Shown here piece by piece: positions 1 to 64,000 of a stretch of 64,000 nt of DNA. The stretch is from NCBI GenBank assembly GCA_030148725.1, contig JASBSU010000037.1, positions 1 through 64,000 on the forward strand, given 5' to 3'. Below the pieces are notes generated by a model. The model did not search any database. It was given only the letters and a program-made list of their open reading frames with translations, and had not been told where the DNA came from. The stretch comes from Hyphomicrobium sp. (GTDB taxonomy: Bacteria; Pseudomonadota; Alphaproteobacteria; Rhizobiales; Hyphomicrobiaceae). Positions within the stretch are counted from its first letter, which is position 1; each line of letters begins with the position of its first letter. The translations under genes and the position numbers were made by a program.

Positions 1-189
1 GGACGGTGACTACCTCGGTGAAAGGGTGCGTATGAGCGGGAATTTCATAGTTCGCAGGAAACCTGAGATAGGCCATGAATACGCCGGGCTTGCTCGGATC
101 ACCAATCACCAGCGCGCTCCGGGCTGCACCTGGAAGCAAAGGCTCCTTCTGCCAAGCGAGGCGATCTGCCTGGCAAATTTCCTGAGCTA
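1..189 (-). CDS. cupin-domain protein (partial at the window edge; start codon not determined)
   Basis: Minus-strand translation of ~1-170 reads ...QKEPLLPGAARSALVIGDPSKPGVFMAYLRFPANYEIPAHTHPFTEVVTV; PAHTHPFTE fits cupin motif 1. Not in the supplied ORF track. Confidence 0.55.
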
Positions 190-333
190 ATGATCCGGCC
201 GGCGCTGGCCGCTGCGGGCACGTCAGGCAGATTTCCCAATGTGTGTTGGGCTTTTCACCCTTATCGCGGGACGTGTGTGAGTTACGCTCTATCTCAGCGC
301 GCAGGGGCGGAAAAACTTGCCCGGGAGGACGAG

Positions 334-2169
334 ATGCCGATCCCGCTGAAACTCATAGTCTCGGGCGCCGCGTGCGTCCTTGCCTGCGCCACTCACGTCG
401 CCTCGGCGGCAGATGTTGACGACTCACGACTGAGAACAGCTGCCGGAAATCGCTCCGATTGGTTGACCTACGGACGCGACTACGGCCAGCAGCGCTTCTC
501 GCCGCTCGAACAGATCGACGCCCGCACGGTGACGAAGTTAGTGCCGCGGTGGATCTATCAGACCGGGACAGCGGCGACGTTTCAGACGTCGCCCCTTGTC
601 GCCGATGGCGTGATGTATCTGACGACGCCCTTCTCTCATGTCGTGGCATTGGACGCGCGCACTGGCCGCGAGCGCTGGCGCTACGAGCACAAGCGCGCGT
701 CACAAAAGATCTGCTGCGGTCCGGCAAATCGCGGGGCAGCGATAGGCTATGGAAAGGTCTTTGTCGCCACCGTCGACGCCCGACTGGTCGCCCTTGATCA
801 ACGAACCGGAAAGCCCGTTTGGGACGTTGCGCTGGTGGATTCCTCAGGAGAGGCCACTGAGGACAAGAAGGTACTGGCACCGGACGATCCGCTCAACGCA
901 AGGAACATCACGGGGTCGACGGGGGCCGGGGCTGTCGTCGCGCCGCTGGTTTACGATGGCAAGGTCATCGTAGGGATCACGGGAGTGGGCTACGGCCTGC
1001 ACCTCGATAGTCCGCGCGTCGGCGCGCCGCTGGGAGCGGTCGTTGGCGTTGCCGGGCGTTACGGTCAACCCGGCTTCCTCGCAGCCTATGACGCCGCGAG
1101 CGGCAAGCAGATTTGGAAATTCGAAACGACGCAGGAAGGCTGGGAGGGAAGCTTCCGCGCGGAAACAGCGGACGGAATTCCTCTCAACCGAGACGTTGCT
1201 GCTGAGAAAGCCAACCTCCGCAAGTATGCTGACGCGTGGCGCCACGGCGGTGGATCGATCTGGCACGCGCCAGCTGTCGATTCGAAAACCGGCACGCTGT
1301 ATTTCGGCGTCGGAAATCCGTCCCCCCAGGCAGAGGACAGTACGCGGCCGGGCGACAATCTCTACACAGTGGCGCTCGTCGCGCTGAACGCGCGAACTGG
1401 AAAGCTGCTTTGGCACTTTCAGCAAGTCCCGCACGATCGATGGGGTTATGACGTTGCCAGTCCGCCCACGCTTTTTGAAGTCACCGTGGATGGAAAGACG
1501 GTTTCAGCAGTCGGGCAGGCAAGCAAACTCGGCTGGTATTATGTTCACGACCGCCGGAGTGGTGAGCTGCTGTTCAAATCCGACCCCTTCGTGCCGCAGG
1601 CCAACCTCTTCGAACCGCCGACGCCGCAAGGCGTGCGCATCACGCCAGGTCCAGCCGGCGGTTCGAACTGGTCACCCGCATCGCTGGATGCGCAGCGCGG
1701 CATTGTTTACGTCGCTGGAATGCACATTCCGATGATCTACCGAACAGCGGAACTGCCGGCGCAGGGCAATGACCCGGCCGTGCCATATTTCATCATCGAA
1801 CCCGCGCGTGAGGCGAATTGGGGCACGCTGAGCGCGATCGATCTGTCGCGCAAAGGCCGCATCGCATGGCAAACGCGTACGGACGAACCACTGGTCGGTG
1901 GCGTCCTGGCGACCGCGGGCGATCTTGTGTTCACCGGTGAAGGCAACGGGGATTTCTCCGCGTTCGATGCAAGATCAGGAGCCCGCCTATGGAGCTTCAA
2001 TTGCGGCGCGGGTGTCAACGCGCCACCGATAACCTACGAACTCGATGGTCAGCAGTACGTTGCCGTCGCTGCAGGCGGAAGTCAGATCTGGGGTTTCCGC
2101 CAAGGCGGCGCGGTCATCGTCTTCAGTCTGCCGAAAGTCGACGCACAAGAGATCCGCAATGCAGAGTAA
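334..2169 (+). CDS. PQQ-dependent (quinoprotein) dehydrogenase
   Basis: Repeated beta-propeller W motifs (ALDARTGRERWRY, ALDQRTGKPVWD, AYDAASGKQIWKF), KICCGP vicinal cysteine pair, N-terminal signal peptide. Confidence 0.88.
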   Translation: MPIPLKLIVSGAACVLACATHVASAADVDDSRLRTAAGNRSDWLTYGRDYGQQRFSPLEQIDARTVTKLVPRWIYQTGTAATFQTSPLVADGVMYLTTPFSHVVALDARTGRERWRYEHKRASQKICCGPANRGAAIGYGKVFVATVDARLVALDQRTGKPVWDVALVDSSGEATEDKKVLAPDDPLNARNITGSTGAGAVVAPLVYDGKVIVGITGVGYGLHLDSPRVGAPLGAVVGVAGRYGQPGFLAAYDAASGKQIWKFETTQEGWEGSFRAETADGIPLNRDVAAEKANLRKYADAWRHGGGSIWHAPAVDSKTGTLYFGVGNPSPQAEDSTRPGDNLYTVALVALNARTGKLLWHFQQVPHDRWGYDVASPPTLFEVTVDGKTVSAVGQASKLGWYYVHDRRSGELLFKSDPFVPQANLFEPPTPQGVRITPGPAGGSNWSPASLDAQRGIVYVAGMHIPMIYRTAELPAQGNDPAVPYFIIEPAREANWGTLSAIDLSRKGRIAWQTRTDEPLVGGVLATAGDLVFTGEGNGDFSAFDARSGARLWSFNCGAGVNAPPITYELDGQQYVAVAAGGSQIWGFRQGGAVIVFSLPKVDAQEIRNAE

Positions 2170-3517
2170 TTACCGAATTCGCATTCGGCTGTTGAGCATG
2201 TTGGTTCTCCTGTCCAGCCCACCGCCAGCGTACTCCCAATCGCTGGCGTTGGAACCGATTGCCGAAGGACTGACGGCGCCTCTGCATCTGGAGCAACCAG
2301 CCGACGGTAGCGGGCGCAAGTTTATCGTTCAGCAGGACGGGGTCGTCAAAGTTCTCGACCGCGACAACAAGATTGCTGCCGAGCCATTCCTCGACCTGCA
2401 GGCTCGAATGCGAAAGCTCGAGCAGGACTTCGAGGAACGCGGTCTACTTGGATTTGCGTTGCATCCGGACTTTGCCAAGAACGGCCGCGTGTACGTAAGC
2501 TATGCGGCGCCGTTGCGCCAGGGCGCCCCACAGAACTGGAACTACACGCGTCGCGTTTCCGAATTCTCCACAGCACCGGGCGATCTCAGCAAAGTCGTGC
2601 CTGAAAGCGAGCGGGTCCTCCTTGAGCTCGATTGGCCAAGCCGCAAGCACAACGGTGGAGCGCTCGCCTTCGGACCCGACGGCTTTCTGTATGTCGGGTT
2701 AGGTGACGGCGGTGTGTCGCATGGCGTCGGAGAGAAAATCCGATGGGAAGCGTTCGACGTTCCCGCTGTTGCCCTGAACTGGGATCATCTGGCTCAGGAT
2801 ACCCAATCCTTGTTCGGCAAGATCCTGCGCATCGATGTCGACCACGGCTTTCCCGGCTACGCGGTCCCTCGGGACAACCCGTTTGTCACCGGACCTCAGG
2901 CTGGCATCGGGAAACCGGAGGTATGGGCATCAGGGTTCCGCAATCCATTCCGCTTGGCGTTCGACAGCAAGGACGGCTCCGCCTACGTCACAGCGGTGGC
3001 CGAGACGCTGTGGGAATCGGCATATCGCGTGGCGAACCCCGGCAATTTCGGCTGGCCTCTGCTGGAAGGCACGCATTGCGTCGACAGGTTGAACCCGCGT
3101 CAGCCCCCGAAGGAGTGCGCGAAGACGGACGTTTTGGGTCAACCTCTCCAGTTGCCGGTCGTTGAGTACCCGAACATGCAGGCCTCGCATCCTGATACGA
3201 AACTCGGCATCGAGGGCGTTGGCACAGCGATCACAGGCGCCCGCATGTACCGCGGGAAGGAGATAGAGGATCTGCGCGGCAAGCTCTTGGTTTCGGATTG
3301 GAGCGCCTCTTTCAAGCAACCGTCCGGACAGCTCTTCGTTGCTGAGCCGAATGCGCAGCCGGGTCGGCTTTGGGATTTGAAACGCCTTTTGCAAATTGAC
3401 GCCCGCATCATCAGCCTCGCGGAAGATGCCGACGGCGAAATCTACGTGCTCACGAACGAGACCTTCGGACCCTACGGCACCACCGGCAAGGTATGGCGTC
3501 TCGTCGAAAAGCGATGA
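2159..3517 (+). CDS. PQQ-dependent sugar dehydrogenase (GSDH family)
   Basis: GLLGFALHPDFAKNGRVYVSYA, RKHNGGALAFGPDGFLYVGLGDGG and GFRNPFRLAFD are typical of the soluble aldose dehydrogenase family; signal peptide; start overlaps the previous stop. Confidence 0.88.
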   Translation: MQSNYRIRIRLLSMLVLLSSPPPAYSQSLALEPIAEGLTAPLHLEQPADGSGRKFIVQQDGVVKVLDRDNKIAAEPFLDLQARMRKLEQDFEERGLLGFALHPDFAKNGRVYVSYAAPLRQGAPQNWNYTRRVSEFSTAPGDLSKVVPESERVLLELDWPSRKHNGGALAFGPDGFLYVGLGDGGVSHGVGEKIRWEAFDVPAVALNWDHLAQDTQSLFGKILRIDVDHGFPGYAVPRDNPFVTGPQAGIGKPEVWASGFRNPFRLAFDSKDGSAYVTAVAETLWESAYRVANPGNFGWPLLEGTHCVDRLNPRQPPKECAKTDVLGQPLQLPVVEYPNMQASHPDTKLGIEGVGTAITGARMYRGKEIEDLRGKLLVSDWSASFKQPSGQLFVAEPNAQPGRLWDLKRLLQIDARIISLAEDADGEIYVLTNETFGPYGTTGKVWRLVEKR

Positions 3518-3887
3518 TGGAATGGTCCGAGCGGGAACTCGACGGTGCGCAGCTTGCCGATCTGGCGGCGGACATACCGTTGACCACACGACGAACTCCC
3601 CACCCAGCAGCTGCCTCGCTGCAGTGGAGCTTTCCAGGGGAAGGCCTCTGTCGACGATCCTTGGCTTTCGATAGCAAACGTAGAGCAGACGCTCGAGACA
3701 ACTTAGCGTCGATGACGTCGGCATCAAGCTGGATGTCCGCAAACTCGGCATCGCGACGGCCGCGACGTCAGATGCGGAGTCGCTTGGACTTAGCTGGATA
3801 GTCAAACAGCATGCTTTATCACCTATCGGGGAGCCGGCCGAAACTGGCTCGACGTGTGCTGATGACCCAGTGCGGCCGCCGCCCTGG

Positions 3888-4379
3888 TCAGTCCGTGAGA
3901 AATACGAACCGACTAGCCGGCTCCCATATGTAGTCCGAAGTCGCTCGGTAGCCGCGCAGCCAAAGCCTTGTATCCTTCCGTCGCAGATAGAAGCCATTGG
4001 GATATGCGTCGTCGTCCTTGGTCTTCGTGGAGGCGACTGTCAGATAAGGTCCCTCAGACTGGTCTAAGAATTGAAGCCGGAAGTGCGGAGCCAGCTCCAG
4101 CGGGCAGAGATGTAGACCGACGCCTCGAGCTCTGTCGTAGATCTCGACACTTGTGGCGCCCGCCGTCAGACCCAGCTCAGCAACGGTAACCTCTGTTGCA
4201 AGGACCCATTGACTGGTTTCGGAAGTGACAAACGCAGGATCTTCGAACAGAACTTCAGCGTACCTATTCAGGCTGATCCCCGCATCCCGCAGAGACGACA
4301 GTAGCTCTCTCTTACTCCGCCCGCCGCTCTCCAACTTTCTCGCGCGTTCCCGGAACATCCGTCTCTGCTCTTTCCGCAA
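3888..4379 (-). CDS. hypothetical protein
   Basis: ORF of 163 aa with non-random composition (LCPLELAPHFRLQFLDQSEG...PNGFYLRRKDTRLWLRGYRA). Confidence 0.55.
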   Translation of the reverse strand: MRKEQRRMFRERARKLESGGRSKRELLSSLRDAGISLNRYAEVLFEDPAFVTSETSQWVLATEVTVAELGLTAGATSVEIYDRARGVGLHLCPLELAPHFRLQFLDQSEGPYLTVASTKTKDDDAYPNGFYLRRKDTRLWLRGYRATSDYIWEPASRFVFLTD

Positions 4380-4541
4380 GGGTTCGAATTTACCTTCCCA
4401 GCTACCGAAGCACAGGGCAGCTCCTGGCCCATAGCACCGGCGGGCTCACGTCGATTCGCGAGACAGAAACTGCGCTTGCGCAGACGTTCCGGATGGGCGG
4501 AGAGTTCGAGGAGCGGCGGAATTGATCGCCAGCTGCAGGAC

Positions 4542-5114
4542 TCAATGCCGGTAGGGAAACGGCGGATCGAGGGCCAGAATACGCGTTGCGAGCCAGCCCT
4601 TGCTGCGCGCGATCGCCTCGAAATGCACACGGCTGCCCGGCTCGGCACTGAGATAGCCGCAGCCGCGCAGGCACGTGCGATGTAGCCGGATTGAGACGCC
4701 GTCGTCGCGCCGTATGACGCCTTCGCCCTCTCCGGCATCGTAGGACTCGATGATGCCGTGCCCGTCTTCGATCGGCAGCTCCCGATCGTCGTCGCCATGG
4801 CGGCGGCGCTCCAGCGCAATATTAAGATCGCGCAACCGGCGGATTTCCGCCGCATCCGGGGCTGTGGGCACTACCTCGCCGAGCTCCTCAAGTTCGTAGG
4901 TCACCTTCACGCGCTTGCGGGCCCAGAAATGCACGCGGTCGCCGACATTTACCGGTTGCTTGCGGCTAATGAGGGAGAGCATCAGCTGGTGTAGCGCGAC
5001 GCACTCGCCGTCATCGGTGATGATCTTGATGAGGCCACCGTTGCACTCGGTGACGGTGCCCGACATGGGGATGAGCCCGCGCCCATCGTCGCCGCTGTAG
5101 AAGGTGCCATCCAT
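4542..5114 (-). CDS. protein with two tandem cold-shock/OB-like domains
   Basis: C-terminal half GHGIIESYDAGEGEGVIRRDDGVSIRLHRTCLRGCGYLSAEPGSRVHFEAIARSKGWLATRI follows the CspA layout; N-terminal half GTVTECNGGLIKIITDDGECVALHQLML...VGDRVHFWA looks like a divergent copy. Confidence 0.6.
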   Translation of the reverse strand: MDGTFYSGDDGRGLIPMSGTVTECNGGLIKIITDDGECVALHQLMLSLISRKQPVNVGDRVHFWARKRVKVTYELEELGEVVPTAPDAAEIRRLRDLNIALERRRHGDDDRELPIEDGHGIIESYDAGEGEGVIRRDDGVSIRLHRTCLRGCGYLSAEPGSRVHFEAIARSKGWLATRILALDPPFPYRH

Positions 5115-5711
5115 GCTCGACCTCCGCACGCATATAAGAGCGACGATAGGTACGCATGATGGCGACCGAGCGGCAATTGCGCCGGAGACGGAAGCGTCAT
5201 CTCCCCCACCGCCCGTCAACTTCCGAGCTGCCGTTCAATTGCGAAGCCGACTCGAAGCCCATCACAGCCACTCACTGGTGCTCAGAGCGTCGAAGACGGC
5301 TTCGCCGAGTTTGCGGTCATCGAGGCAAAGTGGGGAAAGGCAATTTCACCGTTTCTGCCTGGGCCCGCTCTACCTTCGACAGCCGGCGTGTGCCGCCCGA
5401 CGCAATGGGCCAGAAGCGCCCAGCGTCAGACCAAGTCGGGGCGTCTGTTTCTCGGTTAAGAGCAGAAGCAGGGGGCAAAAAAAGGCGTCAACGCGCCGCC
5501 CTTTCCGCGTCATGGCCTGAACGCAACCTCAGCCGCAGTAGCCGCCCTCGTCCGCCTGGCGGCCGCGCTTTGCCGCCGCCTCGTCTGCGTCTACCTTGCT
5601 CAGCTCGAGCTTCCCGCTCGACGCGAAGTCCAGCTTCGACCTCGATTCGACGACGCGGCGGACGGCGATGTCGAGCGCCTCATCCAGCGACGGTCGGCTT
5701 GCGTTGAAAAG

Positions 5712-5759
5712 AATGGTGGGTGATGAAGGATTCGAACCTTCGACCCGCTGATTAAGAGT
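5712..5759. repeat. attL: attL core (displaced 3' part of tRNA-Lys)
   Basis: aatggtgggtgatgaaggattcgaaccttcgacccgctgattaagagt, identical to 49937-49984. Confidence 0.95.
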
Positions 5760-5788
5760 GCGCGGGGCGTTAACGATTTCAACGGCCG

Positions 5789-5839
5789 GTGAGACTTTGA
5801 CCTCGTCTCGTTAGGGTGCTTTTGGTGTCAAAGTCTCAC
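5789..5839. promoter_or_regulatory. inverted repeat next to attL; candidate integrase arm-type sites
   Basis: GTGAGACTTTGAC (5789-5801) and GTCAAAGTCTCAC (5827-5839) form a perfect 13-bp inverted repeat ~30-80 bp inside attL. Confidence 0.6.
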
Positions 5840-6030
5840 GGGAACGAGTGAGGTTTCGGGGGCGTGCCCGGCGTGATCGTGTAGCCGCAAAGCTTGAGGT
5901 GGTCGACGATGATGCGGGCCGCGTCCATCTTCTCGCGATCGTTGGCGCTGGCATCGCGCGAGCGTGGCCGCATCGACGTTTTGCCAATGGCGAAGGCGAT
6001 TGCAAGCTGCAGCGATTCGTCGGCCGTCAT
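5836..6030 (-). CDS. hypothetical phage protein
   Basis: MTADESLQLAIAFAIGKTSM...; stop/start overlap with the neighbouring gene. Confidence 0.55.
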   Translation of the reverse strand: MTADESLQLAIAFAIGKTSMRPRSRDASANDREKMDAARIIVDHLKLCGYTITPGTPPKPHSFP

Positions 6031-6371
6031 TGGTCCTTGGCCTGCTCGGCGACCGTCAGAATAGGTGCAACGCGCACAGGCTGCATCGATAGTTCCAGGC
6101 GGCGTTGCTCTAGAGCTCGTTTGTCTAGCTCGTCGCATTCTAGCGGTACGCTGATGATCTCCGCGTTTGTCTGAAATCCTGCCCTGAGTAGGCTGTCAGA
6201 GATGCGCATCTGAATATCTCTGTCGCGCGGAATGAAATCGCGCATCAGGTGCATGACCTCATTCGCAAACCTCAGTGCGCGTCGGTAGCGCGGCGTCTCA
6301 TCCCTCCGCTCTGCAATCATCGTGGCGGTCAACTGCAGTTCTTCCAACTGCTGTCTTTCGCGGTCCGTCAC
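6027..6371 (-). CDS. hypothetical phage protein
   Basis: GTG start (VTDRERQQLEELQLTATMIAERR...) overlapping the integrase stop. Confidence 0.55.
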   Translation of the reverse strand: MTDRERQQLEELQLTATMIAERRDETPRYRRALRFANEVMHLMRDFIPRDRDIQMRISDSLLRAGFQTNAEIISVPLECDELDKRALEQRRLELSMQPVRVAPILTVAEQAKDQ

Positions 6372-7597
6372 AGCGCAATCCCCTCTCTTGCCATCCACGC
6401 CGTCAGCTTGGCGATCGCCGCGTCGGCGAGCTCGTTGTTCAGCGCCAGGTAATGCTTGATGACGCTGGTGATATGGTCCGGCGTGTGGCCGGAAATTGCC
6501 GCGATCTCGGGCAATGTGCAACCCGCCATCGCGAGGCGGGTCACGGCCGTGTCGCGGAGATCCTGAAAGCGCAGGAGGTCGATGCCGGGCTGAAAGCGCT
6601 CGGTCTCGCATAGCTCGGGGTAACGCTGCGCCGCCTCGGAGCGTACCTCGCGGAACGCCTTGCGGAAGGCGTCGGCGGTCCAGCGCTTGCCAGTGCGCTC
6701 GTCGATCACCAGCGCCTCGAGGGCGACAATCCCCTTCCCTTTCCAGCGCTCTTTGATCAGCGCCACCCGCGCCTGCAGCTGTGGCGTCATGGGTGCGTCA
6801 ACCAGGGCATGGGTCTTGAACTGCGACAGGGCCAGGCGCTGCTGCTCGAAGATCCGGGGCGGCATCTCGAGCACGTCGCCCTGGCGCTGGCCAGAATGCA
6901 ATGCGATGACGACGGCATCGCCGACGGACTGCAGCCCGAGGCCGGGATCGGTCAGGCGGCGCATGGTGTCGGCCGTCTTGATGAAAGCTTCGACCTTCGC
7001 CGGCGACCAGAAGGCAACGCGGGCGTCGACCACGGGCAGCTTGAGCTTGAATGCCGGATTGAGTTCGATCCACTCGAGGTCGGTGCCGAACGTCAGCATG
7101 GCCCGAACGGCGGCGATGATACCGTTCGCCATCGCGTGCCCGCGCTCGTCGTACTGCTGGCGCCAGTAGCCCTTGAGGTTGGCGCGTCCGAGCGCCCGCA
7201 CGGGCACGTCCGCCATCGTCGCGGGGTTGTCGTCGTCTTCGGGATCGCAGGGTGATGCGAGGAACAGCTCGAGCTTGTTGGTGTAGTCCGACCGAGTGCG
7301 CTCGCCGAGGCGACGAAACTCCGGCGACTTGTACCAGAGATCCGCGAGCAGCCGGCATGAGCGCGGCACCTTCCTCGGCGCCTGGCGCGGCCGTGTGCCG
7401 CTGCCATCGCGCGCGCGCCAGTCCTCGACTTCCTTGTTGATGGCGATCGCGGCGTTGATGGCGTCGCCGTAATTGAGCCAGTTGCCCTGGGCGTCTTTGA
7501 GGTCGCGCCCCTTCCATTTCAGTTTGCGCAGCTTAGGTCCGGGCACCCAGCGAGGGCGGCCGTCGCGCCAGCAGAAATAGGGCGGGAGGCGTTTCAT
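6368..7597 (-). CDS. int: tyrosine site-specific recombinase (phage integrase)
   Basis: HSGQRQGDVL (box I Arg), RFQDLRDTAVTRLAMAGCTLPEIAAISGHTPDHITSVIKHYL (box II and catalytic Tyr); close to attL. Confidence 0.93.
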   Translation of the reverse strand: MKRLPPYFCWRDGRPRWVPGPKLRKLKWKGRDLKDAQGNWLNYGDAINAAIAINKEVEDWRARDGSGTRPRQAPRKVPRSCRLLADLWYKSPEFRRLGERTRSDYTNKLELFLASPCDPEDDDNPATMADVPVRALGRANLKGYWRQQYDERGHAMANGIIAAVRAMLTFGTDLEWIELNPAFKLKLPVVDARVAFWSPAKVEAFIKTADTMRRLTDPGLGLQSVGDAVVIALHSGQRQGDVLEMPPRIFEQQRLALSQFKTHALVDAPMTPQLQARVALIKERWKGKGIVALEALVIDERTGKRWTADAFRKAFREVRSEAAQRYPELCETERFQPGIDLLRFQDLRDTAVTRLAMAGCTLPEIAAISGHTPDHITSVIKHYLALNNELADAAIAKLTAWMAREGIAL

Positions 7598-7899
7598 TTT
7601 TTGGCGCTCGCGGGCTGGTCGCCCTCCGCGCGGGGCGCCGGTTGCGGCGGGTCGCCTTGCTCCAGAGCGGCTTCGCCGCTGGTATATGTGAGGGCTGCCG
7701 GAAGCAGCACACCATAGGCGGCACGTGCAAACGCACGCTGCACAACCCCGGCCATGAAACTTTTCCCGCCTGACCGGCCTTTTGTGAGGATCTCGTTGGG
7801 GATGCGGCAGTGGTCGCGCAGCAGTCGGTGCTGTTCCTCGATTAATCGCATGATCTCGAGGCTTGCGTTATCTGGCGGGAGCGGAACCAGCTTGCTCAT
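7594..7899 (-). CDS. hypothetical phage protein
   Basis: 101 aa; 4-bp overlap with int in the same operon. Confidence 0.6.
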   Translation of the reverse strand: MSKLVPLPPDNASLEIMRLIEEQHRLLRDHCRIPNEILTKGRSGGKSFMAGVVQRAFARAAYGVLLPAALTYTSGEAALEQGDPPQPAPRAEGDQPASAKK

Positions 7900-7902
7900 G
7901 TC

Positions 7903-8160
7903 TCAACCTTCGCGCGCGAGTCGTTCGCACGTCAAGCTCTGCTCGGCCAGCGCGGCCTGGAAGGCGGCGCGCTGGTCGGCGTTCTCCTGCAGGATCTCGG
8001 CGACGTGCTGCAGGCACCGCCGCTGGCTCTCGGGCGGCAGCTGCTTGACGAGCTCGTGGACCTGAAAAGTGATCGTGAGCTCGGCCGCGCCATCGGTGAG
8101 GGTCGGCTGCCAGGCGCGGCGCAGGAAGCGCGGCAGCAGGCGGAATGTCACGCTGCCCAT
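7903..8160 (-). CDS. hypothetical phage protein
   Basis: 85 aa in the left minus-strand operon. Confidence 0.55.
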   Translation of the reverse strand: MGSVTFRLLPRFLRRAWQPTLTDGAAELTITFQVHELVKQLPPESQRRCLQHVAEILQENADQRAAFQAALAEQSLTCERLAREG

Positions 8161-8161
8161 G

Positions 8162-8413
8162 TTATTCCTTGAACTCCTGCAGCGCCTCGAGCGCCTTCAA
8201 CTGATGGGAGACGTTGCCTTCGCCGATCGCCGCAAAGGCATGGTCGAGTTCGTAGCCCATCAAAGCTATCGCCGGCTGCATGTTGACGCGGACGGCGTAT
8301 CTCGATCCGGACGCCTTAGTCGCTCGAGCGAGCTCAACCTCAGTGCGGCTGTAGCGCTCGCGGATGACGGCAACGCGCGCAATCTCGCGAGCCAATCGTT
8401 CCGGCAGGTTCAT
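8162..8413 (-). CDS. hypothetical phage protein
   Basis: 83 aa in the left minus-strand operon. Confidence 0.55.
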   Translation of the reverse strand: MNLPERLAREIARVAVIRERYSRTEVELARATKASGSRYAVRVNMQPAIALMGYELDHAFAAIGEGNVSHQLKALEALQEFKE

Positions 8414-8416
8414 CGG

Positions 8417-8500
8417 CTATTCCCCCAACCAAAGAATGAAGCCGGCGGTCAGCGCGGAAACGAGCGCAAAGCCGCCGATCAATGTCCACGGGTCGATCAT
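8417..8500 (-). CDS. single-TM micropeptide
   Basis: MIDPWTLIGGFALVSALTAGFILWLGE, placed between operon genes; part of a longer listed ORF. Confidence 0.4.
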   Translation of the reverse strand: MIDPWTLIGGFALVSALTAGFILWLGE

Positions 8501-8745
8501 GTCGGCGCTGGCGAGATCTCGGGCATCAGAGCGCTCTTGGTCTCGGGGACAAAGCGGCGCCAGGCGACAAACTGCTTGCCGCATCCAGGCTCGTTGCAGC
8601 GCACGACGGCTGGCTTGTGGGTGAGCCCGGCCATTGCCGGCCACCCCTGGCAGTATGGACAGCAGGGCGAATACCCGTTGGACGTGATGCAGTGATGCGG
8701 GTCGATCGCTGCTCGTTCGGCCTCAGTGAGGTCGCGGATGATCAT
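8497..8745 (-). CDS. small zinc-ribbon-like phage protein
   Basis: CCPYCQ...RCNEPGCGKQFVAWRRF (paired CxxC-like motifs). Confidence 0.6.
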   Translation of the reverse strand: MIIRDLTEAERAAIDPHHCITSNGYSPCCPYCQGWPAMAGLTHKPAVVRCNEPGCGKQFVAWRRFVPETKSALMPEISPAPT

Positions 8746-9098
8746 CGGGCGGCCTCACCCGGCAGCGTTGCCTTGACGGCGTCGGCGATCGCGAGATTGT
8801 TCGGGATGCGACGCAGCAGCAGGCCGCCCATGTCGACGTGATGCCGCGTGCCTGCGTCCAGCTTCTCGATCTCGACCTCGTCGGGCTTGTACCATTCGAA
8901 GGTCGGCTGGATCGCGTCGAAGACGCGATAGAACGCCGATTGCATCCGGCCCCTGCAGCCGCTGCGCACCTGACAGCCGATCATGAACGGCGTCGTGCCG
9001 GCATCGCGATCGACGGTGGCGATGATGCCGAGGCATTCCTGGCACTGATAAATGTTCTTGCGCCCGACCAGCGAGGCTGGCTTTTGCTGCTCTGCCAT
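8742..9098 (-). CDS. hypothetical phage protein with Cys pairs
   Basis: MAEQQKPASLVGRKNIYQCQECLGIIATVDRDAGTTPFMIGCQV...; overlaps its neighbour's start. Confidence 0.6.
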   Translation of the reverse strand: MAEQQKPASLVGRKNIYQCQECLGIIATVDRDAGTTPFMIGCQVRSGCRGRMQSAFYRVFDAIQPTFEWYKPDEVEIEKLDAGTRHHVDMGGLLLRRIPNNLAIADAVKATLPGEAAR

Positions 9099-9103
9099 GT
9101 CGA

Positions 9104-9427
9104 TCACCCGATGTTCGTGCCGAGCGTCAGAGCGCGCGGTCGCAGGCGCGGCGTGCGCTGCCTGCGTGGGCGCACCTGGTCGGCCTTCGCTTGCGACACC
9201 GTGCGGCTGTCTTCGATCCGCTGGCACCAGTCCATGCATTTCTGCGCGCGATCGTCGTCATAGGCGAGCAGCATGCGCGGGGGGCGCGCTTTGTGAAACC
9301 TGTAGACGCGCGCGGTGAACGATCGCGCCGTGCCGCTCACCTCGTAGCGGTAGCCGTCGCTGTGCGCATATTGCGTCGGCCCCCGCTGCGGCGACCAGCT
9401 GGTTGATTTCTTCCACTCGAGCTTCAT
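9104..9427 (-). CDS. hypothetical phage protein
   Basis: MKLEWKKSTSWSPQRGPTQYAHSDGYRYEVSGTARSFTARVYR... Confidence 0.5.
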   Translation of the reverse strand: MKLEWKKSTSWSPQRGPTQYAHSDGYRYEVSGTARSFTARVYRFHKARPPRMLLAYDDDRAQKCMDWCQRIEDSRTVSQAKADQVRPRRQRTPRLRPRALTLGTNIG

Positions 9428-9711
9428 GCCCTCTTTTCCTTTCCAGCTAGCGCGTTGAGACGGAGAATTTGGCGGCGGATGCGCTGCGCGTTCGGGTCCT
9501 TGGCGACGTCGAGAAATTCGTCGACGGTCGGCGCGCGAAACATCAGCTTGTCGTCGAGAATGTTGAGCGAGCCGCAGCCCAGGCACAGTGTCTTGTCGCC
9601 CGGCATCGGCTGCTTCGGCTTGTCGCTGAGGGCGACGTGATTGGCGAGGTTCTTGCACTCGACGCACGGCGAGCCGTCGATGGCGCTTCCGGTGATCGTG
9701 GCGGTCGACAT
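9424..9711 (-). CDS. hypothetical phage protein with CxxC motifs
   Basis: CVECKNL...LCLGCGSLNILDDKLMFRAPTVDEFLDVAK. Confidence 0.55.
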   Translation of the reverse strand: MSTATITGSAIDGSPCVECKNLANHVALSDKPKQPMPGDKTLCLGCGSLNILDDKLMFRAPTVDEFLDVAKDPNAQRIRRQILRLNALAGKEKRA

Positions 9712-10037
9712 CAATGCCCCCCGTAGCGTCGGTCTAACCCTGCTTTCCAGCGCTCGATCTCGGCATCCTCGTCGCCGGCGCGCGGGTTGTGCCCGCCATA
9801 GGCGGCGATCGCGGCCGCGTGCACGGCGCGCAGGGCGGCGGCCATGGCCTTCTGGTCCTTCGGCAGGTCGCGATCGAGCCAGGCGTAGAACTGCGCCGCG
9901 TTCCAGGCGAGCGTGCCGCCGTCGACGATGGGGCGCGGCATCTTCTTGTCGCGCGTCAGTCGCTTGTGGTTGTCGTAAAGCCATTCCTTGGAGCGGCCGA
10001 GCTCGGCGGCGACCTGGTCGGCGGTCAGGGCTTTCAT
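9711..10037 (-). CDS. helix-turn-helix (excisionase/AlpA-like) phage protein
   Basis: MKALTADQVAAELGRSKEWLYDNHKRLTRDKKMPRPIVDGGTLAWNAAQFYAWLD resembles MerR/AlpA-type HTH proteins. Confidence 0.6.
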   Translation of the reverse strand: MKALTADQVAAELGRSKEWLYDNHKRLTRDKKMPRPIVDGGTLAWNAAQFYAWLDRDLPKDQKAMAAALRAVHAAAIAAYGGHNPRAGDEDAEIERWKAGLDRRYGGH

Positions 10038-10318
10038 TGCAGCCCTCCCCTACGGCTTATCGCATCTTTGATGACTGCGGCGCGTTCGTCCGGCGACATG
10101 TCGCGCAAGTCGATCTTCTTAAGCGCATTGTCGGCGCGCGCGGCGGTGAGGATTACTTCGACTAGCTCGTCGCCGTGGATCAATAGGAAGTTTGCATCGA
10201 GCAGCGCGCTTACGATGACGAGCGCGGCCTTGTGCTTCGTGCCGCAAGTCGTGGCGGCGCGATCGAATGCTTCGGCGACAATCTCAACTGCGCGATCGAT
10301 GCTCGGAATTGCACTCAT
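10034..10318 (-). CDS. hypothetical phage protein
   Basis: ATGA overlaps with both neighbours. Confidence 0.55.
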   Translation of the reverse strand: MSAIPSIDRAVEIVAEAFDRAATTCGTKHKAALVIVSALLDANFLLIHGDELVEVILTAARADNALKKIDLRDMSPDERAAVIKDAISRRGGLQ

Positions 10319-10563
10319 CTCTGCTGCTCCGATTTGGCGCCGGCGACGAGCTTGGCTAGGTCTTCGGGGTCCGTCGAGTGTGCAACCTCGACCCAGGCCT
10401 GGAGCGACTGCGGTGCCTCGCCGGGGATGGCGAGCTTGATGCTGTAGATCACGTCGCCAAAATTCTCGTGCTGCCTTCTGGCGAACGCCATAGCTGCGCG
10501 CAGTGTCGGGAACGTCTGTTCCCATGACGGCATCGTCTCGCCGTAGACCACGCGATAAGCCAT
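10315..10563 (-). CDS. hypothetical phage protein
   Basis: MAYRVVYGETMPSWEQTFPTLRAAMAFARRQHENFGDV...; overlapping operon genes. Confidence 0.5.
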   Translation of the reverse strand: MAYRVVYGETMPSWEQTFPTLRAAMAFARRQHENFGDVIYSIKLAIPGEAPQSLQAWVEVAHSTDPEDLAKLVAGAKSEQQR

Positions 10564-10778
10564 CACCGCACCTCGCTCTGAGGACCGCGCGCTTTGCAGT
10601 CGGGGCAGTAGTCGATGACGCCGATCGTGATGCCCTGCGGCATGCCCGCCGCGACGGCCTCGGCCGTGATGTCGACCTTGTGCAGCGTGGCAATATCCGG
10701 CCGCGTATCGTCCTCGGCGATGCCGCAGCCGTCGCAGATGACGATCTCGGCACCATCGGCTTTCCGGTAGATACTCAT
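10563..10778 (-). CDS. small Cys-rich phage protein
   Basis: MSIYRKADGAEIVICDGCGIAEDD...DYCPDCKARG. Confidence 0.55.
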   Translation of the reverse strand: MSIYRKADGAEIVICDGCGIAEDDTRPDIATLHKVDITAEAVAAGMPQGITIGVIDYCPDCKARGPQSEVR

Positions 10779-11191
10779 CAGCGCACCTCGCTTTTAGCAG
10801 CGAGCAGATACCAATCGTCGGCTCGCAATCGCACCGTGCTGCCGACGCGCTCGCTGACAGCGTTGAATTTTTCGATCGTTGCGCGACCAAGGTCGACGCC
10901 GATCTGGTCCGCAAGGATGTCTAGGTAACATTGCACGTCGGCCAGTTCGTTCGACGCTGCCGCCTGAAATTCATCGAGCGTGAGATCGCCTCGCTCAAAT
11001 TTTTTTCGAACGTTCGCGTACTCTCCGAGCTCGCCGATCATGGCCTGCAACCACTGCGCCGGCGACCAGTCGGAGCCGTCTGGTTTTAGATGCGCGAGGG
11101 CACCGTGCTTGTTCTTGTACTGTGGAAGGCGGGCGCGGTTGGCACCGCGCAACGCATTGAAGGTCAATCCATCGCTGCCGTAGCCCATCAC
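10778..11191 (-). CDS. MazG-like NTP pyrophosphohydrolase
   Basis: GELGEYANVRKKFERGDLT...NELADVQCYLDILADQIGVDLGRATIEKFNAVSERVGS fits the all-alpha NTP-PPase pattern. Confidence 0.75.
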   Translation of the reverse strand: MMGYGSDGLTFNALRGANRARLPQYKNKHGALAHLKPDGSDWSPAQWLQAMIGELGEYANVRKKFERGDLTLDEFQAAASNELADVQCYLDILADQIGVDLGRATIEKFNAVSERVGSTVRLRADDWYLLAAKSEVR

Positions 11192-11580
11192 CGCACCTCG
11201 TCGAAGGTTGGCATCAGGCGCTGCAGCCGATACTTGTCGTAGTCGGCGCGGATGATCGTGCAGCCTTCGTCGACGTCGGCGAGCAGGCGGCGGGCGATGT
11301 CGAGCCGGCGCACCTCGCGCATGTAGGCGCTGGCGAAGTTTTCGGCGGCGCGCCGTGCCTCGACCAGGTCGGCGCGCAGCTGGCTGTCGACCACGTCAGT
11401 ATCGAGGCCGGTGATGACCGTCTCGAACCGGTGCCCCTTGCCGGTGAGCGGATCGGTGCGACGCACCTCGATCAGGCACGTGCCGCGCGCGGCGAGCTGC
11501 AGCATGGCATAGCGCGGATGGCCCGGCCGATAGTCGACGAAGACGATGCGGCCGGTGTCGGTGACGTCGGGGAGTAGCAT
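11188..11580 (-). CDS. hypothetical phage protein
   Basis: 130 aa; first gene of the left minus-strand operon. Confidence 0.55.
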   Translation of the reverse strand: MLLPDVTDTGRIVFVDYRPGHPRYAMLQLAARGTCLIEVRRTDPLTGKGHRFETVITGLDTDVVDSQLRADLVEARRAAENFASAYMREVRRLDIARRLLADVDEGCTIIRADYDKYRLQRLMPTFDEVR

Positions 11581-11737
11581 GGGGCCTCCGAAAATGCGGA
11601 GGGCGCGCTCTGAAAGCTGGGGGCCGGCCGTGACGGGAGGAAGCGCGGTTGATGATGCCGCTGAGCGCGCGCTTCTGAGATCTAGGCCGGCCCCGCTGAG
11701 GAGAAAACGCCCTTACAACGGGGTCGACACTAGGCCA

Positions 11738-11818
11738 TGCGAAAATGCATTGTCCAGATGGAAAATGCATATGCGAAAAAGAATAGCCGAACGCAGTTGT
11801 GGAAAATGCCGCACAACT
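11738..11818. promoter_or_regulatory. candidate repressor operator cluster (left)
   Basis: GAAAATGCAT at 11741-11750 and 11761-11770, GAAAATGCC at 11802-11810 inside AGTTGTG...CACAACT; lies between the repressor and the left operon. Confidence 0.4.
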
Positions 11819-11857
11819 TCGCGCAGACTTGCATAAGCATTGGCAGTTGAAAAGTAA

Positions 11858-12508
11858 CTATCCGCGCGGGCGAATTGACCCGATCACTACACCCTTGATG
11901 GCAACTCGGTCGTTGTCGACCAGGAGCGGCTTTCGCAGGCCCTCCTCGCGGCTGGGGGTGGTCAGATAGGGCGGATCGTAGAAACGGAACACCGTTTCCG
12001 CTGAGCCTTCGGCCCAATGGTAATCCTGGGCGCACACCAGGTCCCCTGGCTCGGGCGTCTCGTTGAGGTCGACGATCACGATGTCGCCCGGCATGTACCC
12101 GGCGAGCTCGAGGCCGGTGCGGCGCCCCAAAACCCAGGCATCGGCGGCAGAACGGTCGCCAATTAGGGCTTTGATCGCAGCTGCGATTTCCGACCCCGGC
12201 TCGACAACATAGGGCTTGGCGGTCTCGCTGAGCCCGGCCGCTGGGCGGCCCGGCGTCGCCGGCACGCCGAAAATCGACTGCTCCCCGACGGCGTGGGCGA
12301 TCTTCGAGATGGTGCGCAGCCCCATCATCGGGGCGTCGTCGTCGTTGAGGAACCGGGTCAAGGTCGTCTGAGCTACGCCCGCGCGCTTGGCGAGCGCCGT
12401 TGCGCTTTCACCCGTCTTTTCCAGCACCCGCAGGATCCAGGCGCGGATTTCCTCGCGGCTCAACTCCATGCATTTCGCGTAGCGGAGGATTGCTGGCTGG
12501 GGATACAT
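11858..12508 (-). CDS. CI/LexA-like repressor (HTH plus S24 domain)
   Basis: TGESATALAKRAGVAQTTLTRFLND (HTH) and GYMPGDIVIVDLNETPEPGDLV...VAIKGVVIGSIRP (S24-like). Start may instead be the internal MELSREEI. Confidence 0.85.
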   Translation of the reverse strand: MYPQPAILRYAKCMELSREEIRAWILRVLEKTGESATALAKRAGVAQTTLTRFLNDDDAPMMGLRTISKIAHAVGEQSIFGVPATPGRPAAGLSETAKPYVVEPGSEIAAAIKALIGDRSAADAWVLGRRTGLELAGYMPGDIVIVDLNETPEPGDLVCAQDYHWAEGSAETVFRFYDPPYLTTPSREEGLRKPLLVDNDRVAIKGVVIGSIRPRG

Positions 12509-12519
12509 GCAAGGTTCGC

Positions 12520-12555
12520 TTGACTACAATTAATTTCGCATCGTTATATGCTCAA
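12520..12555. promoter_or_regulatory. overlapping divergent promoters at the lysis/lysogeny switch
   Basis: + strand TTGACT(12520-12525)-18-TTATAT(12544-12549); - strand TTGAGC-17-TAATTG over the same interval. Confidence 0.45.
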
Positions 12556-12846
12556 ATGCATGGACAAATTCCTACGCAAACGCAGCTTTCCGTCGACGAG
12601 ATGAATTTCGCCGAGCTGGATGCCCTGCGGGAGGAGCTTCGGCTCAGCCAGGCCAACGTGTGTCAGCGCGGGCAGCTCAACGTCGCGAGCTACACCCGTT
12701 GGAAGCGATGGTTGCGTGGCGAACCCGGCGGCGGGGTGCCGACACGGCGCTCGCTCAAGGCCGTGCGTGACGTCCTGAAAGAAGAGCTGAACCGCCTCGC
12801 CCGCCGGCAGCTGCCGGCGTCGAGCGGACAGTCGCACTCGCTCTAG
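12556..12846 (+). CDS. Cro/HTH-like early regulator
   Basis: MHGQIPTQTQLSVDEMNFAELDALREELRLSQANVCQRGQLNVASYTRWKRWLRGEP; divergent from the repressor. Confidence 0.6.
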   Translation: MHGQIPTQTQLSVDEMNFAELDALREELRLSQANVCQRGQLNVASYTRWKRWLRGEPGGGVPTRRSLKAVRDVLKEELNRLARRQLPASSGQSHSL

Positions 12847-12952
12847 CCGTTTCGTTAGGGCCGTCGGCCCGCTTTCCAGTCGCGTCCTGAGTTTGGTCCC
12901 GCGCCGCGTACCTCGGCGCGAACGGGCATTCGTTTGTCGATGAGGTGGCGCG

Positions 12953-13111
12953 ATGAAGCAATTGAGCGGCGGCCGACTGGTGGTCACACGCGCGGACAGT
13001 CCCGAAGACATCGCTGCGTTCTTCGCCGCGCTGCGGGCGCATCGCAGCAGCGCCGCTGCAGCGACGGCGCCGGCGGCCTTCGGCGAGACGAAAGCGACGG
13101 GTGGCAACTGA
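12953..13111 (+). CDS. hypothetical small phage protein
   Basis: MKQLSGGRLVVTRADSPEDIAAFFAALRAHRSS... (52 aa); stop overlaps the next start (TGATG). Confidence 0.5.
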   Translation: MKQLSGGRLVVTRADSPEDIAAFFAALRAHRSSAAAATAPAAFGETKATGGN

Positions 13112-13578
13112 TGCAGAAAGCCCTCGCGAGCCGGCTGTGTGCCTCTGCCGACAAGCTGCAGTCCTATGCGGCCTTTCTCGCCGCGAGCGAGGTGGTCGCG
13201 CTCCGCCGTGGCGTGTCGGCGTCTGACATTCGCCGCGGGCTCACGCCGGAGGAAACGCATCGCATCGTGGCTGTGAGCAGTGCCACGCATCAACGCGACG
13301 CGCGCACCGGTCGCGTCGTCGCGGTGCTGCAGAACATTCCCGCGGCCGACGCTGACGAGATCGAGCGGCTGCGCGCCATCGCTGCTGCGCGCCACGAAGC
13401 GCTTTACCTCGCCAGCACCGTGTTCGGCCGCGGCCCGCGCTCGCTGGCGCGTGCCGTCGGTCTCTCGCACACCGCCGTCGCCAAAGCCGTCGCTGCGGTC
13501 GAGGACCGCCGCTCCGATCCGAAAGTCGATCGCATGCTCGATGAAGCCGAGCTGCAGCTGATGGGAGAACTTGCATGA
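13111..13578 (+). CDS. DnaA-domain-IV-like HTH protein
   Basis: RHEALYLASTVFGRGPRSLARAVGLSHTAVAKAVAAVEDRR resembles the DnaA C-terminal YLa..l...s...ig..fg..dHtTV..a...i pattern. Confidence 0.55.
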   Translation: MQKALASRLCASADKLQSYAAFLAASEVVALRRGVSASDIRRGLTPEETHRIVAVSSATHQRDARTGRVVAVLQNIPAADADEIERLRAIAAARHEALYLASTVFGRGPRSLARAVGLSHTAVAKAVAAVEDRRSDPKVDRMLDEAELQLMGELA

Positions 13579-15056
13579 CCACGGCAAAGAAGCCTTCCAA
13601 CCGCGGCGCGCGCTTCGGCCTGGGGCTCGGCATCGCCATCTGCTTTGTTTGGAGCCAGGTGTGTGGATGGGCGGTCACCGGGCGCATGCTCGCCGACGAC
13701 AGCGCGCGGCGCGGCGTTGCGGCGACGAGCTCGTCGACGGCGGCCGGCGACCTGAAGAAGCTGCAGGACGAGCGCGCGGGTATCGAGTTGCCCAAGGGCG
13801 AAACGAAAGCCGGTCTCGAGGGGAAGCTGAAGCTCGAGAAGACGCGCACCAGCGGACGCTACAAGGACGGCGCAGGACCTGTGGCGACCGAGCTCCAGGC
13901 CAAGATCGCGCTGTTCGATCGCGCCAACGAGCTCGATACCAAACTGATCCCGGCCGCGCTCAAGGCGTTGGAGAGCAAGCCGGCGACGGCCGCCGGCGAA
14001 GTCGATGTCGCGGTGCCGGTCGGCATTGCCAAGCGCATGGGCTGGATCGGCGAGGATGCCGACGCGATCGCTGCCGCCGAGCAGGCTGCGCATTTCTGGT
14101 TCATCGTGTTTCTCGTCTTCGCCTGCGCGTTCTTCGCCACGTTCGGCTTCCGGTTCGTCGGCGTCACGCACGAGGAAGTTTTCGAGCGCAAGCACTTGGT
14201 GTTCCGCGATAAGCCGATCGCGTGCGTGCCGCTCGTGTTCCTGTTCGTCGAAGCCGGCATGAATGCGACCTATGGCTGGCATCGTGCCGGGGGCGGTCTG
14301 TTCAATCTCGAAGCGTGGCTGCAGGCGTTGATGTTTGCCGGCGCCGCTGTGATCGGTGCCTACCTGCCGACGCGATGGGGGCACGCTGACAAGCCGGCGC
14401 CGGCGCGCGATCCGCTCGAGGACGAATGGTCGATGCATTGGGGTCCGCGGCAGATCGCGGCCCCTGCCCCGCGGCGCGCTTCATCGCCTGATGACGTGGC
14501 GCGCCAGGTGGACGATTTTCGCGCGGGGCGCCCGGTCGCCCCGAACGAGGGAGCGACGGGGACCGGTGTTGCGTACCCCGGTAGCGCTTCGACGCATCTC
14601 GCGCCGCAACAGTCGGCGCCCATCACCATCAACGTTGGATCTCCGGCTGCAGCCGCGGCGGAGATCTCGGGCCAGGTGCCGATGCTGCCAGCGCCTTATG
14701 CAGCGGCGGGGCAAGGCGGGTCGGCACCTGGCGCCACGCCTCCGTCGCTTCCGGCGCCGGCGGCCATCGAGACGGGCGCGCCGGTCGATCGCTCGGGCTT
14801 CGGCCGCATGTCCGACCACCTGCTGCTGTTCAAGGCGAAGGAAGTCGAGCCGATGCCCGGCTCGTGGGTGTCGGCCGACGACATGTATGCCCGTTATGTC
14901 GCCTGGGCGACGGCGCGCGTGCTGTCGCGCAACGTGTTCCTCGAGCTGTTCCGCGAAGTGGCCGAGGTTCGCACGGAATTGATCGGCGGCGAGCTGCACT
15001 TTCTCGACGTCACGATCCGCGGGACCTATCCGCGGCTCGTCGAGGCAGCGGGGTGA
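13575..15056 (+). CDS. multi-TM phage protein of unknown function
   Basis: 493 aa, ~4 hydrophobic segments in the N-terminal half, Ala/Pro-rich linker, soluble C-terminus. Confidence 0.7.
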   Translation: MTTAKKPSNRGARFGLGLGIAICFVWSQVCGWAVTGRMLADDSARRGVAATSSSTAAGDLKKLQDERAGIELPKGETKAGLEGKLKLEKTRTSGRYKDGAGPVATELQAKIALFDRANELDTKLIPAALKALESKPATAAGEVDVAVPVGIAKRMGWIGEDADAIAAAEQAAHFWFIVFLVFACAFFATFGFRFVGVTHEEVFERKHLVFRDKPIACVPLVFLFVEAGMNATYGWHRAGGGLFNLEAWLQALMFAGAAVIGAYLPTRWGHADKPAPARDPLEDEWSMHWGPRQIAAPAPRRASSPDDVARQVDDFRAGRPVAPNEGATGTGVAYPGSASTHLAPQQSAPITINVGSPAAAAAEISGQVPMLPAPYAAAGQGGSAPGATPPSLPAPAAIETGAPVDRSGFGRMSDHLLLFKAKEVEPMPGSWVSADDMYARYVAWATARVLSRNVFLELFREVAEVRTELIGGELHFLDVTIRGTYPRLVEAAG

Positions 15057-15059
15057 GCC

Positions 15060-15242
15060 ATGCTGCGCGAAACAGTCGTCGACGAAGCGCCCGAAATGGC
15101 CGCGTTCTCCGCCAGCCAGGAACAGTTGAACAGCGCCGCACACTGGCGCGCCCGCGCGAAAGCCGAACGCGAGTGGTTCGCCGGCTGGGAAGTGCGCATG
15201 CGCCAGGCGCTGAAGATCCAACGCGAGCAGATGGGGAGGTGA
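15060..15242 (+). CDS. hypothetical phage protein
   Basis: 60 aa in the collinear early operon. Confidence 0.5.
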   Translation: MLRETVVDEAPEMAAFSASQEQLNSAAHWRARAKAEREWFAGWEVRMRQALKIQREQMGR

Positions 15243-15244
15243 TC

Positions 15245-15490
15245 ATGGCTTTCCGGCATCCACACGATGCGCTCGACGCGACAAAGGCCGGCAAGTGGGA
15301 AGTCAACGGCCGCATCATCTGGCGATCGGACAAGTCGGTGCTGCTGCATGACGGCATCGGCAAGAAGTTCCTGCCGCGAAAATCGATCGTGCTCGAGGAG
15401 AACGCCGACGGCACGGCGACGGTGTGGATGCCCGAGTGGCTGCACCGCAAACCCTACGCAAAAGAGGAGAAGGCACGCGATGTCGCTTAG
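15245..15490 (+). CDS. hypothetical phage protein
   Basis: MAFRHPHDALDATKAGKWEVNGRIIWRSDKSVLLHDGIGKKFLPRKSIV... Confidence 0.55.
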   Translation: MAFRHPHDALDATKAGKWEVNGRIIWRSDKSVLLHDGIGKKFLPRKSIVLEENADGTATVWMPEWLHRKPYAKEEKARDVA

Positions 15491-15779
15491 TGACGAGAAA
15501 CAGCCTGTAGCGCTCGGCCCCGACTACGGCGTCGCGCAGAATGCACCGAAGCCGAGTGTCGGCCGCATCGTGCATTTCTATACCCGCGATCCCGTGAAGC
15601 AGTCGAACGGACAAGGCGAAGGTCCGTATCCAGCGATCGTGCTGCAAGTGCATGGGCCTTACGTCAACCTCAAGATTTGGTCCTGGGACGCGGGCTACGT
15701 CGCCGGCAGCGTCTCGCATGCGGCCGAAGCAAAAGAGCGCGGCTATGCCTGCTGGTGGGAGTGGCCGCCGAAAGTCTGA
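15480..15779 (+). CDS. hypothetical phage protein
   Basis: VGRIVHFYTRDPVKQSNGQGEGPYPAIVLQVHGPYVNLKIWSWDAG resembles small conserved phage proteins. Confidence 0.6.
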   Translation: MSLSDEKQPVALGPDYGVAQNAPKPSVGRIVHFYTRDPVKQSNGQGEGPYPAIVLQVHGPYVNLKIWSWDAGYVAGSVSHAAEAKERGYACWWEWPPKV

Positions 15780-15796
15780 CGCACCGCACGATCATC

Positions 15797-15827
15797 GCCG
15801 CCGCGGATGGTCTGCGGCGGCATTTTC
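15797..15827 (+). terminator. intrinsic-terminator-like hairpin
   Basis: GCCGCCGC-GGATGGTCT-GCGGCGGC followed by ATTTTC. Confidence 0.6.
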
Positions 15828-15840
15828 ATCGGAGGGTATG

Positions 15841-16239
15841 ATGAGCTTGAAAGAAACCGAGGCCGAATGCGCGGCCGTTGCAGTGGCGCCGCGTGTGGCG
15901 CTGGCCGACATCGAGGCGGCGATCGCATTCCGTCACGATTTTCGCGCGATCGACGTTGTCGCTGGTCCCGACGGATCGGTGCCGGGCATCGCGTCGCCGC
16001 TTGAGTTGCTGTCCGTATGCCTGCTCGTGATGGTCAACGGCTTTACGGTCATCGGCAAGAGCGCGCCGGCGAGCCCTGAGAACTTCAACGCCGAGCTCGG
16101 TCGCAAGCTGGCCTATGAGGACGCGATCCGCCAGCTGTGGCCGCTGATGGGCTTTGCGCTGCGCGATCGCCTGCATCGCGACAAGATCTCGGATGACGAA
16201 GCTGACGCGGCGGTCGCGCGCGTCGACGCTGCCACCTAA
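15841..16239 (+). CDS. N4 Gp49/Sf6 Gp66-family phage protein
   Basis: LLVMVNGFTVIGKSAPASPENFNAELGRKLAYEDAIRQLWPLMGFALRDRL. Confidence 0.8.
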   Translation: MSLKETEAECAAVAVAPRVALADIEAAIAFRHDFRAIDVVAGPDGSVPGIASPLELLSVCLLVMVNGFTVIGKSAPASPENFNAELGRKLAYEDAIRQLWPLMGFALRDRLHRDKISDDEADAAVARVDAAT

Positions 16240-16245
16240 CCCGAT

Positions 16246-16270
16246 CGCCGGCTGCATCTAACAGCCGGCG
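16246..16270 (+). terminator. hairpin after the Gp49-like gene
   Basis: CGCCGGCTG-CATCTAA-CAGCCGGCG, perfect 9-bp stem; no strong T-tract. Confidence 0.4.
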
Positions 16271-16368
16271 TCTCCGGTGATGCTCGAGGGCTCGGGCGCC
16301 TCCTTTCGTCTCGAGCACCGTAAGTCGCGTTGGTGGCGCGAGCCGGAGCCTTTCCTCTTTTGTGGGTG

Positions 16369-17475
16369 ATGTCAGTGGCGCAACGCGGGGACCTTCACGA
16401 CATCAAAGCGCTGCTCCAGCAGCGCGTGCACGATGTCATCGGCAAGCTCGGGATCGAAGGCTATGCCGCCGGCAAATACTTCATTGGCCGCAATCCCGCG
16501 CGCAATGACGATCGCCCTGGCTCGTTCTGGATCGTCATTCACGGCCCCGACGCCGGCGTCTGGAAGGATGAGGCGATCTCCGACAAGGCGGCCGACGTCG
16601 TCGCCCTGATCGCCAACTGCAAGTTTCACGATCCGCGCCGCGTCAAGGAAGCGCTCGAATGGGCGCGCGAGACGTTCGGCATCGCGCGGATGAGCGATGC
16701 GACGCGCGCCAAGCTGAAGACGGAGGCCTCCGAGCGCAAGGTCGACTCGGAGAAGCAGCGCACGGCGGAGCTCGCCAGAAAGCGGCGCTTCGCTCTGGCG
16801 AAGTGGCTCGATGCGCCGCCGTCGATCGCCGGCACGGTCGCCGATGTCTATCTGCGATCGAGGGGCATCGATCTTTCCAGCCTGCCGCGGTTGCCGGGCG
16901 CGCTCCGCTGCCTGGCCGAGCATGAGCATCGGGACGATGAGACGGGCGAGCTCACGTCGTGGCCGTGCATGATCGCGATGATCTCGCCGAGCGATCCGGC
17001 GTCGACGGAAAAGCTGCTCGCGGTGCATCGCACCTGGCTGAAGCATGACGGCAGCGGCAAGGCTCCGGTGCGGCCTAACCGGCGCATGTGGCCGAGCTTC
17101 GCCGGCGGCGTGATCAAGATCGCGCGGGGCGATGGCGGGCTGTCGGTCAAGGACGCGATCGCCAAGGGACACAAGACGCGCCTGGTGATGGGCGAAGGCA
17201 TCGAGACGTGCGGCTCGATCGCCGTCGCCGATTATCGCCCGCGCGTGCAGGCCTACATGGCGCTCGCGAACCTGATGCACATCAAGATCCCGGTCGCATG
17301 CACCAGCGAGGTGCTGCTGATCCGCGAGAACGATGCCTCGCGCCAGGCGCGCGCGCTGTTCGACAAGGGAGCGGCGGCGATCGCCGCGCAAGGGGTTCCG
17401 GTGCTGGTCGCGCAATCGCATTTCGGTTCGGACCCGAACGACGCGCTAACCGGAAATATCAGCAGGAAGGGGTGA
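16369..17475 (+). CDS. TOPRIM-domain phage primase-like protein
   Basis: YLRSRGIDLSSLPRLPGALRC...LVMGEGIETCGSI...VLLIRENDASRQARALFDKGAAAIAAQGVPV. Confidence 0.75.
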   Translation: MSVAQRGDLHDIKALLQQRVHDVIGKLGIEGYAAGKYFIGRNPARNDDRPGSFWIVIHGPDAGVWKDEAISDKAADVVALIANCKFHDPRRVKEALEWARETFGIARMSDATRAKLKTEASERKVDSEKQRTAELARKRRFALAKWLDAPPSIAGTVADVYLRSRGIDLSSLPRLPGALRCLAEHEHRDDETGELTSWPCMIAMISPSDPASTEKLLAVHRTWLKHDGSGKAPVRPNRRMWPSFAGGVIKIARGDGGLSVKDAIAKGHKTRLVMGEGIETCGSIAVADYRPRVQAYMALANLMHIKIPVACTSEVLLIRENDASRQARALFDKGAAAIAAQGVPVLVAQSHFGSDPNDALTGNISRKG

Positions 17476-17478
17476 AGG

Positions 17479-17880
17479 ATGACACGCATAGAATTTTGGG
17501 GACCACCTGGTTGCGGAAAGTCGAATTTGATCGATGGCATGCGAAAGGCGGGCTTCGACGTCCGCGACGCTCCCGACGTGTTCGACGTGTTCGGACGTGA
17601 AGCTGTCTTGACGTCGCGTAAGACACTCGCCGTCCAGCAGTGGCTTCGAGCGCAGGGCGTGACGGCGGTTCGATACTCGGCGGACAAGAAGACCGTCGTT
17701 GTAACCCTGCAGGGCAAGGAGCACGCTCGCAAACAGGCGCCAGGTCAGCCCGCGTTGGTCCTGAGCGGCGGCGACGAGGGGCGGCCTGCCAGGGCGCGAC
17801 GGACCGATGACGATCTGCGACGCGATCTTGGCGCCGATGCTCAGCGGCGCAAGCGACTAGCTCGATCGAGCCGCCAATGA
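17479..17880 (+). CDS. small P-loop-containing phage protein
   Basis: MTRIEFWGPPGCGKSNLIDGMRKAGFDV (Walker A); no evident Walker B in 133 aa. Confidence 0.6.
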   Translation: MTRIEFWGPPGCGKSNLIDGMRKAGFDVRDAPDVFDVFGREAVLTSRKTLAVQQWLRAQGVTAVRYSADKKTVVVTLQGKEHARKQAPGQPALVLSGGDEGRPARARRTDDDLRRDLGADAQRRKRLARSSRQ

Positions 17881-18494
17881 CCACAGCCTATCCATTGGCG
17901 TGGCCGGCCGGCTGGCGTCGCACCGGCACGCGCAAGCGCGCGATGTTCGGCAAGACCGAGCGCTCTGGCAACGGGACGTCAAAGAAAACCCTGTCGATCG
18001 CCGAGGCGATGAAACGCGTGCGCGCCGAACTGCAGCGCCTCGGCGTCGACGCGGCCAACGACGTGATCGTCAGCACGAACCTGAAGCTCAATCTTTCCGG
18101 CATGCCGCGCGGCGATCAGGGTGAGCCAGCAGATCCCGGCGTCGCTGTTTATTGGGTGACCAAGGAAGGCGTCGATCGGGTCATGGCGCTCGATACCTAC
18201 ACGCGCGTCGCCGACAACATCGCAGCCGTGGCCGCGTCGCTCAACGCGATGCGCGCCATCGAGCGCCAGGGCGGCGCGCAGATCCTCGATCGCGCGTTCG
18301 CCGGCTTTGTCGCGCTGCCGGCGCCGCGCTCATGCTGGGACGTGCTCGGCATCAAGCCCGGCTCGCCGGCGACGGTGGTGCAGGCGGCCTATCGCGAAAG
18401 GCTCCGCGCCGCGCATCCGGACACGGGCGGCTCGGATGCTGCGATGTCGGAGCTCAACCGCGCGCGCGACGAAGCGATGGGGGCGGGCCGATGA
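17877..18494 (+). CDS. phage protein with C-terminal J-domain
   Basis: SCWDVLGIKPGSPATVVQAAYRERLRAAHPDTGGSDAAMSELNRARDEAMG contains the HPD motif. Confidence 0.8.
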   Translation: MTTAYPLAWPAGWRRTGTRKRAMFGKTERSGNGTSKKTLSIAEAMKRVRAELQRLGVDAANDVIVSTNLKLNLSGMPRGDQGEPADPGVAVYWVTKEGVDRVMALDTYTRVADNIAAVAASLNAMRAIERQGGAQILDRAFAGFVALPAPRSCWDVLGIKPGSPATVVQAAYRERLRAAHPDTGGSDAAMSELNRARDEAMGAGR

Positions 18495-18628
18495 CCACGG
18501 GCGAGATCGCGATCGGCGCCTTGATCATGGTCGCGATCGTTTTCGTGGTGACGGCGCTGCTGGTCAACCTGGCGCTGGCTGCGACGCACCTGATCGAAGA
18601 CTGGCGGAAGCAACGGAGGGCACGATGA
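18491..18628 (+). CDS. small membrane protein
   Basis: MTTGEIAIGALIMVAIVFVVTALLVNLALAATHLIEDWRKQRRAR (45 aa) with 4-bp overlaps. Confidence 0.5.
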   Translation: MTTGEIAIGALIMVAIVFVVTALLVNLALAATHLIEDWRKQRRAR

Positions 18629-18837
18629 AGTGGTGGCGGCACGACATCGTGCAGGAGATGTTCTGGAAGGTCGTGCTCGTCTTCACCTTCATTGTCTTCG
18701 GCGTGCTCCTTGGCGTGGTGCTGACCGAGGGCGGCTTTTTATTGGGCGTCTGGAGCGGGCTGTTCATCAACGCCGGCGTCGCGCTCGGCCGAGGACTGGA
18801 ACGCGACAAGATCGAAGCGGAAAGGGCAAAGGGATGA
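18625..18837 (+). CDS. small membrane protein
   Basis: MKWWRHDIVQEMFWKVVLVFTFIVFGVLLGVVLTEGGFLLGVWSGLFINAGVALGRGLERDK. Confidence 0.55.
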   Translation: MKWWRHDIVQEMFWKVVLVFTFIVFGVLLGVVLTEGGFLLGVWSGLFINAGVALGRGLERDKIEAERAKG

Positions 18838-19145
18838 AGTATCGCAAGAAGCCGGTCGTGATCGATGCCGTGCAATGGCATCGCCACGGTGATCATCCAG
18901 CAGTCGATCCTGCTGCGGGCAACGCCGATGGCTCGGCGTACGCTTACGCACAAGACAACGGTTTATCGATCGACGATCTCGGGTGGATAACCACGCTCGA
19001 GGGCGGCCACGTCGTCACGCCTGGCGACTGGATCATTCGCGGCATCGCCGGCGAGCTCTACCCATGCAAACCCGACATCTTCGAACGGACTTATGAGGCG
19101 GTCGACAACGACGTGCGCTTTGCGGCGGAGGATGCGCCGCAATGA
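18834..19145 (+). CDS. conserved phage protein (PGDW-type)
   Basis: MKYRKKPVVIDAVQWHRHG...GWITTLEGGHVVTPGDWIIRGIAGELYPCKPDIFERTYE. Confidence 0.75.
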   Translation: MKYRKKPVVIDAVQWHRHGDHPAVDPAAGNADGSAYAYAQDNGLSIDDLGWITTLEGGHVVTPGDWIIRGIAGELYPCKPDIFERTYEAVDNDVRFAAEDAPQ

Positions 19146-19291
19146 GAAAGCTCATCGCATGGCTCGGTGAGCCGAATACGATCATTGTGCCGCGCTGGCA
19201 GCGCTATGTGCTCGGCTTCGTCATGGTCAGCATCAACCTATACGCGCTGCTTTATACTCTCATGGCGCTGACCTGGCTGGTGATGCCATGA
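19142..19291 (+). CDS. small membrane protein
   Basis: MRKLIAWLGEPNTIIVPRWQRYVLGFVMVSINLYALLYTLMALTWLVMP; overlapping start/stop. Confidence 0.45.
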   Translation: MRKLIAWLGEPNTIIVPRWQRYVLGFVMVSINLYALLYTLMALTWLVMP

Positions 19292-19794
19292 GCACCCTCA
19301 CCCGCGTCGACGCCATCGTGGCCGCAAGCGTCGCGGCCGAGGCGGTCTATGAGTGCCTGCACCAGGGGCCGACGCTGACCGTCTGGTGGCGTGTACTGAC
19401 GCACTCGACGCTGAAGCTCGACGATCTCGCGGCGCTCGTGGAGGCCAATCCGAACGTCGACGCGCGCGAGCTCCTCGACAAGTTCAAGTGCATCGGCGGC
19501 GGCGCCACGATGGCGTGGGACGGTAATCCGCTCGAGGCAGCGCTGCTCGTCTTTCAAGCATCGCTGCTGACGATGCTCAACATGCGCCACATGGGGGCGG
19601 CGGAGCTGCCGTTGCCTCCGCATCGACAGCCGCCACAAGGGGCAGCGGAGACGCCAGACGCGGCAGACGAGCCGACGCCGGAGGCGGCGCCCGCAGATGC
19701 GAACGTGTCGCCGCGACCAGCGGCGTCCGCTTTCCGAACCTGCGCCACTGAGGTGGCGTCTCGCATGAGGCGCCATCGGGCGAGCGAAGAATGA
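19288..19794 (+). CDS. hypothetical phage protein
   Basis: 168 aa in the early operon. Confidence 0.55.
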   Translation: MSTLTRVDAIVAASVAAEAVYECLHQGPTLTVWWRVLTHSTLKLDDLAALVEANPNVDARELLDKFKCIGGGATMAWDGNPLEAALLVFQASLLTMLNMRHMGAAELPLPPHRQPPQGAAETPDAADEPTPEAAPADANVSPRPAASAFRTCATEVASRMRRHRASEE

Positions 19795-19991
19795 GCGACC
19801 GGCGGCACACCATCCCGCGCGATCCGGCGTCCGAATGCTTCGGCAAGGCCGGCTTTGCCAACGCGGCGATGGCGCAGCGCGTGCTGAGACGCATGCGATC
19901 GGGCAAGCGCAGCCGTGCCGCTTCAATCGCCTATCGCTGCCGCTTCTGCGGCCACTGGCACATCGGCACGAGCAACAAGCACAAACGTTAG
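19791..19991 (+). CDS. small zinc-finger-like phage protein
   Basis: YRCRFCGHWHIGTSNKHKR. Confidence 0.55.
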   Translation: MSDRRHTIPRDPASECFGKAGFANAAMAQRVLRRMRSGKRSRAASIAYRCRFCGHWHIGTSNKHKR

Positions 19992-20021
19992 CAGGGGCGC
20001 GCCGCATAGGCGCGCGAGGGG

Positions 20022-22010
20022 GTGAATGTGGTTGCGGGAAATGCGGCGCCGGCGCCGAACTTTGAGGCTGTCCGCGCACTCGTCGACGACGCTGAGCCGT
20101 TGCCGAGTGTGAGACGATTCCAAGGTGATCCGGAGCCGGGGCTGCCCCGCAACGGCATCAAGCCAGGACAATGGCATCCGGATGCGCTCGGGCTGCCGCC
20201 AGATTGCCCGGTGACAGCGCTTGGCGTGAACGGCGGGGCCAACTACTTCCTCGATCCGATCGGCCAGCTGGTGGTCTACGCGAAGCCCTATGGCCAGGCC
20301 GACACGCTCGATCTGTTCCGTGGACGGCATAACTACCTCTATTGGGCGTTTCCAAAATACTCGGCGTCGAAGGTCATCGATGGCGAAGACGGCGAGCAGA
20401 TGTTCGCTGTCGAGGGGTGGCGCAACGAGAAGGTGCGCGAGTGCCTGATCGCGGCGTGCACCGCCAAAGGGCCGTGGTCGCCCACCGATAAGCTGCGCGG
20501 TCGCGGCGCGTGGCTCGATGCCCATGGCGGCATCGTCCTGCACTGCGGACCCGACCTGATGGTCGATGGTCGCCGCACGCCGCCGGGCGAGTTCGACGGC
20601 AAGGTGTACCCGACCAGGCCGCCGTTGCCACGCCCCTGGCCCCGACCCATCGCAGCGACTGAAAATCCCGCAAAGTTGCTGATGCCGCTGTTGCGGACGT
20701 GGAGCTTCGCTCGTCCCGACGTCGACGCGCACCTGCTGCTGGGCTGGATCGGCGCGGCGTTCCTCGGCGCGGCGCTGCCGTGGCGACCGATCGTCTACGT
20801 CATTGGCGACGCCGGCACCGGCAAGTCGACGCTGCAGGAGTTCATCAAGGGCCTACTCGGCGAGTGGCTGATCCAGACCGTCGAGACGACGGCGGCCGGC
20901 ATCTATCAGCACGTAGGCCACGACTGCGTGCCGATCGCCGTCGACGAGTTCGAAGGCAAGGCCGACAACAAGGCGGCCGGCAAAGTGCTCGAGCTGGCGC
21001 GCCAGGCGTGCTCTGGCGGCCTGATGTTGCGGGGTGGCGATCGCCACACGGGCGTGCAGTTCGAGGCGCGCTCGACGTTCCTCTTCTCATCCATCAACAC
21101 GCCGCCGCTGAAGCCGCAGGATTTGTCGCGCATGGCCGTGCTGAGGCTGCACAAGCTGAAAGCCGGCGCACCGCCTCCGGAGCTCGATAAGCAGGTGCTG
21201 GGCAACATCGGGCGCATGATCCTCAAGCGCATGCTCGATCAGTGGCCGCGCTATCTCTACACGTACAAACAGTTCCGCGCCGAGCTACAGCGCGGCGGCT
21301 ACGATGCGCGCGGTCAGGACACCTTCGGCACGCTGCTCGCCTGCGCCGATCTCATCGAGCATGACGAGTGGCACGATGATCGGCTGAAAACGGCCGTCGA
21401 CGGCGATATGAAGCCGTGGTCGGAGGTCATGGCCGCGAACCTGATGGCCGAGTTCGAGGACCGCATCGAGAACTGGCGCAACTGCCTCAACCACATGCTG
21501 TCGGTTAATGTGGATGCGTGGCGCGGAGGCACCAAGTCGAACGTCGGCCAGGTGCTCGAAGACTGGTGCAAAGAGGTTGGCTATCTCGACCCCGACCCCG
21601 ACGAGACGAACGGCAATTACGCCAGTGAATACAATAATGACGTCAAGAAAGTTCGCTCTGTACTTGCACCCGCCGGCCTCGGCCTCGAGCGACGACGCGG
21701 CAAAGACGACTGGCTGATTGTCCCCAACCAAAATCCGATGACGCGCAAGCTGTTCGCTGACACGCCGTGGGGCGGCGAGATCGGCGCCGGCGTGTGGGCT
21801 GGCGCCCTCCGTCAGGGGCCGCAGGGCGGCGTGTGGGAGCCGGGGCAATGTACCGTTGCGGGCGTCAAGTCGCGCTGCACGCTGATCTCGCTGCGCGCCC
21901 TCTACGGCCCCGGCGGCATCATGCGTCCCGATGCGCCCCCAGCCCCGCCCGCACCCGTCTCGCCTGCGGGTTTCCAGCGCTCCCCCGACCCTAACATGGC
22001 TGAAAAGTGA
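20022..22010 (+). CDS. phage primase/helicase (D5/SF3-type ATPase)
   Basis: IVYVIGDAGTGKSTLQEFIKGLLG (Walker A), VPIAVDEFEGKADN (Walker B), STFLFSSINTPPLKPQDLSRMAVLRLHKL. Confidence 0.85.
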   Translation: MNVVAGNAAPAPNFEAVRALVDDAEPLPSVRRFQGDPEPGLPRNGIKPGQWHPDALGLPPDCPVTALGVNGGANYFLDPIGQLVVYAKPYGQADTLDLFRGRHNYLYWAFPKYSASKVIDGEDGEQMFAVEGWRNEKVRECLIAACTAKGPWSPTDKLRGRGAWLDAHGGIVLHCGPDLMVDGRRTPPGEFDGKVYPTRPPLPRPWPRPIAATENPAKLLMPLLRTWSFARPDVDAHLLLGWIGAAFLGAALPWRPIVYVIGDAGTGKSTLQEFIKGLLGEWLIQTVETTAAGIYQHVGHDCVPIAVDEFEGKADNKAAGKVLELARQACSGGLMLRGGDRHTGVQFEARSTFLFSSINTPPLKPQDLSRMAVLRLHKLKAGAPPPELDKQVLGNIGRMILKRMLDQWPRYLYTYKQFRAELQRGGYDARGQDTFGTLLACADLIEHDEWHDDRLKTAVDGDMKPWSEVMAANLMAEFEDRIENWRNCLNHMLSVNVDAWRGGTKSNVGQVLEDWCKEVGYLDPDPDETNGNYASEYNNDVKKVRSVLAPAGLGLERRRGKDDWLIVPNQNPMTRKLFADTPWGGEIGAGVWAGALRQGPQGGVWEPGQCTVAGVKSRCTLISLRALYGPGGIMRPDAPPAPPAPVSPAGFQRSPDPNMAEK

Positions 22011-22026
22011 CGCGGCAGTTTTTGGG

Positions 22027-22358
22027 CGGAACGGGTTGGGGGAAGCGTTCCGAGTTGCGTTCCGCTCCCAAGCGTCTGACTTAACGAGGGATTTCATCAT
22101 TTCGGAACGGCGGAACATCGGAACGTGGGTTGCGCATACGCGCGCGGGCGCGCGCGCGGATAAGAACCGCGCGCGTGTGTGCGCACGGCAATCCTGTTGT
22201 TCCGTCGTTCCACCGTTCCAAAGAGTGATATTTGTTAGTTCCGCCAATGGCTTACGCGCGGAACGGCGGCGGAACGGCGGAACGGTGACCGTTCCGCGGC
22301 GAGTAAAATACTGGGGTGATACGCGATGACCGCCGGAACGGGGAACGGTCTTGGAACG
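22027..22358. repeat. dense GGAACG/CGTTCC array
   Basis: Copies include 22027-22033, 22046-22052, 22058-22064, 22103-22109, 22119-22125, 22206-22212, 22214-22220, 22259-22265, 22270-22276, 22278-22284, 22290-22296, 22334-22340, 22341-22347 and 22352-22358. Confidence 0.9.
22152..22174. other. GC hairpin inside the GGAACG array
   Basis: GCGCGCGG-ATAAGAA-CCGCGCGC, flanked by alternating CG/TG tracts. Confidence 0.75.
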
Positions 22359-23018
22359 GCCGTGGAATTGCTCGGCGGCTTCGGCGATCTCGGCCTGGGC
22401 GGCGAGGGCGACCAGCCGGAGCTCTTCGCCGACGCGGACGACGCGCCGGGGCCGCTCGATCCGCCGGCGCCGCCGGCCAAGCGGCCGGCGCATCGGCCGA
22501 AGAACTCGCGCAATCGGTCGACCGAGGAGTGGAAGAGCTTCATCCTGAGCCAGCGGCGATCGCCGCTGCTCGTCTGCGCCGACACGTGGTCACGGTCGCC
22601 GGAGGATCTGGCGCGGGCGCTGTTCCTGACGCGCGTCGTCGACGAGCTCGCGCCCGGCCAGGTGGCGATCAAAAAGCTGTACTACGCCGGCGACCGCGCG
22701 AACGAGGTCAAGGGCTTCCTCGTGTGGGATCTCGACCGCGCTTTTCAGATGCAGCAGGCGGCCGTGTCGACGGCGCTGCCGTACCTGCACCAGAAGCAGC
22801 CGCTGGCGATCGAGACGAAGTCGGAGACGCGCGGCCTGGTCATCCTCGGCAGCCTCGACGTCGCCGGGCCGGAGGGCGGCGACGACCTGGCGCTGCCGCT
22901 GGCGCAGGTGCCCGAGCGCATCGAGCAAAATCAACAGGTTACGGACATCGAGCCGGAGAAGTCTCACGAGCCGCAGTCTCACGACGAGCGCAACCCATTG
23001 GAGTTCCGTGATGAATAG
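22326..23018 (+). CDS. putative terminase small subunit / DNA-packaging protein
   Basis: 230 aa immediately upstream of the terminase large subunit; assignment is positional. Confidence 0.5.
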   Translation: MTAGTGNGLGTAVELLGGFGDLGLGGEGDQPELFADADDAPGPLDPPAPPAKRPAHRPKNSRNRSTEEWKSFILSQRRSPLLVCADTWSRSPEDLARALFLTRVVDELAPGQVAIKKLYYAGDRANEVKGFLVWDLDRAFQMQQAAVSTALPYLHQKQPLAIETKSETRGLVILGSLDVAGPEGGDDLALPLAQVPERIEQNQQVTDIEPEKSHEPQSHDERNPLEFRDE

Positions 23019-23273
23019 CGCTGCGCAACCTGATCTGAAATCAGTGGGTCGACGGTCGACCGCTGCGCGCCAGGCGCCAGGCGCCTCGATCCGCCCGCGG
23101 GGGGGTGCCCATCGCGCGGGCGCGCGCGGCCGGGGGGGTGCCCCCGAAACGCGCGCCTCTCAGTGGTTGCGCCCATGCCCCCCCACCGTTTTCCGGCGAG
23201 TTGGCACTACCCCTAGGGGAATTTTCGGACGGCGAAACTTGGAAGGGCGGGCTGGGGTCGGGGGGTGCGTTGC

Positions 23274-23465
23274 ATGACCTTCGAACTGCGAAAGCCGAAA
23301 CGCGACTACCGCCGCTTTCTTACCTCTGCGGAGGCTCGTGAGCTAGAGCAAATCGACCTCGAAATCACAGTTGTCGACGCGCGGCGCCGCGAGCTCACGC
23401 GCAAGCGCACCCTCGTCGTCAATCGCGCCGCGTTCCGCGCGCGCTACCACGCGGAGGCGCAATGA
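23274..23465 (+). CDS. hypothetical phage protein
   Basis: MTFELRKPKRDYRRFLTSAEARELEQIDLEITVVDARRRELTRKR... Confidence 0.55.
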   Translation: MTFELRKPKRDYRRFLTSAEARELEQIDLEITVVDARRRELTRKRTLVVNRAAFRARYHAEAQ

Positions 23466-25099
23466 CCCGCGAGCTGCCGCCAGGGCTGCGCGTCTACAAG
23501 CCGGCCGGCCCGGTCGCGGCGGCGTTCCTCCGCGATCGCGAGCATCGGGTGCGCGCCATCCTCGGCCCGGTGGGCGGCGGCAAGTCGTCCACGTGCGTGT
23601 TCGACCTGATCCGCAACGCCTGCGAGATGCCCGAGTGCATCGGCTCGGCGCCGGGCGTCGACGGCATCATCAAGTTCAAGGTTGCGGTGATCGGCCAGAC
23701 CTACGGCCAGATGGAACGCAACCTGTTCCCGACGTGGAAGCGCTGGCTGCCGGCGGACGGTGACGACTGGACCGAGGCAGAGTTCACCGGCGGCGGCGGC
23801 CGCATGGCCGTGCACAAAATCGAGTGGGACATCCAGCGCGGCAACCGGCGCATCCGCGTGTTCTTCGAGGCGGTATTCGCAGCGCTCGGCGAGCACGTCG
23901 TCGAGGAGTTCATGCGCGGCTTCGAGCCGACGTGCTTTTGGTTTTACGAAGTCGATCTGCTGCCGGAGAACTGCATATCGCAAGGCTTCCTCCGCCTCGG
24001 CCGCTATCCCGCCGTCGCTGATCTGAAGCCCAACACGCCGCTGCGCAGTCATCCCGGCTACACGCTGGCGAAGCTGCCGCCGGGCGTTGCCTACAAGGAT
24101 CTGCCTTGGGACGCGCTCTATCGCAGCTTCATCATCTGCGACCTCAACGCGCCCGACGTCGACAGCTGGTTTTACAAAACGTTCGAGGAGGACTGCCCGG
24201 CAAACTTCAAGCTCTACAAGCAGCCAGGCGCGCGCTCGCCCAACGCGGAGAACACGCAAAACCTGAGCCCCGGCTATTACGAAAGCCAGATCGCGTCGAT
24301 CAAGGACAAAGATCTGGTGAAGCGCATGATCGACGCGCAATACGCGCCGTCGCGCGATGGCGAGCCGGTGTTCCCCGAGTACGACGACGATCTATTTTAC
24401 GCGAAGGAAGATCTGAAGGCGGTGCCCGGCATTCCGCTTGGAGCGGGCATTGACGCCGGCCTCGGCAATCCGGCAGCGGTGATCGGCCAGCAGATGCCGA
24501 ACGGGCAGTTCCGCGCCCTCGGCGAGGTTGTGCCCGGGCGCATGAGCTGCCGCCGCTTCGCCGCCGAGATCAAGCGCGAGGTGGCCGAGATCGCCAAGAT
24601 TTCCGGCCTTCCTTCGTTGAGGATTGAGGAAGCGTGGGGAGATCCGGCTGGCTTCAACGGTGCCGACAAGGAGGACGGCCAGCTCGCTTGGATGGAACAG
24701 CTCGCCTCAGAGCTCGAATGTCCTATCGAGCCGGCAGGCGATGCCGACAACAGCCTGCTGTTGCGGCTTGACGCGGTGCGCGATGAGCTCGTCGTCGAGG
24801 CCGGAATTCCGAAGACGATGATCTCGCGCCGTTGCAAGAAGCTGCGCAAGGGCTACGCCTCGCATTATTGCTACAAAAAGGACAAGGCGACTGGCCGGCC
24901 GGGTGCCGAGGCCAAGCCGCACAAGGGCGAATATTCGCACATCGCCGACGCTGACCAGTATTGGAAGCTCGGCAAGAAAGGCCGTTACGGCACGATCGCC
25001 CGCGAGCGTGTCGGCGCCGACGGCCGGCGCCACTCGTCGACTGCCGGCGACCGCAATCGCACCGTCGTCGTCAAGTCCAACACCCTTTCGAGCTCCTGA
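23462..25099 (+). CDS. terminase large subunit
   Basis: VRAILGPVGGGKSSTCVFDLIRNA (Walker A), TCFWFYEVDLLPE (Walker-B-like), GIDAGLGNPAAVIGQQ...RIEEAWGDPAGFNGADKED (nuclease-like region). Confidence 0.88.
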   Translation: MTRELPPGLRVYKPAGPVAAAFLRDREHRVRAILGPVGGGKSSTCVFDLIRNACEMPECIGSAPGVDGIIKFKVAVIGQTYGQMERNLFPTWKRWLPADGDDWTEAEFTGGGGRMAVHKIEWDIQRGNRRIRVFFEAVFAALGEHVVEEFMRGFEPTCFWFYEVDLLPENCISQGFLRLGRYPAVADLKPNTPLRSHPGYTLAKLPPGVAYKDLPWDALYRSFIICDLNAPDVDSWFYKTFEEDCPANFKLYKQPGARSPNAENTQNLSPGYYESQIASIKDKDLVKRMIDAQYAPSRDGEPVFPEYDDDLFYAKEDLKAVPGIPLGAGIDAGLGNPAAVIGQQMPNGQFRALGEVVPGRMSCRRFAAEIKREVAEIAKISGLPSLRIEEAWGDPAGFNGADKEDGQLAWMEQLASELECPIEPAGDADNSLLLRLDAVRDELVVEAGIPKTMISRRCKKLRKGYASHYCYKKDKATGRPGAEAKPHKGEYSHIADADQYWKLGKKGRYGTIARERVGADGRRHSSTAGDRNRTVVVKSNTLSSS

Positions 25100-25563
25100 T
25101 GATCGTCGAGCGCGCCACTGTCGCGGACGTCATGGCGTGGGCTACCGCCTGCGGGTTTCCACTGCCGCGGCTGCATTACAAATCGATCGTCGCGCAAGTC
25201 GTGGTCTCGGAGGCCTACGTCATGCGCGATGTCGAAGGGGGCGCGCCGCTGGTCATCGTCGGATGCACCCAATTCGATCCGAGCCTGCCGGGCGAGATTT
25301 TCTTTGTCGCGCCCGTCGGCGGCCTCGGTCGCAAGCTCGCTCCCGTGTGCGCAATCGCACGCCGGCAGCTCGCGATTGCGGCGGCCACGAGGCCTGCCGG
25401 CCTCGTCTGTTGGGTGCGTGCGGACAATCCGCAGGGGCAACGTCTGGCGCGCGCGCTCGGCTTTCACCTCACGGATGTCGGGACGGAATGGCGGATGTGG
25501 AGGTTCGCTGATGGGTCAGGCGGTCAAGTCGGTCAAGAACCTCTTCGGGGGCGGCAGCAGTAG
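25099..25563 (+). CDS. GNAT-like small protein between terminase and portal
   Basis: GEIFFVAPVGGLGRKLAPVCAIARRQLA...DNPQGQRLARALGFHLTDVGTEWRMWRF. Confidence 0.55.
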   Translation: MIVERATVADVMAWATACGFPLPRLHYKSIVAQVVVSEAYVMRDVEGGAPLVIVGCTQFDPSLPGEIFFVAPVGGLGRKLAPVCAIARRQLAIAAATRPAGLVCWVRADNPQGQRLARALGFHLTDVGTEWRMWRFADGSGGQVGQEPLRGRQQ

Positions 25564-25732
25564 CAATCCGGCGCTCGAGGCGCAGACGGCTGCGATCCAG
25601 CGCCAGGACGCCACGCTGCGCCGCCGCGAGGCGGATGCAGATGCGGCCGAAGCCGGCCAGCGCCGCAACCGCAGCAGCAACCGTGGACTGCTCGCCTTCA
25701 TCGACGACGAACTGAAGAAATCGCTCGGGTAG
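25511..25732 (+). CDS. hypothetical phage protein
   Basis: MGQAVKSVKNLFGGGSSSNPALEAQTAAIQRQDATLRRREADADAAEAG... Confidence 0.6.
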   Translation: MGQAVKSVKNLFGGGSSSNPALEAQTAAIQRQDATLRRREADADAAEAGQRRNRSSNRGLLAFIDDELKKSLG

Positions 25733-25736
25733 AACG

Positions 25737-27347
25737 TTGGAACGTGCCGTCAAAGATATGCGCGCCGACTGCGCCGAGGCGTTCCTCAAGGTGCAGCCGT
25801 ATCATCGCGAGCTGCAGCAGATCTACCGCTACATGATGCCGTGGCGGCAGTCGACGATCGAGCGCGCGCCGAACGCCGGCGGACAATCCGAAGGCGCGTC
25901 GATCGCAGACCACATCTTCGATGCGACGGGCATTTCGGCCGCGGCGAATTTCGCCGGCACGATCCAAGAGGATTGGATGCCGGCGAACCGCGAGTTCTTC
26001 AAGCTCGAGGCGGGGCCGTTCCTCCCCAAAGAGGACGCCCGCGGCGAAATCAACAAGGCGTTGGATCTCGTCACCAAGCGCATCCATGCCGTCTCCGCGC
26101 GCCCGCAGCTGACGGCGCTCGAATGTTTTTACGATCTCTTCGGCGGCACGTGCGCCATGAACCTGTCGAAGGGCAACAACCGCACCGTCGTCAACGCCGC
26201 CGCGGCGCCGATTGTCGAGATCGCGATCGAGGATGGCCCATGGGGCGAGACGTGGGACATCTACTGGAAGCGCGCTTACAAGTTCCGCGATCTGCCGGCG
26301 TTGTGGCCGCAGGGTAAGTTCTCCGATGCCATCAAACGCGGCATCGATAAGACGCCGCGCGAAACGCTGCAGGTTACGCAGTATACGCACTATGATCCGC
26401 GATCTGACATCTGGATGTTCGATGTCTGGACGGATCGCGACGAAGATCTCGACAAAGCGATCTGGACCGAGACGTTCAACGTCACGCCCTGGATGATCGC
26501 GCGCATGTTCAAGATGCCGGGCGAGCGCATGGGGCGCGGCCTGGGGCACCTGGCGCTGCCGTTCGTCAAGACCGCGAACCGCGGGCGCGAGCTCGTCCTC
26601 AAGGCTGCGGTGTTCGCCATTCTCGGCATCTGGCTGCGCCGCAACGACAGCGTCTTCAATCCCGACACGGCCGTGTTCGATCCCGGCGCCATGTGGGCGG
26701 TGTCGCAGACCGGCGGCCAATTCGCATCGTTGTCGCGCCTGCCGGTGCCGTCGGCCGAGTTCAACGTTTCGCACATCATCCAGAACGAGGAGCGCGAGCA
26801 GATCCGCCGCGTGCTGCTCGACGACGAGCTCCCCGACGAGAACGATGCCGTGCGCTCGGCAACCGAAGTCGCCGGCCGGTTGCGCCGTTATGCGCGCCGG
26901 CGCGGCGGCACGGGCGCTCGTCTCGGGCAAGAGTTCATCATGCCGTACGCGCAGCGCATGTGCGACATCCTCGGGCAGTTCGGCCATGTGCCGAAGGGCA
27001 TCGTGATCGACCAGATCATCACGCGCTGCCTGGTCACGGCACCGGCCGCAGCCGCGCAACGCGCCGACAAGGTCGAAAGCTGGGTGAACTATACGCAGAT
27101 CCTCGCCATGCTGTTCGGGCCGCAGATCGCGATGCTGCTGACCAAGGTCGACGCGATCCCCGAGATGGGCCGCAACCTCGGCATTCCCGAGGCGCATCTG
27201 CCCGGGAAGGATGAGCTCGACCAGATGCGCACGGTTCTTTCCGAGGCGGCTCAGCAGATGCTGATGGCGTCGAAAAACGGTGCCGGCGCGGGCGGCCAGC
27301 AGCCGCCATCGCAAGCGCAGCAGTTCGTCAACGGAGCTGCAGCATGA
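25737..27347 (+). CDS. podoviral portal (head-to-tail connector) protein
   Basis: TTG start; YHRELQQIYRYMMPWRQ...AANFAGTIQEDWMPANREFFKLEAG...LGQEFIMPYAQRMCDILGQFGHVP typical of T7/BPP-1-type portals. Confidence 0.88.
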   Translation: MERAVKDMRADCAEAFLKVQPYHRELQQIYRYMMPWRQSTIERAPNAGGQSEGASIADHIFDATGISAAANFAGTIQEDWMPANREFFKLEAGPFLPKEDARGEINKALDLVTKRIHAVSARPQLTALECFYDLFGGTCAMNLSKGNNRTVVNAAAAPIVEIAIEDGPWGETWDIYWKRAYKFRDLPALWPQGKFSDAIKRGIDKTPRETLQVTQYTHYDPRSDIWMFDVWTDRDEDLDKAIWTETFNVTPWMIARMFKMPGERMGRGLGHLALPFVKTANRGRELVLKAAVFAILGIWLRRNDSVFNPDTAVFDPGAMWAVSQTGGQFASLSRLPVPSAEFNVSHIIQNEEREQIRRVLLDDELPDENDAVRSATEVAGRLRRYARRRGGTGARLGQEFIMPYAQRMCDILGQFGHVPKGIVIDQIITRCLVTAPAAAAQRADKVESWVNYTQILAMLFGPQIAMLLTKVDAIPEMGRNLGIPEAHLPGKDELDQMRTVLSEAAQQMLMASKNGAGAGGQQPPSQAQQFVNGAAA

Positions 27348-27727
27348 AGCTGGGCGGCGACTTCGATCTCGATCAGCTGATGCAAACCGCGTTCGGTGGC
27401 GGCTGGGAAGGCATCGAGAATGCCGGCAAGACGGCTGCCCTCGCCAATCAGGAGGAAAGCCGCAAGCTGCGCGAGGAAGCGCGGCGTCAGGCGGCGATCA
27501 TCGCCAAGGCATTTTCCGGCAAGGCTGGCCGCGCGGCCCTGCAGTTGCTCGTCGACAAAACGCTGTTGCGCTCTCAGAGCCTCGAGGAGCGCAACGCCAA
27601 GACAGCCGACCAATGCGCAATTCTGGCGTCGCGCCGCGAGGGGCAGCGGGACGTCGTTTTCATGATCCTCGACATGTTGCGCGTCCACAAGGGCGAGGAT
27701 CCTCAACACGGGGGTGTCGACACATGA
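27344..27727 (+). CDS. hypothetical head-module protein
   Basis: 127 aa between portal and scaffold. Confidence 0.6.
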   Translation: MKLGGDFDLDQLMQTAFGGGWEGIENAGKTAALANQEESRKLREEARRQAAIIAKAFSGKAGRAALQLLVDKTLLRSQSLEERNAKTADQCAILASRREGQRDVVFMILDMLRVHKGEDPQHGGVDT

Positions 27728-28599
27728 ACGTCCGGTTCTCGTTCTGGCATAGCGTTCTGATGAACGCCGACGGTGGCGGTGGCGGTGGCGGCGGTGACGG
27801 CGGCGCCGCCCCGAATGCAATCGCGGCGGCTGCAGCTGCGGCGGCCAAGGCAGAAGCGCCGGAGGTCTACCATCCCGAAGGCCTCGCCGACGACTTCAAG
27901 GGTGCCAACGATCGCGAGACGATCGACAAGCTCTACGGTCACGTCAAAGGGCTGCAGACCCCGACGCCGTACGTGCCGGAAGGGCTGGCCGACAACTTCA
28001 AGGGTGCCAACGATCGCGAGACGATCGACAAGCTCTACGCCGATATCAAGGGGCGCCCGGCGCCGCCGGAGAAGGCGAGCGACTACAAGATCGAGCTGTC
28101 GGAAGACTTCACCAAGAAATTCGGCGCGTTCAACGAGAAGGACAACAAGGTTCTCGACGTGCTGCGCGACACCGCGCACGAGCTGAAGCTCGACCAGGCC
28201 ACGTTCAACGCGATTGTGCCGAAGTTCTACGAAAAGCTCGATGCGGCCGGCCTCATCGAAATGTCCGATCCGGCCGCCGAGACGGAAAAGCTCGTCAACG
28301 CGCTGCCGAAAGAGCTGAAAGGTTTGTCGCGCGTCGACAAGCTGACGCGCGTTGCCAAGATGGCGAACGACGCGGGCGCCGGCGTTCAGGCGCTCGAGGC
28401 GAACGGCGTGCTGACCAAGCAGCAGGCGACGCTGCTCGCCGGCCATATCGAAAGCGCTGAAGGCATCGGCTTGGTGACGGCTTTGCTCAGCGCGATCGGC
28501 GAGAAAGGCCTGCAGCCTGGTGCAGGCGGTGGCGGGCAGCAGCTGACCGAGCACGAGCGCGCCATGCGCGCAATGTATCCGACGATGTTCAAGAATTAG
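27724..28599 (+). CDS. capsid scaffolding-like protein with internal tandem repeat
   Basis: Position between portal and capsid; Gly/Ala-rich N-terminus; helical charged C-terminus; two PEGLAD(D/N)FKGANDRETIDKLY units. Confidence 0.65.
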   Translation: MNVRFSFWHSVLMNADGGGGGGGGDGGAAPNAIAAAAAAAAKAEAPEVYHPEGLADDFKGANDRETIDKLYGHVKGLQTPTPYVPEGLADNFKGANDRETIDKLYADIKGRPAPPEKASDYKIELSEDFTKKFGAFNEKDNKVLDVLRDTAHELKLDQATFNAIVPKFYEKLDAAGLIEMSDPAAETEKLVNALPKELKGLSRVDKLTRVAKMANDAGAGVQALEANGVLTKQQATLLAGHIESAEGIGLVTALLSAIGEKGLQPGAGGGGQQLTEHERAMRAMYPTMFKN

Positions 28600-28697
28600 C
28601 GCCGCGGCCGGTGGCCGGGGCCTGACTGTATCAGTGGCGTTTGCGTTCCCTCGCGACCGGGTGGTCGCGCATCAACCGCTCTCGAGGAGAGACCGCA

Positions 28698-29708
28698 ATG
28701 GCCGCTTTGGCAACCAACAACCCGACACTGGAATCTGTCGCAAGTCGTCTCGATCCTGACGGCAAAATCTCCAAGATCGTCGAAATCATGAATACGACCG
28801 AGGAGATCCTCCTCGTGACGCCGTTCATGGAAGGCAATCTGCCCACCGGGCATCGCACGACCGTGCGCACCGGTCTTCCTGATCCGACCTGGCGTAAGCT
28901 CTACGGCGGCGTGCAGCCGACGCGGTCGACCACGACGCAGATCACCGATAACTGCGGCATGCTCGAAGACTACGCGGAAGTCGATAAAGCATTGGCCGAC
29001 CTCAACGGCAACACCGCCGAGTTCCGGCTCAGCGAGGATCGTGCGCATGTCGAGGGCATGGCGCAGAAGCTGGCCCGTACGCTCGTTTACGGGAATGAGG
29101 GATCGACGCCGGAGGCATTTACCGGGCTCGCGCCCCGCTTCAACAATCGCAATCCTTCGATTGCAGCGTCGGGCGACAACGTGCTGGATGGGGCTGGCGC
29201 AGGCTCAGACAACACCTCGGTTTGGCTGATCGTCTTCGGCGAGAGCTCCGTCCACGGCATTTATCCGAAGGGCTCCAAGGCCGGCCTGTCGATGACCGAC
29301 AAAGGTCAGGTGACGATCGAAAACGTAGATGGTCAGGGCGGTCGCATGGAAGGTTACCGCACGCACTACAAGTGGGATGCAGGCCTCAGCGTTCGCGACT
29401 GGCGTTACGTGGTTCGCATCGCGAATATTTCAGTAGGGGCGCTGAAGAAAGACGCTTCATCGGGTGCTGACCTGATCGACCTGATGACCGACGCACTCGA
29501 GCGGGTGCCGTCGCTGTCGGCCGGTCGCCCGGCCTTCCTTGTCAATCGAACCATCCGCAGTTTCCTGCGCCGCCAAATCCGCAACTCCAAGAACGTCAAT
29601 CTGACGATGGATCAGGTGGCAGGCAGGAAGGTGGTGCACTTCGACGAGGTGCCGGTCCTGCGCACCGACGCCATCCTCAACACCGAAGCCGTCGTCCCGA
29701 ACAGCTAA
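28698..29708 (+). CDS. major capsid protein (BPP-1 Bbp17-like)
   Basis: NNPTLESVASRLDPDGKISKIVEIMNTTEEILLVTPFMEGNLPTGHRTTVRTGLPDPTWRKLYGGVQPTRSTTTQITD. Confidence 0.88.
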   Translation: MAALATNNPTLESVASRLDPDGKISKIVEIMNTTEEILLVTPFMEGNLPTGHRTTVRTGLPDPTWRKLYGGVQPTRSTTTQITDNCGMLEDYAEVDKALADLNGNTAEFRLSEDRAHVEGMAQKLARTLVYGNEGSTPEAFTGLAPRFNNRNPSIAASGDNVLDGAGAGSDNTSVWLIVFGESSVHGIYPKGSKAGLSMTDKGQVTIENVDGQGGRMEGYRTHYKWDAGLSVRDWRYVVRIANISVGALKKDASSGADLIDLMTDALERVPSLSAGRPAFLVNRTIRSFLRRQIRNSKNVNLTMDQVAGRKVVHFDEVPVLRTDAILNTEAVVPNS

Positions 29709-29724
29709 CCGAAGCCTGCAGCCG

Positions 29725-29745
29725 GTGGCGCCCTTGGCGCCACCC
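29725..29745 (+). terminator. hairpin directly after the major capsid gene
   Basis: GGTGGCGCC-CTT-GGCGCCACC followed by CTCTTTCCC. Confidence 0.5.
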
Positions 29746-29768
29746 TCTTTCCCATGGGAGAACCGACG

Positions 29769-30185
29769 ATGTATATCGATAAGCGCCTGCAGGTCTCTTC
29801 AGACCAGGCATTGACTGCGTCGGCCGCGTCGACCGACGTCATCGACCTTGGCTCAGACCGCGATATCGGACCGGGCGAGCCAATGTGGCTCGTGGTTGCC
29901 GTCAAGGAAGCGCTCGGCGGAACAACGCCGACGATCAAGGTTGAAATCGAAACCGACGATAACGTGAACTTCTCCTCAGCGGCGAAGATCGCAGCATCGC
30001 CCACCTTCTCAGGCGCGGCTGCGTTCCCCGCTGGCAAGATGGTCGTGATCCCGATGCCGTATGAGAACGAGCGTTATCTGCGCGCCTACTTCACGCTCGG
30101 TGGCACTTCGCCCACGGCAAAAGTCGACGCCTTCTTCACCAATCAGGAGCCTCGCAGCTGGATGGCTGTGCCTGACGCACTCTGA
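29769..30185 (+). CDS. capsid cement protein (BPP-1 Bbp16-like)
   Basis: MYIDKRLQVSSDQALTASAASTDVIDLGSDRDIGPGEPMWLVVAVKEALGGTTPTIKVEIETDDNVNFSSAAK. Confidence 0.8.
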   Translation: MYIDKRLQVSSDQALTASAASTDVIDLGSDRDIGPGEPMWLVVAVKEALGGTTPTIKVEIETDDNVNFSSAAKIAASPTFSGAAAFPAGKMVVIPMPYENERYLRAYFTLGGTSPTAKVDAFFTNQEPRSWMAVPDAL

Positions 30186-30249
30186 TTTCCACGCTGGCGG
30201 CGACATAGCCGCCGGCGTCTGAGCCCGCTACCTCCAAAGGGGACTGCAC

Positions 30250-30471
30250 ATGGCCGAGAAGACCAGCGAGAAAGTCCGCTACCGGGTGCTCAAACCGGTG
30301 TTCGTCAACGACACTTTCATCGACCCGAAAGATCCGAAGGCGGTGGGCATCGAGCGCCGCGGAAAGAACGTTTTTGTCATGGCCCCGCCGGGCCTGGAGG
30401 GCTCGGCGCTCGAGCTGGCCAAAGGCAAAGCCGCCGAGCCTGAGCAGTCAGGCGCCGAAGGCAGCACTTAG
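30250..30471 (+). CDS. hypothetical virion-module protein
   Basis: 73 aa with its own Shine-Dalgarno-like AAAGGGG. Confidence 0.6.
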   Translation: MAEKTSEKVRYRVLKPVFVNDTFIDPKDPKAVGIERRGKNVFVMAPPGLEGSALELAKGKAAEPEQSGAEGST

Positions 30472-30506
30472 CAGTCGGGCACGACCCCTACCCCTCCCCG
30501 CTGCTA

Positions 30507-30541
30507 GCGGCGCCGGCGGCTCACCTTCCCGCCGGCGCCGC
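30507..30541. other. very strong intergenic hairpin
   Basis: GCGGCGCCGGCGG-ctcaccttc-CCGCCGGCGCCGC, perfect 13-bp stem ~20 nt before the next gene. Confidence 0.75.
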
Positions 30542-30561
30542 CCCTGAAAGAGGCAACCGCC

Positions 30562-31173
30562 GTGCTCCTGGATCGCATCGGGCTTATCGACACCGCACTC
30601 GTGCAGATCGGCGCCGAGCCGCTGCAGAGCGAAAGCGCGGCCGGCGCCGACACTCACATCAAGACGTTCGACAGCATCGCGGGTTACTGCCTGTCGGTGA
30701 ACCCCTGGGGCTGGAACACAGTCACGCGCCAGCTTGTGCGTCTCGCCGAACCACCGCCGCGCTACTGGCCCTATCAGTATGAGCGCCCCGCCGACATGCT
30801 CGGTGCGCCGCGCGCCTACTACAACAGCGCCGAACGCCGGGAGGCTTTCACCGACGTCGAGCTGAATGACGGCACCATCCAGACCACCGCCGAGCAGCTG
30901 TGGCTGAAGATGGACAAGCGGTCATCACCCGACACCTGGCCGGCCTATTTCGTGACGCTGATCGACGTGGCGCTGCAGGCGCGTTTCGCCCGCTCCATTC
31001 GCGAAGACAATTCGCTCGCCTCCACGCTCGAGCAGCTGGCGTTCGGCTCGCCGAGTGAGAATCGTCGCGGCGGACTGATGGGCCAGGCGCTGGACATCGA
31101 CGCGCAATCGAAGCCCTCGCCGCGGATCGGCATGGGCCGCGATCCCCTCAACAGCGCGAGGTATGAGGGATGA
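30562..31173 (+). CDS. tail tubular protein A-like (T7 gp11-like)
   Basis: GTG start; LLDRIGLIDTALVQIGAEPLQSES...NPWGWNTVTRQLVRLA...YQYERPADMLGAPRAYYN...; position after the cement gene. Confidence 0.7.
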   Translation: MLLDRIGLIDTALVQIGAEPLQSESAAGADTHIKTFDSIAGYCLSVNPWGWNTVTRQLVRLAEPPPRYWPYQYERPADMLGAPRAYYNSAERREAFTDVELNDGTIQTTAEQLWLKMDKRSSPDTWPAYFVTLIDVALQARFARSIREDNSLASTLEQLAFGSPSENRRGGLMGQALDIDAQSKPSPRIGMGRDPLNSARYEG

Positions 31174-33788
31174 GAAAAGCCACCCTTATGAATGCCGGGA
31201 CGAAGGGCGAGCTCGATCCTCGCCTGTCCGAACGCATCGACCTCACGCACTACTGGAACGGCTTCCGCGTGGCGCTCAACACCACGGTTCGGCAGCTCGG
31301 CGGCTGGCGCCGGCGTCCGGCAACCGTGCTCGCCTCGGGGCTCGACATCATCGCCGCCGGCACCGATCGCCGCATCCGCCGTCGCCTCGAGCCAATCAAC
31401 GTGACCGCCGGCATGGTGACGGTCGCGAATGGGGGCACGGCCGCCAAGCTCGTCGGCCAGGACGCGGCACCCGCCGACGACTTCGTCACCAACTCCGTTT
31501 CCGGCGCCACGTTCGTCATGGCCGAGATCGACCTCGGCGTGGCGACGCCGCTGTGTTTCGTCGACGTCTCTGATTTCAAGTGCGCGACGGCCGCGTTTGA
31601 TGATGCCCTGGCGGTCGAATACTACGACGGCGCCAACTGGCAGCCGTTCGGCGCTCGCCAGAACATCCGCTCGAGCGCACGCCGCACGCGCCGCTTCGGC
31701 TTCCTGCCCGGCGGTCCTGGCGGCACGATGGTCTCGGCGCGCTATGTCCGTTTCGTGCTCTACGGCGCGGCCGGCGCCGGCGCCTTCACGATCTCGCGCG
31801 TGCGCCTTTGGAAAGAAAAGCGCATGCTGTCGCCGGATCGACTGATCGAGTTCGCGCGCGCTGCCGACACCAAGTATGAGCTCGTGCTCACCGATCGCAA
31901 TATCGACGTCTACAAGGATCACCGCTGGGTTGCGGCTATTCCGGTTCCGATCGACGCGCGCCAGGTGCGTCGCGTCACCTGGACGCAATCGCTTGACACC
32001 CTGCACATCTACCACGAAGACATCTGGACGCGCGTCGTGCAGCGCCAGGGTTCCGACGACGAGTGGAACGACACCGGCATCGTGCTGGCCAACGTCCCGG
32101 CCCTGTCGCCGGCGACGGCGTTTGCCGGTGACACGAACGAGGTGCAGCAGGTTTCGCTCGCCGGCATCATCACCGGGCAGAAGTTCGTCCTGTGGATCGA
32201 CGACGAGGTAACGGCGCCGGTGACGTTCTCCGGCACAGGATCGCTCGCCTCTGACGTGACGACGGCGATCGCGGCGCTGCCATCGGTGGCGGCATCGCCG
32301 ACCGTAACGCTCGTCGACGCAGCGTCGCGCACGGTGCAAATCACCTTCGGCGGCACCCTCGGCGCGCGCCGCTGGGCGCCCGTGTATGGCGTCGTGCTTG
32401 CCGATGACGTTCTCGACCCGGCGGTGAAGATCCTACAGCGCGGGATCGACGCCGACGGCGCCTTCGCCTCGATCCGGACGGGCTTTCCCAGCTGCGGCGT
32501 CTTCGAGCAATCGCGGCACCGCATGGCCGGGTTCCGATCGGCACCGCTGAGCGTCGTCACCACGCGCGCCGGCAACCCCTACGATCTGCAGACGACGGCT
32601 ACGCCGATGACCGCGGATCTGGCGTTCATCGACACGCTCGAAAGCGACCAGAACGAGCGCATCTATCGCCTCTACGTCGGCAAGCATACGCAGGCCTTCA
32701 CCGAAAGCGGCGTGTGGTTCTCCGAGGCGCGTACCCTTGATGCTACGCAGCCGCGCAACTGGCGCCTCGCGGCGCGGCCCGGCGTCGATCCGTCGGTGCC
32801 AGTCGTGTTCCTTGACGACGCGACGCTCTACATGCAGTCGGGCGAGCGCAAGCCCGGCCAGGACGACGGGCCGGCGCGCGTGCTGCGCGAGCTGATCCTC
32901 GTGTCAGCTGTCGAAGCGCAGTATGTCGCCGATCCCAAGAACGTGCTGGCGCCGGATCGCATCACCGCGGCGATCGATATGGCGGTGCGTGAACCGCGGC
33001 GCGCCGATGAGCCGGCGCTGGCGATGATCGTCAACGCGGACGGTTCGATCGCGCAGCTAGCGACGCAGCGCGCGCAAGAGGTGGTCGGCTTCTTCGGTTG
33101 GAAAACCGATGGCAAGTTTTCGAGCGTCGGCGTCGACGTCAACGCCAACATGTGGACGATCGTCGAGCGGCAGACCGACGCCGGCGGTGCCGACAAGTAT
33201 CTCGAGCGCTTCGACGACAGCAAGGGCAGCGTGCTCGACGCGGCGATCGTTTATGAGTTCGCGCTGCCGACGTCGACGCTAACCGGCCTCAAGCACATCG
33301 CCGGCAAGGCGAACGTGTGGGCCTATATCGACGGCGATCTCTGGGGTCCGCTGACCGTTTCCAGCGGCGGGGTGTGCGAGCTTCCTGCCGCCGGCGTCGA
33401 CGTTCGCATCGGGCTCATGTCGGAATGGCGCACGGCGCCGATGCCGTTGCGGGACCGGCTGACGGAAAAGCAGCCGTTCAGGCCGCCCGGCCGCATCTAC
33501 GAAATGGGCATCACGGTGCAGTCGACCGGCCCGTTCGATTTGTCGGTGAACGGTGGGCCGGCGCGCGAGGTGCCTGTGACTTACCTCGGCGAAAGCCAGT
33601 ACGACGGCGGCCCGTTTCAAAGCGGGGGCGAGATGGATCTGCCGCTGCTCGATCGGTTGTTCACCGGCACCATCGCCATGCAGAACCTGCGCGGATGGTC
33701 TCGGCATCCAACGTGGGAGTTGTCGCAATCGAAGCCGGCGCCGGTCGAGATCATCGCCGTGCGCACCGAGCTCGCGTTCAGGGGGTGA
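31170..33788 (+). CDS. tail tubular protein B-like / tail knob protein
   Basis: 872 aa; MNAGTKGELDPRLSERIDLTHYWNGFRVALNTTVRQLGGWRRRPAT typical N-terminus; repeated beta-rich segments. Confidence 0.75.
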   Translation: MRKATLMNAGTKGELDPRLSERIDLTHYWNGFRVALNTTVRQLGGWRRRPATVLASGLDIIAAGTDRRIRRRLEPINVTAGMVTVANGGTAAKLVGQDAAPADDFVTNSVSGATFVMAEIDLGVATPLCFVDVSDFKCATAAFDDALAVEYYDGANWQPFGARQNIRSSARRTRRFGFLPGGPGGTMVSARYVRFVLYGAAGAGAFTISRVRLWKEKRMLSPDRLIEFARAADTKYELVLTDRNIDVYKDHRWVAAIPVPIDARQVRRVTWTQSLDTLHIYHEDIWTRVVQRQGSDDEWNDTGIVLANVPALSPATAFAGDTNEVQQVSLAGIITGQKFVLWIDDEVTAPVTFSGTGSLASDVTTAIAALPSVAASPTVTLVDAASRTVQITFGGTLGARRWAPVYGVVLADDVLDPAVKILQRGIDADGAFASIRTGFPSCGVFEQSRHRMAGFRSAPLSVVTTRAGNPYDLQTTATPMTADLAFIDTLESDQNERIYRLYVGKHTQAFTESGVWFSEARTLDATQPRNWRLAARPGVDPSVPVVFLDDATLYMQSGERKPGQDDGPARVLRELILVSAVEAQYVADPKNVLAPDRITAAIDMAVREPRRADEPALAMIVNADGSIAQLATQRAQEVVGFFGWKTDGKFSSVGVDVNANMWTIVERQTDAGGADKYLERFDDSKGSVLDAAIVYEFALPTSTLTGLKHIAGKANVWAYIDGDLWGPLTVSSGGVCELPAAGVDVRIGLMSEWRTAPMPLRDRLTEKQPFRPPGRIYEMGITVQSTGPFDLSVNGGPAREVPVTYLGESQYDGGPFQSGGEMDLPLLDRLFTGTIAMQNLRGWSRHPTWELSQSKPAPVEIIAVRTELAFRG

Positions 33789-33804
33789 TGCCGTGGAAGT
33801 CGCA

Positions 33805-34341
33805 ATGAGCGTCATGGCGTTGTTTGGCAGCGGCAGCGCGGCGGCCGCTGGAGCCTCCGCGGTCGGCGCGTCGGCCATAGGCTCAGCAGCCGCCACGACG
33901 GCGGCAGCGTCCGCCACGGCCGCGTCGTGGGCCGGTATCGGGTCGACGGCGCTTTCGGTACTGCAGGGCGTTATGACCGCCGGCGCGGTGCTCAGCCAGA
34001 TGTCGGGCGGCTCGATCGCCAAGCAGGAATCGCAGCTGCAGGCCGACGCGATCAACCTGCAGTCGCGCGAACAGGCGCTGCGCATCAAGACCGAGGAGCT
34101 GCAGAAGATCGGCGCTAGCCGCGTTGCTTTCGCCGGCTCCGGCGTCTCGCTGGCTTCTGGCGATCCGGTCGAGGATGCGATCAGCAGCCAATCCGATTTC
34201 GAGCAGAGCCTGACGCGAGACAGCGGCGATGTGAAGTCGCAGCAGATCCGCCTCAGCGGCAAAGGCAAGATGATCGGCGCTTACGGCGATGCTGCCAGCA
34301 CGATCGGCAATTATGCCCTCAGCCTGGCGAAGCGGGGTTAG
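33805..34341 (+). CDS. virion core/internal protein
   Basis: Ala/Gly-rich hydrophobic N-terminus, coiled ...IAKQESQLQADAINLQSREQALRIKTEELQKIGASRVAFAGSGVSL..., position as in T7-like ejection modules. Confidence 0.65.
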   Translation: MSVMALFGSGSAAAAGASAVGASAIGSAAATTAAASATAASWAGIGSTALSVLQGVMTAGAVLSQMSGGSIAKQESQLQADAINLQSREQALRIKTEELQKIGASRVAFAGSGVSLASGDPVEDAISSQSDFEQSLTRDSGDVKSQQIRLSGKGKMIGAYGDAASTIGNYALSLAKRG

Positions 34342-34344
34342 CGC

Positions 34345-36600
34345 ATGCCTCCCAATCAGCGCGGCGGCTCTCTCCGCGTCGCCAGCGATCTGGCACAGCA
34401 GGGCCACGTCGAGGGCGTCCCCTCGTCAGGCTTCGGCGACCAGGTCGCCGGCATGTCGCGCCACTTCGCCGGCATCGGCGCGCAAATCGGCCAGATGGCC
34501 GACGTGGCGGCGGCCGAGGAAGGCGAGGCCGAGGGGCGCCGCGCCGGCCTCGATCCCGAGTTTCGTCCGACCAAGTCGCTGACCATTCGCGGCCAGGCCT
34601 ACGACAAGGCGGGCCTGCAGGTCGCCGGCACGCGCATGAAGCAGGGCATGGAGGCGGATCTCGCCGCTGCCTATGACGCGCTCGGCACCGATCCCGCCAA
34701 GCTCAATGCGGAGATCGACAAGAAGGGCCTCGCCTGGCTCAGTGAGGCGCCAGCAGAAGTGCGGCCGGCGCTCGAGCTCGCATTGCGCGGCGCGAAGATC
34801 TCGTACATGCGGCAGGCGGCGCGCGACCAGGTCGAGCGCGTTTTCAACGAGCAGCAAGCCGCGGTGCAGACCGAAATCGGCGACGGCATCAAGACGCTGC
34901 ACCAGCGGGCGTACAACATGGGGCTCGATGCCGAGGCCGATCAGGTGATGGCCGACGGCGTGTCGCTGCTCGATGAGGCGCTGGCGCGAACCGATGTTAC
35001 CGGCAAGCGCCTGGTGCCGCCCGAGACGGCGGCTAAGGTACGCGGCGAAGCGCTCGAAACGATCTCGACCGCTCGGCTGACGGGCGCCTTCGATCGCTTG
35101 AAGACGATCGGCGAGAAAGAAAAATTCATCGGGCAGTTCGAAGACGATTTTGCCAACTCGCGCGGGCTCGCCAAGCAATACGATCTCCCTGGCTTCCAAA
35201 AGGTCTCCGGCCTCCTGCGCGCCGAACTGACGCGCACCAAGACGGAAAGCGCGGTCGCGGTGCGCGCGATCGACGAAGACGTCAAAAGCGTCGTCGGCCT
35301 GCTCAAGAAAGGCGCGGAAGTCCCGGCCGAGCACGTTGCCGGGCTCGATGCGCGCATGGCCGCCGTCGGCGGTGGATCTCCGCAGCTGCAGCAGAGCGTC
35401 GCCGAGGCCAAGGGCCTGTTCAACTATCAGCAGTCCGTGCGTACCATGCCGCCGGCCGAGCTTGGCCGCGTGCTCGAGATGCAGCGCGCGCGCATTGCCA
35501 GCGGCGAAGCGAAGAACCTCGGCTATGCGTCGGCCGAGCTGGATCTCGGCGAGGACCTGCTGCGCAACATGCGCACGCGCCTTAAGGAAGATCCGAACGG
35601 ATGGGCCAACGACGTCGGCCGACTGCGCATCGCACCGCTCGATTTTTCCAGCCCTGAGAACGCGACGGCGACGCTGCGCGCGCGCATCGCCCAGGCCGAA
35701 GAAGTCGGCAACGCCTACGGCCAGCCGCCGCAGTATTTTCGCCCGGATGAGCGGCGCGCGCTGGTGACGATGGCCGGCCAGGGTGGCGCGCAATCGCTCG
35801 CGGTCGCCACGACCATTGCCGGCGTCGGTGGCGATCGCGCGCCGCGCATGCTGGCGGAGCTTATCGCCGAGGCGCCGGCGACGGCGATGCTCGGCGGCCT
35901 GGTCGCCGCGGCCGGCCCGACGTCTGTGGCACGCGATGCCGCCGACGGCTTTGCGTTCCGTCGCGCCGCGAAAGAGGAAAAGGGCGGCGGCATGAAATTC
36001 TATGCGCCGTCGGAAAAGCAGGCGCGCGAGGTTGCCGCGCCGGTGTTCGGGAACGCGCTGTCGGAGATGCCGAAATCGGAGGCGGCGGTGCTCGAGATCG
36101 CGAACGCTGCCTATGAGATCCGCGCGCAGCGTCTGTCCAAGACCGAGTTCGACGAAACGCTATACGGCGAAACGCTGCGCGAAGTCCTGGGCGAGCGTAC
36201 GGTCGGCGGCGAGAAATATGGCGGCATCGTCGAGCAGTCGCGCAGCACCGGCTATTTCTCTTCGGCGTCGCAGAACATCATCATCCCGCCGACGGTCAAG
36301 CAGTCGAAGTGGGACGAGCTGCTGGATACCATCACGCCCGGCGATCTCGATCGCGCCGGCATCGGGCGCCCCGTCGATGGCAACGGCCGCGCCATGCCCG
36401 CGTCGTCGATCCGCACGGGCCTCCTCGTCCCGATCGGCGACGGCCAGTATGCCGTGGCGATGGGTGATCCTTCGGAACCTGGCGGCGAGCGCTGGCTGAT
36501 GACCAACCCGAACCGCGACGAGAAATTCATCCTCGACGTGAAAGCGCTCGAACCGCACCTGCGCAAGCGCCGGCCCGACCTGTTCCTCGGAGGCCAGTGA
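34345..36600 (+). CDS. large internal virion (ejection) protein 1
   Basis: 751 aa, alpha-helical, between core protein and tail fibre. Confidence 0.65.
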   Translation: MPPNQRGGSLRVASDLAQQGHVEGVPSSGFGDQVAGMSRHFAGIGAQIGQMADVAAAEEGEAEGRRAGLDPEFRPTKSLTIRGQAYDKAGLQVAGTRMKQGMEADLAAAYDALGTDPAKLNAEIDKKGLAWLSEAPAEVRPALELALRGAKISYMRQAARDQVERVFNEQQAAVQTEIGDGIKTLHQRAYNMGLDAEADQVMADGVSLLDEALARTDVTGKRLVPPETAAKVRGEALETISTARLTGAFDRLKTIGEKEKFIGQFEDDFANSRGLAKQYDLPGFQKVSGLLRAELTRTKTESAVAVRAIDEDVKSVVGLLKKGAEVPAEHVAGLDARMAAVGGGSPQLQQSVAEAKGLFNYQQSVRTMPPAELGRVLEMQRARIASGEAKNLGYASAELDLGEDLLRNMRTRLKEDPNGWANDVGRLRIAPLDFSSPENATATLRARIAQAEEVGNAYGQPPQYFRPDERRALVTMAGQGGAQSLAVATTIAGVGGDRAPRMLAELIAEAPATAMLGGLVAAAGPTSVARDAADGFAFRRAAKEEKGGGMKFYAPSEKQAREVAAPVFGNALSEMPKSEAAVLEIANAAYEIRAQRLSKTEFDETLYGETLREVLGERTVGGEKYGGIVEQSRSTGYFSSASQNIIIPPTVKQSKWDELLDTITPGDLDRAGIGRPVDGNGRAMPASSIRTGLLVPIGDGQYAVAMGDPSEPGGERWLMTNPNRDEKFILDVKALEPHLRKRRPDLFLGGQ

Positions 36601-38978
36601 TGCTGCTCGAGCGTCGAGATATCCGCGGCGGCAGCTATGCCGAGGCGCCGAGCCTCGAGCCGCAGGCCTCGCTCGGCGAGATCTTCAGCGCGTCGATCGA
36701 CGACATGCTCTATGCGCGCAACGTCGACGCCGACGCGGCGGCCTATGAGGCGGCTTACGATCGGCGGCTCGACGCGATCTTCGCAGCGACTGGTCAGCGC
36801 CGCGACAACCCGTTTCGGGTCGGCAGCGGTTTTGCTGCGCGCAATCCCGGCTTCGCCGACTTCAAGGGCGGCGGCTCTGTGGACCCGCACGCTGCTTTCC
36901 AGTCCTGGCTGGAAGATCTCGCCGAGCAGCAGCCGCAGTTCCGCGATGTGATCAAACCGGATCGCCCCGTGCTCGACGACGCGCTGGACCTGCAGCGCAA
37001 GTCGGTCGGGGCGGCAGCCGATACCTATGCCCGTGGCGGTCGGGGTGCCTGGCTCGCGAGCGTCGCCGGCTCCTTCGCTGGCGCCGCAGCCGATCCGCTC
37101 AACGTTGCCGCCCTTCTCGCCGGCCCGTTCGGCGAGGTGGGGCTTGGTGCGCGGGCGGTGCTGTGGAATGCCACCAAGGTCGGCGCCATCAATGCCGGCA
37201 CCGAAGTCGTTGCCTATCCGTTCGTGCGCGACTGGCGCGAAAAGGCCGGCCTCGAATACTCACTCGGCGAGCTCGCGCAGAATGCCGGCGTCGCGTTCCT
37301 GTTCGGCGCCGGCCTCGATGGCGGCGCGCGGTCGATCTATCGCGGCGTCACCGGGTTGCGTGGCGAACCCAAGCCGGCGCCGCCGCAAGGCGCCGCTGCC
37401 GATCGCGCGCTCGATGCAGCCGCAGCCGCGCTTCCCGCCGACAACGTGGTTCGCCGGGCCGCAGAAGGCGATCTAGGGGCCTTGCGCGAAGTGGCGGCGG
37501 CTACAGGTCAGGCCGACGATCCGGCCGTCAGGGGCGCGCTGCAGGCGGCCGATCTCGAGGATGGCCTGACTGTCGACGCACCGCTTGTCGATCGCGGCGA
37601 CGGCCTCTCACGACTTGCTCAAGCAATTCGCTCCGCCGTCGACGACACTGAGCCCGCGCCAGGCCGTGCCGATCCGGTCCCGCCGGATCGTGGACCCGAC
37701 CTGTCGAACGAGGCGCCGCTGCCCAAGGGCGAGGTTGGTGCCAACCAGCATGCGCGCCGCTTTGCGGTCGACGGCAAGCCGGTGGCGTTCCGCGAGGTCG
37801 ACCCGGCCAAGATCGTCGCCGACCCTGCCACGTTCCAGTTCAAGGGTGGTGGCGATGCCGCCGGCGCCACGACGCGCCTTTCCGGCGTCGAGACCTGGGA
37901 CCCGGTTGCAGCGGGGCGCGCGGTCGTGTTCGAGCGTTCGAGCGGCGAGCTCGTCATCGCTGACGGGCATCAGCGCCTGTCGCTAGCCAAGCGCTTGCTC
38001 GCCGCCGGCGCAGAGGGCGAGATCTCGCTGCCCGCGTTCGTGTTCCGTGAGGCGGACGGCTGGTCGCCGGGCGACGTGCGGGCACTGGCTGCCAAGAAGA
38101 ACCTGCAGGAAGGCTCCGGCACCACGATCGACGCGGCCAAAGTCATTCGCGATCGGCCCGACATCATCGACGCGTCTGTGCCGTTGTCGTCGGACGCGAT
38201 GCGCCAGGCGCGTTCGCTGGCGCGCCTCTCCGACGAGGCCTTCGGCAAAGTCGTCGCCGGCGTCGTGCCGCCGAACCATGCGGCCATGATCGGCGACCTG
38301 GTGCCCGACAAGGCGCTGCATTCCGGCATGGTCGACGAGCTCGTCGCCGCTGACCCCTCGAACGCCCGCGAGGCACGGTTCATCGTCTCCGAGCTGATGC
38401 AAGCGCCGATCCAGCACGAGGTGCAGCTGACGCTGCTCGGCGCCGAGACGATGGCGCGCCCGCTGCTGCGGGAACGCGCCAAGGTGCTCGATGCGGCCCT
38501 GAAGATCCTGCGCGACGACAAGCGGATCTTCGGCATGCTCGAGCGGGAGGCCGGCCGCATCGAGCGCGCCGGCAATGCGCTGCGCCGCGACGCCAATGCT
38601 TCGGCCGCCCTCGAGGCGGAGACGGTGTCGGCTGTGATCGAGCAGCTGGCGGCAAACCGTGGGCCTGTTTCCGATTGGCTGACGGAGGCGGCGCGGGACA
38701 TCGCCGGCGAGGCGCCGGTGCGCAAGGCGGCCGAGGCGTTCGCCAAGCGCGTACGCGATGCCCTGCAGAAGGATGGGCTCGCAGGCCTCGCCGCGGAGCC
38801 GCCGACGCCGCTGCGGGCCAACGGCTTCGACGACGTGACTGGCCCGGAAGCCAAGGCGCAGGTCGAAGCGCTCCAATCGCAGTTTGAAGATCCGAAGCAA
38901 GGTGCCCTGTTCGATGAGCTGAAGGAAGTGAAGCGTGAGGGCGCGATCGGCGTCATTGTCGAGGGTTGCAAGCTATGA
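36597..38978 (+). CDS. large internal virion (ejection) protein 2 with ParB/ddrB-like domain
   Basis: WDPVAAGRAVVFERSSGELVIADGHQRLSLAKRLLAAGAEGEISLPAFVFREADGWSPGDVRALAAKKNLQEGSGTTIDAAKVIRDRP resembles the ParB-superfamily DGHxR core. Confidence 0.65.
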   Translation: MMLLERRDIRGGSYAEAPSLEPQASLGEIFSASIDDMLYARNVDADAAAYEAAYDRRLDAIFAATGQRRDNPFRVGSGFAARNPGFADFKGGGSVDPHAAFQSWLEDLAEQQPQFRDVIKPDRPVLDDALDLQRKSVGAAADTYARGGRGAWLASVAGSFAGAAADPLNVAALLAGPFGEVGLGARAVLWNATKVGAINAGTEVVAYPFVRDWREKAGLEYSLGELAQNAGVAFLFGAGLDGGARSIYRGVTGLRGEPKPAPPQGAAADRALDAAAAALPADNVVRRAAEGDLGALREVAAATGQADDPAVRGALQAADLEDGLTVDAPLVDRGDGLSRLAQAIRSAVDDTEPAPGRADPVPPDRGPDLSNEAPLPKGEVGANQHARRFAVDGKPVAFREVDPAKIVADPATFQFKGGGDAAGATTRLSGVETWDPVAAGRAVVFERSSGELVIADGHQRLSLAKRLLAAGAEGEISLPAFVFREADGWSPGDVRALAAKKNLQEGSGTTIDAAKVIRDRPDIIDASVPLSSDAMRQARSLARLSDEAFGKVVAGVVPPNHAAMIGDLVPDKALHSGMVDELVAADPSNAREARFIVSELMQAPIQHEVQLTLLGAETMARPLLRERAKVLDAALKILRDDKRIFGMLEREAGRIERAGNALRRDANASAALEAETVSAVIEQLAANRGPVSDWLTEAARDIAGEAPVRKAAEAFAKRVRDALQKDGLAGLAAEPPTPLRANGFDDVTGPEAKAQVEALQSQFEDPKQGALFDELKEVKREGAIGVIVEGCKL

Positions 38979-41761
38979 GCCTGAAAGACTGCATTGCCCG
39001 TTCGCACGCGGCCGGCGAGATCACGCTCGAGGAGCGCCAGGCGCTCGAAAAGCGTCTTGGCCAGCTGACGCGCCAGATCCTCGCGCCGGCGGAGGTCAAG
39101 AAAGCGCTGGCGGCCGAGATCGAGGCCGAGGCCTTCGAGCGCCAGCGCCGCGCGCTGCTGACCGAGCAGGCGCGCGTGCGCGTCGACGCCGAGCTCGATG
39201 CGCACCGCGATCGCAAGGGGCGGGCCGACCCGGCCGAGGCGCTGCAGCTGATGCTCGAGCATCACGGCGAAGGCCGCATGCAGGACACCGAGCACCGGCG
39301 CCTGGCCATCCTCGCCGGCGCGCACGCCAAGCTCGACACGCTGCTTTACGAAATGCGCAAAGGGTGGGCGCGCGGCGATAAGCGGCGCCTCTACGGCCAG
39401 ACGCGCGCTCGCCTCGAGAACGTGGTGCGCGAGCTGTTCGGCGAGGGAACGGGCGACGCCGCCGCGGCCGCCCTCGCCAAGGCGTGGCGGGAGGTCGCCG
39501 AGGATCTGCGCCAGCGCTTCAACGCCGCCGGCGGCGCTATCGGCAAGCTCGTCGACTGGGGTCTGCCGCAGCATCACAACGCCGAGGCGCTGCTGTCGGC
39601 CGGGCGCGAGGCATGGGTCGATTACATCATGCCACTGCTCGACCCCGGTCGCATGCTGCATCCGCTGACCAAGATGGCGATGGGCGCGGACGAGCTGCGC
39701 GACAGCTTGCGCCACGTCTGGGAAACGATCACCACGGAAGGCTGGATCGATCGCGAGCCTAGCGGCGCCAGCTTCGGCAAGGGCGCGCTGTTCCGCCAGC
39801 ACGCCGACCACCGCTTCCTGATTTTCAAGGATGCCGACGCCTGGCTGAAGTACCAGCAGGACTTCGGCGAGGGCGACCCGTTCGCTGCGATGATGGGGCA
39901 CCTGTCGACGATGGCCCGCGACATCGCCTTCATGGAGCAATTCGGCCCGAACCCCGAGGCGATGTTCACCTACTTGAAGCAGCGCGTGACCAAGATGGCG
40001 GCGACGGTGAAGCCACGTGCCGCCGTGATCGACGAGAAGACGGCGCAATTGAAGTCGCTGACGGCCGAGCTCGGCAAACAGCCTGCGCGCGACGTCGAGA
40101 TCGTCGACCGCATCGGCGCCATTCACCACGAGCTCGATGCGCTGCGCTCGAAGACTTTCAGCGGCCCGACCAAGCGCGGCAAAAAGAAAATGGAGCCGCT
40201 GCACGCCAAGCTCGCCGCCCTCGAGCGTGAGCTTTCCGATTACGTGCTCGCCGGCGACATCGCGCCGACTGTGCGCCAGGCCGAGCTCAACGCCGAGATC
40301 GCGGCAGTGCTGGAAGATCTGAACGGGCTTGCGGAGGTGCCCTTTCCTGCCGACGCGCCGATGGATCGTGCGCGGCGTGCGATCGCCCGCGCCGAGGCCA
40401 AGTGGTCCGCTATGCGCGGATCTTCCAACGCGCCCGTTTCGTCGCGCGTCGCCAACGTCTTCGAGACCGTCCGCAATTTGATTGTCTCGTCGAGCCTCGG
40501 CTCGGCACAGCTGTCAGCCCTGTCCGACGTCGGCTTCCAAAAAGTGGCGCGCACCTTCACCGGCCTGCCGGCGACGTCGGTCATCGGCGAACTGGTCAAG
40601 ATGTTCGGCAAGGAGAACCGCGCCGAGGCGGTGCGCTCGTGGCTGATTGCCGACAGTGCGCTACACGTCATGCACGCGCAGTCGCGGTATCTCGGCTCGA
40701 TCAATGCCAAGGGCATCACCGGCATGCTCGCTGATCGCGTCATCCATATGCAGGGTCTCGCCGCATGGACGCAGGCCGGCAAGCACGCCTTCGGCATGGC
40801 GTTTCAGGGTGAGCTCGGCGCCCGCGTCGGGCTCGCCTTCGACAAGCTGCCCGATGCGCTGCGCATGACGCTCGAGCGCCACGGCTTCACGCCGGCCGAG
40901 TGGGACGTGATGCGCAAGGTCTCGCTCTACGAGCCGCGCACCGGCGCCACCTTCCTGCGCCCGAACGAGATCGCGCTGTCCGATCGCGGCCTCGCCGAGA
41001 AGTACATCGCGATGATCATGCGCGAGACGAAGTATGCAGTGCCTGAAGGCACCGTCGGCTCGCGCGTGGTGCTCAACCAGGGTGCCCGGCCGGGCACGCT
41101 GGTCGGCGAGATCGTGCGCAACTTCGCTCAGTTCAAAGCCTTCGGCGTCGCTGTGGCGATGTTGCAGTCTTCGCGCATAGCCCGCGAAGTCGGCGCTGGC
41201 CGGGGTGCGCGCGGTGCGCTCTACGGCGGCGCGCTGCTGATCACCGGCGGTTTGCTCGGCGGCCTCTCCATGCAGCTCAAGGCGATTGCCGCCGGGCAGG
41301 ACCCGCGCGACATGAACGACCCGAAGTTCTGGGGCGCGGCGTTGCTGCAGGGCGGCGGGCTTGGCATTTACGGCGACTTCCTGTTCGGCAACGTCAACCG
41401 GCTCGGCGGCGGCTTGTCGACGACGATTGCCGGGCCGCTCGTCGACCGCGTCAACACACTGCGCGATCTGACCATCGGCAACGTCATGCAGCAGGCCGGC
41501 GAGGAGAAAACCAACTTCGGCCGCGAGCTGTCGAACTTCCTGCGGCAGAACACGCCGGGCGGAAACCTCTGGTATCTCCGGCTCGCAGGCGAGCGCCTGG
41601 TGTTCGATCAGTTGCAGCACCTGCTCGATCCCGATGCCCGCGCCGCTTTCAGGCGCCGTGCGAGCCAGCGCAAGAAGCAGTTCGGCAACGAGTTCTGGTG
41701 GGCGCCAGGCGCGAGCGAGCCGCGCCGTGCGCCGGATCTCGGGGCCGCGATCGGGCGCTAG
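38975..41761 (+). CDS. large internal virion (ejection) protein 3
   Basis: 928 aa from ATG 38975 (ATGA overlap with the previous stop); hydrophobic glycine-rich C-terminal segments. Confidence 0.65.
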   Translation: MSLKDCIARSHAAGEITLEERQALEKRLGQLTRQILAPAEVKKALAAEIEAEAFERQRRALLTEQARVRVDAELDAHRDRKGRADPAEALQLMLEHHGEGRMQDTEHRRLAILAGAHAKLDTLLYEMRKGWARGDKRRLYGQTRARLENVVRELFGEGTGDAAAAALAKAWREVAEDLRQRFNAAGGAIGKLVDWGLPQHHNAEALLSAGREAWVDYIMPLLDPGRMLHPLTKMAMGADELRDSLRHVWETITTEGWIDREPSGASFGKGALFRQHADHRFLIFKDADAWLKYQQDFGEGDPFAAMMGHLSTMARDIAFMEQFGPNPEAMFTYLKQRVTKMAATVKPRAAVIDEKTAQLKSLTAELGKQPARDVEIVDRIGAIHHELDALRSKTFSGPTKRGKKKMEPLHAKLAALERELSDYVLAGDIAPTVRQAELNAEIAAVLEDLNGLAEVPFPADAPMDRARRAIARAEAKWSAMRGSSNAPVSSRVANVFETVRNLIVSSSLGSAQLSALSDVGFQKVARTFTGLPATSVIGELVKMFGKENRAEAVRSWLIADSALHVMHAQSRYLGSINAKGITGMLADRVIHMQGLAAWTQAGKHAFGMAFQGELGARVGLAFDKLPDALRMTLERHGFTPAEWDVMRKVSLYEPRTGATFLRPNEIALSDRGLAEKYIAMIMRETKYAVPEGTVGSRVVLNQGARPGTLVGEIVRNFAQFKAFGVAVAMLQSSRIAREVGAGRGARGALYGGALLITGGLLGGLSMQLKAIAAGQDPRDMNDPKFWGAALLQGGGLGIYGDFLFGNVNRLGGGLSTTIAGPLVDRVNTLRDLTIGNVMQQAGEEKTNFGRELSNFLRQNTPGGNLWYLRLAGERLVFDQLQHLLDPDARAAFRRRASQRKKQFGNEFWWAPGASEPRRAPDLGAAIGR

Positions 41762-41779
41762 CCTGCGGGTTTCCAGCGC
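41761..41779 (+). repeat. dispersed repeat copy C (GCCTGCGGGTTTCCAGCGC)
   Basis: 19-nt identity with 21963-21981; shares 15 nt with 25147-25161 and 45150-45164. Confidence 0.9.
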
Positions 41780-41829
41780 CCTGGCGCCCTTAGCCTTGCG
41801 GGGCATTCAGCTGCCCGGAGGCTCGCGCC

Positions 41830-43962
41830 ATGGCACTCCCGTTTTCGACCCGCATTTCGCCGATCTACACGCTGACCGCCGGGCAGGTCGGGCCTTTCAC
41901 TCAGGGCTGGCCGCTTTATGCTGCCGCGGATCTGCGGGTGCTGCGGCTGCGCGCCGGCGTCAAGGCCGTGCTCGTGCTCGATGCCGATTACTCTGTGACG
42001 GGGGCCGGCAGCGCCAGCACCGGGTTCTCGCTACTGTTGCTCGCAGGGGCGCTCGAGGGCGACAAGCTCATCATGATCGGCGCGCGCAATGTGGCGCGCA
42101 TCACGACCTACACGGCCGAGAGATCGGTCACGCCGACGTTCCTCAACCTCGACCAGAACATGACGTTCGCGCAGCTGCAGGAGATACAGCGCGAGGTCGA
42201 GCGCGCGTTCAAGACGTCGCTGTTCGACCCCGACGCCTTCGACATGGAGGGGCTGCGGCTGACGAATGTCGGTGCGGCGGTCAATCCTTCCGATGCCGTC
42301 AACTTGGGACAGATCCAGACATCGCTCGATGATGCCACTGCTGCCGCTACGGCCCTCGCCGAGGCGGCGCGGGATGACGCGCAGGATGCCAAGACCGCCG
42401 CCCTCGCCGCTGAGGCAACCGCCATCGCCGCGGCCGGCGCCGCCTCCGGTGCGCAGTCCGCAGCCGATACAGCAAAGAACGACGCGGTGACAGCCAAGAA
42501 CGACGCGCAGGCGGCCGCCGCCACAGCCGTCGCCGCCTCGAGCTTCCAGCAGTCCGGCACCGGCGCGATATCGCGATCCGTCCAGAACTATCTGCGCGAG
42601 AACGCGCTGCGCATTACCGATTTCGGAGCGATCGGCGACGACAGCACCGACAACACCGCTGCAATCGCTGCGGCGGTTCTTGCCGCGGAAACGCAGGGGA
42701 AGTCCCTCTACATTCCGGAGGGCATCTTCCGTCATGCCGGCATCGTCGTCAGCAAGTGCATCCCGATATTGGGCGCCAACGACTATCAGAGCATCCTCAG
42801 GTACACGGGCAACGGGACTGCCGTTAAGATCGCGCCGCCGAGCAACGGCTTGGCGAACCGCGGCCAGCTGCTGCAGGATTTTGGCATCGACCACACAGGC
42901 TCCGGCCTGATCGGTTTGCAGGTTCAGTTGCCGGCGTCGGCAAGCGGCTTCTATACGACGTTCCGCTGGCATCGCGTCCGCGTGACGGACTTCGCGACGC
43001 GCAGCGCCTGGCTGGACAACAGCGTCAACAACACCGACGGGTTCTTCATCGGGCAGATCGAGAAATGCTTTTTCGATAATGGCTTTGCGGGGACGAACAT
43101 CGGCGACAGCATCAAGTTCGAAGACAATCGCATTGGCGGAACGGCCCCGCTTCAACTGAGCGGTGTGTCTGGTGCGCGCGCCTTCAAGGCGACCAACAAC
43201 AACATCACGACGTCGGGCGGCGTTCAGATCTCTGGCCTGCACGGGTCTCGCTGGGACATCAACCAGATCGAGATCTTCAACACCGTCAATTATTCTGGCG
43301 CCGGCCTCGGCCAGGTGACGTTCAACAATTGCTCAGAGACGACATTCGTTCGGAACACCGTATCGAAGATCGGCACCGGCACGAAGCCGACGTACGCTAT
43401 TCTGATCGACGGCAGTTTCGACAATGCGTTCATCGACGAGTGTGAGCTCGACAAGGGTTCGGTGGCGCACATCGGTTCGGGTGCTGGCACCGGCAGTTTC
43501 TTCATCGGTGCTAAGAACAGTTATGACGTGGCGGCGGTTTTCGATATCTCGGGCGCCGTCAACGCGATCGTCGAGGCGTCGTTCAACAGAAACTATCTGA
43601 CGGCGTGGACCAGCATCGCGCGCAGCAGCGCTGCCGGCACGATCGGCGCCACCTCTGGCTCCATAACATCGGCTGCGGGGACGCTGCGCTACAAGATCAT
43701 CGGCAAAACGGCATTCTTCAGCGTCGACGTCACGGTGACGACGAATGGAACAGGGGCCGGTGCCCTGACCGTCGCGCTGCCATTCACGATCGCGAGCGCC
43801 TGCGCTTTCATTGGCAAAGAGGTCGCCGTGTCAGGATTCCCGGTCTACTCAACGGCCGGGCCTAGCAGCACCAGCCTGTTTCTGTTCAAGCTTCTCGATA
43901 ATACCTACCCGGGTGCGAATGGTCGGCAGTTCTACGTGTCCGGTTCGTGCGAGATCCAATAA
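41830..43962 (+). CDS. tail fibre/tailspike with pectate-lyase-like beta-helix
   Basis: Structural N-terminus, Ala-rich coiled coil, then LRITDFGAIGDDSTDNTAAIAAAVLAAETQGKSLYIPEGIFRH. Confidence 0.88.
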   Translation: MALPFSTRISPIYTLTAGQVGPFTQGWPLYAAADLRVLRLRAGVKAVLVLDADYSVTGAGSASTGFSLLLLAGALEGDKLIMIGARNVARITTYTAERSVTPTFLNLDQNMTFAQLQEIQREVERAFKTSLFDPDAFDMEGLRLTNVGAAVNPSDAVNLGQIQTSLDDATAAATALAEAARDDAQDAKTAALAAEATAIAAAGAASGAQSAADTAKNDAVTAKNDAQAAAATAVAASSFQQSGTGAISRSVQNYLRENALRITDFGAIGDDSTDNTAAIAAAVLAAETQGKSLYIPEGIFRHAGIVVSKCIPILGANDYQSILRYTGNGTAVKIAPPSNGLANRGQLLQDFGIDHTGSGLIGLQVQLPASASGFYTTFRWHRVRVTDFATRSAWLDNSVNNTDGFFIGQIEKCFFDNGFAGTNIGDSIKFEDNRIGGTAPLQLSGVSGARAFKATNNNITTSGGVQISGLHGSRWDINQIEIFNTVNYSGAGLGQVTFNNCSETTFVRNTVSKIGTGTKPTYAILIDGSFDNAFIDECELDKGSVAHIGSGAGTGSFFIGAKNSYDVAAVFDISGAVNAIVEASFNRNYLTAWTSIARSSAAGTIGATSGSITSAAGTLRYKIIGKTAFFSVDVTVTTNGTGAGALTVALPFTIASACAFIGKEVAVSGFPVYSTAGPSSTSLFLFKLLDNTYPGANGRQFYVSGSCEIQ

Positions 43963-45058
43963 GAACGCCGGGCATTTCAACCCAACGATACGAGATGGCC
44001 GCGAGCGGAACGAGCAGCACGACGACAAGTCCCATGGCTGCGATTTGCAGGACGGGCGAGCCTCCGACAATGCCGCTTGGGACGAGCAAATTCGCGACGG
44101 GGAAAAGCACGAGATACTGCAGCAGGTAGATGCTGAAGCTGATGCGGCCGAGCGTCTGCAAAGGCCTCCACAGCAGCGCGGCTGGTCGCACAGCAGCGAG
44201 CGCGAAAAACGTCGCCCACGCGAGCGTGAGCTTGGTCATGGTCCAATACCCTGGCAGCGCAAGCGCCAGACACGCCGCGATGACCAGGCCGAGCGCCAGC
44301 GCCCTGCGCAGCGCCGCCGACACGGGGATCAACGGAAGCAGCATTGCCGTTGCAATGCCCGGCAAAAAGAACGGCCAGATCACACTATCGGCGTTCGTGC
44401 TGAAGGCGTACGCCGCGCACGCTAGGGTGATGGCCGCCGCGATCGCAAGCGCCGGCAGGCCGAACCGCCTCTGCGCAAGTGCGAGCGGGCCGAGCGCGAT
44501 GTAGAAAGCCCACTCGTAAGCGAGGGTCCACGCAATGCCGACCAGCGCCAACATGTTGAGCGTGCGGAATTGCAGGTCCGTAGCGGGCCAAAACCCATAT
44601 AGCGCCACGGCGATCGCCTCCCGTGCTGCGTCGGCGCGCGGATAGGAGAGGCCCGACGTCCACCAAGCGGCAAAGGCCAATGCGCTTACGACGACAACTG
44701 CATACAGCGGCAGAATGCGCCGCACGCGACCGGCATAAAAGGCTGCGAGATCCAGCCGCCCCTGGAGCATGCGGCCGGCGAAAAGAAACGCCGTGAGCGC
44801 GAAGAACATCTGGACGCTGAAAATGCCGAGGTGATCGCCAAGCTGTGCCGCGCCGGCCGGAAAGCCGAGATAGTGCATGGCGTATTGGTTGACGTGACAA
44901 GCGACCACGCCGACGGCCGCGATCCCGCGGAGGCCATCCAGATGTGGCATCTCGCGCGGTGCTGGGTGCTGGCCTACCAGCCGCTCCGCCGCCGGCGTCA
45001 CTGCCACGGCCAGCAGGTAGACCGCCGCGAGGAGCACGATCTGCGTCAGAATTTCCAT
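43886..45058 (-). CDS. acyltransferase-3 family membrane protein (putative O-antigen acetylase)
   Basis: MPHLDGLRGIAAVGVVACHVNQYAMHYLG...FALTAFLFAGRML...FYAGRVRRILPLYAVVVV; multiple TMs. Confidence 0.88.
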   Translation of the reverse strand: MEILTQIVLLAAVYLLAVAVTPAAERLVGQHPAPREMPHLDGLRGIAAVGVVACHVNQYAMHYLGFPAGAAQLGDHLGIFSVQMFFALTAFLFAGRMLQGRLDLAAFYAGRVRRILPLYAVVVVSALAFAAWWTSGLSYPRADAAREAIAVALYGFWPATDLQFRTLNMLALVGIAWTLAYEWAFYIALGPLALAQRRFGLPALAIAAAITLACAAYAFSTNADSVIWPFFLPGIATAMLLPLIPVSAALRRALALGLVIAACLALALPGYWTMTKLTLAWATFFALAAVRPAALLWRPLQTLGRISFSIYLLQYLVLFPVANLLVPSGIVGGSPVLQIAAMGLVVVLLVPLAAISYRWVEMPGVLIGSRTNRTRRTADHSHPGRYYREA

Positions 45059-45148
45059 CGGTCTAGCCCCTTCACCCGCGGCGAGGCTAGCATTTCCGTT
45101 TGGCCGCCGGGCCGGTGATCCCCGCAAATCACAGCCCGCGTGCGCTCC

Positions 45149-45168
45149 CGCCTGCGGGTTTCCACTGC
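45149..45168 (+). repeat. dispersed repeat copy D (CGCCTGCGGGTTTCCACTGC)
   Basis: 20-nt identity with 25146-25165. Confidence 0.9.
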
Positions 45169-45211
45169 TTTCGAGCGCCTATTCTGCGGTCCTCTGAACG
45201 GGGGGTGACCG

Positions 45212-46066
45212 ATGTCGGCAGCACCGTGGATGCCAATCGCGTGGGAGCAGGAAGGCCAGGGGATCGAGGAGATCGGCGGCAAGGCTGCGCATGCATCCAT
45301 CCTCATGTACTTCCGCGAAAATGGCCGTGCGGAGGTGACGTCCGACGAGGTGCCCTGGTGCGCCGCTGCTTATTTCTGGTGCCTGCAGAAGGCCGGCGTC
45401 GACGTCTCCTCGATCCCGCCGAAGGACCGGTTGCTCGCTTCCTCGGCGGTGAGGCTCGGGACGCGTCTTGACGGGCCGCGCGTTGGCTGCGCGCGCATCT
45501 CGAAGCGCTTCGACACGGCCGGCAAGGTGGTCGGCCATCACGTCGCGTTCGTCACCAGCTGGACCGCGACGCGCGTCAAGTTGCTGGGCGGCAACCAGTC
45601 GAACCGGTTCTGCGAGGACGAGTTCAAGCGCAACGCCTCCGACGTCTACATCTGGCCGCCGGCGCCGGCGACGGTGAAGGAAGTTGCCGCCGTCTCGCGC
45701 ATAGCGGACGCCGCCGGCGACGTGCGCAAGGACGCAACCAAGACCGGCGTTTCGCAGGGCCTCGAGACGATGCTGCCGAAACCGCCCGAGCAGCTGCCCG
45801 GTGTCGAAACGCTGGCGAACCACGCCGGCACTTTCAAGTCGACGGTGCTGCAGCTGCAGGACTTCGCGCTGTTCTCGTGGGGCAAGGTTTGGTGGATCGC
45901 TGCGGCGCTGGCGCTGTTCTGGCTGGTGCGCATGGCGTGGAACGCCGGCTGGATCAGATGGTGGCGCACCGAGGATCACAACACGGGCAAGAGCGTGATC
46001 GCCGAGGCGCCCGCGGTGATGGACGATCCAGCGCTGTGGGAGGCTGACGATGCTGAAGCTGCTTAG
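45212..46066 (+). CDS. endolysin (CHAP/NlpC-like N-terminus, C-terminal TM)
   Basis: MSAAPWMPIAWEQEGQGIEEIGG...EVPWCAAAYFWCLQKAGVD...GHHVAFVTSWTATRVKLLGGNQSNR; TM near the C-terminus. Confidence 0.75.
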   Translation: MSAAPWMPIAWEQEGQGIEEIGGKAAHASILMYFRENGRAEVTSDEVPWCAAAYFWCLQKAGVDVSSIPPKDRLLASSAVRLGTRLDGPRVGCARISKRFDTAGKVVGHHVAFVTSWTATRVKLLGGNQSNRFCEDEFKRNASDVYIWPPAPATVKEVAAVSRIADAAGDVRKDATKTGVSQGLETMLPKPPEQLPGVETLANHAGTFKSTVLQLQDFALFSWGKVWWIAAALALFWLVRMAWNAGWIRWWRTEDHNTGKSVIAEAPAVMDDPALWEADDAEAA

Positions 46067-46334
46067 CTGGGGCGCAGATTTTGCTTTCGACGGCTGGGGC
46101 AAGTGGGCGCTCGGCGCCGGCCTCTTCGCCGCAATGTTCACCTGGTGGCAAGTCGACCGCGCGTCTCAGCGGCATGTCGGGCGGCTCGAGGAGCGCCTGG
46201 AAACTCGGAGACAGGACGATGAAGGCGTCAAGAAAGCTGATGAGGTTGGCTCCGCTTCTCGCGATCCTCGCGCTCGCGGGCTGCGGGACCCTTATGCCGG
46301 GCCTGACGTCGGGCGCGTCCCAACCGGTAACTAA
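46050..46334 (+). CDS. putative i-spanin/holin-like membrane protein
   Basis: MLKLLSWGADFAFDGWGKWALGAGLFAAMFTWWQVDRASQRHVGRLEERLET; N-terminal TM plus charged helix. Confidence 0.5.
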   Translation: MLKLLSWGADFAFDGWGKWALGAGLFAAMFTWWQVDRASQRHVGRLEERLETRRQDDEGVKKADEVGSASRDPRARGLRDPYAGPDVGRVPTGN

Positions 46335-46572
46335 CGAGGGCGCAAAGCGCGCGATCGTGCCGGCGCCGCTGCGGTACAACAACTATTGCGAGGCGCAGCG
46401 CGCGATCGCCGAGACCAATTCGCGCCGCGACGGCAAGGTCTACAAGGCGCCGTGCGACATGGATGCGCCGGCACCGCCGAAGCCGGCCGACAAGCCGAAG
46501 GCTCCGCATCAGGAGCCGACGACGGCAAGCGGCTGGCGCGCCTATACCCGTGAGGAGCCTCTGGCCCTATGA
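46219..46572 (+). CDS. putative o-spanin-like lipoprotein
   Basis: MKASRKLMRLAPLLAILALAGCGTLMPG (lipobox LALAGC), overlapping the previous gene out of frame. Confidence 0.6.
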   Translation: MKASRKLMRLAPLLAILALAGCGTLMPGLTSGASQPVTNEGAKRAIVPAPLRYNNYCEAQRAIAETNSRRDGKVYKAPCDMDAPAPPKPADKPKAPHQEPTTASGWRAYTREEPLAL

Positions 46573-46928
46573 GCCACGATCTCCTCGAGAACCGCGTTGG
46601 CGAGGTCGAGCGCGAGCAGGCTCGTCAGGGCGCGCGCCTCGAGCGGATCGAGCTCGATATGTCGAAGGCTAATGCCGGCATCGACAAGCTGCTCGAGCGC
46701 GACCAGAAGCGGCCTCAGGCGATCACCTGGCCGGCGATCGCCGGCGTCGCGTGTGGGTTGGCGGCCGTGGCGACGGTCGGCTGGTGGCTGATCGGCTCGG
46801 CGCCGGCAGTGCAGGATCTCGATCGCAGGCTGAGCAAGCTCGACGATCCCGACATCGGCCGAGTGCGCGTGCTCGAAAAGCGCGTGGACAAGCTCGACGG
46901 ATGGCAGCCGAGCGTGGTGCGAAACTGA
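46569..46928 (+). CDS. putative coiled-coil holin-like protein with one TM
   Basis: Coiled region then ITWPAIAGVACGLAAVATVGWWLIGSAP. Confidence 0.5.
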   Translation: MSHDLLENRVGEVEREQARQGARLERIELDMSKANAGIDKLLERDQKRPQAITWPAIAGVACGLAAVATVGWWLIGSAPAVQDLDRRLSKLDDPDIGRVRVLEKRVDKLDGWQPSVVRN

Positions 46929-47137
46929 TGCGATGGCTCCGGCGGATACTCGGCAAGTGGCGTCTGTGGTTGGGCTTCTGCCCCGCCTGTAATTCCGATG
47001 CACCGGCCGTCGACACCTGCCCCGTCTGCAAGGCGTGGGAGGTGAACAATTGGCGGCGAGAGTTTCCGCCGAGTGCAGAGTGGAAGGCGCTGATGTGGCG
47101 CAATTTCGAACTGGCTCTAATCCGGAGGGACCAATGA
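46928..47137 (+). CDS. small zinc-ribbon-like protein
   Basis: FCPACNSDAPAVDTCPVCKAWEVNNWRREF. Confidence 0.5.
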   Translation: MRWLRRILGKWRLWLGFCPACNSDAPAVDTCPVCKAWEVNNWRREFPPSAEWKALMWRNFELALIRRDQ

Positions 47138-47172
47138 ACAGCCTAGAACTGATCCAAGAATAGGAGGGACCG

Positions 47173-47346
47173 ATGAACGCATCGCAAGTCAGAGGTGTGC
47201 TGTACGACGTCGCTGCGCTCGCCGCGCTGGCGGCCGCCGGTGTTGCCGTGCTCAAGGCCTTCGGCATCGGCGTGCCGGTGCAGGGCTCGATCGAGACGTG
47301 GACCTATGTGGCCGTGGCCTGCGCCGCGGCGAAGCTGGCGCGCTAG
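47173..47346 (+). CDS. small holin-like membrane protein
   Basis: MNASQVRGVLYDVAALAALAAAGVAVLKAFGIGVPVQGSIETWTYVAVACAAAKLAR (57 aa); SD-like GGAGGGA; below the ORF-track cutoff. Confidence 0.55.
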   Translation: MNASQVRGVLYDVAALAALAAAGVAVLKAFGIGVPVQGSIETWTYVAVACAAAKLAR

Positions 47347-47350
47347 TGCG

Positions 47351-47884
47351 CTATTTACCTCCCAGCAGCCGGCGTGGGGACCAAGGCAACTTCTGATCCA
47401 TCAACATGTACGGAAGCGCGAGCCTATCAAACTCCGTCCAGAACCCCGAGATCTTGGTGATGCAGTCGAAGCTCAACTTGACGTGTTTACTGTGCTCATC
47501 GCCCTCGAGCTTGTCTCCGTGGAGCATCGTCGTCGCGTAGCTCAATCGGTTCAGCGTCTGACCCGTTTGATCAAGGAAATGGACCACGTCATCGCCGAAC
47601 AAGAAGCGAGCTCCGTGCGCTGCCAGGCAATACTCAAAGTATATCTTGGTTGTGCAGCCGCCGCTCCGCAGCACTTCGCCAATTGGTCCCTGGAAGGCAG
47701 CGTGCGCTTGAACTCGCTGATCGTGAAGATCAAGCACCAGCTTCGATCGAGCAGTGGCCCACTGTGCCCAGGCTATCGTTAGGCCGAGCACCGCGATCGC
47801 CGGCGTCGACAGGGCTGCGAGCACCTTCAACCAATAGGGCAGATCCTCTTGCATCGCTCCTCCGGTCGGTTCGGACGGCATCAT
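47351..47884 (-). CDS. membrane-anchored accessory (moron-type) protein
   Basis: TM followed by WATARSKLVLDLHDQRVQAHAAFQ...; opposite strand to the lysis genes. Confidence 0.6.
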   Translation of the reverse strand: MMPSEPTGGAMQEDLPYWLKVLAALSTPAIAVLGLTIAWAQWATARSKLVLDLHDQRVQAHAAFQGPIGEVLRSGGCTTKIYFEYCLAAHGARFLFGDDVVHFLDQTGQTLNRLSYATTMLHGDKLEGDEHSKHVKLSFDCITKISGFWTEFDRLALPYMLMDQKLPWSPRRLLGGK

Positions 47885-47938
47885 AAATGAAAAAGGGCCG
47901 GCGATCGCCAGCCCCTCTCCCCGCTTCTGATTTCCAGC

Positions 47939-48868
47939 TTACACTGCCGCTCGCTGGTAGCGCCACGCCGTCGCCCGGGGCAGGCCCGTGGCGGCCCTGA
48001 CCTCGCGCGGCTCTGGATCACGACCGTGCTCGCGGCGGTAGGCGTCGACGAAGCTCACCACCTTTTCCCGTGCCTCGCGCTGCTTGCGGTGCGCGGGGAG
48101 CTCGTCGCGATCGCCCGGCGGTGGCGGCTGCGGTGGCGCGGGTGCCTCGATATCCGCAAACGCCGGCGCCTGGACCACAGGCGGCGGGCGCCGGCGCGTC
48201 AGGCCGATGTGCCAGAGCACGATCGAGCCGAGCTCGAGGATGATCGCGACCAGGTTCGGATCGATGAGGCCGAGCGCGCGCTCGACGTCTGTCTGGCTGG
48301 CGGTGACGGACGGCACCAGCTTGATGATCGCCGCCACGTTCTCGATCTTGGCGTTGACCGGCACCGGCGCCGGCGCCGCCTGCAGCTTGGCGTCGGCAGC
48401 GTTGACGGCGGTCTGCGCGTCGTCGACGGCGAGCTTTTCCGCCTTGCAGATGCTGCACTCCTTGGCGTCGCGCTTCGTCTGCAGCCTCGCCTTGGCTACA
48501 GCGAGTTCCGCGACCGCCTTGTCATAGGCCGCCTGGGCGCGCTCACGGCCGCCGTTGTTGCTCGTGGCCGCCAGGGTGGCGGTCAGGCGCGTCTCTGCCG
48601 TCCTGCCCGCCGTGGCGGTCATGCAGTACCACGTGCCGAGGGCAGCGAGCAGCGCCAGCACGCCGGCCTCGATCAGGTGTCCCTCACGCATCGAGCGCAC
48701 GGCCATGACGGCCGAGCCGATGGTGACGACGAGCACGATGATCGACAGCGCGTGGTCGAGCGCGAAGCCGGTGTGCTGGATGTCTTTGAGAAGGATGCCA
48801 GCGGTGCCGGCGGAGCAGAGCGCACCGAGCGCAATTGCTCCATACCCCGAAGAGGTGTATGTAGTCAT
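47939..48868 (-). CDS. multi-TM phage protein with C-terminal HTH-like tail
   Basis: Three hydrophobic segments, coiled Ala-rich part, YRREHGRDPEPREVRAATGLPRATAWRYQRAAV. Confidence 0.6.
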   Translation of the reverse strand: MTTYTSSGYGAIALGALCSAGTAGILLKDIQHTGFALDHALSIIVLVVTIGSAVMAVRSMREGHLIEAGVLALLAALGTWYCMTATAGRTAETRLTATLAATSNNGGRERAQAAYDKAVAELAVAKARLQTKRDAKECSICKAEKLAVDDAQTAVNAADAKLQAAPAPVPVNAKIENVAAIIKLVPSVTASQTDVERALGLIDPNLVAIILELGSIVLWHIGLTRRRPPPVVQAPAFADIEAPAPPQPPPPGDRDELPAHRKQREAREKVVSFVDAYRREHGRDPEPREVRAATGLPRATAWRYQRAAV

Positions 48869-49056
48869 GAAGGTCTCCGTTGGTCAGAACAATGGAAGGC
48901 TTAGGCCCGGCGCGGTGGTGCAAACACCTCGTCGGGCCGCATTGTTTTAGCGTGCTTCGGTTAAAAAAGCTAGCCGCATTGCAACTTACGGCGTCGTGCT
49001 CTGTCGCGATATCAACACGATTTGCATCGCGCCTCTGCAGTTCCTACATCGCAGAC

Positions 49057-49662
49057 GTGCCGCGCCTGTCTTTCATCCCCATTGCCGAACCGCGCTTCGT
49101 CGACGAACCAATCCCGACATCGGCTGATTGGTTGCATGAGCCGAAGCTCGACGGTTTCCGGCTGCAGATCCACGCCAAGGGGCCGCGCTCGAGGCTCTAC
49201 TCGCGCGAGGGGCACGACTTCACCGATCGCTATCCGTCGATCGCCGCGGCGGCCGCGCGCCTGGTCGTCACCACGGCAGTGATCGACGGCGAACTCGTCG
49301 CCTGCGATGTCAACGATCAGCCCGACTTCTACGCGCTGCTCTTGAACAAGCCGCATCAGGGGCTGTGCGTGTGGTGCTTTGATCTCCTCGAGGTCGACGG
49401 TCGCGATCTGAAACGCGAGCCGTTGTGGGCCCGCAAGCAGGCGCTGGCCGAGATCCTGCCGGGGCGGACGCTGCGATACCTCGAGCACTTCGACGATGGT
49501 TTGGCGCTGCTCGCCGATGCGGAGCGGCGCAACATGGAGGGCATCGTCTCGAAACGGCGCAACGCGCGCTATCTCGCCGGCGCGCGGTGCGGCTGGCGCA
49601 AGACGAAGACGGCGGCCTGGCGCGAGGCGAACAAGGACCGCCACAAGTATTTCGAGCGCTAG
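49057..49662 (+). CDS. minimal ATP-dependent DNA ligase (adenylation domain)
   Basis: LHEPKLDGFRLQ (motif I KLDG), VIDGELVACD, LCVWCFDLLEVDGRDL, MEGIVSKRR, GWRKTKT; GTG start proposed. Confidence 0.75.
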   Translation: MPRLSFIPIAEPRFVDEPIPTSADWLHEPKLDGFRLQIHAKGPRSRLYSREGHDFTDRYPSIAAAAARLVVTTAVIDGELVACDVNDQPDFYALLLNKPHQGLCVWCFDLLEVDGRDLKREPLWARKQALAEILPGRTLRYLEHFDDGLALLADAERRNMEGIVSKRRNARYLAGARCGWRKTKTAAWREANKDRHKYFER

Positions 49663-49672
49663 CTGTAGGCTA

Positions 49673-49846
49673 CTACTTCGTCACGGTCAGCGCGTCGATT
49701 GGGAAGGTCCCCTGCTCAAGCTTGCCGGCCTCGAACCATTTGCAGTCGCACTTGTTGCTGTCGTCTCTGCTCAAATAAGTGACCGTCATGATCGGTCCGC
49801 CGGAGTTCAGCTGAACGGTGGTTCCAACCTTTACTGAGTCGGCCAT
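49673..49846 (-). CDS. DUF2158 (YodC-like) small protein
   Basis: Minus-strand translation MADSVKVGTTVQLNSGGPIMTVTYLSRDDSNKCDCKWFEAGKLEQGTFPIDALTVTK; missed by the ORF track. Confidence 0.75.
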   Translation of the reverse strand: MADSVKVGTTVQLNSGGPIMTVTYLSRDDSNKCDCKWFEAGKLEQGTFPIDALTVTK

Positions 49847-49858
49847 AGCCCCTCCAAA

Positions 49859-49874
49859 AGTCTCACGTGAGACT
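49859..49874. promoter_or_regulatory. 16-bp palindrome near attR; candidate integrase arm site
   Basis: AGTCTCACGTGAGACT; half-site AGTCTCAC/GTGAGACT matches the inverted repeat at 5789-5839. Confidence 0.6.
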
Positions 49875-49936
49875 ATATCCCACGCGATTGTTCGCTATAT
49901 GTGCTCTGAGGAAACCAACGCTAACGTACTGAAATC

Positions 49937-50014
<78 letters not shown>

Positions 50015-50344
50015 ATGCCGCCGAGACGGCTGCGCCTGGACCGGGAAGCGGTTGTGACCGCGAGGCCGAGACGTCAAAAGGGCCCGCCACGCGAGCCCTC
50101 GTTGGGGAGCGTGTAGCATCATGAGGCCCGCCTGTCCAGCCGTTCAGCTGCAGCAATTTTCTCAGCCCGAGGCAGGCCGCTGACTGCCTTGTAAACGCGG
50201 TTAAACCCGGTGGCTGGACCCGTAGCCAATGGCGTGGCGGCGCCCGTCTCTGCTACAAATGTTGCAGGCAAATTGCGAGTCGCCCCCTATTCTCGCGAAC
50301 CGGCTGCTGATGGTCGCCAGCGCCTCTGCCCGGTCGGGTGAAAG

Positions 50345-50647
50345 ATGGACGAAAAACGAAAGAGCCCGCGCCGCCGTGTCCTCAAGGAGGGCAAGATTGT
50401 CTACGCGGACGGGCTCAGGGTCTTCGACTGCACAATTCGCGACATGTCGGCGGGCGGCGCAAAGCTCCTGATTGCCAGCACGGTCGGCCTACCGGACACT
50501 TTTCACCTTTATGAGAAGTCGTCCGGCATGCTCTACCCGGCGAAGATCGCTTGGCGGCAGGCCAACTCGCTGGGCGTCGAGTTCCAAGGTGCACCGTCCA
50601 GCATCCACGACGCCGCGAACAAGCGCTTTGCGCGGCTGAAGTTCTAA
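50345..50647 (+). CDS. PilZ-domain protein
   Basis: KRKSPRRRVLKEGKIVYADGLRVFDCTIRDMSAGGAKLLI...LGVEFQG. Confidence 0.88.
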   Translation: MDEKRKSPRRRVLKEGKIVYADGLRVFDCTIRDMSAGGAKLLIASTVGLPDTFHLYEKSSGMLYPAKIAWRQANSLGVEFQGAPSSIHDAANKRFARLKF

Positions 50648-50686
50648 GTGTGCGCCTAGCGGTGACGGTGACCGCAGGGGCAGCGC

Positions 50687-51724
50687 CTAGGGGCGCATGA
50701 GCAGATGCTCGTGCCGGTCGATGTCTGCGAGGACCGTGGCTGAACCCTTGACGACGCAGTGCATGGGGTTCGGCTCGACCCGGAATTTCACGCCGATGCG
50801 GCGGCTGAGGGCGACGTCGAGCTTGTCCAGCATCGCGCCACCCCCCGTCATGTGAACGCCGCGGCGCGCAATGTCGCTCAGCACGTCGGGCGGCAAATCC
50901 TCGAGCGCACGCTGGGCGAATTCGGCGAGGCTCTCCACCGGCTCGGCCAGTGCCTCGACGATGTCTGCCGCGCGCAGCACGATCGCCTTCGCCGTGCCCT
51001 GGCGCAGGTCGCGGCCGCGGATGTGGACCTCGGCCGTCCGGCCGTTCGGGGTCGCCAACGTCGTGCCGACCTCGATCTTGATGCGCTCGGCGTTCGTCTC
51101 GCCAACCAGCAACTGGTGGCGGCGGCGGATGAAGCGCACGATCGCCTCGTCCATCGCATTGCCTGCAACGCGCAAGGTGCGCGCGGAGATGATCGTTCCG
51201 CCCGACAGCGCGGCGATGTCGGAAGTGCCGCCGCCGATATCGAGAACCATCGCTCCGCCGGGCTCGCCGATGGGTAGGCCGGCGCCAAGAGATGCGGCGA
51301 CTGGCTCGGCGAGCAGGTAGACTTTGCGTGCGCCGAGGGAAACCGCCGTGTCGTACACCGCGCGGCGCTCGACCGGGGTCGCCTGAGCCGGCACGCAGAT
51401 CAAGATGCGCGGACGACGGAAGCCGAGCATCGTCTTGGTGCGCTTGATGAACTGGCGGAGCATTTCCTCGGTCGCGACGAAGTCGGCGATGACGCCATCG
51501 CGAAGCGGGCGCACCAGCTCGATGTTCTCAGGCGTGCGGCCGATCAATGCCTTCGCCTTGCGGCCAACGGCGAGTATCTCGCGTGTGCCACGGTGGGCGC
51601 GCACGGCCACCGCCGACGGCTCGTCGATGATGATGCCGCGGCCGGCGACGTGGACCAGCGTGTTCGCCGTGCCGAGGTCGATCGCAATGTCGTCCGAGAA
51701 CGCACTCGTTACGCCGCGCAACAT
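50687..51724 (-). CDS. MreB-family actin-like protein
   Basis: SDDIAIDLGTANTLVHVAGRGIIIDEPSAVAV...VPAQATPVERRAV...GGAMVLDIGGGTSDIAALSGG...MTGGGAML. Confidence 0.93.
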   Translation of the reverse strand: MLRGVTSAFSDDIAIDLGTANTLVHVAGRGIIIDEPSAVAVRAHRGTREILAVGRKAKALIGRTPENIELVRPLRDGVIADFVATEEMLRQFIKRTKTMLGFRRPRILICVPAQATPVERRAVYDTAVSLGARKVYLLAEPVAASLGAGLPIGEPGGAMVLDIGGGTSDIAALSGGTIISARTLRVAGNAMDEAIVRFIRRRHQLLVGETNAERIKIEVGTTLATPNGRTAEVHIRGRDLRQGTAKAIVLRAADIVEALAEPVESLAEFAQRALEDLPPDVLSDIARRGVHMTGGGAMLDKLDVALSRRIGVKFRVEPNPMHCVVKGSATVLADIDRHEHLLMRP

Positions 51725-51866
51725 AGCCCGAAAAGGCCCTTTCTCACGGCCGGGAACTCGGCCTTCCCGTGGTTTTAGGCCGTTTTCCGTGCTGCTGCCA
51801 ACGAGCAAAGGGGCTTGGCGTTGCCGCGGTCGGGTTGCAGCAACGCTCAGGGCTAGCCTGTTTGGC

Positions 51867-53513
51867 TTACAGCGCCTGCTGCTGGACGCGCGCCGTCTTC
51901 TGACGCTTTACCATCAGCTTGTTGAGCGCGGAAACGTAGGCGCGCGCAGAGGCCACCATGGTGTCGGTGTCGGCGCCGCGCCCCGTCACCATGCGACCGC
52001 CCTCCTCGAGCCGGACCGAGACTTCGGCCTGCGCGTCGGTGCCTTCGGTGACGGCGTGCACCTGATAGAGGTCGAGCTTGGCCTCGTGGGGCACGAGCAT
52101 CTTGATGGCGTTGAAGGTGGCGTCCACCGGGCCGTTGCCGGTCGACTGGACGGTGTGCTGGGCGCCATCGACGTCGAGCGTGAGCGTCGCCGTCTGCGGG
52201 CCCATGTTGCCGGCGATGACGGTGAGCGAGACGACCTTCATACGGTCGTGCATGTGGGCGATGCCCTCATCGACGAGCGCCTCGATGTCCTCGTCGTAGA
52301 CATGCTTCTTGCGGTCGGCGAGCGCCTTGAAGCGGTTGAAGGCATCCTCGAAAGCGTTCTCGCCCAGCTCGTAGCCGAGCTCCTTCAGCTTGGTGCGGAA
52401 GGCGTTGCGACCCGAGTGCTTGCCCATGACCAGCGAGGTCTTGCCGACGCCGACCGATTCCGGCGTCATGATCTCGTAGGTCTGCTGGTACTTGAGGATA
52501 CCGTCCTGGTGGATGCCGCTTTCGTGCGCGAAAGCGTTCCGTCCAACGATGGCCTTGTTGTACTGGACGGGGAAGTTGGTCACCGCCGAGACGAGCCGCG
52601 AGGCGCGCGACAGCATCACGCTGTCGATGCCGCTGGCATACGGCAGGCGGTCGGCGCGCGTCTTGATCGCCATGACGATCTCTTCCAGCGCCGCATTTCC
52701 TGCGCGTTCGCCGATGCCGTTGATGGTGCATTCGATCTGGCGGGCTCCAGCGCCCAGCGCGGCCAGCGAGTTGGCGACGGCGAGCCCGAGATCGTTATGG
52801 CAGTGGGTGGAGAAAATGGCCTTGTCGGCGTTCGGCACGCGCTCGCGTACTTGGCGGAACATCGCCGCGTACTCATCAGGCGTCGCATAGCCGACCGTGT
52901 CGGGCAGGTTGATGGTGGTGGCGCCGGCCTTAATGGCGGCGTCGACGCACTGGCACAGGTAGTCGATGCCGGTGCGCGTTGCGTCCATGGCGCTCCACTC
53001 GACGTCCTCGACGAGGTTGCGCGCGCGAGCGACGGTCGCGCTGATGATCTCCAGGACCTCGGCCTCGGTCTTGCGCATCTGGTGCGCGAGGTGGATCGGC
53101 GAGGTGGAGACGAACGTATGGATGCGTCCGCGCTTGGCGTGCTTCACGGCCTCGCCGGCGCGATCGATGTCGGCGTTGATGGCTCGTGCGAGGCCGGCGA
53201 TGGTGGCGTTCTTGACCTGGCGGGCGATGGCCGACACGGCCTCGAAGTCACCATCGGAGGCAATAGGGAAACCCGCCTCGATGATGTCGACGCCCATCTG
53301 GTCGAGGCAGTCCGCGACCTCGAGCTTCTCCTCGAAGGTCATGGTGGCGCCGGGGCACTGCTCGCCATCGCGGAGCGTGGTGTCGAATATGACGACGCGC
53401 TCGGAGGCCACTGGCTCGGACTTTTGCGGATCGGTGCTCATCGGTTCTGCTTTCGCTTCCGGCAGCTCCATCGGAGGAGCCGCAATTGAATTTAAGCTGG
53501 CTCGACTTGTCAT
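51867..53513 (-). CDS. leuA: 2-isopropylmalate synthase
   Basis: VVIFDTTLRDGEQCPGATMTFEEKLEVADCLDQMGVDIIEAGFP...STHCHNDLGLAVANSLAALGAGARQIECTINGIGERAGNA. True start may be the internal MSTDPQK at 53441. Confidence 0.96.
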   Translation of the reverse strand: MTSRASLNSIAAPPMELPEAKAEPMSTDPQKSEPVASERVVIFDTTLRDGEQCPGATMTFEEKLEVADCLDQMGVDIIEAGFPIASDGDFEAVSAIARQVKNATIAGLARAINADIDRAGEAVKHAKRGRIHTFVSTSPIHLAHQMRKTEAEVLEIISATVARARNLVEDVEWSAMDATRTGIDYLCQCVDAAIKAGATTINLPDTVGYATPDEYAAMFRQVRERVPNADKAIFSTHCHNDLGLAVANSLAALGAGARQIECTINGIGERAGNAALEEIVMAIKTRADRLPYASGIDSVMLSRASRLVSAVTNFPVQYNKAIVGRNAFAHESGIHQDGILKYQQTYEIMTPESVGVGKTSLVMGKHSGRNAFRTKLKELGYELGENAFEDAFNRFKALADRKKHVYDEDIEALVDEGIAHMHDRMKVVSLTVIAGNMGPQTATLTLDVDGAQHTVQSTGNGPVDATFNAIKMLVPHEAKLDLYQVHAVTEGTDAQAEVSVRLEEGGRMVTGRGADTDTMVASARAYVSALNKLMVKRQKTARVQQQAL

Positions 53514-53559
53514 CCCCTGAGCGCCGTCCCGGGTGTCCGGAACCTTAAAGGCTCAGGGG
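53514..53559 (-). promoter_or_regulatory. leuA leader hairpin
   Basis: CCCCTGAGC (53514-53522) and GCTCAGGGG (53551-53559), perfect 9-bp inverted repeat abutting the annotated ATG. Confidence 0.7.
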
Positions 53560-53663
53560 CTGCTAAGGAGCGGCAGAAGCTCTAGAAGGCGCGCCGAGGT
53601 GCCGCCGCGGATCTGGTCCGGGCGCAAAAAGCCTTCGCGTTGGGTGCCTAATGTCTGGCGCAT
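53553..53663 (-). CDS. leuA leader peptide (Leu-rich)
   Basis: MRQTLGTQREGFLRPDQIRGGTSARLLELLPLLSSP*, six Leu codons within 8 residues immediately before the hairpin. Confidence 0.65.
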   Translation of the reverse strand: MRQTLGTQREGFLRPDQIRGGTSARLLELLPLLSSP

Positions 53664-53800
53664 GCGCCATCTCATAGTACATCGCGGCAATTTAGGCTAG
53701 TCGCCGCCTTGACCGGCCACGGGTCGCAGTTGCGCGGTCCGGCCGGCCCACCGGTCAGATAAACCGATAACCATGCGCCGCCGGCCTCGCGCCGCGGCTC

Positions 53801-54712
53801 TTAAACGCTGATTTTGCCGTCGATCACGCGGATGGCGGAGCCGCCGATGCGCACGGTTTCGAGGCGCCCATTCTGGGTGACCAGCGTCAGCGAGATGGCA
53901 CTCGGGCGACCCATCTCGTGGCCCTGCTCGATCACCCGGCGATGCGCACCGTCGGGGAGGCCGTCGAAATCATGGACCACGCCGGCGAAGCAGACGGCCG
54001 CCGAGCCGGTGGCAGGATCCTCCGGCACGCCGAGTTGTGGCGCAAACATGCGCGCGTGAAAGGCGGAGCCGGAGTGCACGCACTCACGCGTGTAGAGATA
54101 GACGCCATTGAACGTCGAGGACGGAAACACACTCGCCCAATGCGCCTGCTCGACGCGGGCACGCGCGATCGCCTCCATTCCGGCGACCGGCACGAAGGCG
54201 AACGTGTTGCCGGCGGACAGGCACTGCGGCGTGTGGTTCTCGAAACCGATCTCACGCGGCAGCAGGCCGAGCGCGTCGGCGATCCGGTCGCGCGAGGGCG
54301 GGATGTTGATCTTCTCGGGGAGCTTTGGCGCATCGAACTCAGCGAACGGCGCCTGACCGTCGCGCAGGCGTACGCCGATCCGAACCGTTCCGATCGCCTG
54401 CTCCAGGACGATGATCGCGTCGCGCTCGCCATTGACGAGCGGGGTGCGGAGTTCGGCGAGGAGAGTCGCAGTGCCGATCGTCGGATGGCCGGCAAATGGC
54501 AGCTCCTGCGCCGGCGTGAAGATGCGGATGCGCGCCGAATGCGCCGGGTTCTGGGATTTGAGGACGAACACCGTCTCCGACAGGTTCAGCTCGCGCGCGA
54601 TGTCCTGCATCTGCGCTCCGGTCAACGCGTCGGCATCCATGACGACGGCCAAGGGGTTGCCGCTGAAACGGCGGTCGGTGAAGACATCGAGCGTATGCAG
54701 CGGCAGCGCCAT
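53801..54712 (-). CDS. PhzF-family isomerase/epimerase-like protein
   Basis: LHTLDVFTDRRFSGNPLAVVMDADALTGAQMQDIARELNLSETVFV...FAGHPTIGTA...EDPATGSAAVCFAG. Confidence 0.93.
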   Translation of the reverse strand: MALPLHTLDVFTDRRFSGNPLAVVMDADALTGAQMQDIARELNLSETVFVLKSQNPAHSARIRIFTPAQELPFAGHPTIGTATLLAELRTPLVNGERDAIIVLEQAIGTVRIGVRLRDGQAPFAEFDAPKLPEKINIPPSRDRIADALGLLPREIGFENHTPQCLSAGNTFAFVPVAGMEAIARARVEQAHWASVFPSSTFNGVYLYTRECVHSGSAFHARMFAPQLGVPEDPATGSAAVCFAGVVHDFDGLPDGAHRRVIEQGHEMGRPSAISLTLVTQNGRLETVRIGGSAIRVIDGKISV

Positions 54713-54795
54713 GCGGTTTATCCGGGTTCCAAAGGCCGGCGCACTCTGCCGAAATCGCGACGCGGGTCAAGCGCGCCGATGTCCCTCTGCCGCAA

Positions 54796-55530
54796 CTACG
54801 TGCAGTCACCATCAAGCAGAGCTTCGGCGAAAACGCGCGCGTGGGGCGGCATTATGGATAGCGGGAGCGCGTCCCCTCGCCGAAGGATGGCGATGTCTTC
54901 GAGCTCGGGCTGCGAGAGCGTGCGCGTGAAGGCGAGGATGCGTTCGCGCAACTGCGCAACCGGCAATGGGCTTCGCCATTCGATACCGATTGTGACGTGA
55001 ACCCCGACGGTCGCCACGTGGTAGCCTGGCACGCGCGAGAGATCCGCGGGCGACAAACCGGTTTCCTCCGATAGCTCGCGCTGGATGCTCGCGTCGATGT
55101 CGATCACATCGTCGATGACGTCGTTGTCGTCGATGACGCCGCTTGGCGGATAGATAAGTCCGGTATTCAGCTGGCCGGGACCCTGACGCCCAAACAACAG
55201 ATGGCCCTCGGCGGATCGGATGAGACTAGCGCCCGATGCCTCTCGAACGCTGTCGCTGGCTGCATACGGCAGCGACCGCCAATAGAGCAGCGTCTTGAAA
55301 TCCGTTTGGAAGAGCGTTCCCTCCAGACGGTCAGAGCCCAGCGTATAGTCGCTGAACAGGTAGATCTGGCCGTTGAACAGCTGGTTTGGGACCGACTTGC
55401 GGCGCTGCCAGTCGCTATCGATCGCGGCGGCGTCTCGTTCCGCAAGGGGCCAGCGCCACTGCCGGACGCGCAAGTCACAGGCCGCGATGCGGTGGTGTTT
55501 TCCTTGGCTTGTCGAGAGTTGCAAGGCCAC
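54796..55530 (-). CDS. NUDIX hydrolase-like protein
   Basis: ASIQRELSEETGLSPADL (Nudix-box-like REx2EExGL). Confidence 0.75.
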   Translation of the reverse strand: MALQLSTSQGKHHRIAACDLRVRQWRWPLAERDAAAIDSDWQRRKSVPNQLFNGQIYLFSDYTLGSDRLEGTLFQTDFKTLLYWRSLPYAASDSVREASGASLIRSAEGHLLFGRQGPGQLNTGLIYPPSGVIDDNDVIDDVIDIDASIQRELSEETGLSPADLSRVPGYHVATVGVHVTIGIEWRSPLPVAQLRERILAFTRTLSQPELEDIAILRRGDALPLSIMPPHARVFAEALLDGDCT

Positions 55531-55840
55531 CGCTCCAGTCGATGCGTGGCAAGTTGGAATCCGGCGATCAAAGACTATTGCGGTACTGAAATCTTAGTTT
55601 TGCCGTGAACCAACCACGCTCGCTCCACGATGAAGGGTTGGAATTAGCAGGTCAGGCGAGGGGGTGCCGAGGGGGACTTTGCACCGAACTTGCTAAGCCG
55701 AACAAGACATGGCCGTCGCGGCGTGCGCGGTGATTTGCACGACGCCAAGGTCGGAGTGTGCCCTCCTTGCGCTCACCAGCGCGAGCCGGCGCACGCGTAG
55801 AAATCCGGCGGTGTCACTTTAACCGGTGATTCCGCTGGAG

Positions 55841-55880
55841 CGGACGGTGGAGGTCCCCGCTTCTCCGCCGTCCGTTTCTT
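55841..55880 (+). terminator. intrinsic-terminator-like hairpin in a long intergenic region
   Basis: CGGACGGTGGAG-gtccccgctt-CTCCGCCGTCCG followed by TTTCTTTG. Confidence 0.5.
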
Positions 55881-55999
55881 TGCGCGCTCTGCCTGCGAGG
55901 TGTGCCTCACGAGCAGAGCTCATGCCTGGAAGGCTCGCACGGCAGTAGCCTCAAGCTACCTCCCCAAAACCGCTGTGCGGGCCTTCTGGCTTGTGCTGT

Positions 56000-56230
56000 C
56001 TAGAGGCAGCCGAGCGTCTTCGATCCACACGTATAGTAGTTGATCATTTCGGCGGAACAGCACGGCTGATCGGCGCCACAGCGCCACGACTTGATCTTGC
56101 CGCTCTGTGTCTTGTGCTTGCAGGTCTTGTACGCCTTTTTCGGCGCGGCCTTGGCGGCATCAGCCGAAAACATCGTCGGCGTCGTGGCGATCGCGGCGGC
56201 GAGGGCGAGCGAAGACAGAATACGCAACAT
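56000..56230 (-). CDS. small secreted Cys-rich protein
   Basis: MLRILSSLALAAAIATTPTMFSADAAKAAPKKAYKTCKHKTQSGKIKSWRCGADQPCCSAEMINYYTCGSKTLGCL. Confidence 0.6.
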   Translation of the reverse strand: MLRILSSLALAAAIATTPTMFSADAAKAAPKKAYKTCKHKTQSGKIKSWRCGADQPCCSAEMINYYTCGSKTLGCL

Positions 56231-56306
56231 GGCAGAACTCCTGATGGCCCGAGGATGGGCCATCAGTATGAGCGAAAATGGGCGATGCTGCAGTTGCAGC
56301 CCGGCC

Positions 56307-57386
<1,080 letters not shown>

Positions 57387-57440
57387 TCAGGTGGGATCCG
57401 GCCGTGAAGTACGCGGCCGGAGCATTTTCTGGCAGCTCCT

Positions 57441-57995
57441 TTAGCTGCTCGCGGGCCCGCGGCCAATGGCGGCGATACCGGTGCGCGACACTTCGACAAG
57501 GCCAAGCTCGGTCATGATCGCGATGAACTCCTCGATTTTCGAGGGTTTACCGGTGACCTCGAAGACGAAGTGCTCGGTCGAGGTATCTACGACCTTGGCC
57601 CGGAAAATCTCGGCAATCCGGAGGGCTTCGATGCGCTTGTCACCCTTCCCCGACACCTTGATCAACGCCAGCTCGCGCTCCAGGGCGACGCCCTCGTTCG
57701 TCAGGTCGCGGACGCGGTGAATAGGGATGAGGCGCTCGAGCTGGTGCTTGATCTGCTCGATGACGTCCGGGGTTCCGCGGGTCACGATCGTGATGCGCGA
57801 GAGATGCTTCTCGTGCTCGGTCTCGGTGACGGTCAAGCTGTCGATGTTGTAGCCGCGGCCAGAGAAGAGGCCGATGACGCGCGCGAGCACGCCGGGCTCG
57901 TTGTCGACGAGGATCGAGAGCGTGCGCGAAACGATCGCCTGGGCTGCGCCGGGGCCGACGTAGTGGCTCTTGGAAACGGGCTTGGCCATGTTCAT
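57441..57995 (-). CDS. ilvH: acetolactate synthase small subunit
   Basis: RTLSILVDNEPGVLARVIGLFSGRGYNIDSLTVTETEHEKHLSRITIVTRG (ACT domain). Confidence 0.95.
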   Translation of the reverse strand: MNMAKPVSKSHYVGPGAAQAIVSRTLSILVDNEPGVLARVIGLFSGRGYNIDSLTVTETEHEKHLSRITIVTRGTPDVIEQIKHQLERLIPIHRVRDLTNEGVALERELALIKVSGKGDKRIEALRIAEIFRAKVVDTSTEHFVFEVTGKPSKIEEFIAIMTELGLVEVSRTGIAAIGRGPASS

Positions 57996-58618
57996 TGCTT
58001 TTTCTCGGGGGCCGTTTTTTCTGGTGCGGATTGCTCGGGTGCGGCAGCGGGTGGTCCTGGCGCCGCGGCTGGCGGTGCCTGTTCCAACTGCGGAACCTTC
58101 ACGCCGGGGAAGAGGGTCTGGAAGAACAGTGGGAAGCCCTGCTCGTCGACGTTGCGTTTGAACTCCGCAACGCGCTCCTTGGAGATCTTGTACTGACCGA
58201 ACGCCGCCCCGACGCGCCGCATCATCGTGCCAGCCAGCATCTGCGGGGTCGGTGCGCCCATCTTCTTCAACGTTTCGGGCGGCATGCGTGAATAGACCAG
58301 CGTCAGAACCTGCGTCTCCATGTAGTCCTGCGCGATGCACGCTTCGAAGGCGCGCGTGTAGTCGGTCGACAGGCTGTGCGTGCGGTAGCAGGCATCGATG
58401 AATGCAAATGCCTTGGTGGCACCCTGGGTGCGCTGGATCTGCGCGAGGCGCGTTGCCGCTTCCTTGATGTTCTCGACCTGATCCCACTTCGGCGCGTCTT
58501 CCGCCGCCAGCGCTATCGCGGTCGCGATCGATCCGGCAGCCGACATCACAAACAGCACGCCGATGCATGCCGCTCGCGATACCGTCCACCTGCCGAAACC
58601 GATCACCACCATTTGCAT
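57992..58618 (-). CDS. uncharacterised exported/TM-anchored protein inside the ilvI-ilvH operon
   Basis: ATGA overlaps with ilvI and ilvH; N-terminal hydrophobic segment; QVENIKEAATRLAQIQRTQGATKAFAFIDACYRTHSLSTDYTRAFEACIAQDYM. Confidence 0.75.
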   Translation of the reverse strand: MQMVVIGFGRWTVSRAACIGVLFVMSAAGSIATAIALAAEDAPKWDQVENIKEAATRLAQIQRTQGATKAFAFIDACYRTHSLSTDYTRAFEACIAQDYMETQVLTLVYSRMPPETLKKMGAPTPQMLAGTMMRRVGAAFGQYKISKERVAEFKRNVDEQGFPLFFQTLFPGVKVPQLEQAPPAAAPGPPAAAPEQSAPEKTAPEKKQ

Positions 58619-60384
58619 CAGACCAGGACCTTGCCCTCTTCGCCGATCGCGCTTCCGACCTCATCGTCGGAAACATCGCTGCCGAGTAGCATCTCGTTGT
58701 GTGCCTTGCCCGACGGGATCATCGGGAAGCAGTTGGCGAGATTGGCCACGCGACAGTCGAAGATGACCGGTCCTTTGGTCTCGATCATGGCGCGGATGGC
58801 ATCATCGAGGTCGTCGGGGTTGTCGCACCGCATACCGGTCCAGCCGTAGGCTTCGGCCAGCTTGACGAAATCCGGCAGGCTTTCGGTATAGCTGTGCGAC
58901 AGGCGGTTGCCGTGCAACAGCTGCTGCCACTGGCGCACCATGCCCATGTACTGGTTGTTGAGGATGAACACCTTCACGGGCAGATCGTACTGCACGGCGG
59001 TCGACGCTTCCTGGATGTTCATCAGGATCGAGGCGTCGCCGGCGATGTCGATGACGAGCGATTTGGGATGGGCAAGCTGCGCGCCGATTGCGGCTGGCAG
59101 GCCGTAGCCCATGGTGCCGAGGCCGCCAGAGGTCATCCAGCGGTTCGGCTCGTCGAAGTGATAGAACTGCGCGGCCCACATCTGGTGCTGGCCGACCTCG
59201 GTGGTGATGTAGGCGTCGCGGTCCTTGGTCAGCGCGAACAGACGCTCGATGGCGTACTGCGGCATGATCACGTCGCGCGAAGGCTTGTAGCTGAGCGACT
59301 TCTTCGCCCGCCAGCCGTCGATCTGCTTCCACCAGGATTTGTGAGCCGCCTTGTCGAGCTGGGGCGACTTCGACTTCCAGATGCGCAGCATGTCCTCGAG
59401 CGTGTAGGCGACGTCACCGACGATGGGGATGTCGACCTTGACGTTCTTGTTGATCGAGGAGGGATCGATGTCGATCTGGATCTTCTGCGAACCGGGCGAG
59501 AATGCATCGAGGCGGCCGGTGATGCGGTCGTCGAAACGCGCGCCGACCGCGATCATCACGTCGCAGTCGTGCATCGCGAAGTTCGCCTCGTAGGTGCCGT
59601 GCATTCCGAGCATGCCCAACCACTGCTTGTCGGACGCGGGGTAAGCGCCGAGACCCATCAGCGTCGAGGTGATGGGATAGCCCGTGAGCCGCACCAACTC
59701 GCGCAGGAGCTGGCTCGCCTTGGGGCCCGAGTTGATGACGCCGCCGCCCGTGTAGAACACCGGCTTCTTGGCGCGCGCCATCAGCTCCACCGCTTCGCGC
59801 ACGGCGTTCTGATCCGGCTTGACGCGCGGCTTGTAGGTCTTGTGCGCGATGTTCGAGGGGCCGACGTAGTTGCCGGTCGCGAACTGAACGTCCTTCGGGA
59901 TGTCGATCACCACGGGGCCGGGGCGGCCCGCCTTGGCGATGTAGAACGCCTCATGGAGGATGCGGGCCAGATCGTTGACGTTCTTCACAAGCCAGTTGTG
60001 CTTGGTGCACGGGCGCGTGATGCCGACCGTATCGCATTCCTGAAAGGCATCGTTGCCGATGAGGTGCGTCGGCACCTGCCCGGTGATGCAGACGAGCGGG
60101 ATGGAATCCATCAGCGCGTCGGTGAGGCCGGTCACGGCATTGGTGGCACCTGGGCCGGATGTCACCAGGGCGACGCCGACCTTGCCGGTGGAGCGCGCAT
60201 AGCCTTCGGCGGCATGCAGCGCGCCGCCTTCCTGACGCACGAGGATGTGCTTGATGCGCTCCTGCTGGAACAGCTCATCATATATCGGCAGCACGGCGCC
60301 GCCGGGGTAGCCGAAGATATGTTCAACGCCCTGATCGTTGAGGGCTGCGAGCACCATTTCTGCGCCCGTCATCGTACGTGCCAT
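58618..60384 (-). CDS. ilvI: acetolactate synthase large subunit
   Basis: MTGAEMVLAALNDQGVEHIFGYPGGAVLPIYDELF...GDASILMNIQEASTAVQYDLPVKVFILNNQYMGMVRQWQ. Confidence 0.96.
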   Translation of the reverse strand: MARTMTGAEMVLAALNDQGVEHIFGYPGGAVLPIYDELFQQERIKHILVRQEGGALHAAEGYARSTGKVGVALVTSGPGATNAVTGLTDALMDSIPLVCITGQVPTHLIGNDAFQECDTVGITRPCTKHNWLVKNVNDLARILHEAFYIAKAGRPGPVVIDIPKDVQFATGNYVGPSNIAHKTYKPRVKPDQNAVREAVELMARAKKPVFYTGGGVINSGPKASQLLRELVRLTGYPITSTLMGLGAYPASDKQWLGMLGMHGTYEANFAMHDCDVMIAVGARFDDRITGRLDAFSPGSQKIQIDIDPSSINKNVKVDIPIVGDVAYTLEDMLRIWKSKSPQLDKAAHKSWWKQIDGWRAKKSLSYKPSRDVIMPQYAIERLFALTKDRDAYITTEVGQHQMWAAQFYHFDEPNRWMTSGGLGTMGYGLPAAIGAQLAHPKSLVIDIAGDASILMNIQEASTAVQYDLPVKVFILNNQYMGMVRQWQQLLHGNRLSHSYTESLPDFVKLAEAYGWTGMRCDNPDDLDDAIRAMIETKGPVIFDCRVANLANCFPMIPSGKAHNEMLLGSDVSDDEVGSAIGEEGKVLV

Positions 60385-60468
60385 TGCCAACTCCACGGCT
60401 CGGCGCCGGGTTTTGAGGCGCCGCTAGGGATGTGTTGGCGCGCAACCTATGGCGACGGCTGGCTGGGG

Positions 60469-61401
60469 TCAATGAGCGTTTTGAACGAAAGATGCGATAT
60501 TTTCTTCTATTGTTTTCATTTCTTGCGCGAATACGGCTTTCCACGCAATCATGTTGCTGCGGGCCCATGTCAGCTGCCGTTTGGCGTATTGGCGGGTCTC
60601 CGTCTGGCCCGCTGCGATGGCCTCATCCCTTGTCAACTCGCCAGACGCGTGGAGCATGAGAGGACGCACGCCGAGGGCCGTCAGTATCGGCGCCGGGGCG
60701 GCAATCCCCTTGGCGCCAAGTTGCATCACCTCGTCGAGTGCCCCCTCCTCCAGCATGGATGCAAAACGCGCATCGATGCGGCGATAGAGTTCGTCTCGCT
60801 CCTGCACGACAAGGAGCGGAATCGTCCGGTCGAGCGGCAGCACCGGCTGGCGCGGAACGCGCTGCCACTGTGCGAGCGACACGCCGGTTGCCTCGAGCAC
60901 TTCGAGCGCCCGCACGATGCGCTGCGTGTCGGTCACGGCGAGGCGCTCCGCCATCTCGGGGTCTCGTGCAGCCAGCTCAGCGTGGAGCGCGGACGCGCCA
61001 AGCTCGGCACCGCGGGCACGCCAATGGGCGCGGATGTCGTCCGGAACCGCCGGTATCGGTGACAGTCCCTCGGTCAGTGTTTTGAAGTAGAGCCCGGTGC
61101 CGCCGACGATGATCGCGCGGCGTCCGTCACGCTCGGCCTGATCCAGCACGCGCGCCACATCGGCGGCATAGCGACCGGCGGAGTAGCTTTCCGATCCAGG
61201 CACGCACCCATAAAGGGCGTGCGGCACGCGCGCTTCGTCCTCGGCGCTCGGACGCGCGGTCAGTATCCGAAGCTCGCGGTAGACCTGCATGGAATCCGCG
61301 TTGACGACGATGCCGCCAAGACGTTCCGCCAAGCGCAGCGCCAAGCCGGATTTTCCGCTTGCCGTCGGTCCTGCAATAAGGATGGGGCGCATGTCGTTCA
61401 T
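60469..61401 (-). CDS. miaA: tRNA dimethylallyltransferase
   Basis: RPILIAGPTASGKSGLALRLAERLGGIVVNADSMQVYRELRILTARP...RQYAKRQLTWAR. Confidence 0.96.
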   Translation of the reverse strand: MNDMRPILIAGPTASGKSGLALRLAERLGGIVVNADSMQVYRELRILTARPSAEDEARVPHALYGCVPGSESYSAGRYAADVARVLDQAERDGRRAIIVGGTGLYFKTLTEGLSPIPAVPDDIRAHWRARGAELGASALHAELAARDPEMAERLAVTDTQRIVRALEVLEATGVSLAQWQRVPRQPVLPLDRTIPLLVVQERDELYRRIDARFASMLEEGALDEVMQLGAKGIAAPAPILTALGVRPLMLHASGELTRDEAIAAGQTETRQYAKRQLTWARSNMIAWKAVFAQEMKTIEENIASFVQNAH

Positions 61402-61448
61402 GCGTCATGGCCTAGCGCACCAGCGCTGACTAATCCATTGCGGGCCGT

Positions 61449-62858
61449 CTAATAGTTGATGGTCGTGCGCATGGCGAACACGGCGGCGTTCGGGATGGGG
61501 ACATAAGGATCGTCCGGATTTGCGGTATGGCCTCCGGGGTTCCAGAAATATTGGAAGTCGGGCTGCAGATAGAGGCCCTTCACGATCTCCGCGGTGTAGC
61601 TCACCTCCAGCACGCCTTCGAAGCTCGGCACGACTGGCTGGCCGGTCTGTTCGTAGTAGTCGATGAGCTGGGAGGACACGCCCGTGTAGATGAAGCCGAT
61701 ACCGAACGTATCGTTTTTGCGCGCGTCGAGCAGGCCGTGGACAGTGATGCCGGCCTCGAAGTAGTTCTGGATGAGGTTGCCCTCCGGCGGCGCCGCCATG
61801 TAGCTGCCGAACAATGTCACACCGCGCTGATCGCCCGGACCCGGCACGCGATAGACCATCTGATCGAGGATGGCATAGAAGCCGTAGTCCTTCGTGGCTT
61901 GCTGGCCGGGGATGCCTAGGAGCCCGATCGGCAAGCCGTTGTTGCCAACGGCCTGTGGCACGAAGCTGCCAAAAAAGCGATAGGCGCCAAGCTTGAGCTT
62001 GCCGGCGAGCTCACCCTCGCCCTGGTTGTACTTGATCGACGTCTCGGCGATGAACATCGGCGACGTAAACGGAAACAAAAGGCCGTTCGGGTTGCACTCC
62101 TGGGGGACTTCGTCGTCGGGGCAATCGCCCGCCGGATCGCCCGCAAACAGACCAAATAGAAAACCGATCGTATCGTTGGGGTCGAACGCGAGGCGCGCTC
62201 CAGGCGAAGCCAACGGATATGACGGACCGCCATCCGGCAGGTTGATGCCCATGATCGAAGGCCAGCCAAACGAGCCGTTGAGGAACGCGGCGCCGCTCTC
62301 GCCAATGGCGAACTCTGAATCTGCCGAAAGCTGGCCGACGCGCAGCGACAACCGATCGTCGAGGAGCTTCTGCTCCAGGTAAATCTCGAAAAGCCGCGTC
62401 GATGGCAACGCCTCGATGAAGCCGACCGGCATCAGCACGCCGAGGTTCATCGCGGAGATGCTCTGGCCGTGGATCTGGTAGCCGTTGGCGAAGAACCTCA
62501 GCCCTTGCCACCCGACAGCCTTTTCGAGATCGATACCGATGTCGACGCCCAGCCGCCCGATATAGCGTGGCTTCTGGGAGTAGCCACCGACCGGATTGCC
62601 GGCGGTATCGGCGATGTAGTTGATGGCGTAGGTGATGCCCCGGCCGGCCAGCATGGCCCGTACTCCGCCGGGATCAGCGAATGCTCGCGGAAAATTCGAG
62701 GCGATGGACGGCTCGGGAAGGCCCGGCACGCGGTCGCTCTCGTCCTCGATGGACTGTCCTGCGGCGGGCGAACTGCACAACGCTAAGGCAGCACAGAGGG
62801 TCGCGATGACGGACGCATGTCTGGAAACGTCCCGAGCGCGATAGGGCCCGCGAGGCAT
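61449..62858 (-). CDS. OprB-type carbohydrate-selective porin
   Basis: Signal peptide; GITYAINYIADTAGNPVGGYSQKPRYIGRLGVDIGIDLEKAVGW...LEVSYTAEIVKGLYLQPDFQYFWNPGGH. Confidence 0.9.
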   Translation of the reverse strand: MPRGPYRARDVSRHASVIATLCAALALCSSPAAGQSIEDESDRVPGLPEPSIASNFPRAFADPGGVRAMLAGRGITYAINYIADTAGNPVGGYSQKPRYIGRLGVDIGIDLEKAVGWQGLRFFANGYQIHGQSISAMNLGVLMPVGFIEALPSTRLFEIYLEQKLLDDRLSLRVGQLSADSEFAIGESGAAFLNGSFGWPSIMGINLPDGGPSYPLASPGARLAFDPNDTIGFLFGLFAGDPAGDCPDDEVPQECNPNGLLFPFTSPMFIAETSIKYNQGEGELAGKLKLGAYRFFGSFVPQAVGNNGLPIGLLGIPGQQATKDYGFYAILDQMVYRVPGPGDQRGVTLFGSYMAAPPEGNLIQNYFEAGITVHGLLDARKNDTFGIGFIYTGVSSQLIDYYEQTGQPVVPSFEGVLEVSYTAEIVKGLYLQPDFQYFWNPGGHTANPDDPYVPIPNAAVFAMRTTINY

Positions 62859-63234
62859 TTTCGATCCAGTGCTCCCTTCGCCGGGGCGATCCCAGCGCGA
62901 CCGACCGACGTCGGTCCGACCTGCTGCACGCAGAATTGGCACGATTCGCGCGGGCGCAGATCGGAGCTGCCACATCGACTGTAAGGTCCTGATGATTCGT
63001 GACGACACGTGGTCTCAAGCACGCCTTTTTGGGTCGGCCCGAGCACGGGGCGCTCTCCCTATCCGCGTCCCGCAACAGCCGTGTGACCGTCAAAACACGT
63101 CAAGTCGTGGATTCGCCAGCGATCGCGACACGCATCAGGGCAGGCCGGACTTGTCGCGCTGCACCGAAGCCGCTAGCCATCTACAAATGGCTCCGGCGGC
63201 AATATCGCCTAAGCCAAGAACTCGGAGAGCGCAT

Positions 63235-63477
63235 ATGGCGGAAGAAGCAATCGTGGCACAGGCCGGGCCGTACCAGGTCGAGCTGACGGAGGGGAAACCC
63301 TACTTCTACTGCCGCTGCGGGCGCTCCCAGAAGCAGCCCTTCTGTGACGGCACGCACACGGGCACGGGCATCGAGCCGCTGCGCTTCGTCGTCGACCACA
63401 CCGGCACCTTCAACATCTGCGGCTGCAAACAGACCGATGACGAGCCATTCTGCGACGGATCGCATCTTTTGCTCTAG
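63235..63477 (+). CDS. double CDGSH iron-sulfur domain protein
   Basis: CRCGRSQKQPFCDGTH and CGCKQTDDEPFCDGSH. Confidence 0.93.
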   Translation: MAEEAIVAQAGPYQVELTEGKPYFYCRCGRSQKQPFCDGTHTGTGIEPLRFVVDHTGTFNICGCKQTDDEPFCDGSHLLL

Positions 63478-63510
63478 ACTACAGGTGATAGACCGGGGAT
63501 CGGGGGAAGA

Positions 63511-64000
63511 ATGGACTATTTCGTTCAGCAGCTGATCAACGGTCTCTCGCTCGGCTCCATCTACGGGCTCATCGCCATCGGATACACGATGGTGTTCGGC
63601 ATCATCGGCATGGTGAACTTCGCCCATGGCGACGTGTTCATGGTCTCGGCGTTCATCGCGCTGATCCTGTTTCTTATCCTCACGCAAATTCTCGGCGTCG
63701 CAGCGATCGGGCTTGCGCTGCTCATCGTGCTGGTGCTCGGCATGGTCCTGACCGCGCTGTGGAGCTGGGTGATCGAGCGTGTCGCCTATCGACCGCTGGC
63801 GGGCTCTTTCCGCCTCGCCCCGCTCATCTCGGCAATCGGCATGGCGATCTTCCTGTCGAACTTCGTGCAGCTCACACAGGGCCCGCGCAACAAGTCGGTG
63901 CCGCCGATGCTCAACGGGACCGTTTCGATTCCCATCGGCAACGGCTCTGTGACGATCTCGGAAAAGCAGTTCCTGATCTTCGCTGTGACGGCCGTGCTGC
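63511..64000 (+). CDS. branched-chain amino-acid ABC transporter permease, LivH-type (partial)
   Basis: MDYFVQQLINGLSLGSIYGLIAIGYTMVFGIIGMVNFAHGDVFMVSAFIALI...; runs off the window. Confidence 0.93.
   Translation, partial: MDYFVQQLINGLSLGSIYGLIAIGYTMVFGIIGMVNFAHGDVFMVSAFIALILFLILTQILGVAAIGLALLIVLVLGMVLTALWSWVIERVAYRPLAGSFRLAPLISAIGMAIFLSNFVQLTQGPRNKSVPPMLNGTVSIPIGNGSVTISEKQFLIFAVTAVL

Follow-up and report, generated by a model that had tools for sequence, protein, structure and literature searches.

A GGAACG iteron array beside a D5-type helicase gene is the probable replication origin of a Hyphomicrobium prophage

Helicases that recognise an iteron origin of their own are already known as a kind. 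The alpha protein of phage P4 is an SF3 primase-helicase that reads short repeats of its own origin via its C-terminal domain, and iteron plasmids (RepA, pi, RepE) carry repeated initiator-binding words beside an AT-rich stretch, with compatibility depending on the word. P4, however, has separate ori and crr sites, and its primase is fused and of a different type, whereas the locus described here combines a single array with a DnaG/Toprim-type primase. The initiators of iteron plasmids are not helicases but load DnaB, and their direct repeats of about 20 bp are unlike the array reported here. SaPI Rep and SCCmec Cch2 are of the same fold class as the helicase of our locus; their C-terminal domain binds iterons downstream of the gene, and they are thought to work as two hexamers (PMC7581432). 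For Cch2, a D5-family helicase, the isolated C-terminal domain binds the short downstream iteron AAGTG (PMC7581432), but only three iterons are present there, in a region that is highly similar between elements, whereas the arrays described below have 7–14 copies of many different words. PICI origins carry iteron sets on both sides of an AT-rich region (PMC6092414), and the iteron sequences of SaPIs and PICIs are given element by element (PMC7581432, PMC6092414). PLE satellites are likewise phage-related elements with an initiator and a proven iteron origin, but the initiator is a RepA_N protein without predicted helicase activity (PMC7145576), unlike the helicase considered here. Our literature search returned no description of this helicase family, of the GC-core layout, of the range of carriers or, above all, of so many words that switch in the manner of cassettes.

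The window analysed here is a stretch of 64,000 nucleotides from a Hyphomicrobium sp. contig (JASBSU010000037.1, positions 1 to 64,000) that contains a prophage. Its likeness to the Rep-ori systems of SaPIs and PICIs, and to the pri-rep-ori of gram-negative PICIs, consists in a phage-related element with a D5/SF3-type helicase and short downstream iterons beside an AT-rich stretch (PMC7581432, PMC6092414). It differs from them in the helicase sequence family, which has no Pfam match, in the inner clusters, which lie inverted on the two sides of a GC-rich core and are supplemented by outer clusters, in a distance of up to 6.5 kb between array and helicase, and in its carriers, which are complete phages and linear plasmids instead of satellites; with genes for a portal/head-tail connector, a major capsid protein and TerL in the window, the prophage does not fall among the PICI/SaPI satellites. 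We consider it probable (about 0.83) that the array serves the prophage as replication origin and that the D5-type helicase encoded upstream recognises GGAACG through its C-terminal part. The features concerned are the following (no strand is given for features that are not strand-specific).

16330–17475, plus strand: primase with DUF7146 and Toprim_3 domains (Pfam PF23639, 1.5e-22; PF13362, 9e-9)
20022–22010, plus strand: D5-type SF3 helicase, proposed replication initiator (phrog_21086 / phrog_35358, AlphaFold2, Foldseek)
21390–22007, plus strand: C-terminal part of the helicase, residues 457–662, proposed word-reading domain (covariation)
21822–21881, plus strand: helicase residues 601–620, strongest covariation
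22027–22358: whole iteron array, proposed replication origin (counts, layout comparison)
22027–22064: outer left iterons (> < <)
22103–22125, plus strand: inner forward iterons (22104, 22112 GGAACa, 22120)
22132–22187: central alternating purine-pyrimidine GC tract or hairpin (folding, -40.4 kcal/mol)
22199–22219, minus strand: inner reverse iterons (22199 GTTCC, 22206, 22214)
22217–22241: AT-rich stretch, candidate melting site (72% A+T over 25 bp, the AT maximum of the array)
22259–22297: outer right iterons (> > > <)
22334–22358, plus strand: last three iterons, in the first TerS codons
22326–23018, plus strand: terminase small subunit gene, start of the late module; a neighbour and not the proposed reader (HMM homology)

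Between 22028 and 22358 (331 bp), 14 exact copies of GGAACG or CGTTCC are present, nine on the plus and five on the minus strand, together with three near-copies that lack only the final base (GGAAC at 22112 on the plus strand and at 22199 and 22238 on the minus strand). The remaining 63.7 kb of the window hold 42 copies, which gives an expectation of 0.22 for the array (Poisson P ~5e-21), and none of 20,000 Markov control sequences of matched local composition had more than six. No other 6-mer of any kind forms a denser cluster within the window. Since the full window shows no enrichment of the hexamer (56 copies versus 49 ± 7.6 expected), the signal lies in the clustering. Seven of the 18 close GGAACG pairs (gap of at most 12 bp) in the host genome (3.84 Mb) fall inside the array, and close pairs do not run together in a comparable way anywhere else in that genome, so that counting the motif over window and host confirmed the array as exceptional. 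The GC tract folds into a hairpin of -40.4 kcal/mol (RNA parameters) and is flanked by clusters in inverted orientation, and the final three copies overlap the first codons of the 22326 ORF, whose ATG is preceded by GGGGTGA. The sequence-only reading had described at least 14 copies on both strands within about 330 bp, placed left and right of a central GC hairpin and reaching into this ORF, and proved accurate in each of these respects. Repeats arising by chance or from codon bias were rejected as an explanation, as control loci and second-best clusters score lower. A search around the array for DnaA boxes and IHF sites found neither.

In the order, 31 of 398 genomes encode a homolog of the helicase, and further ones came from families and class; 56 helicase loci of up to ~17 kb each (19 kb for the window) were compared. 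An array of 7–14 copies on both strands, spanning 204–331 bp, is present in 50 of them and in each case is the top 6-mer cluster of its ~15-kb locus. Weaker arrays of similar layout occur in four further loci (L052, L117, L126 and L128), the sequence of L114 stops 2 kb past the helicase, and no array was detected with the helicase homologs L143, L079, L081, L083 and L158. Read along the helicase gene, nearly all arrays consist of an outer cluster, a forward pair or triple, an alternating GC-rich core, a reverse pair or triple, an AT-rich stretch and then another forward pair or triple. In 49 of the 50 arrays the clusters on the two sides of the core have opposite orientations, neighbours on the same strand are mostly spaced by 8–9 or 11–12 bp, and the AT maximum lies right of the GC core in most arrays and is mirrored to the left in seven. 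Comparison with related prophages, which had been put forward as a check on the array, thus returned an equivalent at 50 of 56 helicase loci in a constant layout. As in SaPI- and P4-type systems, the iteron cluster is near the helicase gene (50 of 56 loci) and an AT-rich stretch is found beside the iterons (most of the 50). The distance from helicase to array ranges from -4 to 6471 bp, with a median of 716 bp over the 50 loci, and a primase homolog is present at nearly all array loci.

The array is not confined to phages. In Arsenophonus nasoniae, five small plasmids that are linear or encode a protelomerase carry 13-copy arrays of the same layout about 50–65 bp behind the helicase gene. One of them, paNv_CAN18 (8.2 kb), has five annotated genes, encoding a small protein, the helicase, an HTH protein, an Rpn-type transposase-like protein and a protelomerase; according to the PLSDB gene table, which can be incomplete, there is no annotated terminase and the helicase is the sole replication gene. 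A linear plasmid of 8.2 kb with helicase and array is no more than a natural analogue of a Rep + ori plasmid. Arrays behind the helicase are also present on pLH84-a-B, on pP24_g and on a Leisingera plasmid, with only the 5-bp core GTAAC in the latter two. Most of the A. nasoniae plasmids (L152, L156, L157, L159 and L160) are listed as linear and several have a protelomerase, and the orphan TerS gene found on three of them suggests that they derive from N15-like phages or live as satellites.

Because the array is placed between the helicase and TerS genes in most close relatives, both proteins are candidate owners. In the window, the genes 3' of the array encode TerS, TerL, a head-tail connector (portal-like) protein and a GP7-type major capsid protein. 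The 22326 product alone gave no library match and tblastn of TerS against phages returned no matches, but an iterative HMM search identified it as homologous to a conserved TerS of 24 relatives. If the array were a packaging site (pac or cosB), TerS would bind the GGAACG repeats beside its gene and packaging would start here. pac sites are often found in or near terS, and in the podovirus-type relatives the array is a median of 47 bp from the TerS gene, even where the helicase gene is 2–6 kb away. However, the array does not go with the TerS family, as a pac or cosB site would. Three loci (L068-L070) carry another structural module, whose unrelated lambda-type terminase (TerS Nu1-like, TerL GpA-type) is encoded about 2 kb away, and their array begins 1–10 bp past the helicase stop; L115, L116, L127 and L142 also lack a TerS of the window type, and the 8.2-kb plasmid carries the array without an annotated terminase. 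Nine loci with a related TerL and without the helicase have no array upstream of TerS. Among ten phage records with distant helicase homologs, arrays are present in six (MinM1, phi1422, ZRG1, Acjo_20, MQ-4 and S-H1), that of Acjo_20 lying upstream of a fused primase-helicase gene, between divergent genes. TerS identity is also unlinked to the word, the proteins of L133 and L134 being 81% identical with different words and those of L061 and L063 44% identical with the same word, and no TerS segment covaries with it. We therefore regard a packaging site as quite improbable. On comparison of the loci, the array goes with the helicase module and not with the terminase, and as it tracks the helicase across unrelated packaging systems and onto minimal plasmids, an origin is the best explanation. 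The sequence-only reading had offered a replication-initiator or a terminase-recognition site, and only the former alternative is retained.

A role of the array as operator or enhancer, through which a phage regulator controls the switch from early to late genes, would account for its position between early (replication) and late (structural) genes in the window and most close relatives, and for the AT-rich 'AATAAAATA' motif and ribosome site 3' of it. Nevertheless, the array is not directly followed by a late operon in phi1422, Acjo_20 or the linear plasmids, the loci have no regulator in common but share the helicase and usually the primase, and an operator array would not need a GC core with an AT-rich side; an operator is accordingly given the same small chance as a packaging site. 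Least probable is that the iterons are centromere-like and serve the partition or incompatibility of a phage-plasmid at a place distinct from its origin, because although iteron arrays act in the partition of some plasmids and some relatives are phage-plasmids or linear plasmids, the loci share no ParA/ParB gene, the array is accompanied by the helicase (usually with the primase) and integrated prophages need no partition. Several points count against the origin reading: in most relatives of the window the array directly precedes the late genes, a position that would also suit a late control site, neither the prophage nor phi1422 shows a clear origin signal in its GC skew, and the helicase homologs listed above have no detected array.

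The helicase comprises 662 amino acids and has conserved Walker A/B motifs; no Pfam family was found for it. Foldseek searches with its AlphaFold2 model (pLDDT 81) gave MPXV E5, VACV D5, ASFV primpol, NrS-1 CTR and SaPI5 Rep (7ola) as best matches (E 9e-10 to 1e-7), and by its predicted fold the proposed initiator is a D5/SF3-type helicase. The model of the C-terminal part matched no DNA-binding fold in Foldseek (all E > 0.3), so that we do not claim a winged helix. On the model of SaPI Rep, Cch2 and the PICI origins, we propose self-loading of two hexamers and opening of AT-rich DNA for the prophage. The C-terminal part of the 20022–22010 product would recognise the short GGAACG word, helicase molecules would gather in two oppositely oriented sets on the inner forward and the inner reverse cluster that flank the GC core, the AT-rich stretch beside the clusters would melt, and the companion primase (16330–17475) would prime.

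While the layout is constant, the array word varies between phages. About 20 words were found, namely GGAACG in the window and GGGTACAC, GGGGACAC, TTGGAACA, GTGAGACAG, TTAGACAC/G, CTAACCG, GTAACC, GGTAACG, TGCAACG, GCAACACC, TAAACACC, GCGACAC, GGTAAA, AGAACC, GTAGCA, ATAACC, CCTAACG and others. Over the 50 loci, word similarity was compared with the identity of protein segments after removal of whole-protein identity. The best helicase segment comprises residues 601–620, a predicted beta-hairpin near the C-terminus. With 27 non-redundant loci, the helicase maximum was 0.35 (permutation p = 0.002, shared ancestry being only partly removed), and neither TerS (p = 0.45) nor the primase (p = 0.34) had a covarying segment. 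At loci with more than 1.5 kb between helicase and array (1.7–6.5 kb), covariation was retained (r = 0.43, p = 0.0005, with shared ancestry partly removed), which argues against plain linkage; linkage as the cause was rejected, as TerS is closer and yet does not covary. One window in the TerL tail also scored, but this tail is unalignable and the score is kept as a caveat.

Three word switches at matched core identity are accompanied by excess change in the helicase C-terminus. At a helicase-core identity of 0.85–0.89, the identity of residues 596–630 is 0.59–0.67 between loci with different words (L068 versus L069/L070, L133 versus L134), compared to 0.84–0.97 between loci with the same word. 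In L046 versus the GGGGACAC group, the excess change is at residues 470–590 (0.41–0.47 versus 0.57–0.63). The contrast is plainest for the plasmids paNv_CAN17 and paPv13, with the words TACAAC and CTAACA, which are 93–100% identical at DNA level in the helicase core, 65–87% in most of the C-terminal part, 43–77% in the array and again 92–100% directly past it, and whose helicase proteins differ most strongly over the final ~20 residues, where 7 of 20 positions are identical. As the drop in identity is limited to the C-terminal part and the array, both diverged as one block. Of the candidate binders that the sequence-only reading had named, the 20022 helicase, through its C-terminal part, is the likely reader of the word, whereas the 22326 product probably is not.

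Judged from these comparisons, the array is best read as an origin recognised by its own helicase, like those of the SaPI, P4 and SCCmec initiators, with a recognition word that switches unusually fast. More tentatively, with slightly less than even odds, the array may represent a widespread type of phage and linear-plasmid replicon in which the origin word and the C-terminus of the helicase make up a 'lock and key' cassette, open to exchange and diversifying so that co-resident elements replicate without interference. Different words are observed in co-resident elements, such as the two plasmids of Arsenophonus strain aNv_CAN and the prophage pairs in genomes G218, G314 and G336. The related prophages L047 and L051 of genome G431 both have the word GGGGACAC, which speaks against an obligatory difference between co-resident elements. 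If the cassette reading is true, the constant layout and the ~20 words would amount to a natural code by which a segment of the helicase recognises a DNA word of 6–8 bp. The origin reading would identify the origin and the initiator of a common uncharacterised phage replication module, consisting of helicase PHROG 21086 ('unknown function') and the DUF7146/Toprim_3 primase, and would offer a simple way of finding origins in such genomes. With a natural set of words and matching helicase tails, the specificity of helicase for origin is directly testable, and the set suggests how phages and plasmids that share a cell avoid cross-talk.

An array of its own is present in Vibrio phage VA-RY-3, which lacks the helicase: nine copies of AGGATA on two strands, mostly intergenic (L147:5873-6120), possibly a different kind of origin or control site. 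In the window, the non-coding gap between the TerS and TerL genes (23019–23461) contains four runs of at least six G or C, with none elsewhere in the 19 kb examined, and at least two such runs are found in the equivalent gap of 22 of 41 loci; as a candidate packaging site, this gap is preferable to the GGAACG array. Positions 22300–22326 of the window hold the AT-rich 'AATAAAATA'-like motif and, behind it, a GGGG ribosome site, a combination that many relatives share immediately before TerS and that is possibly the late promoter or leader.
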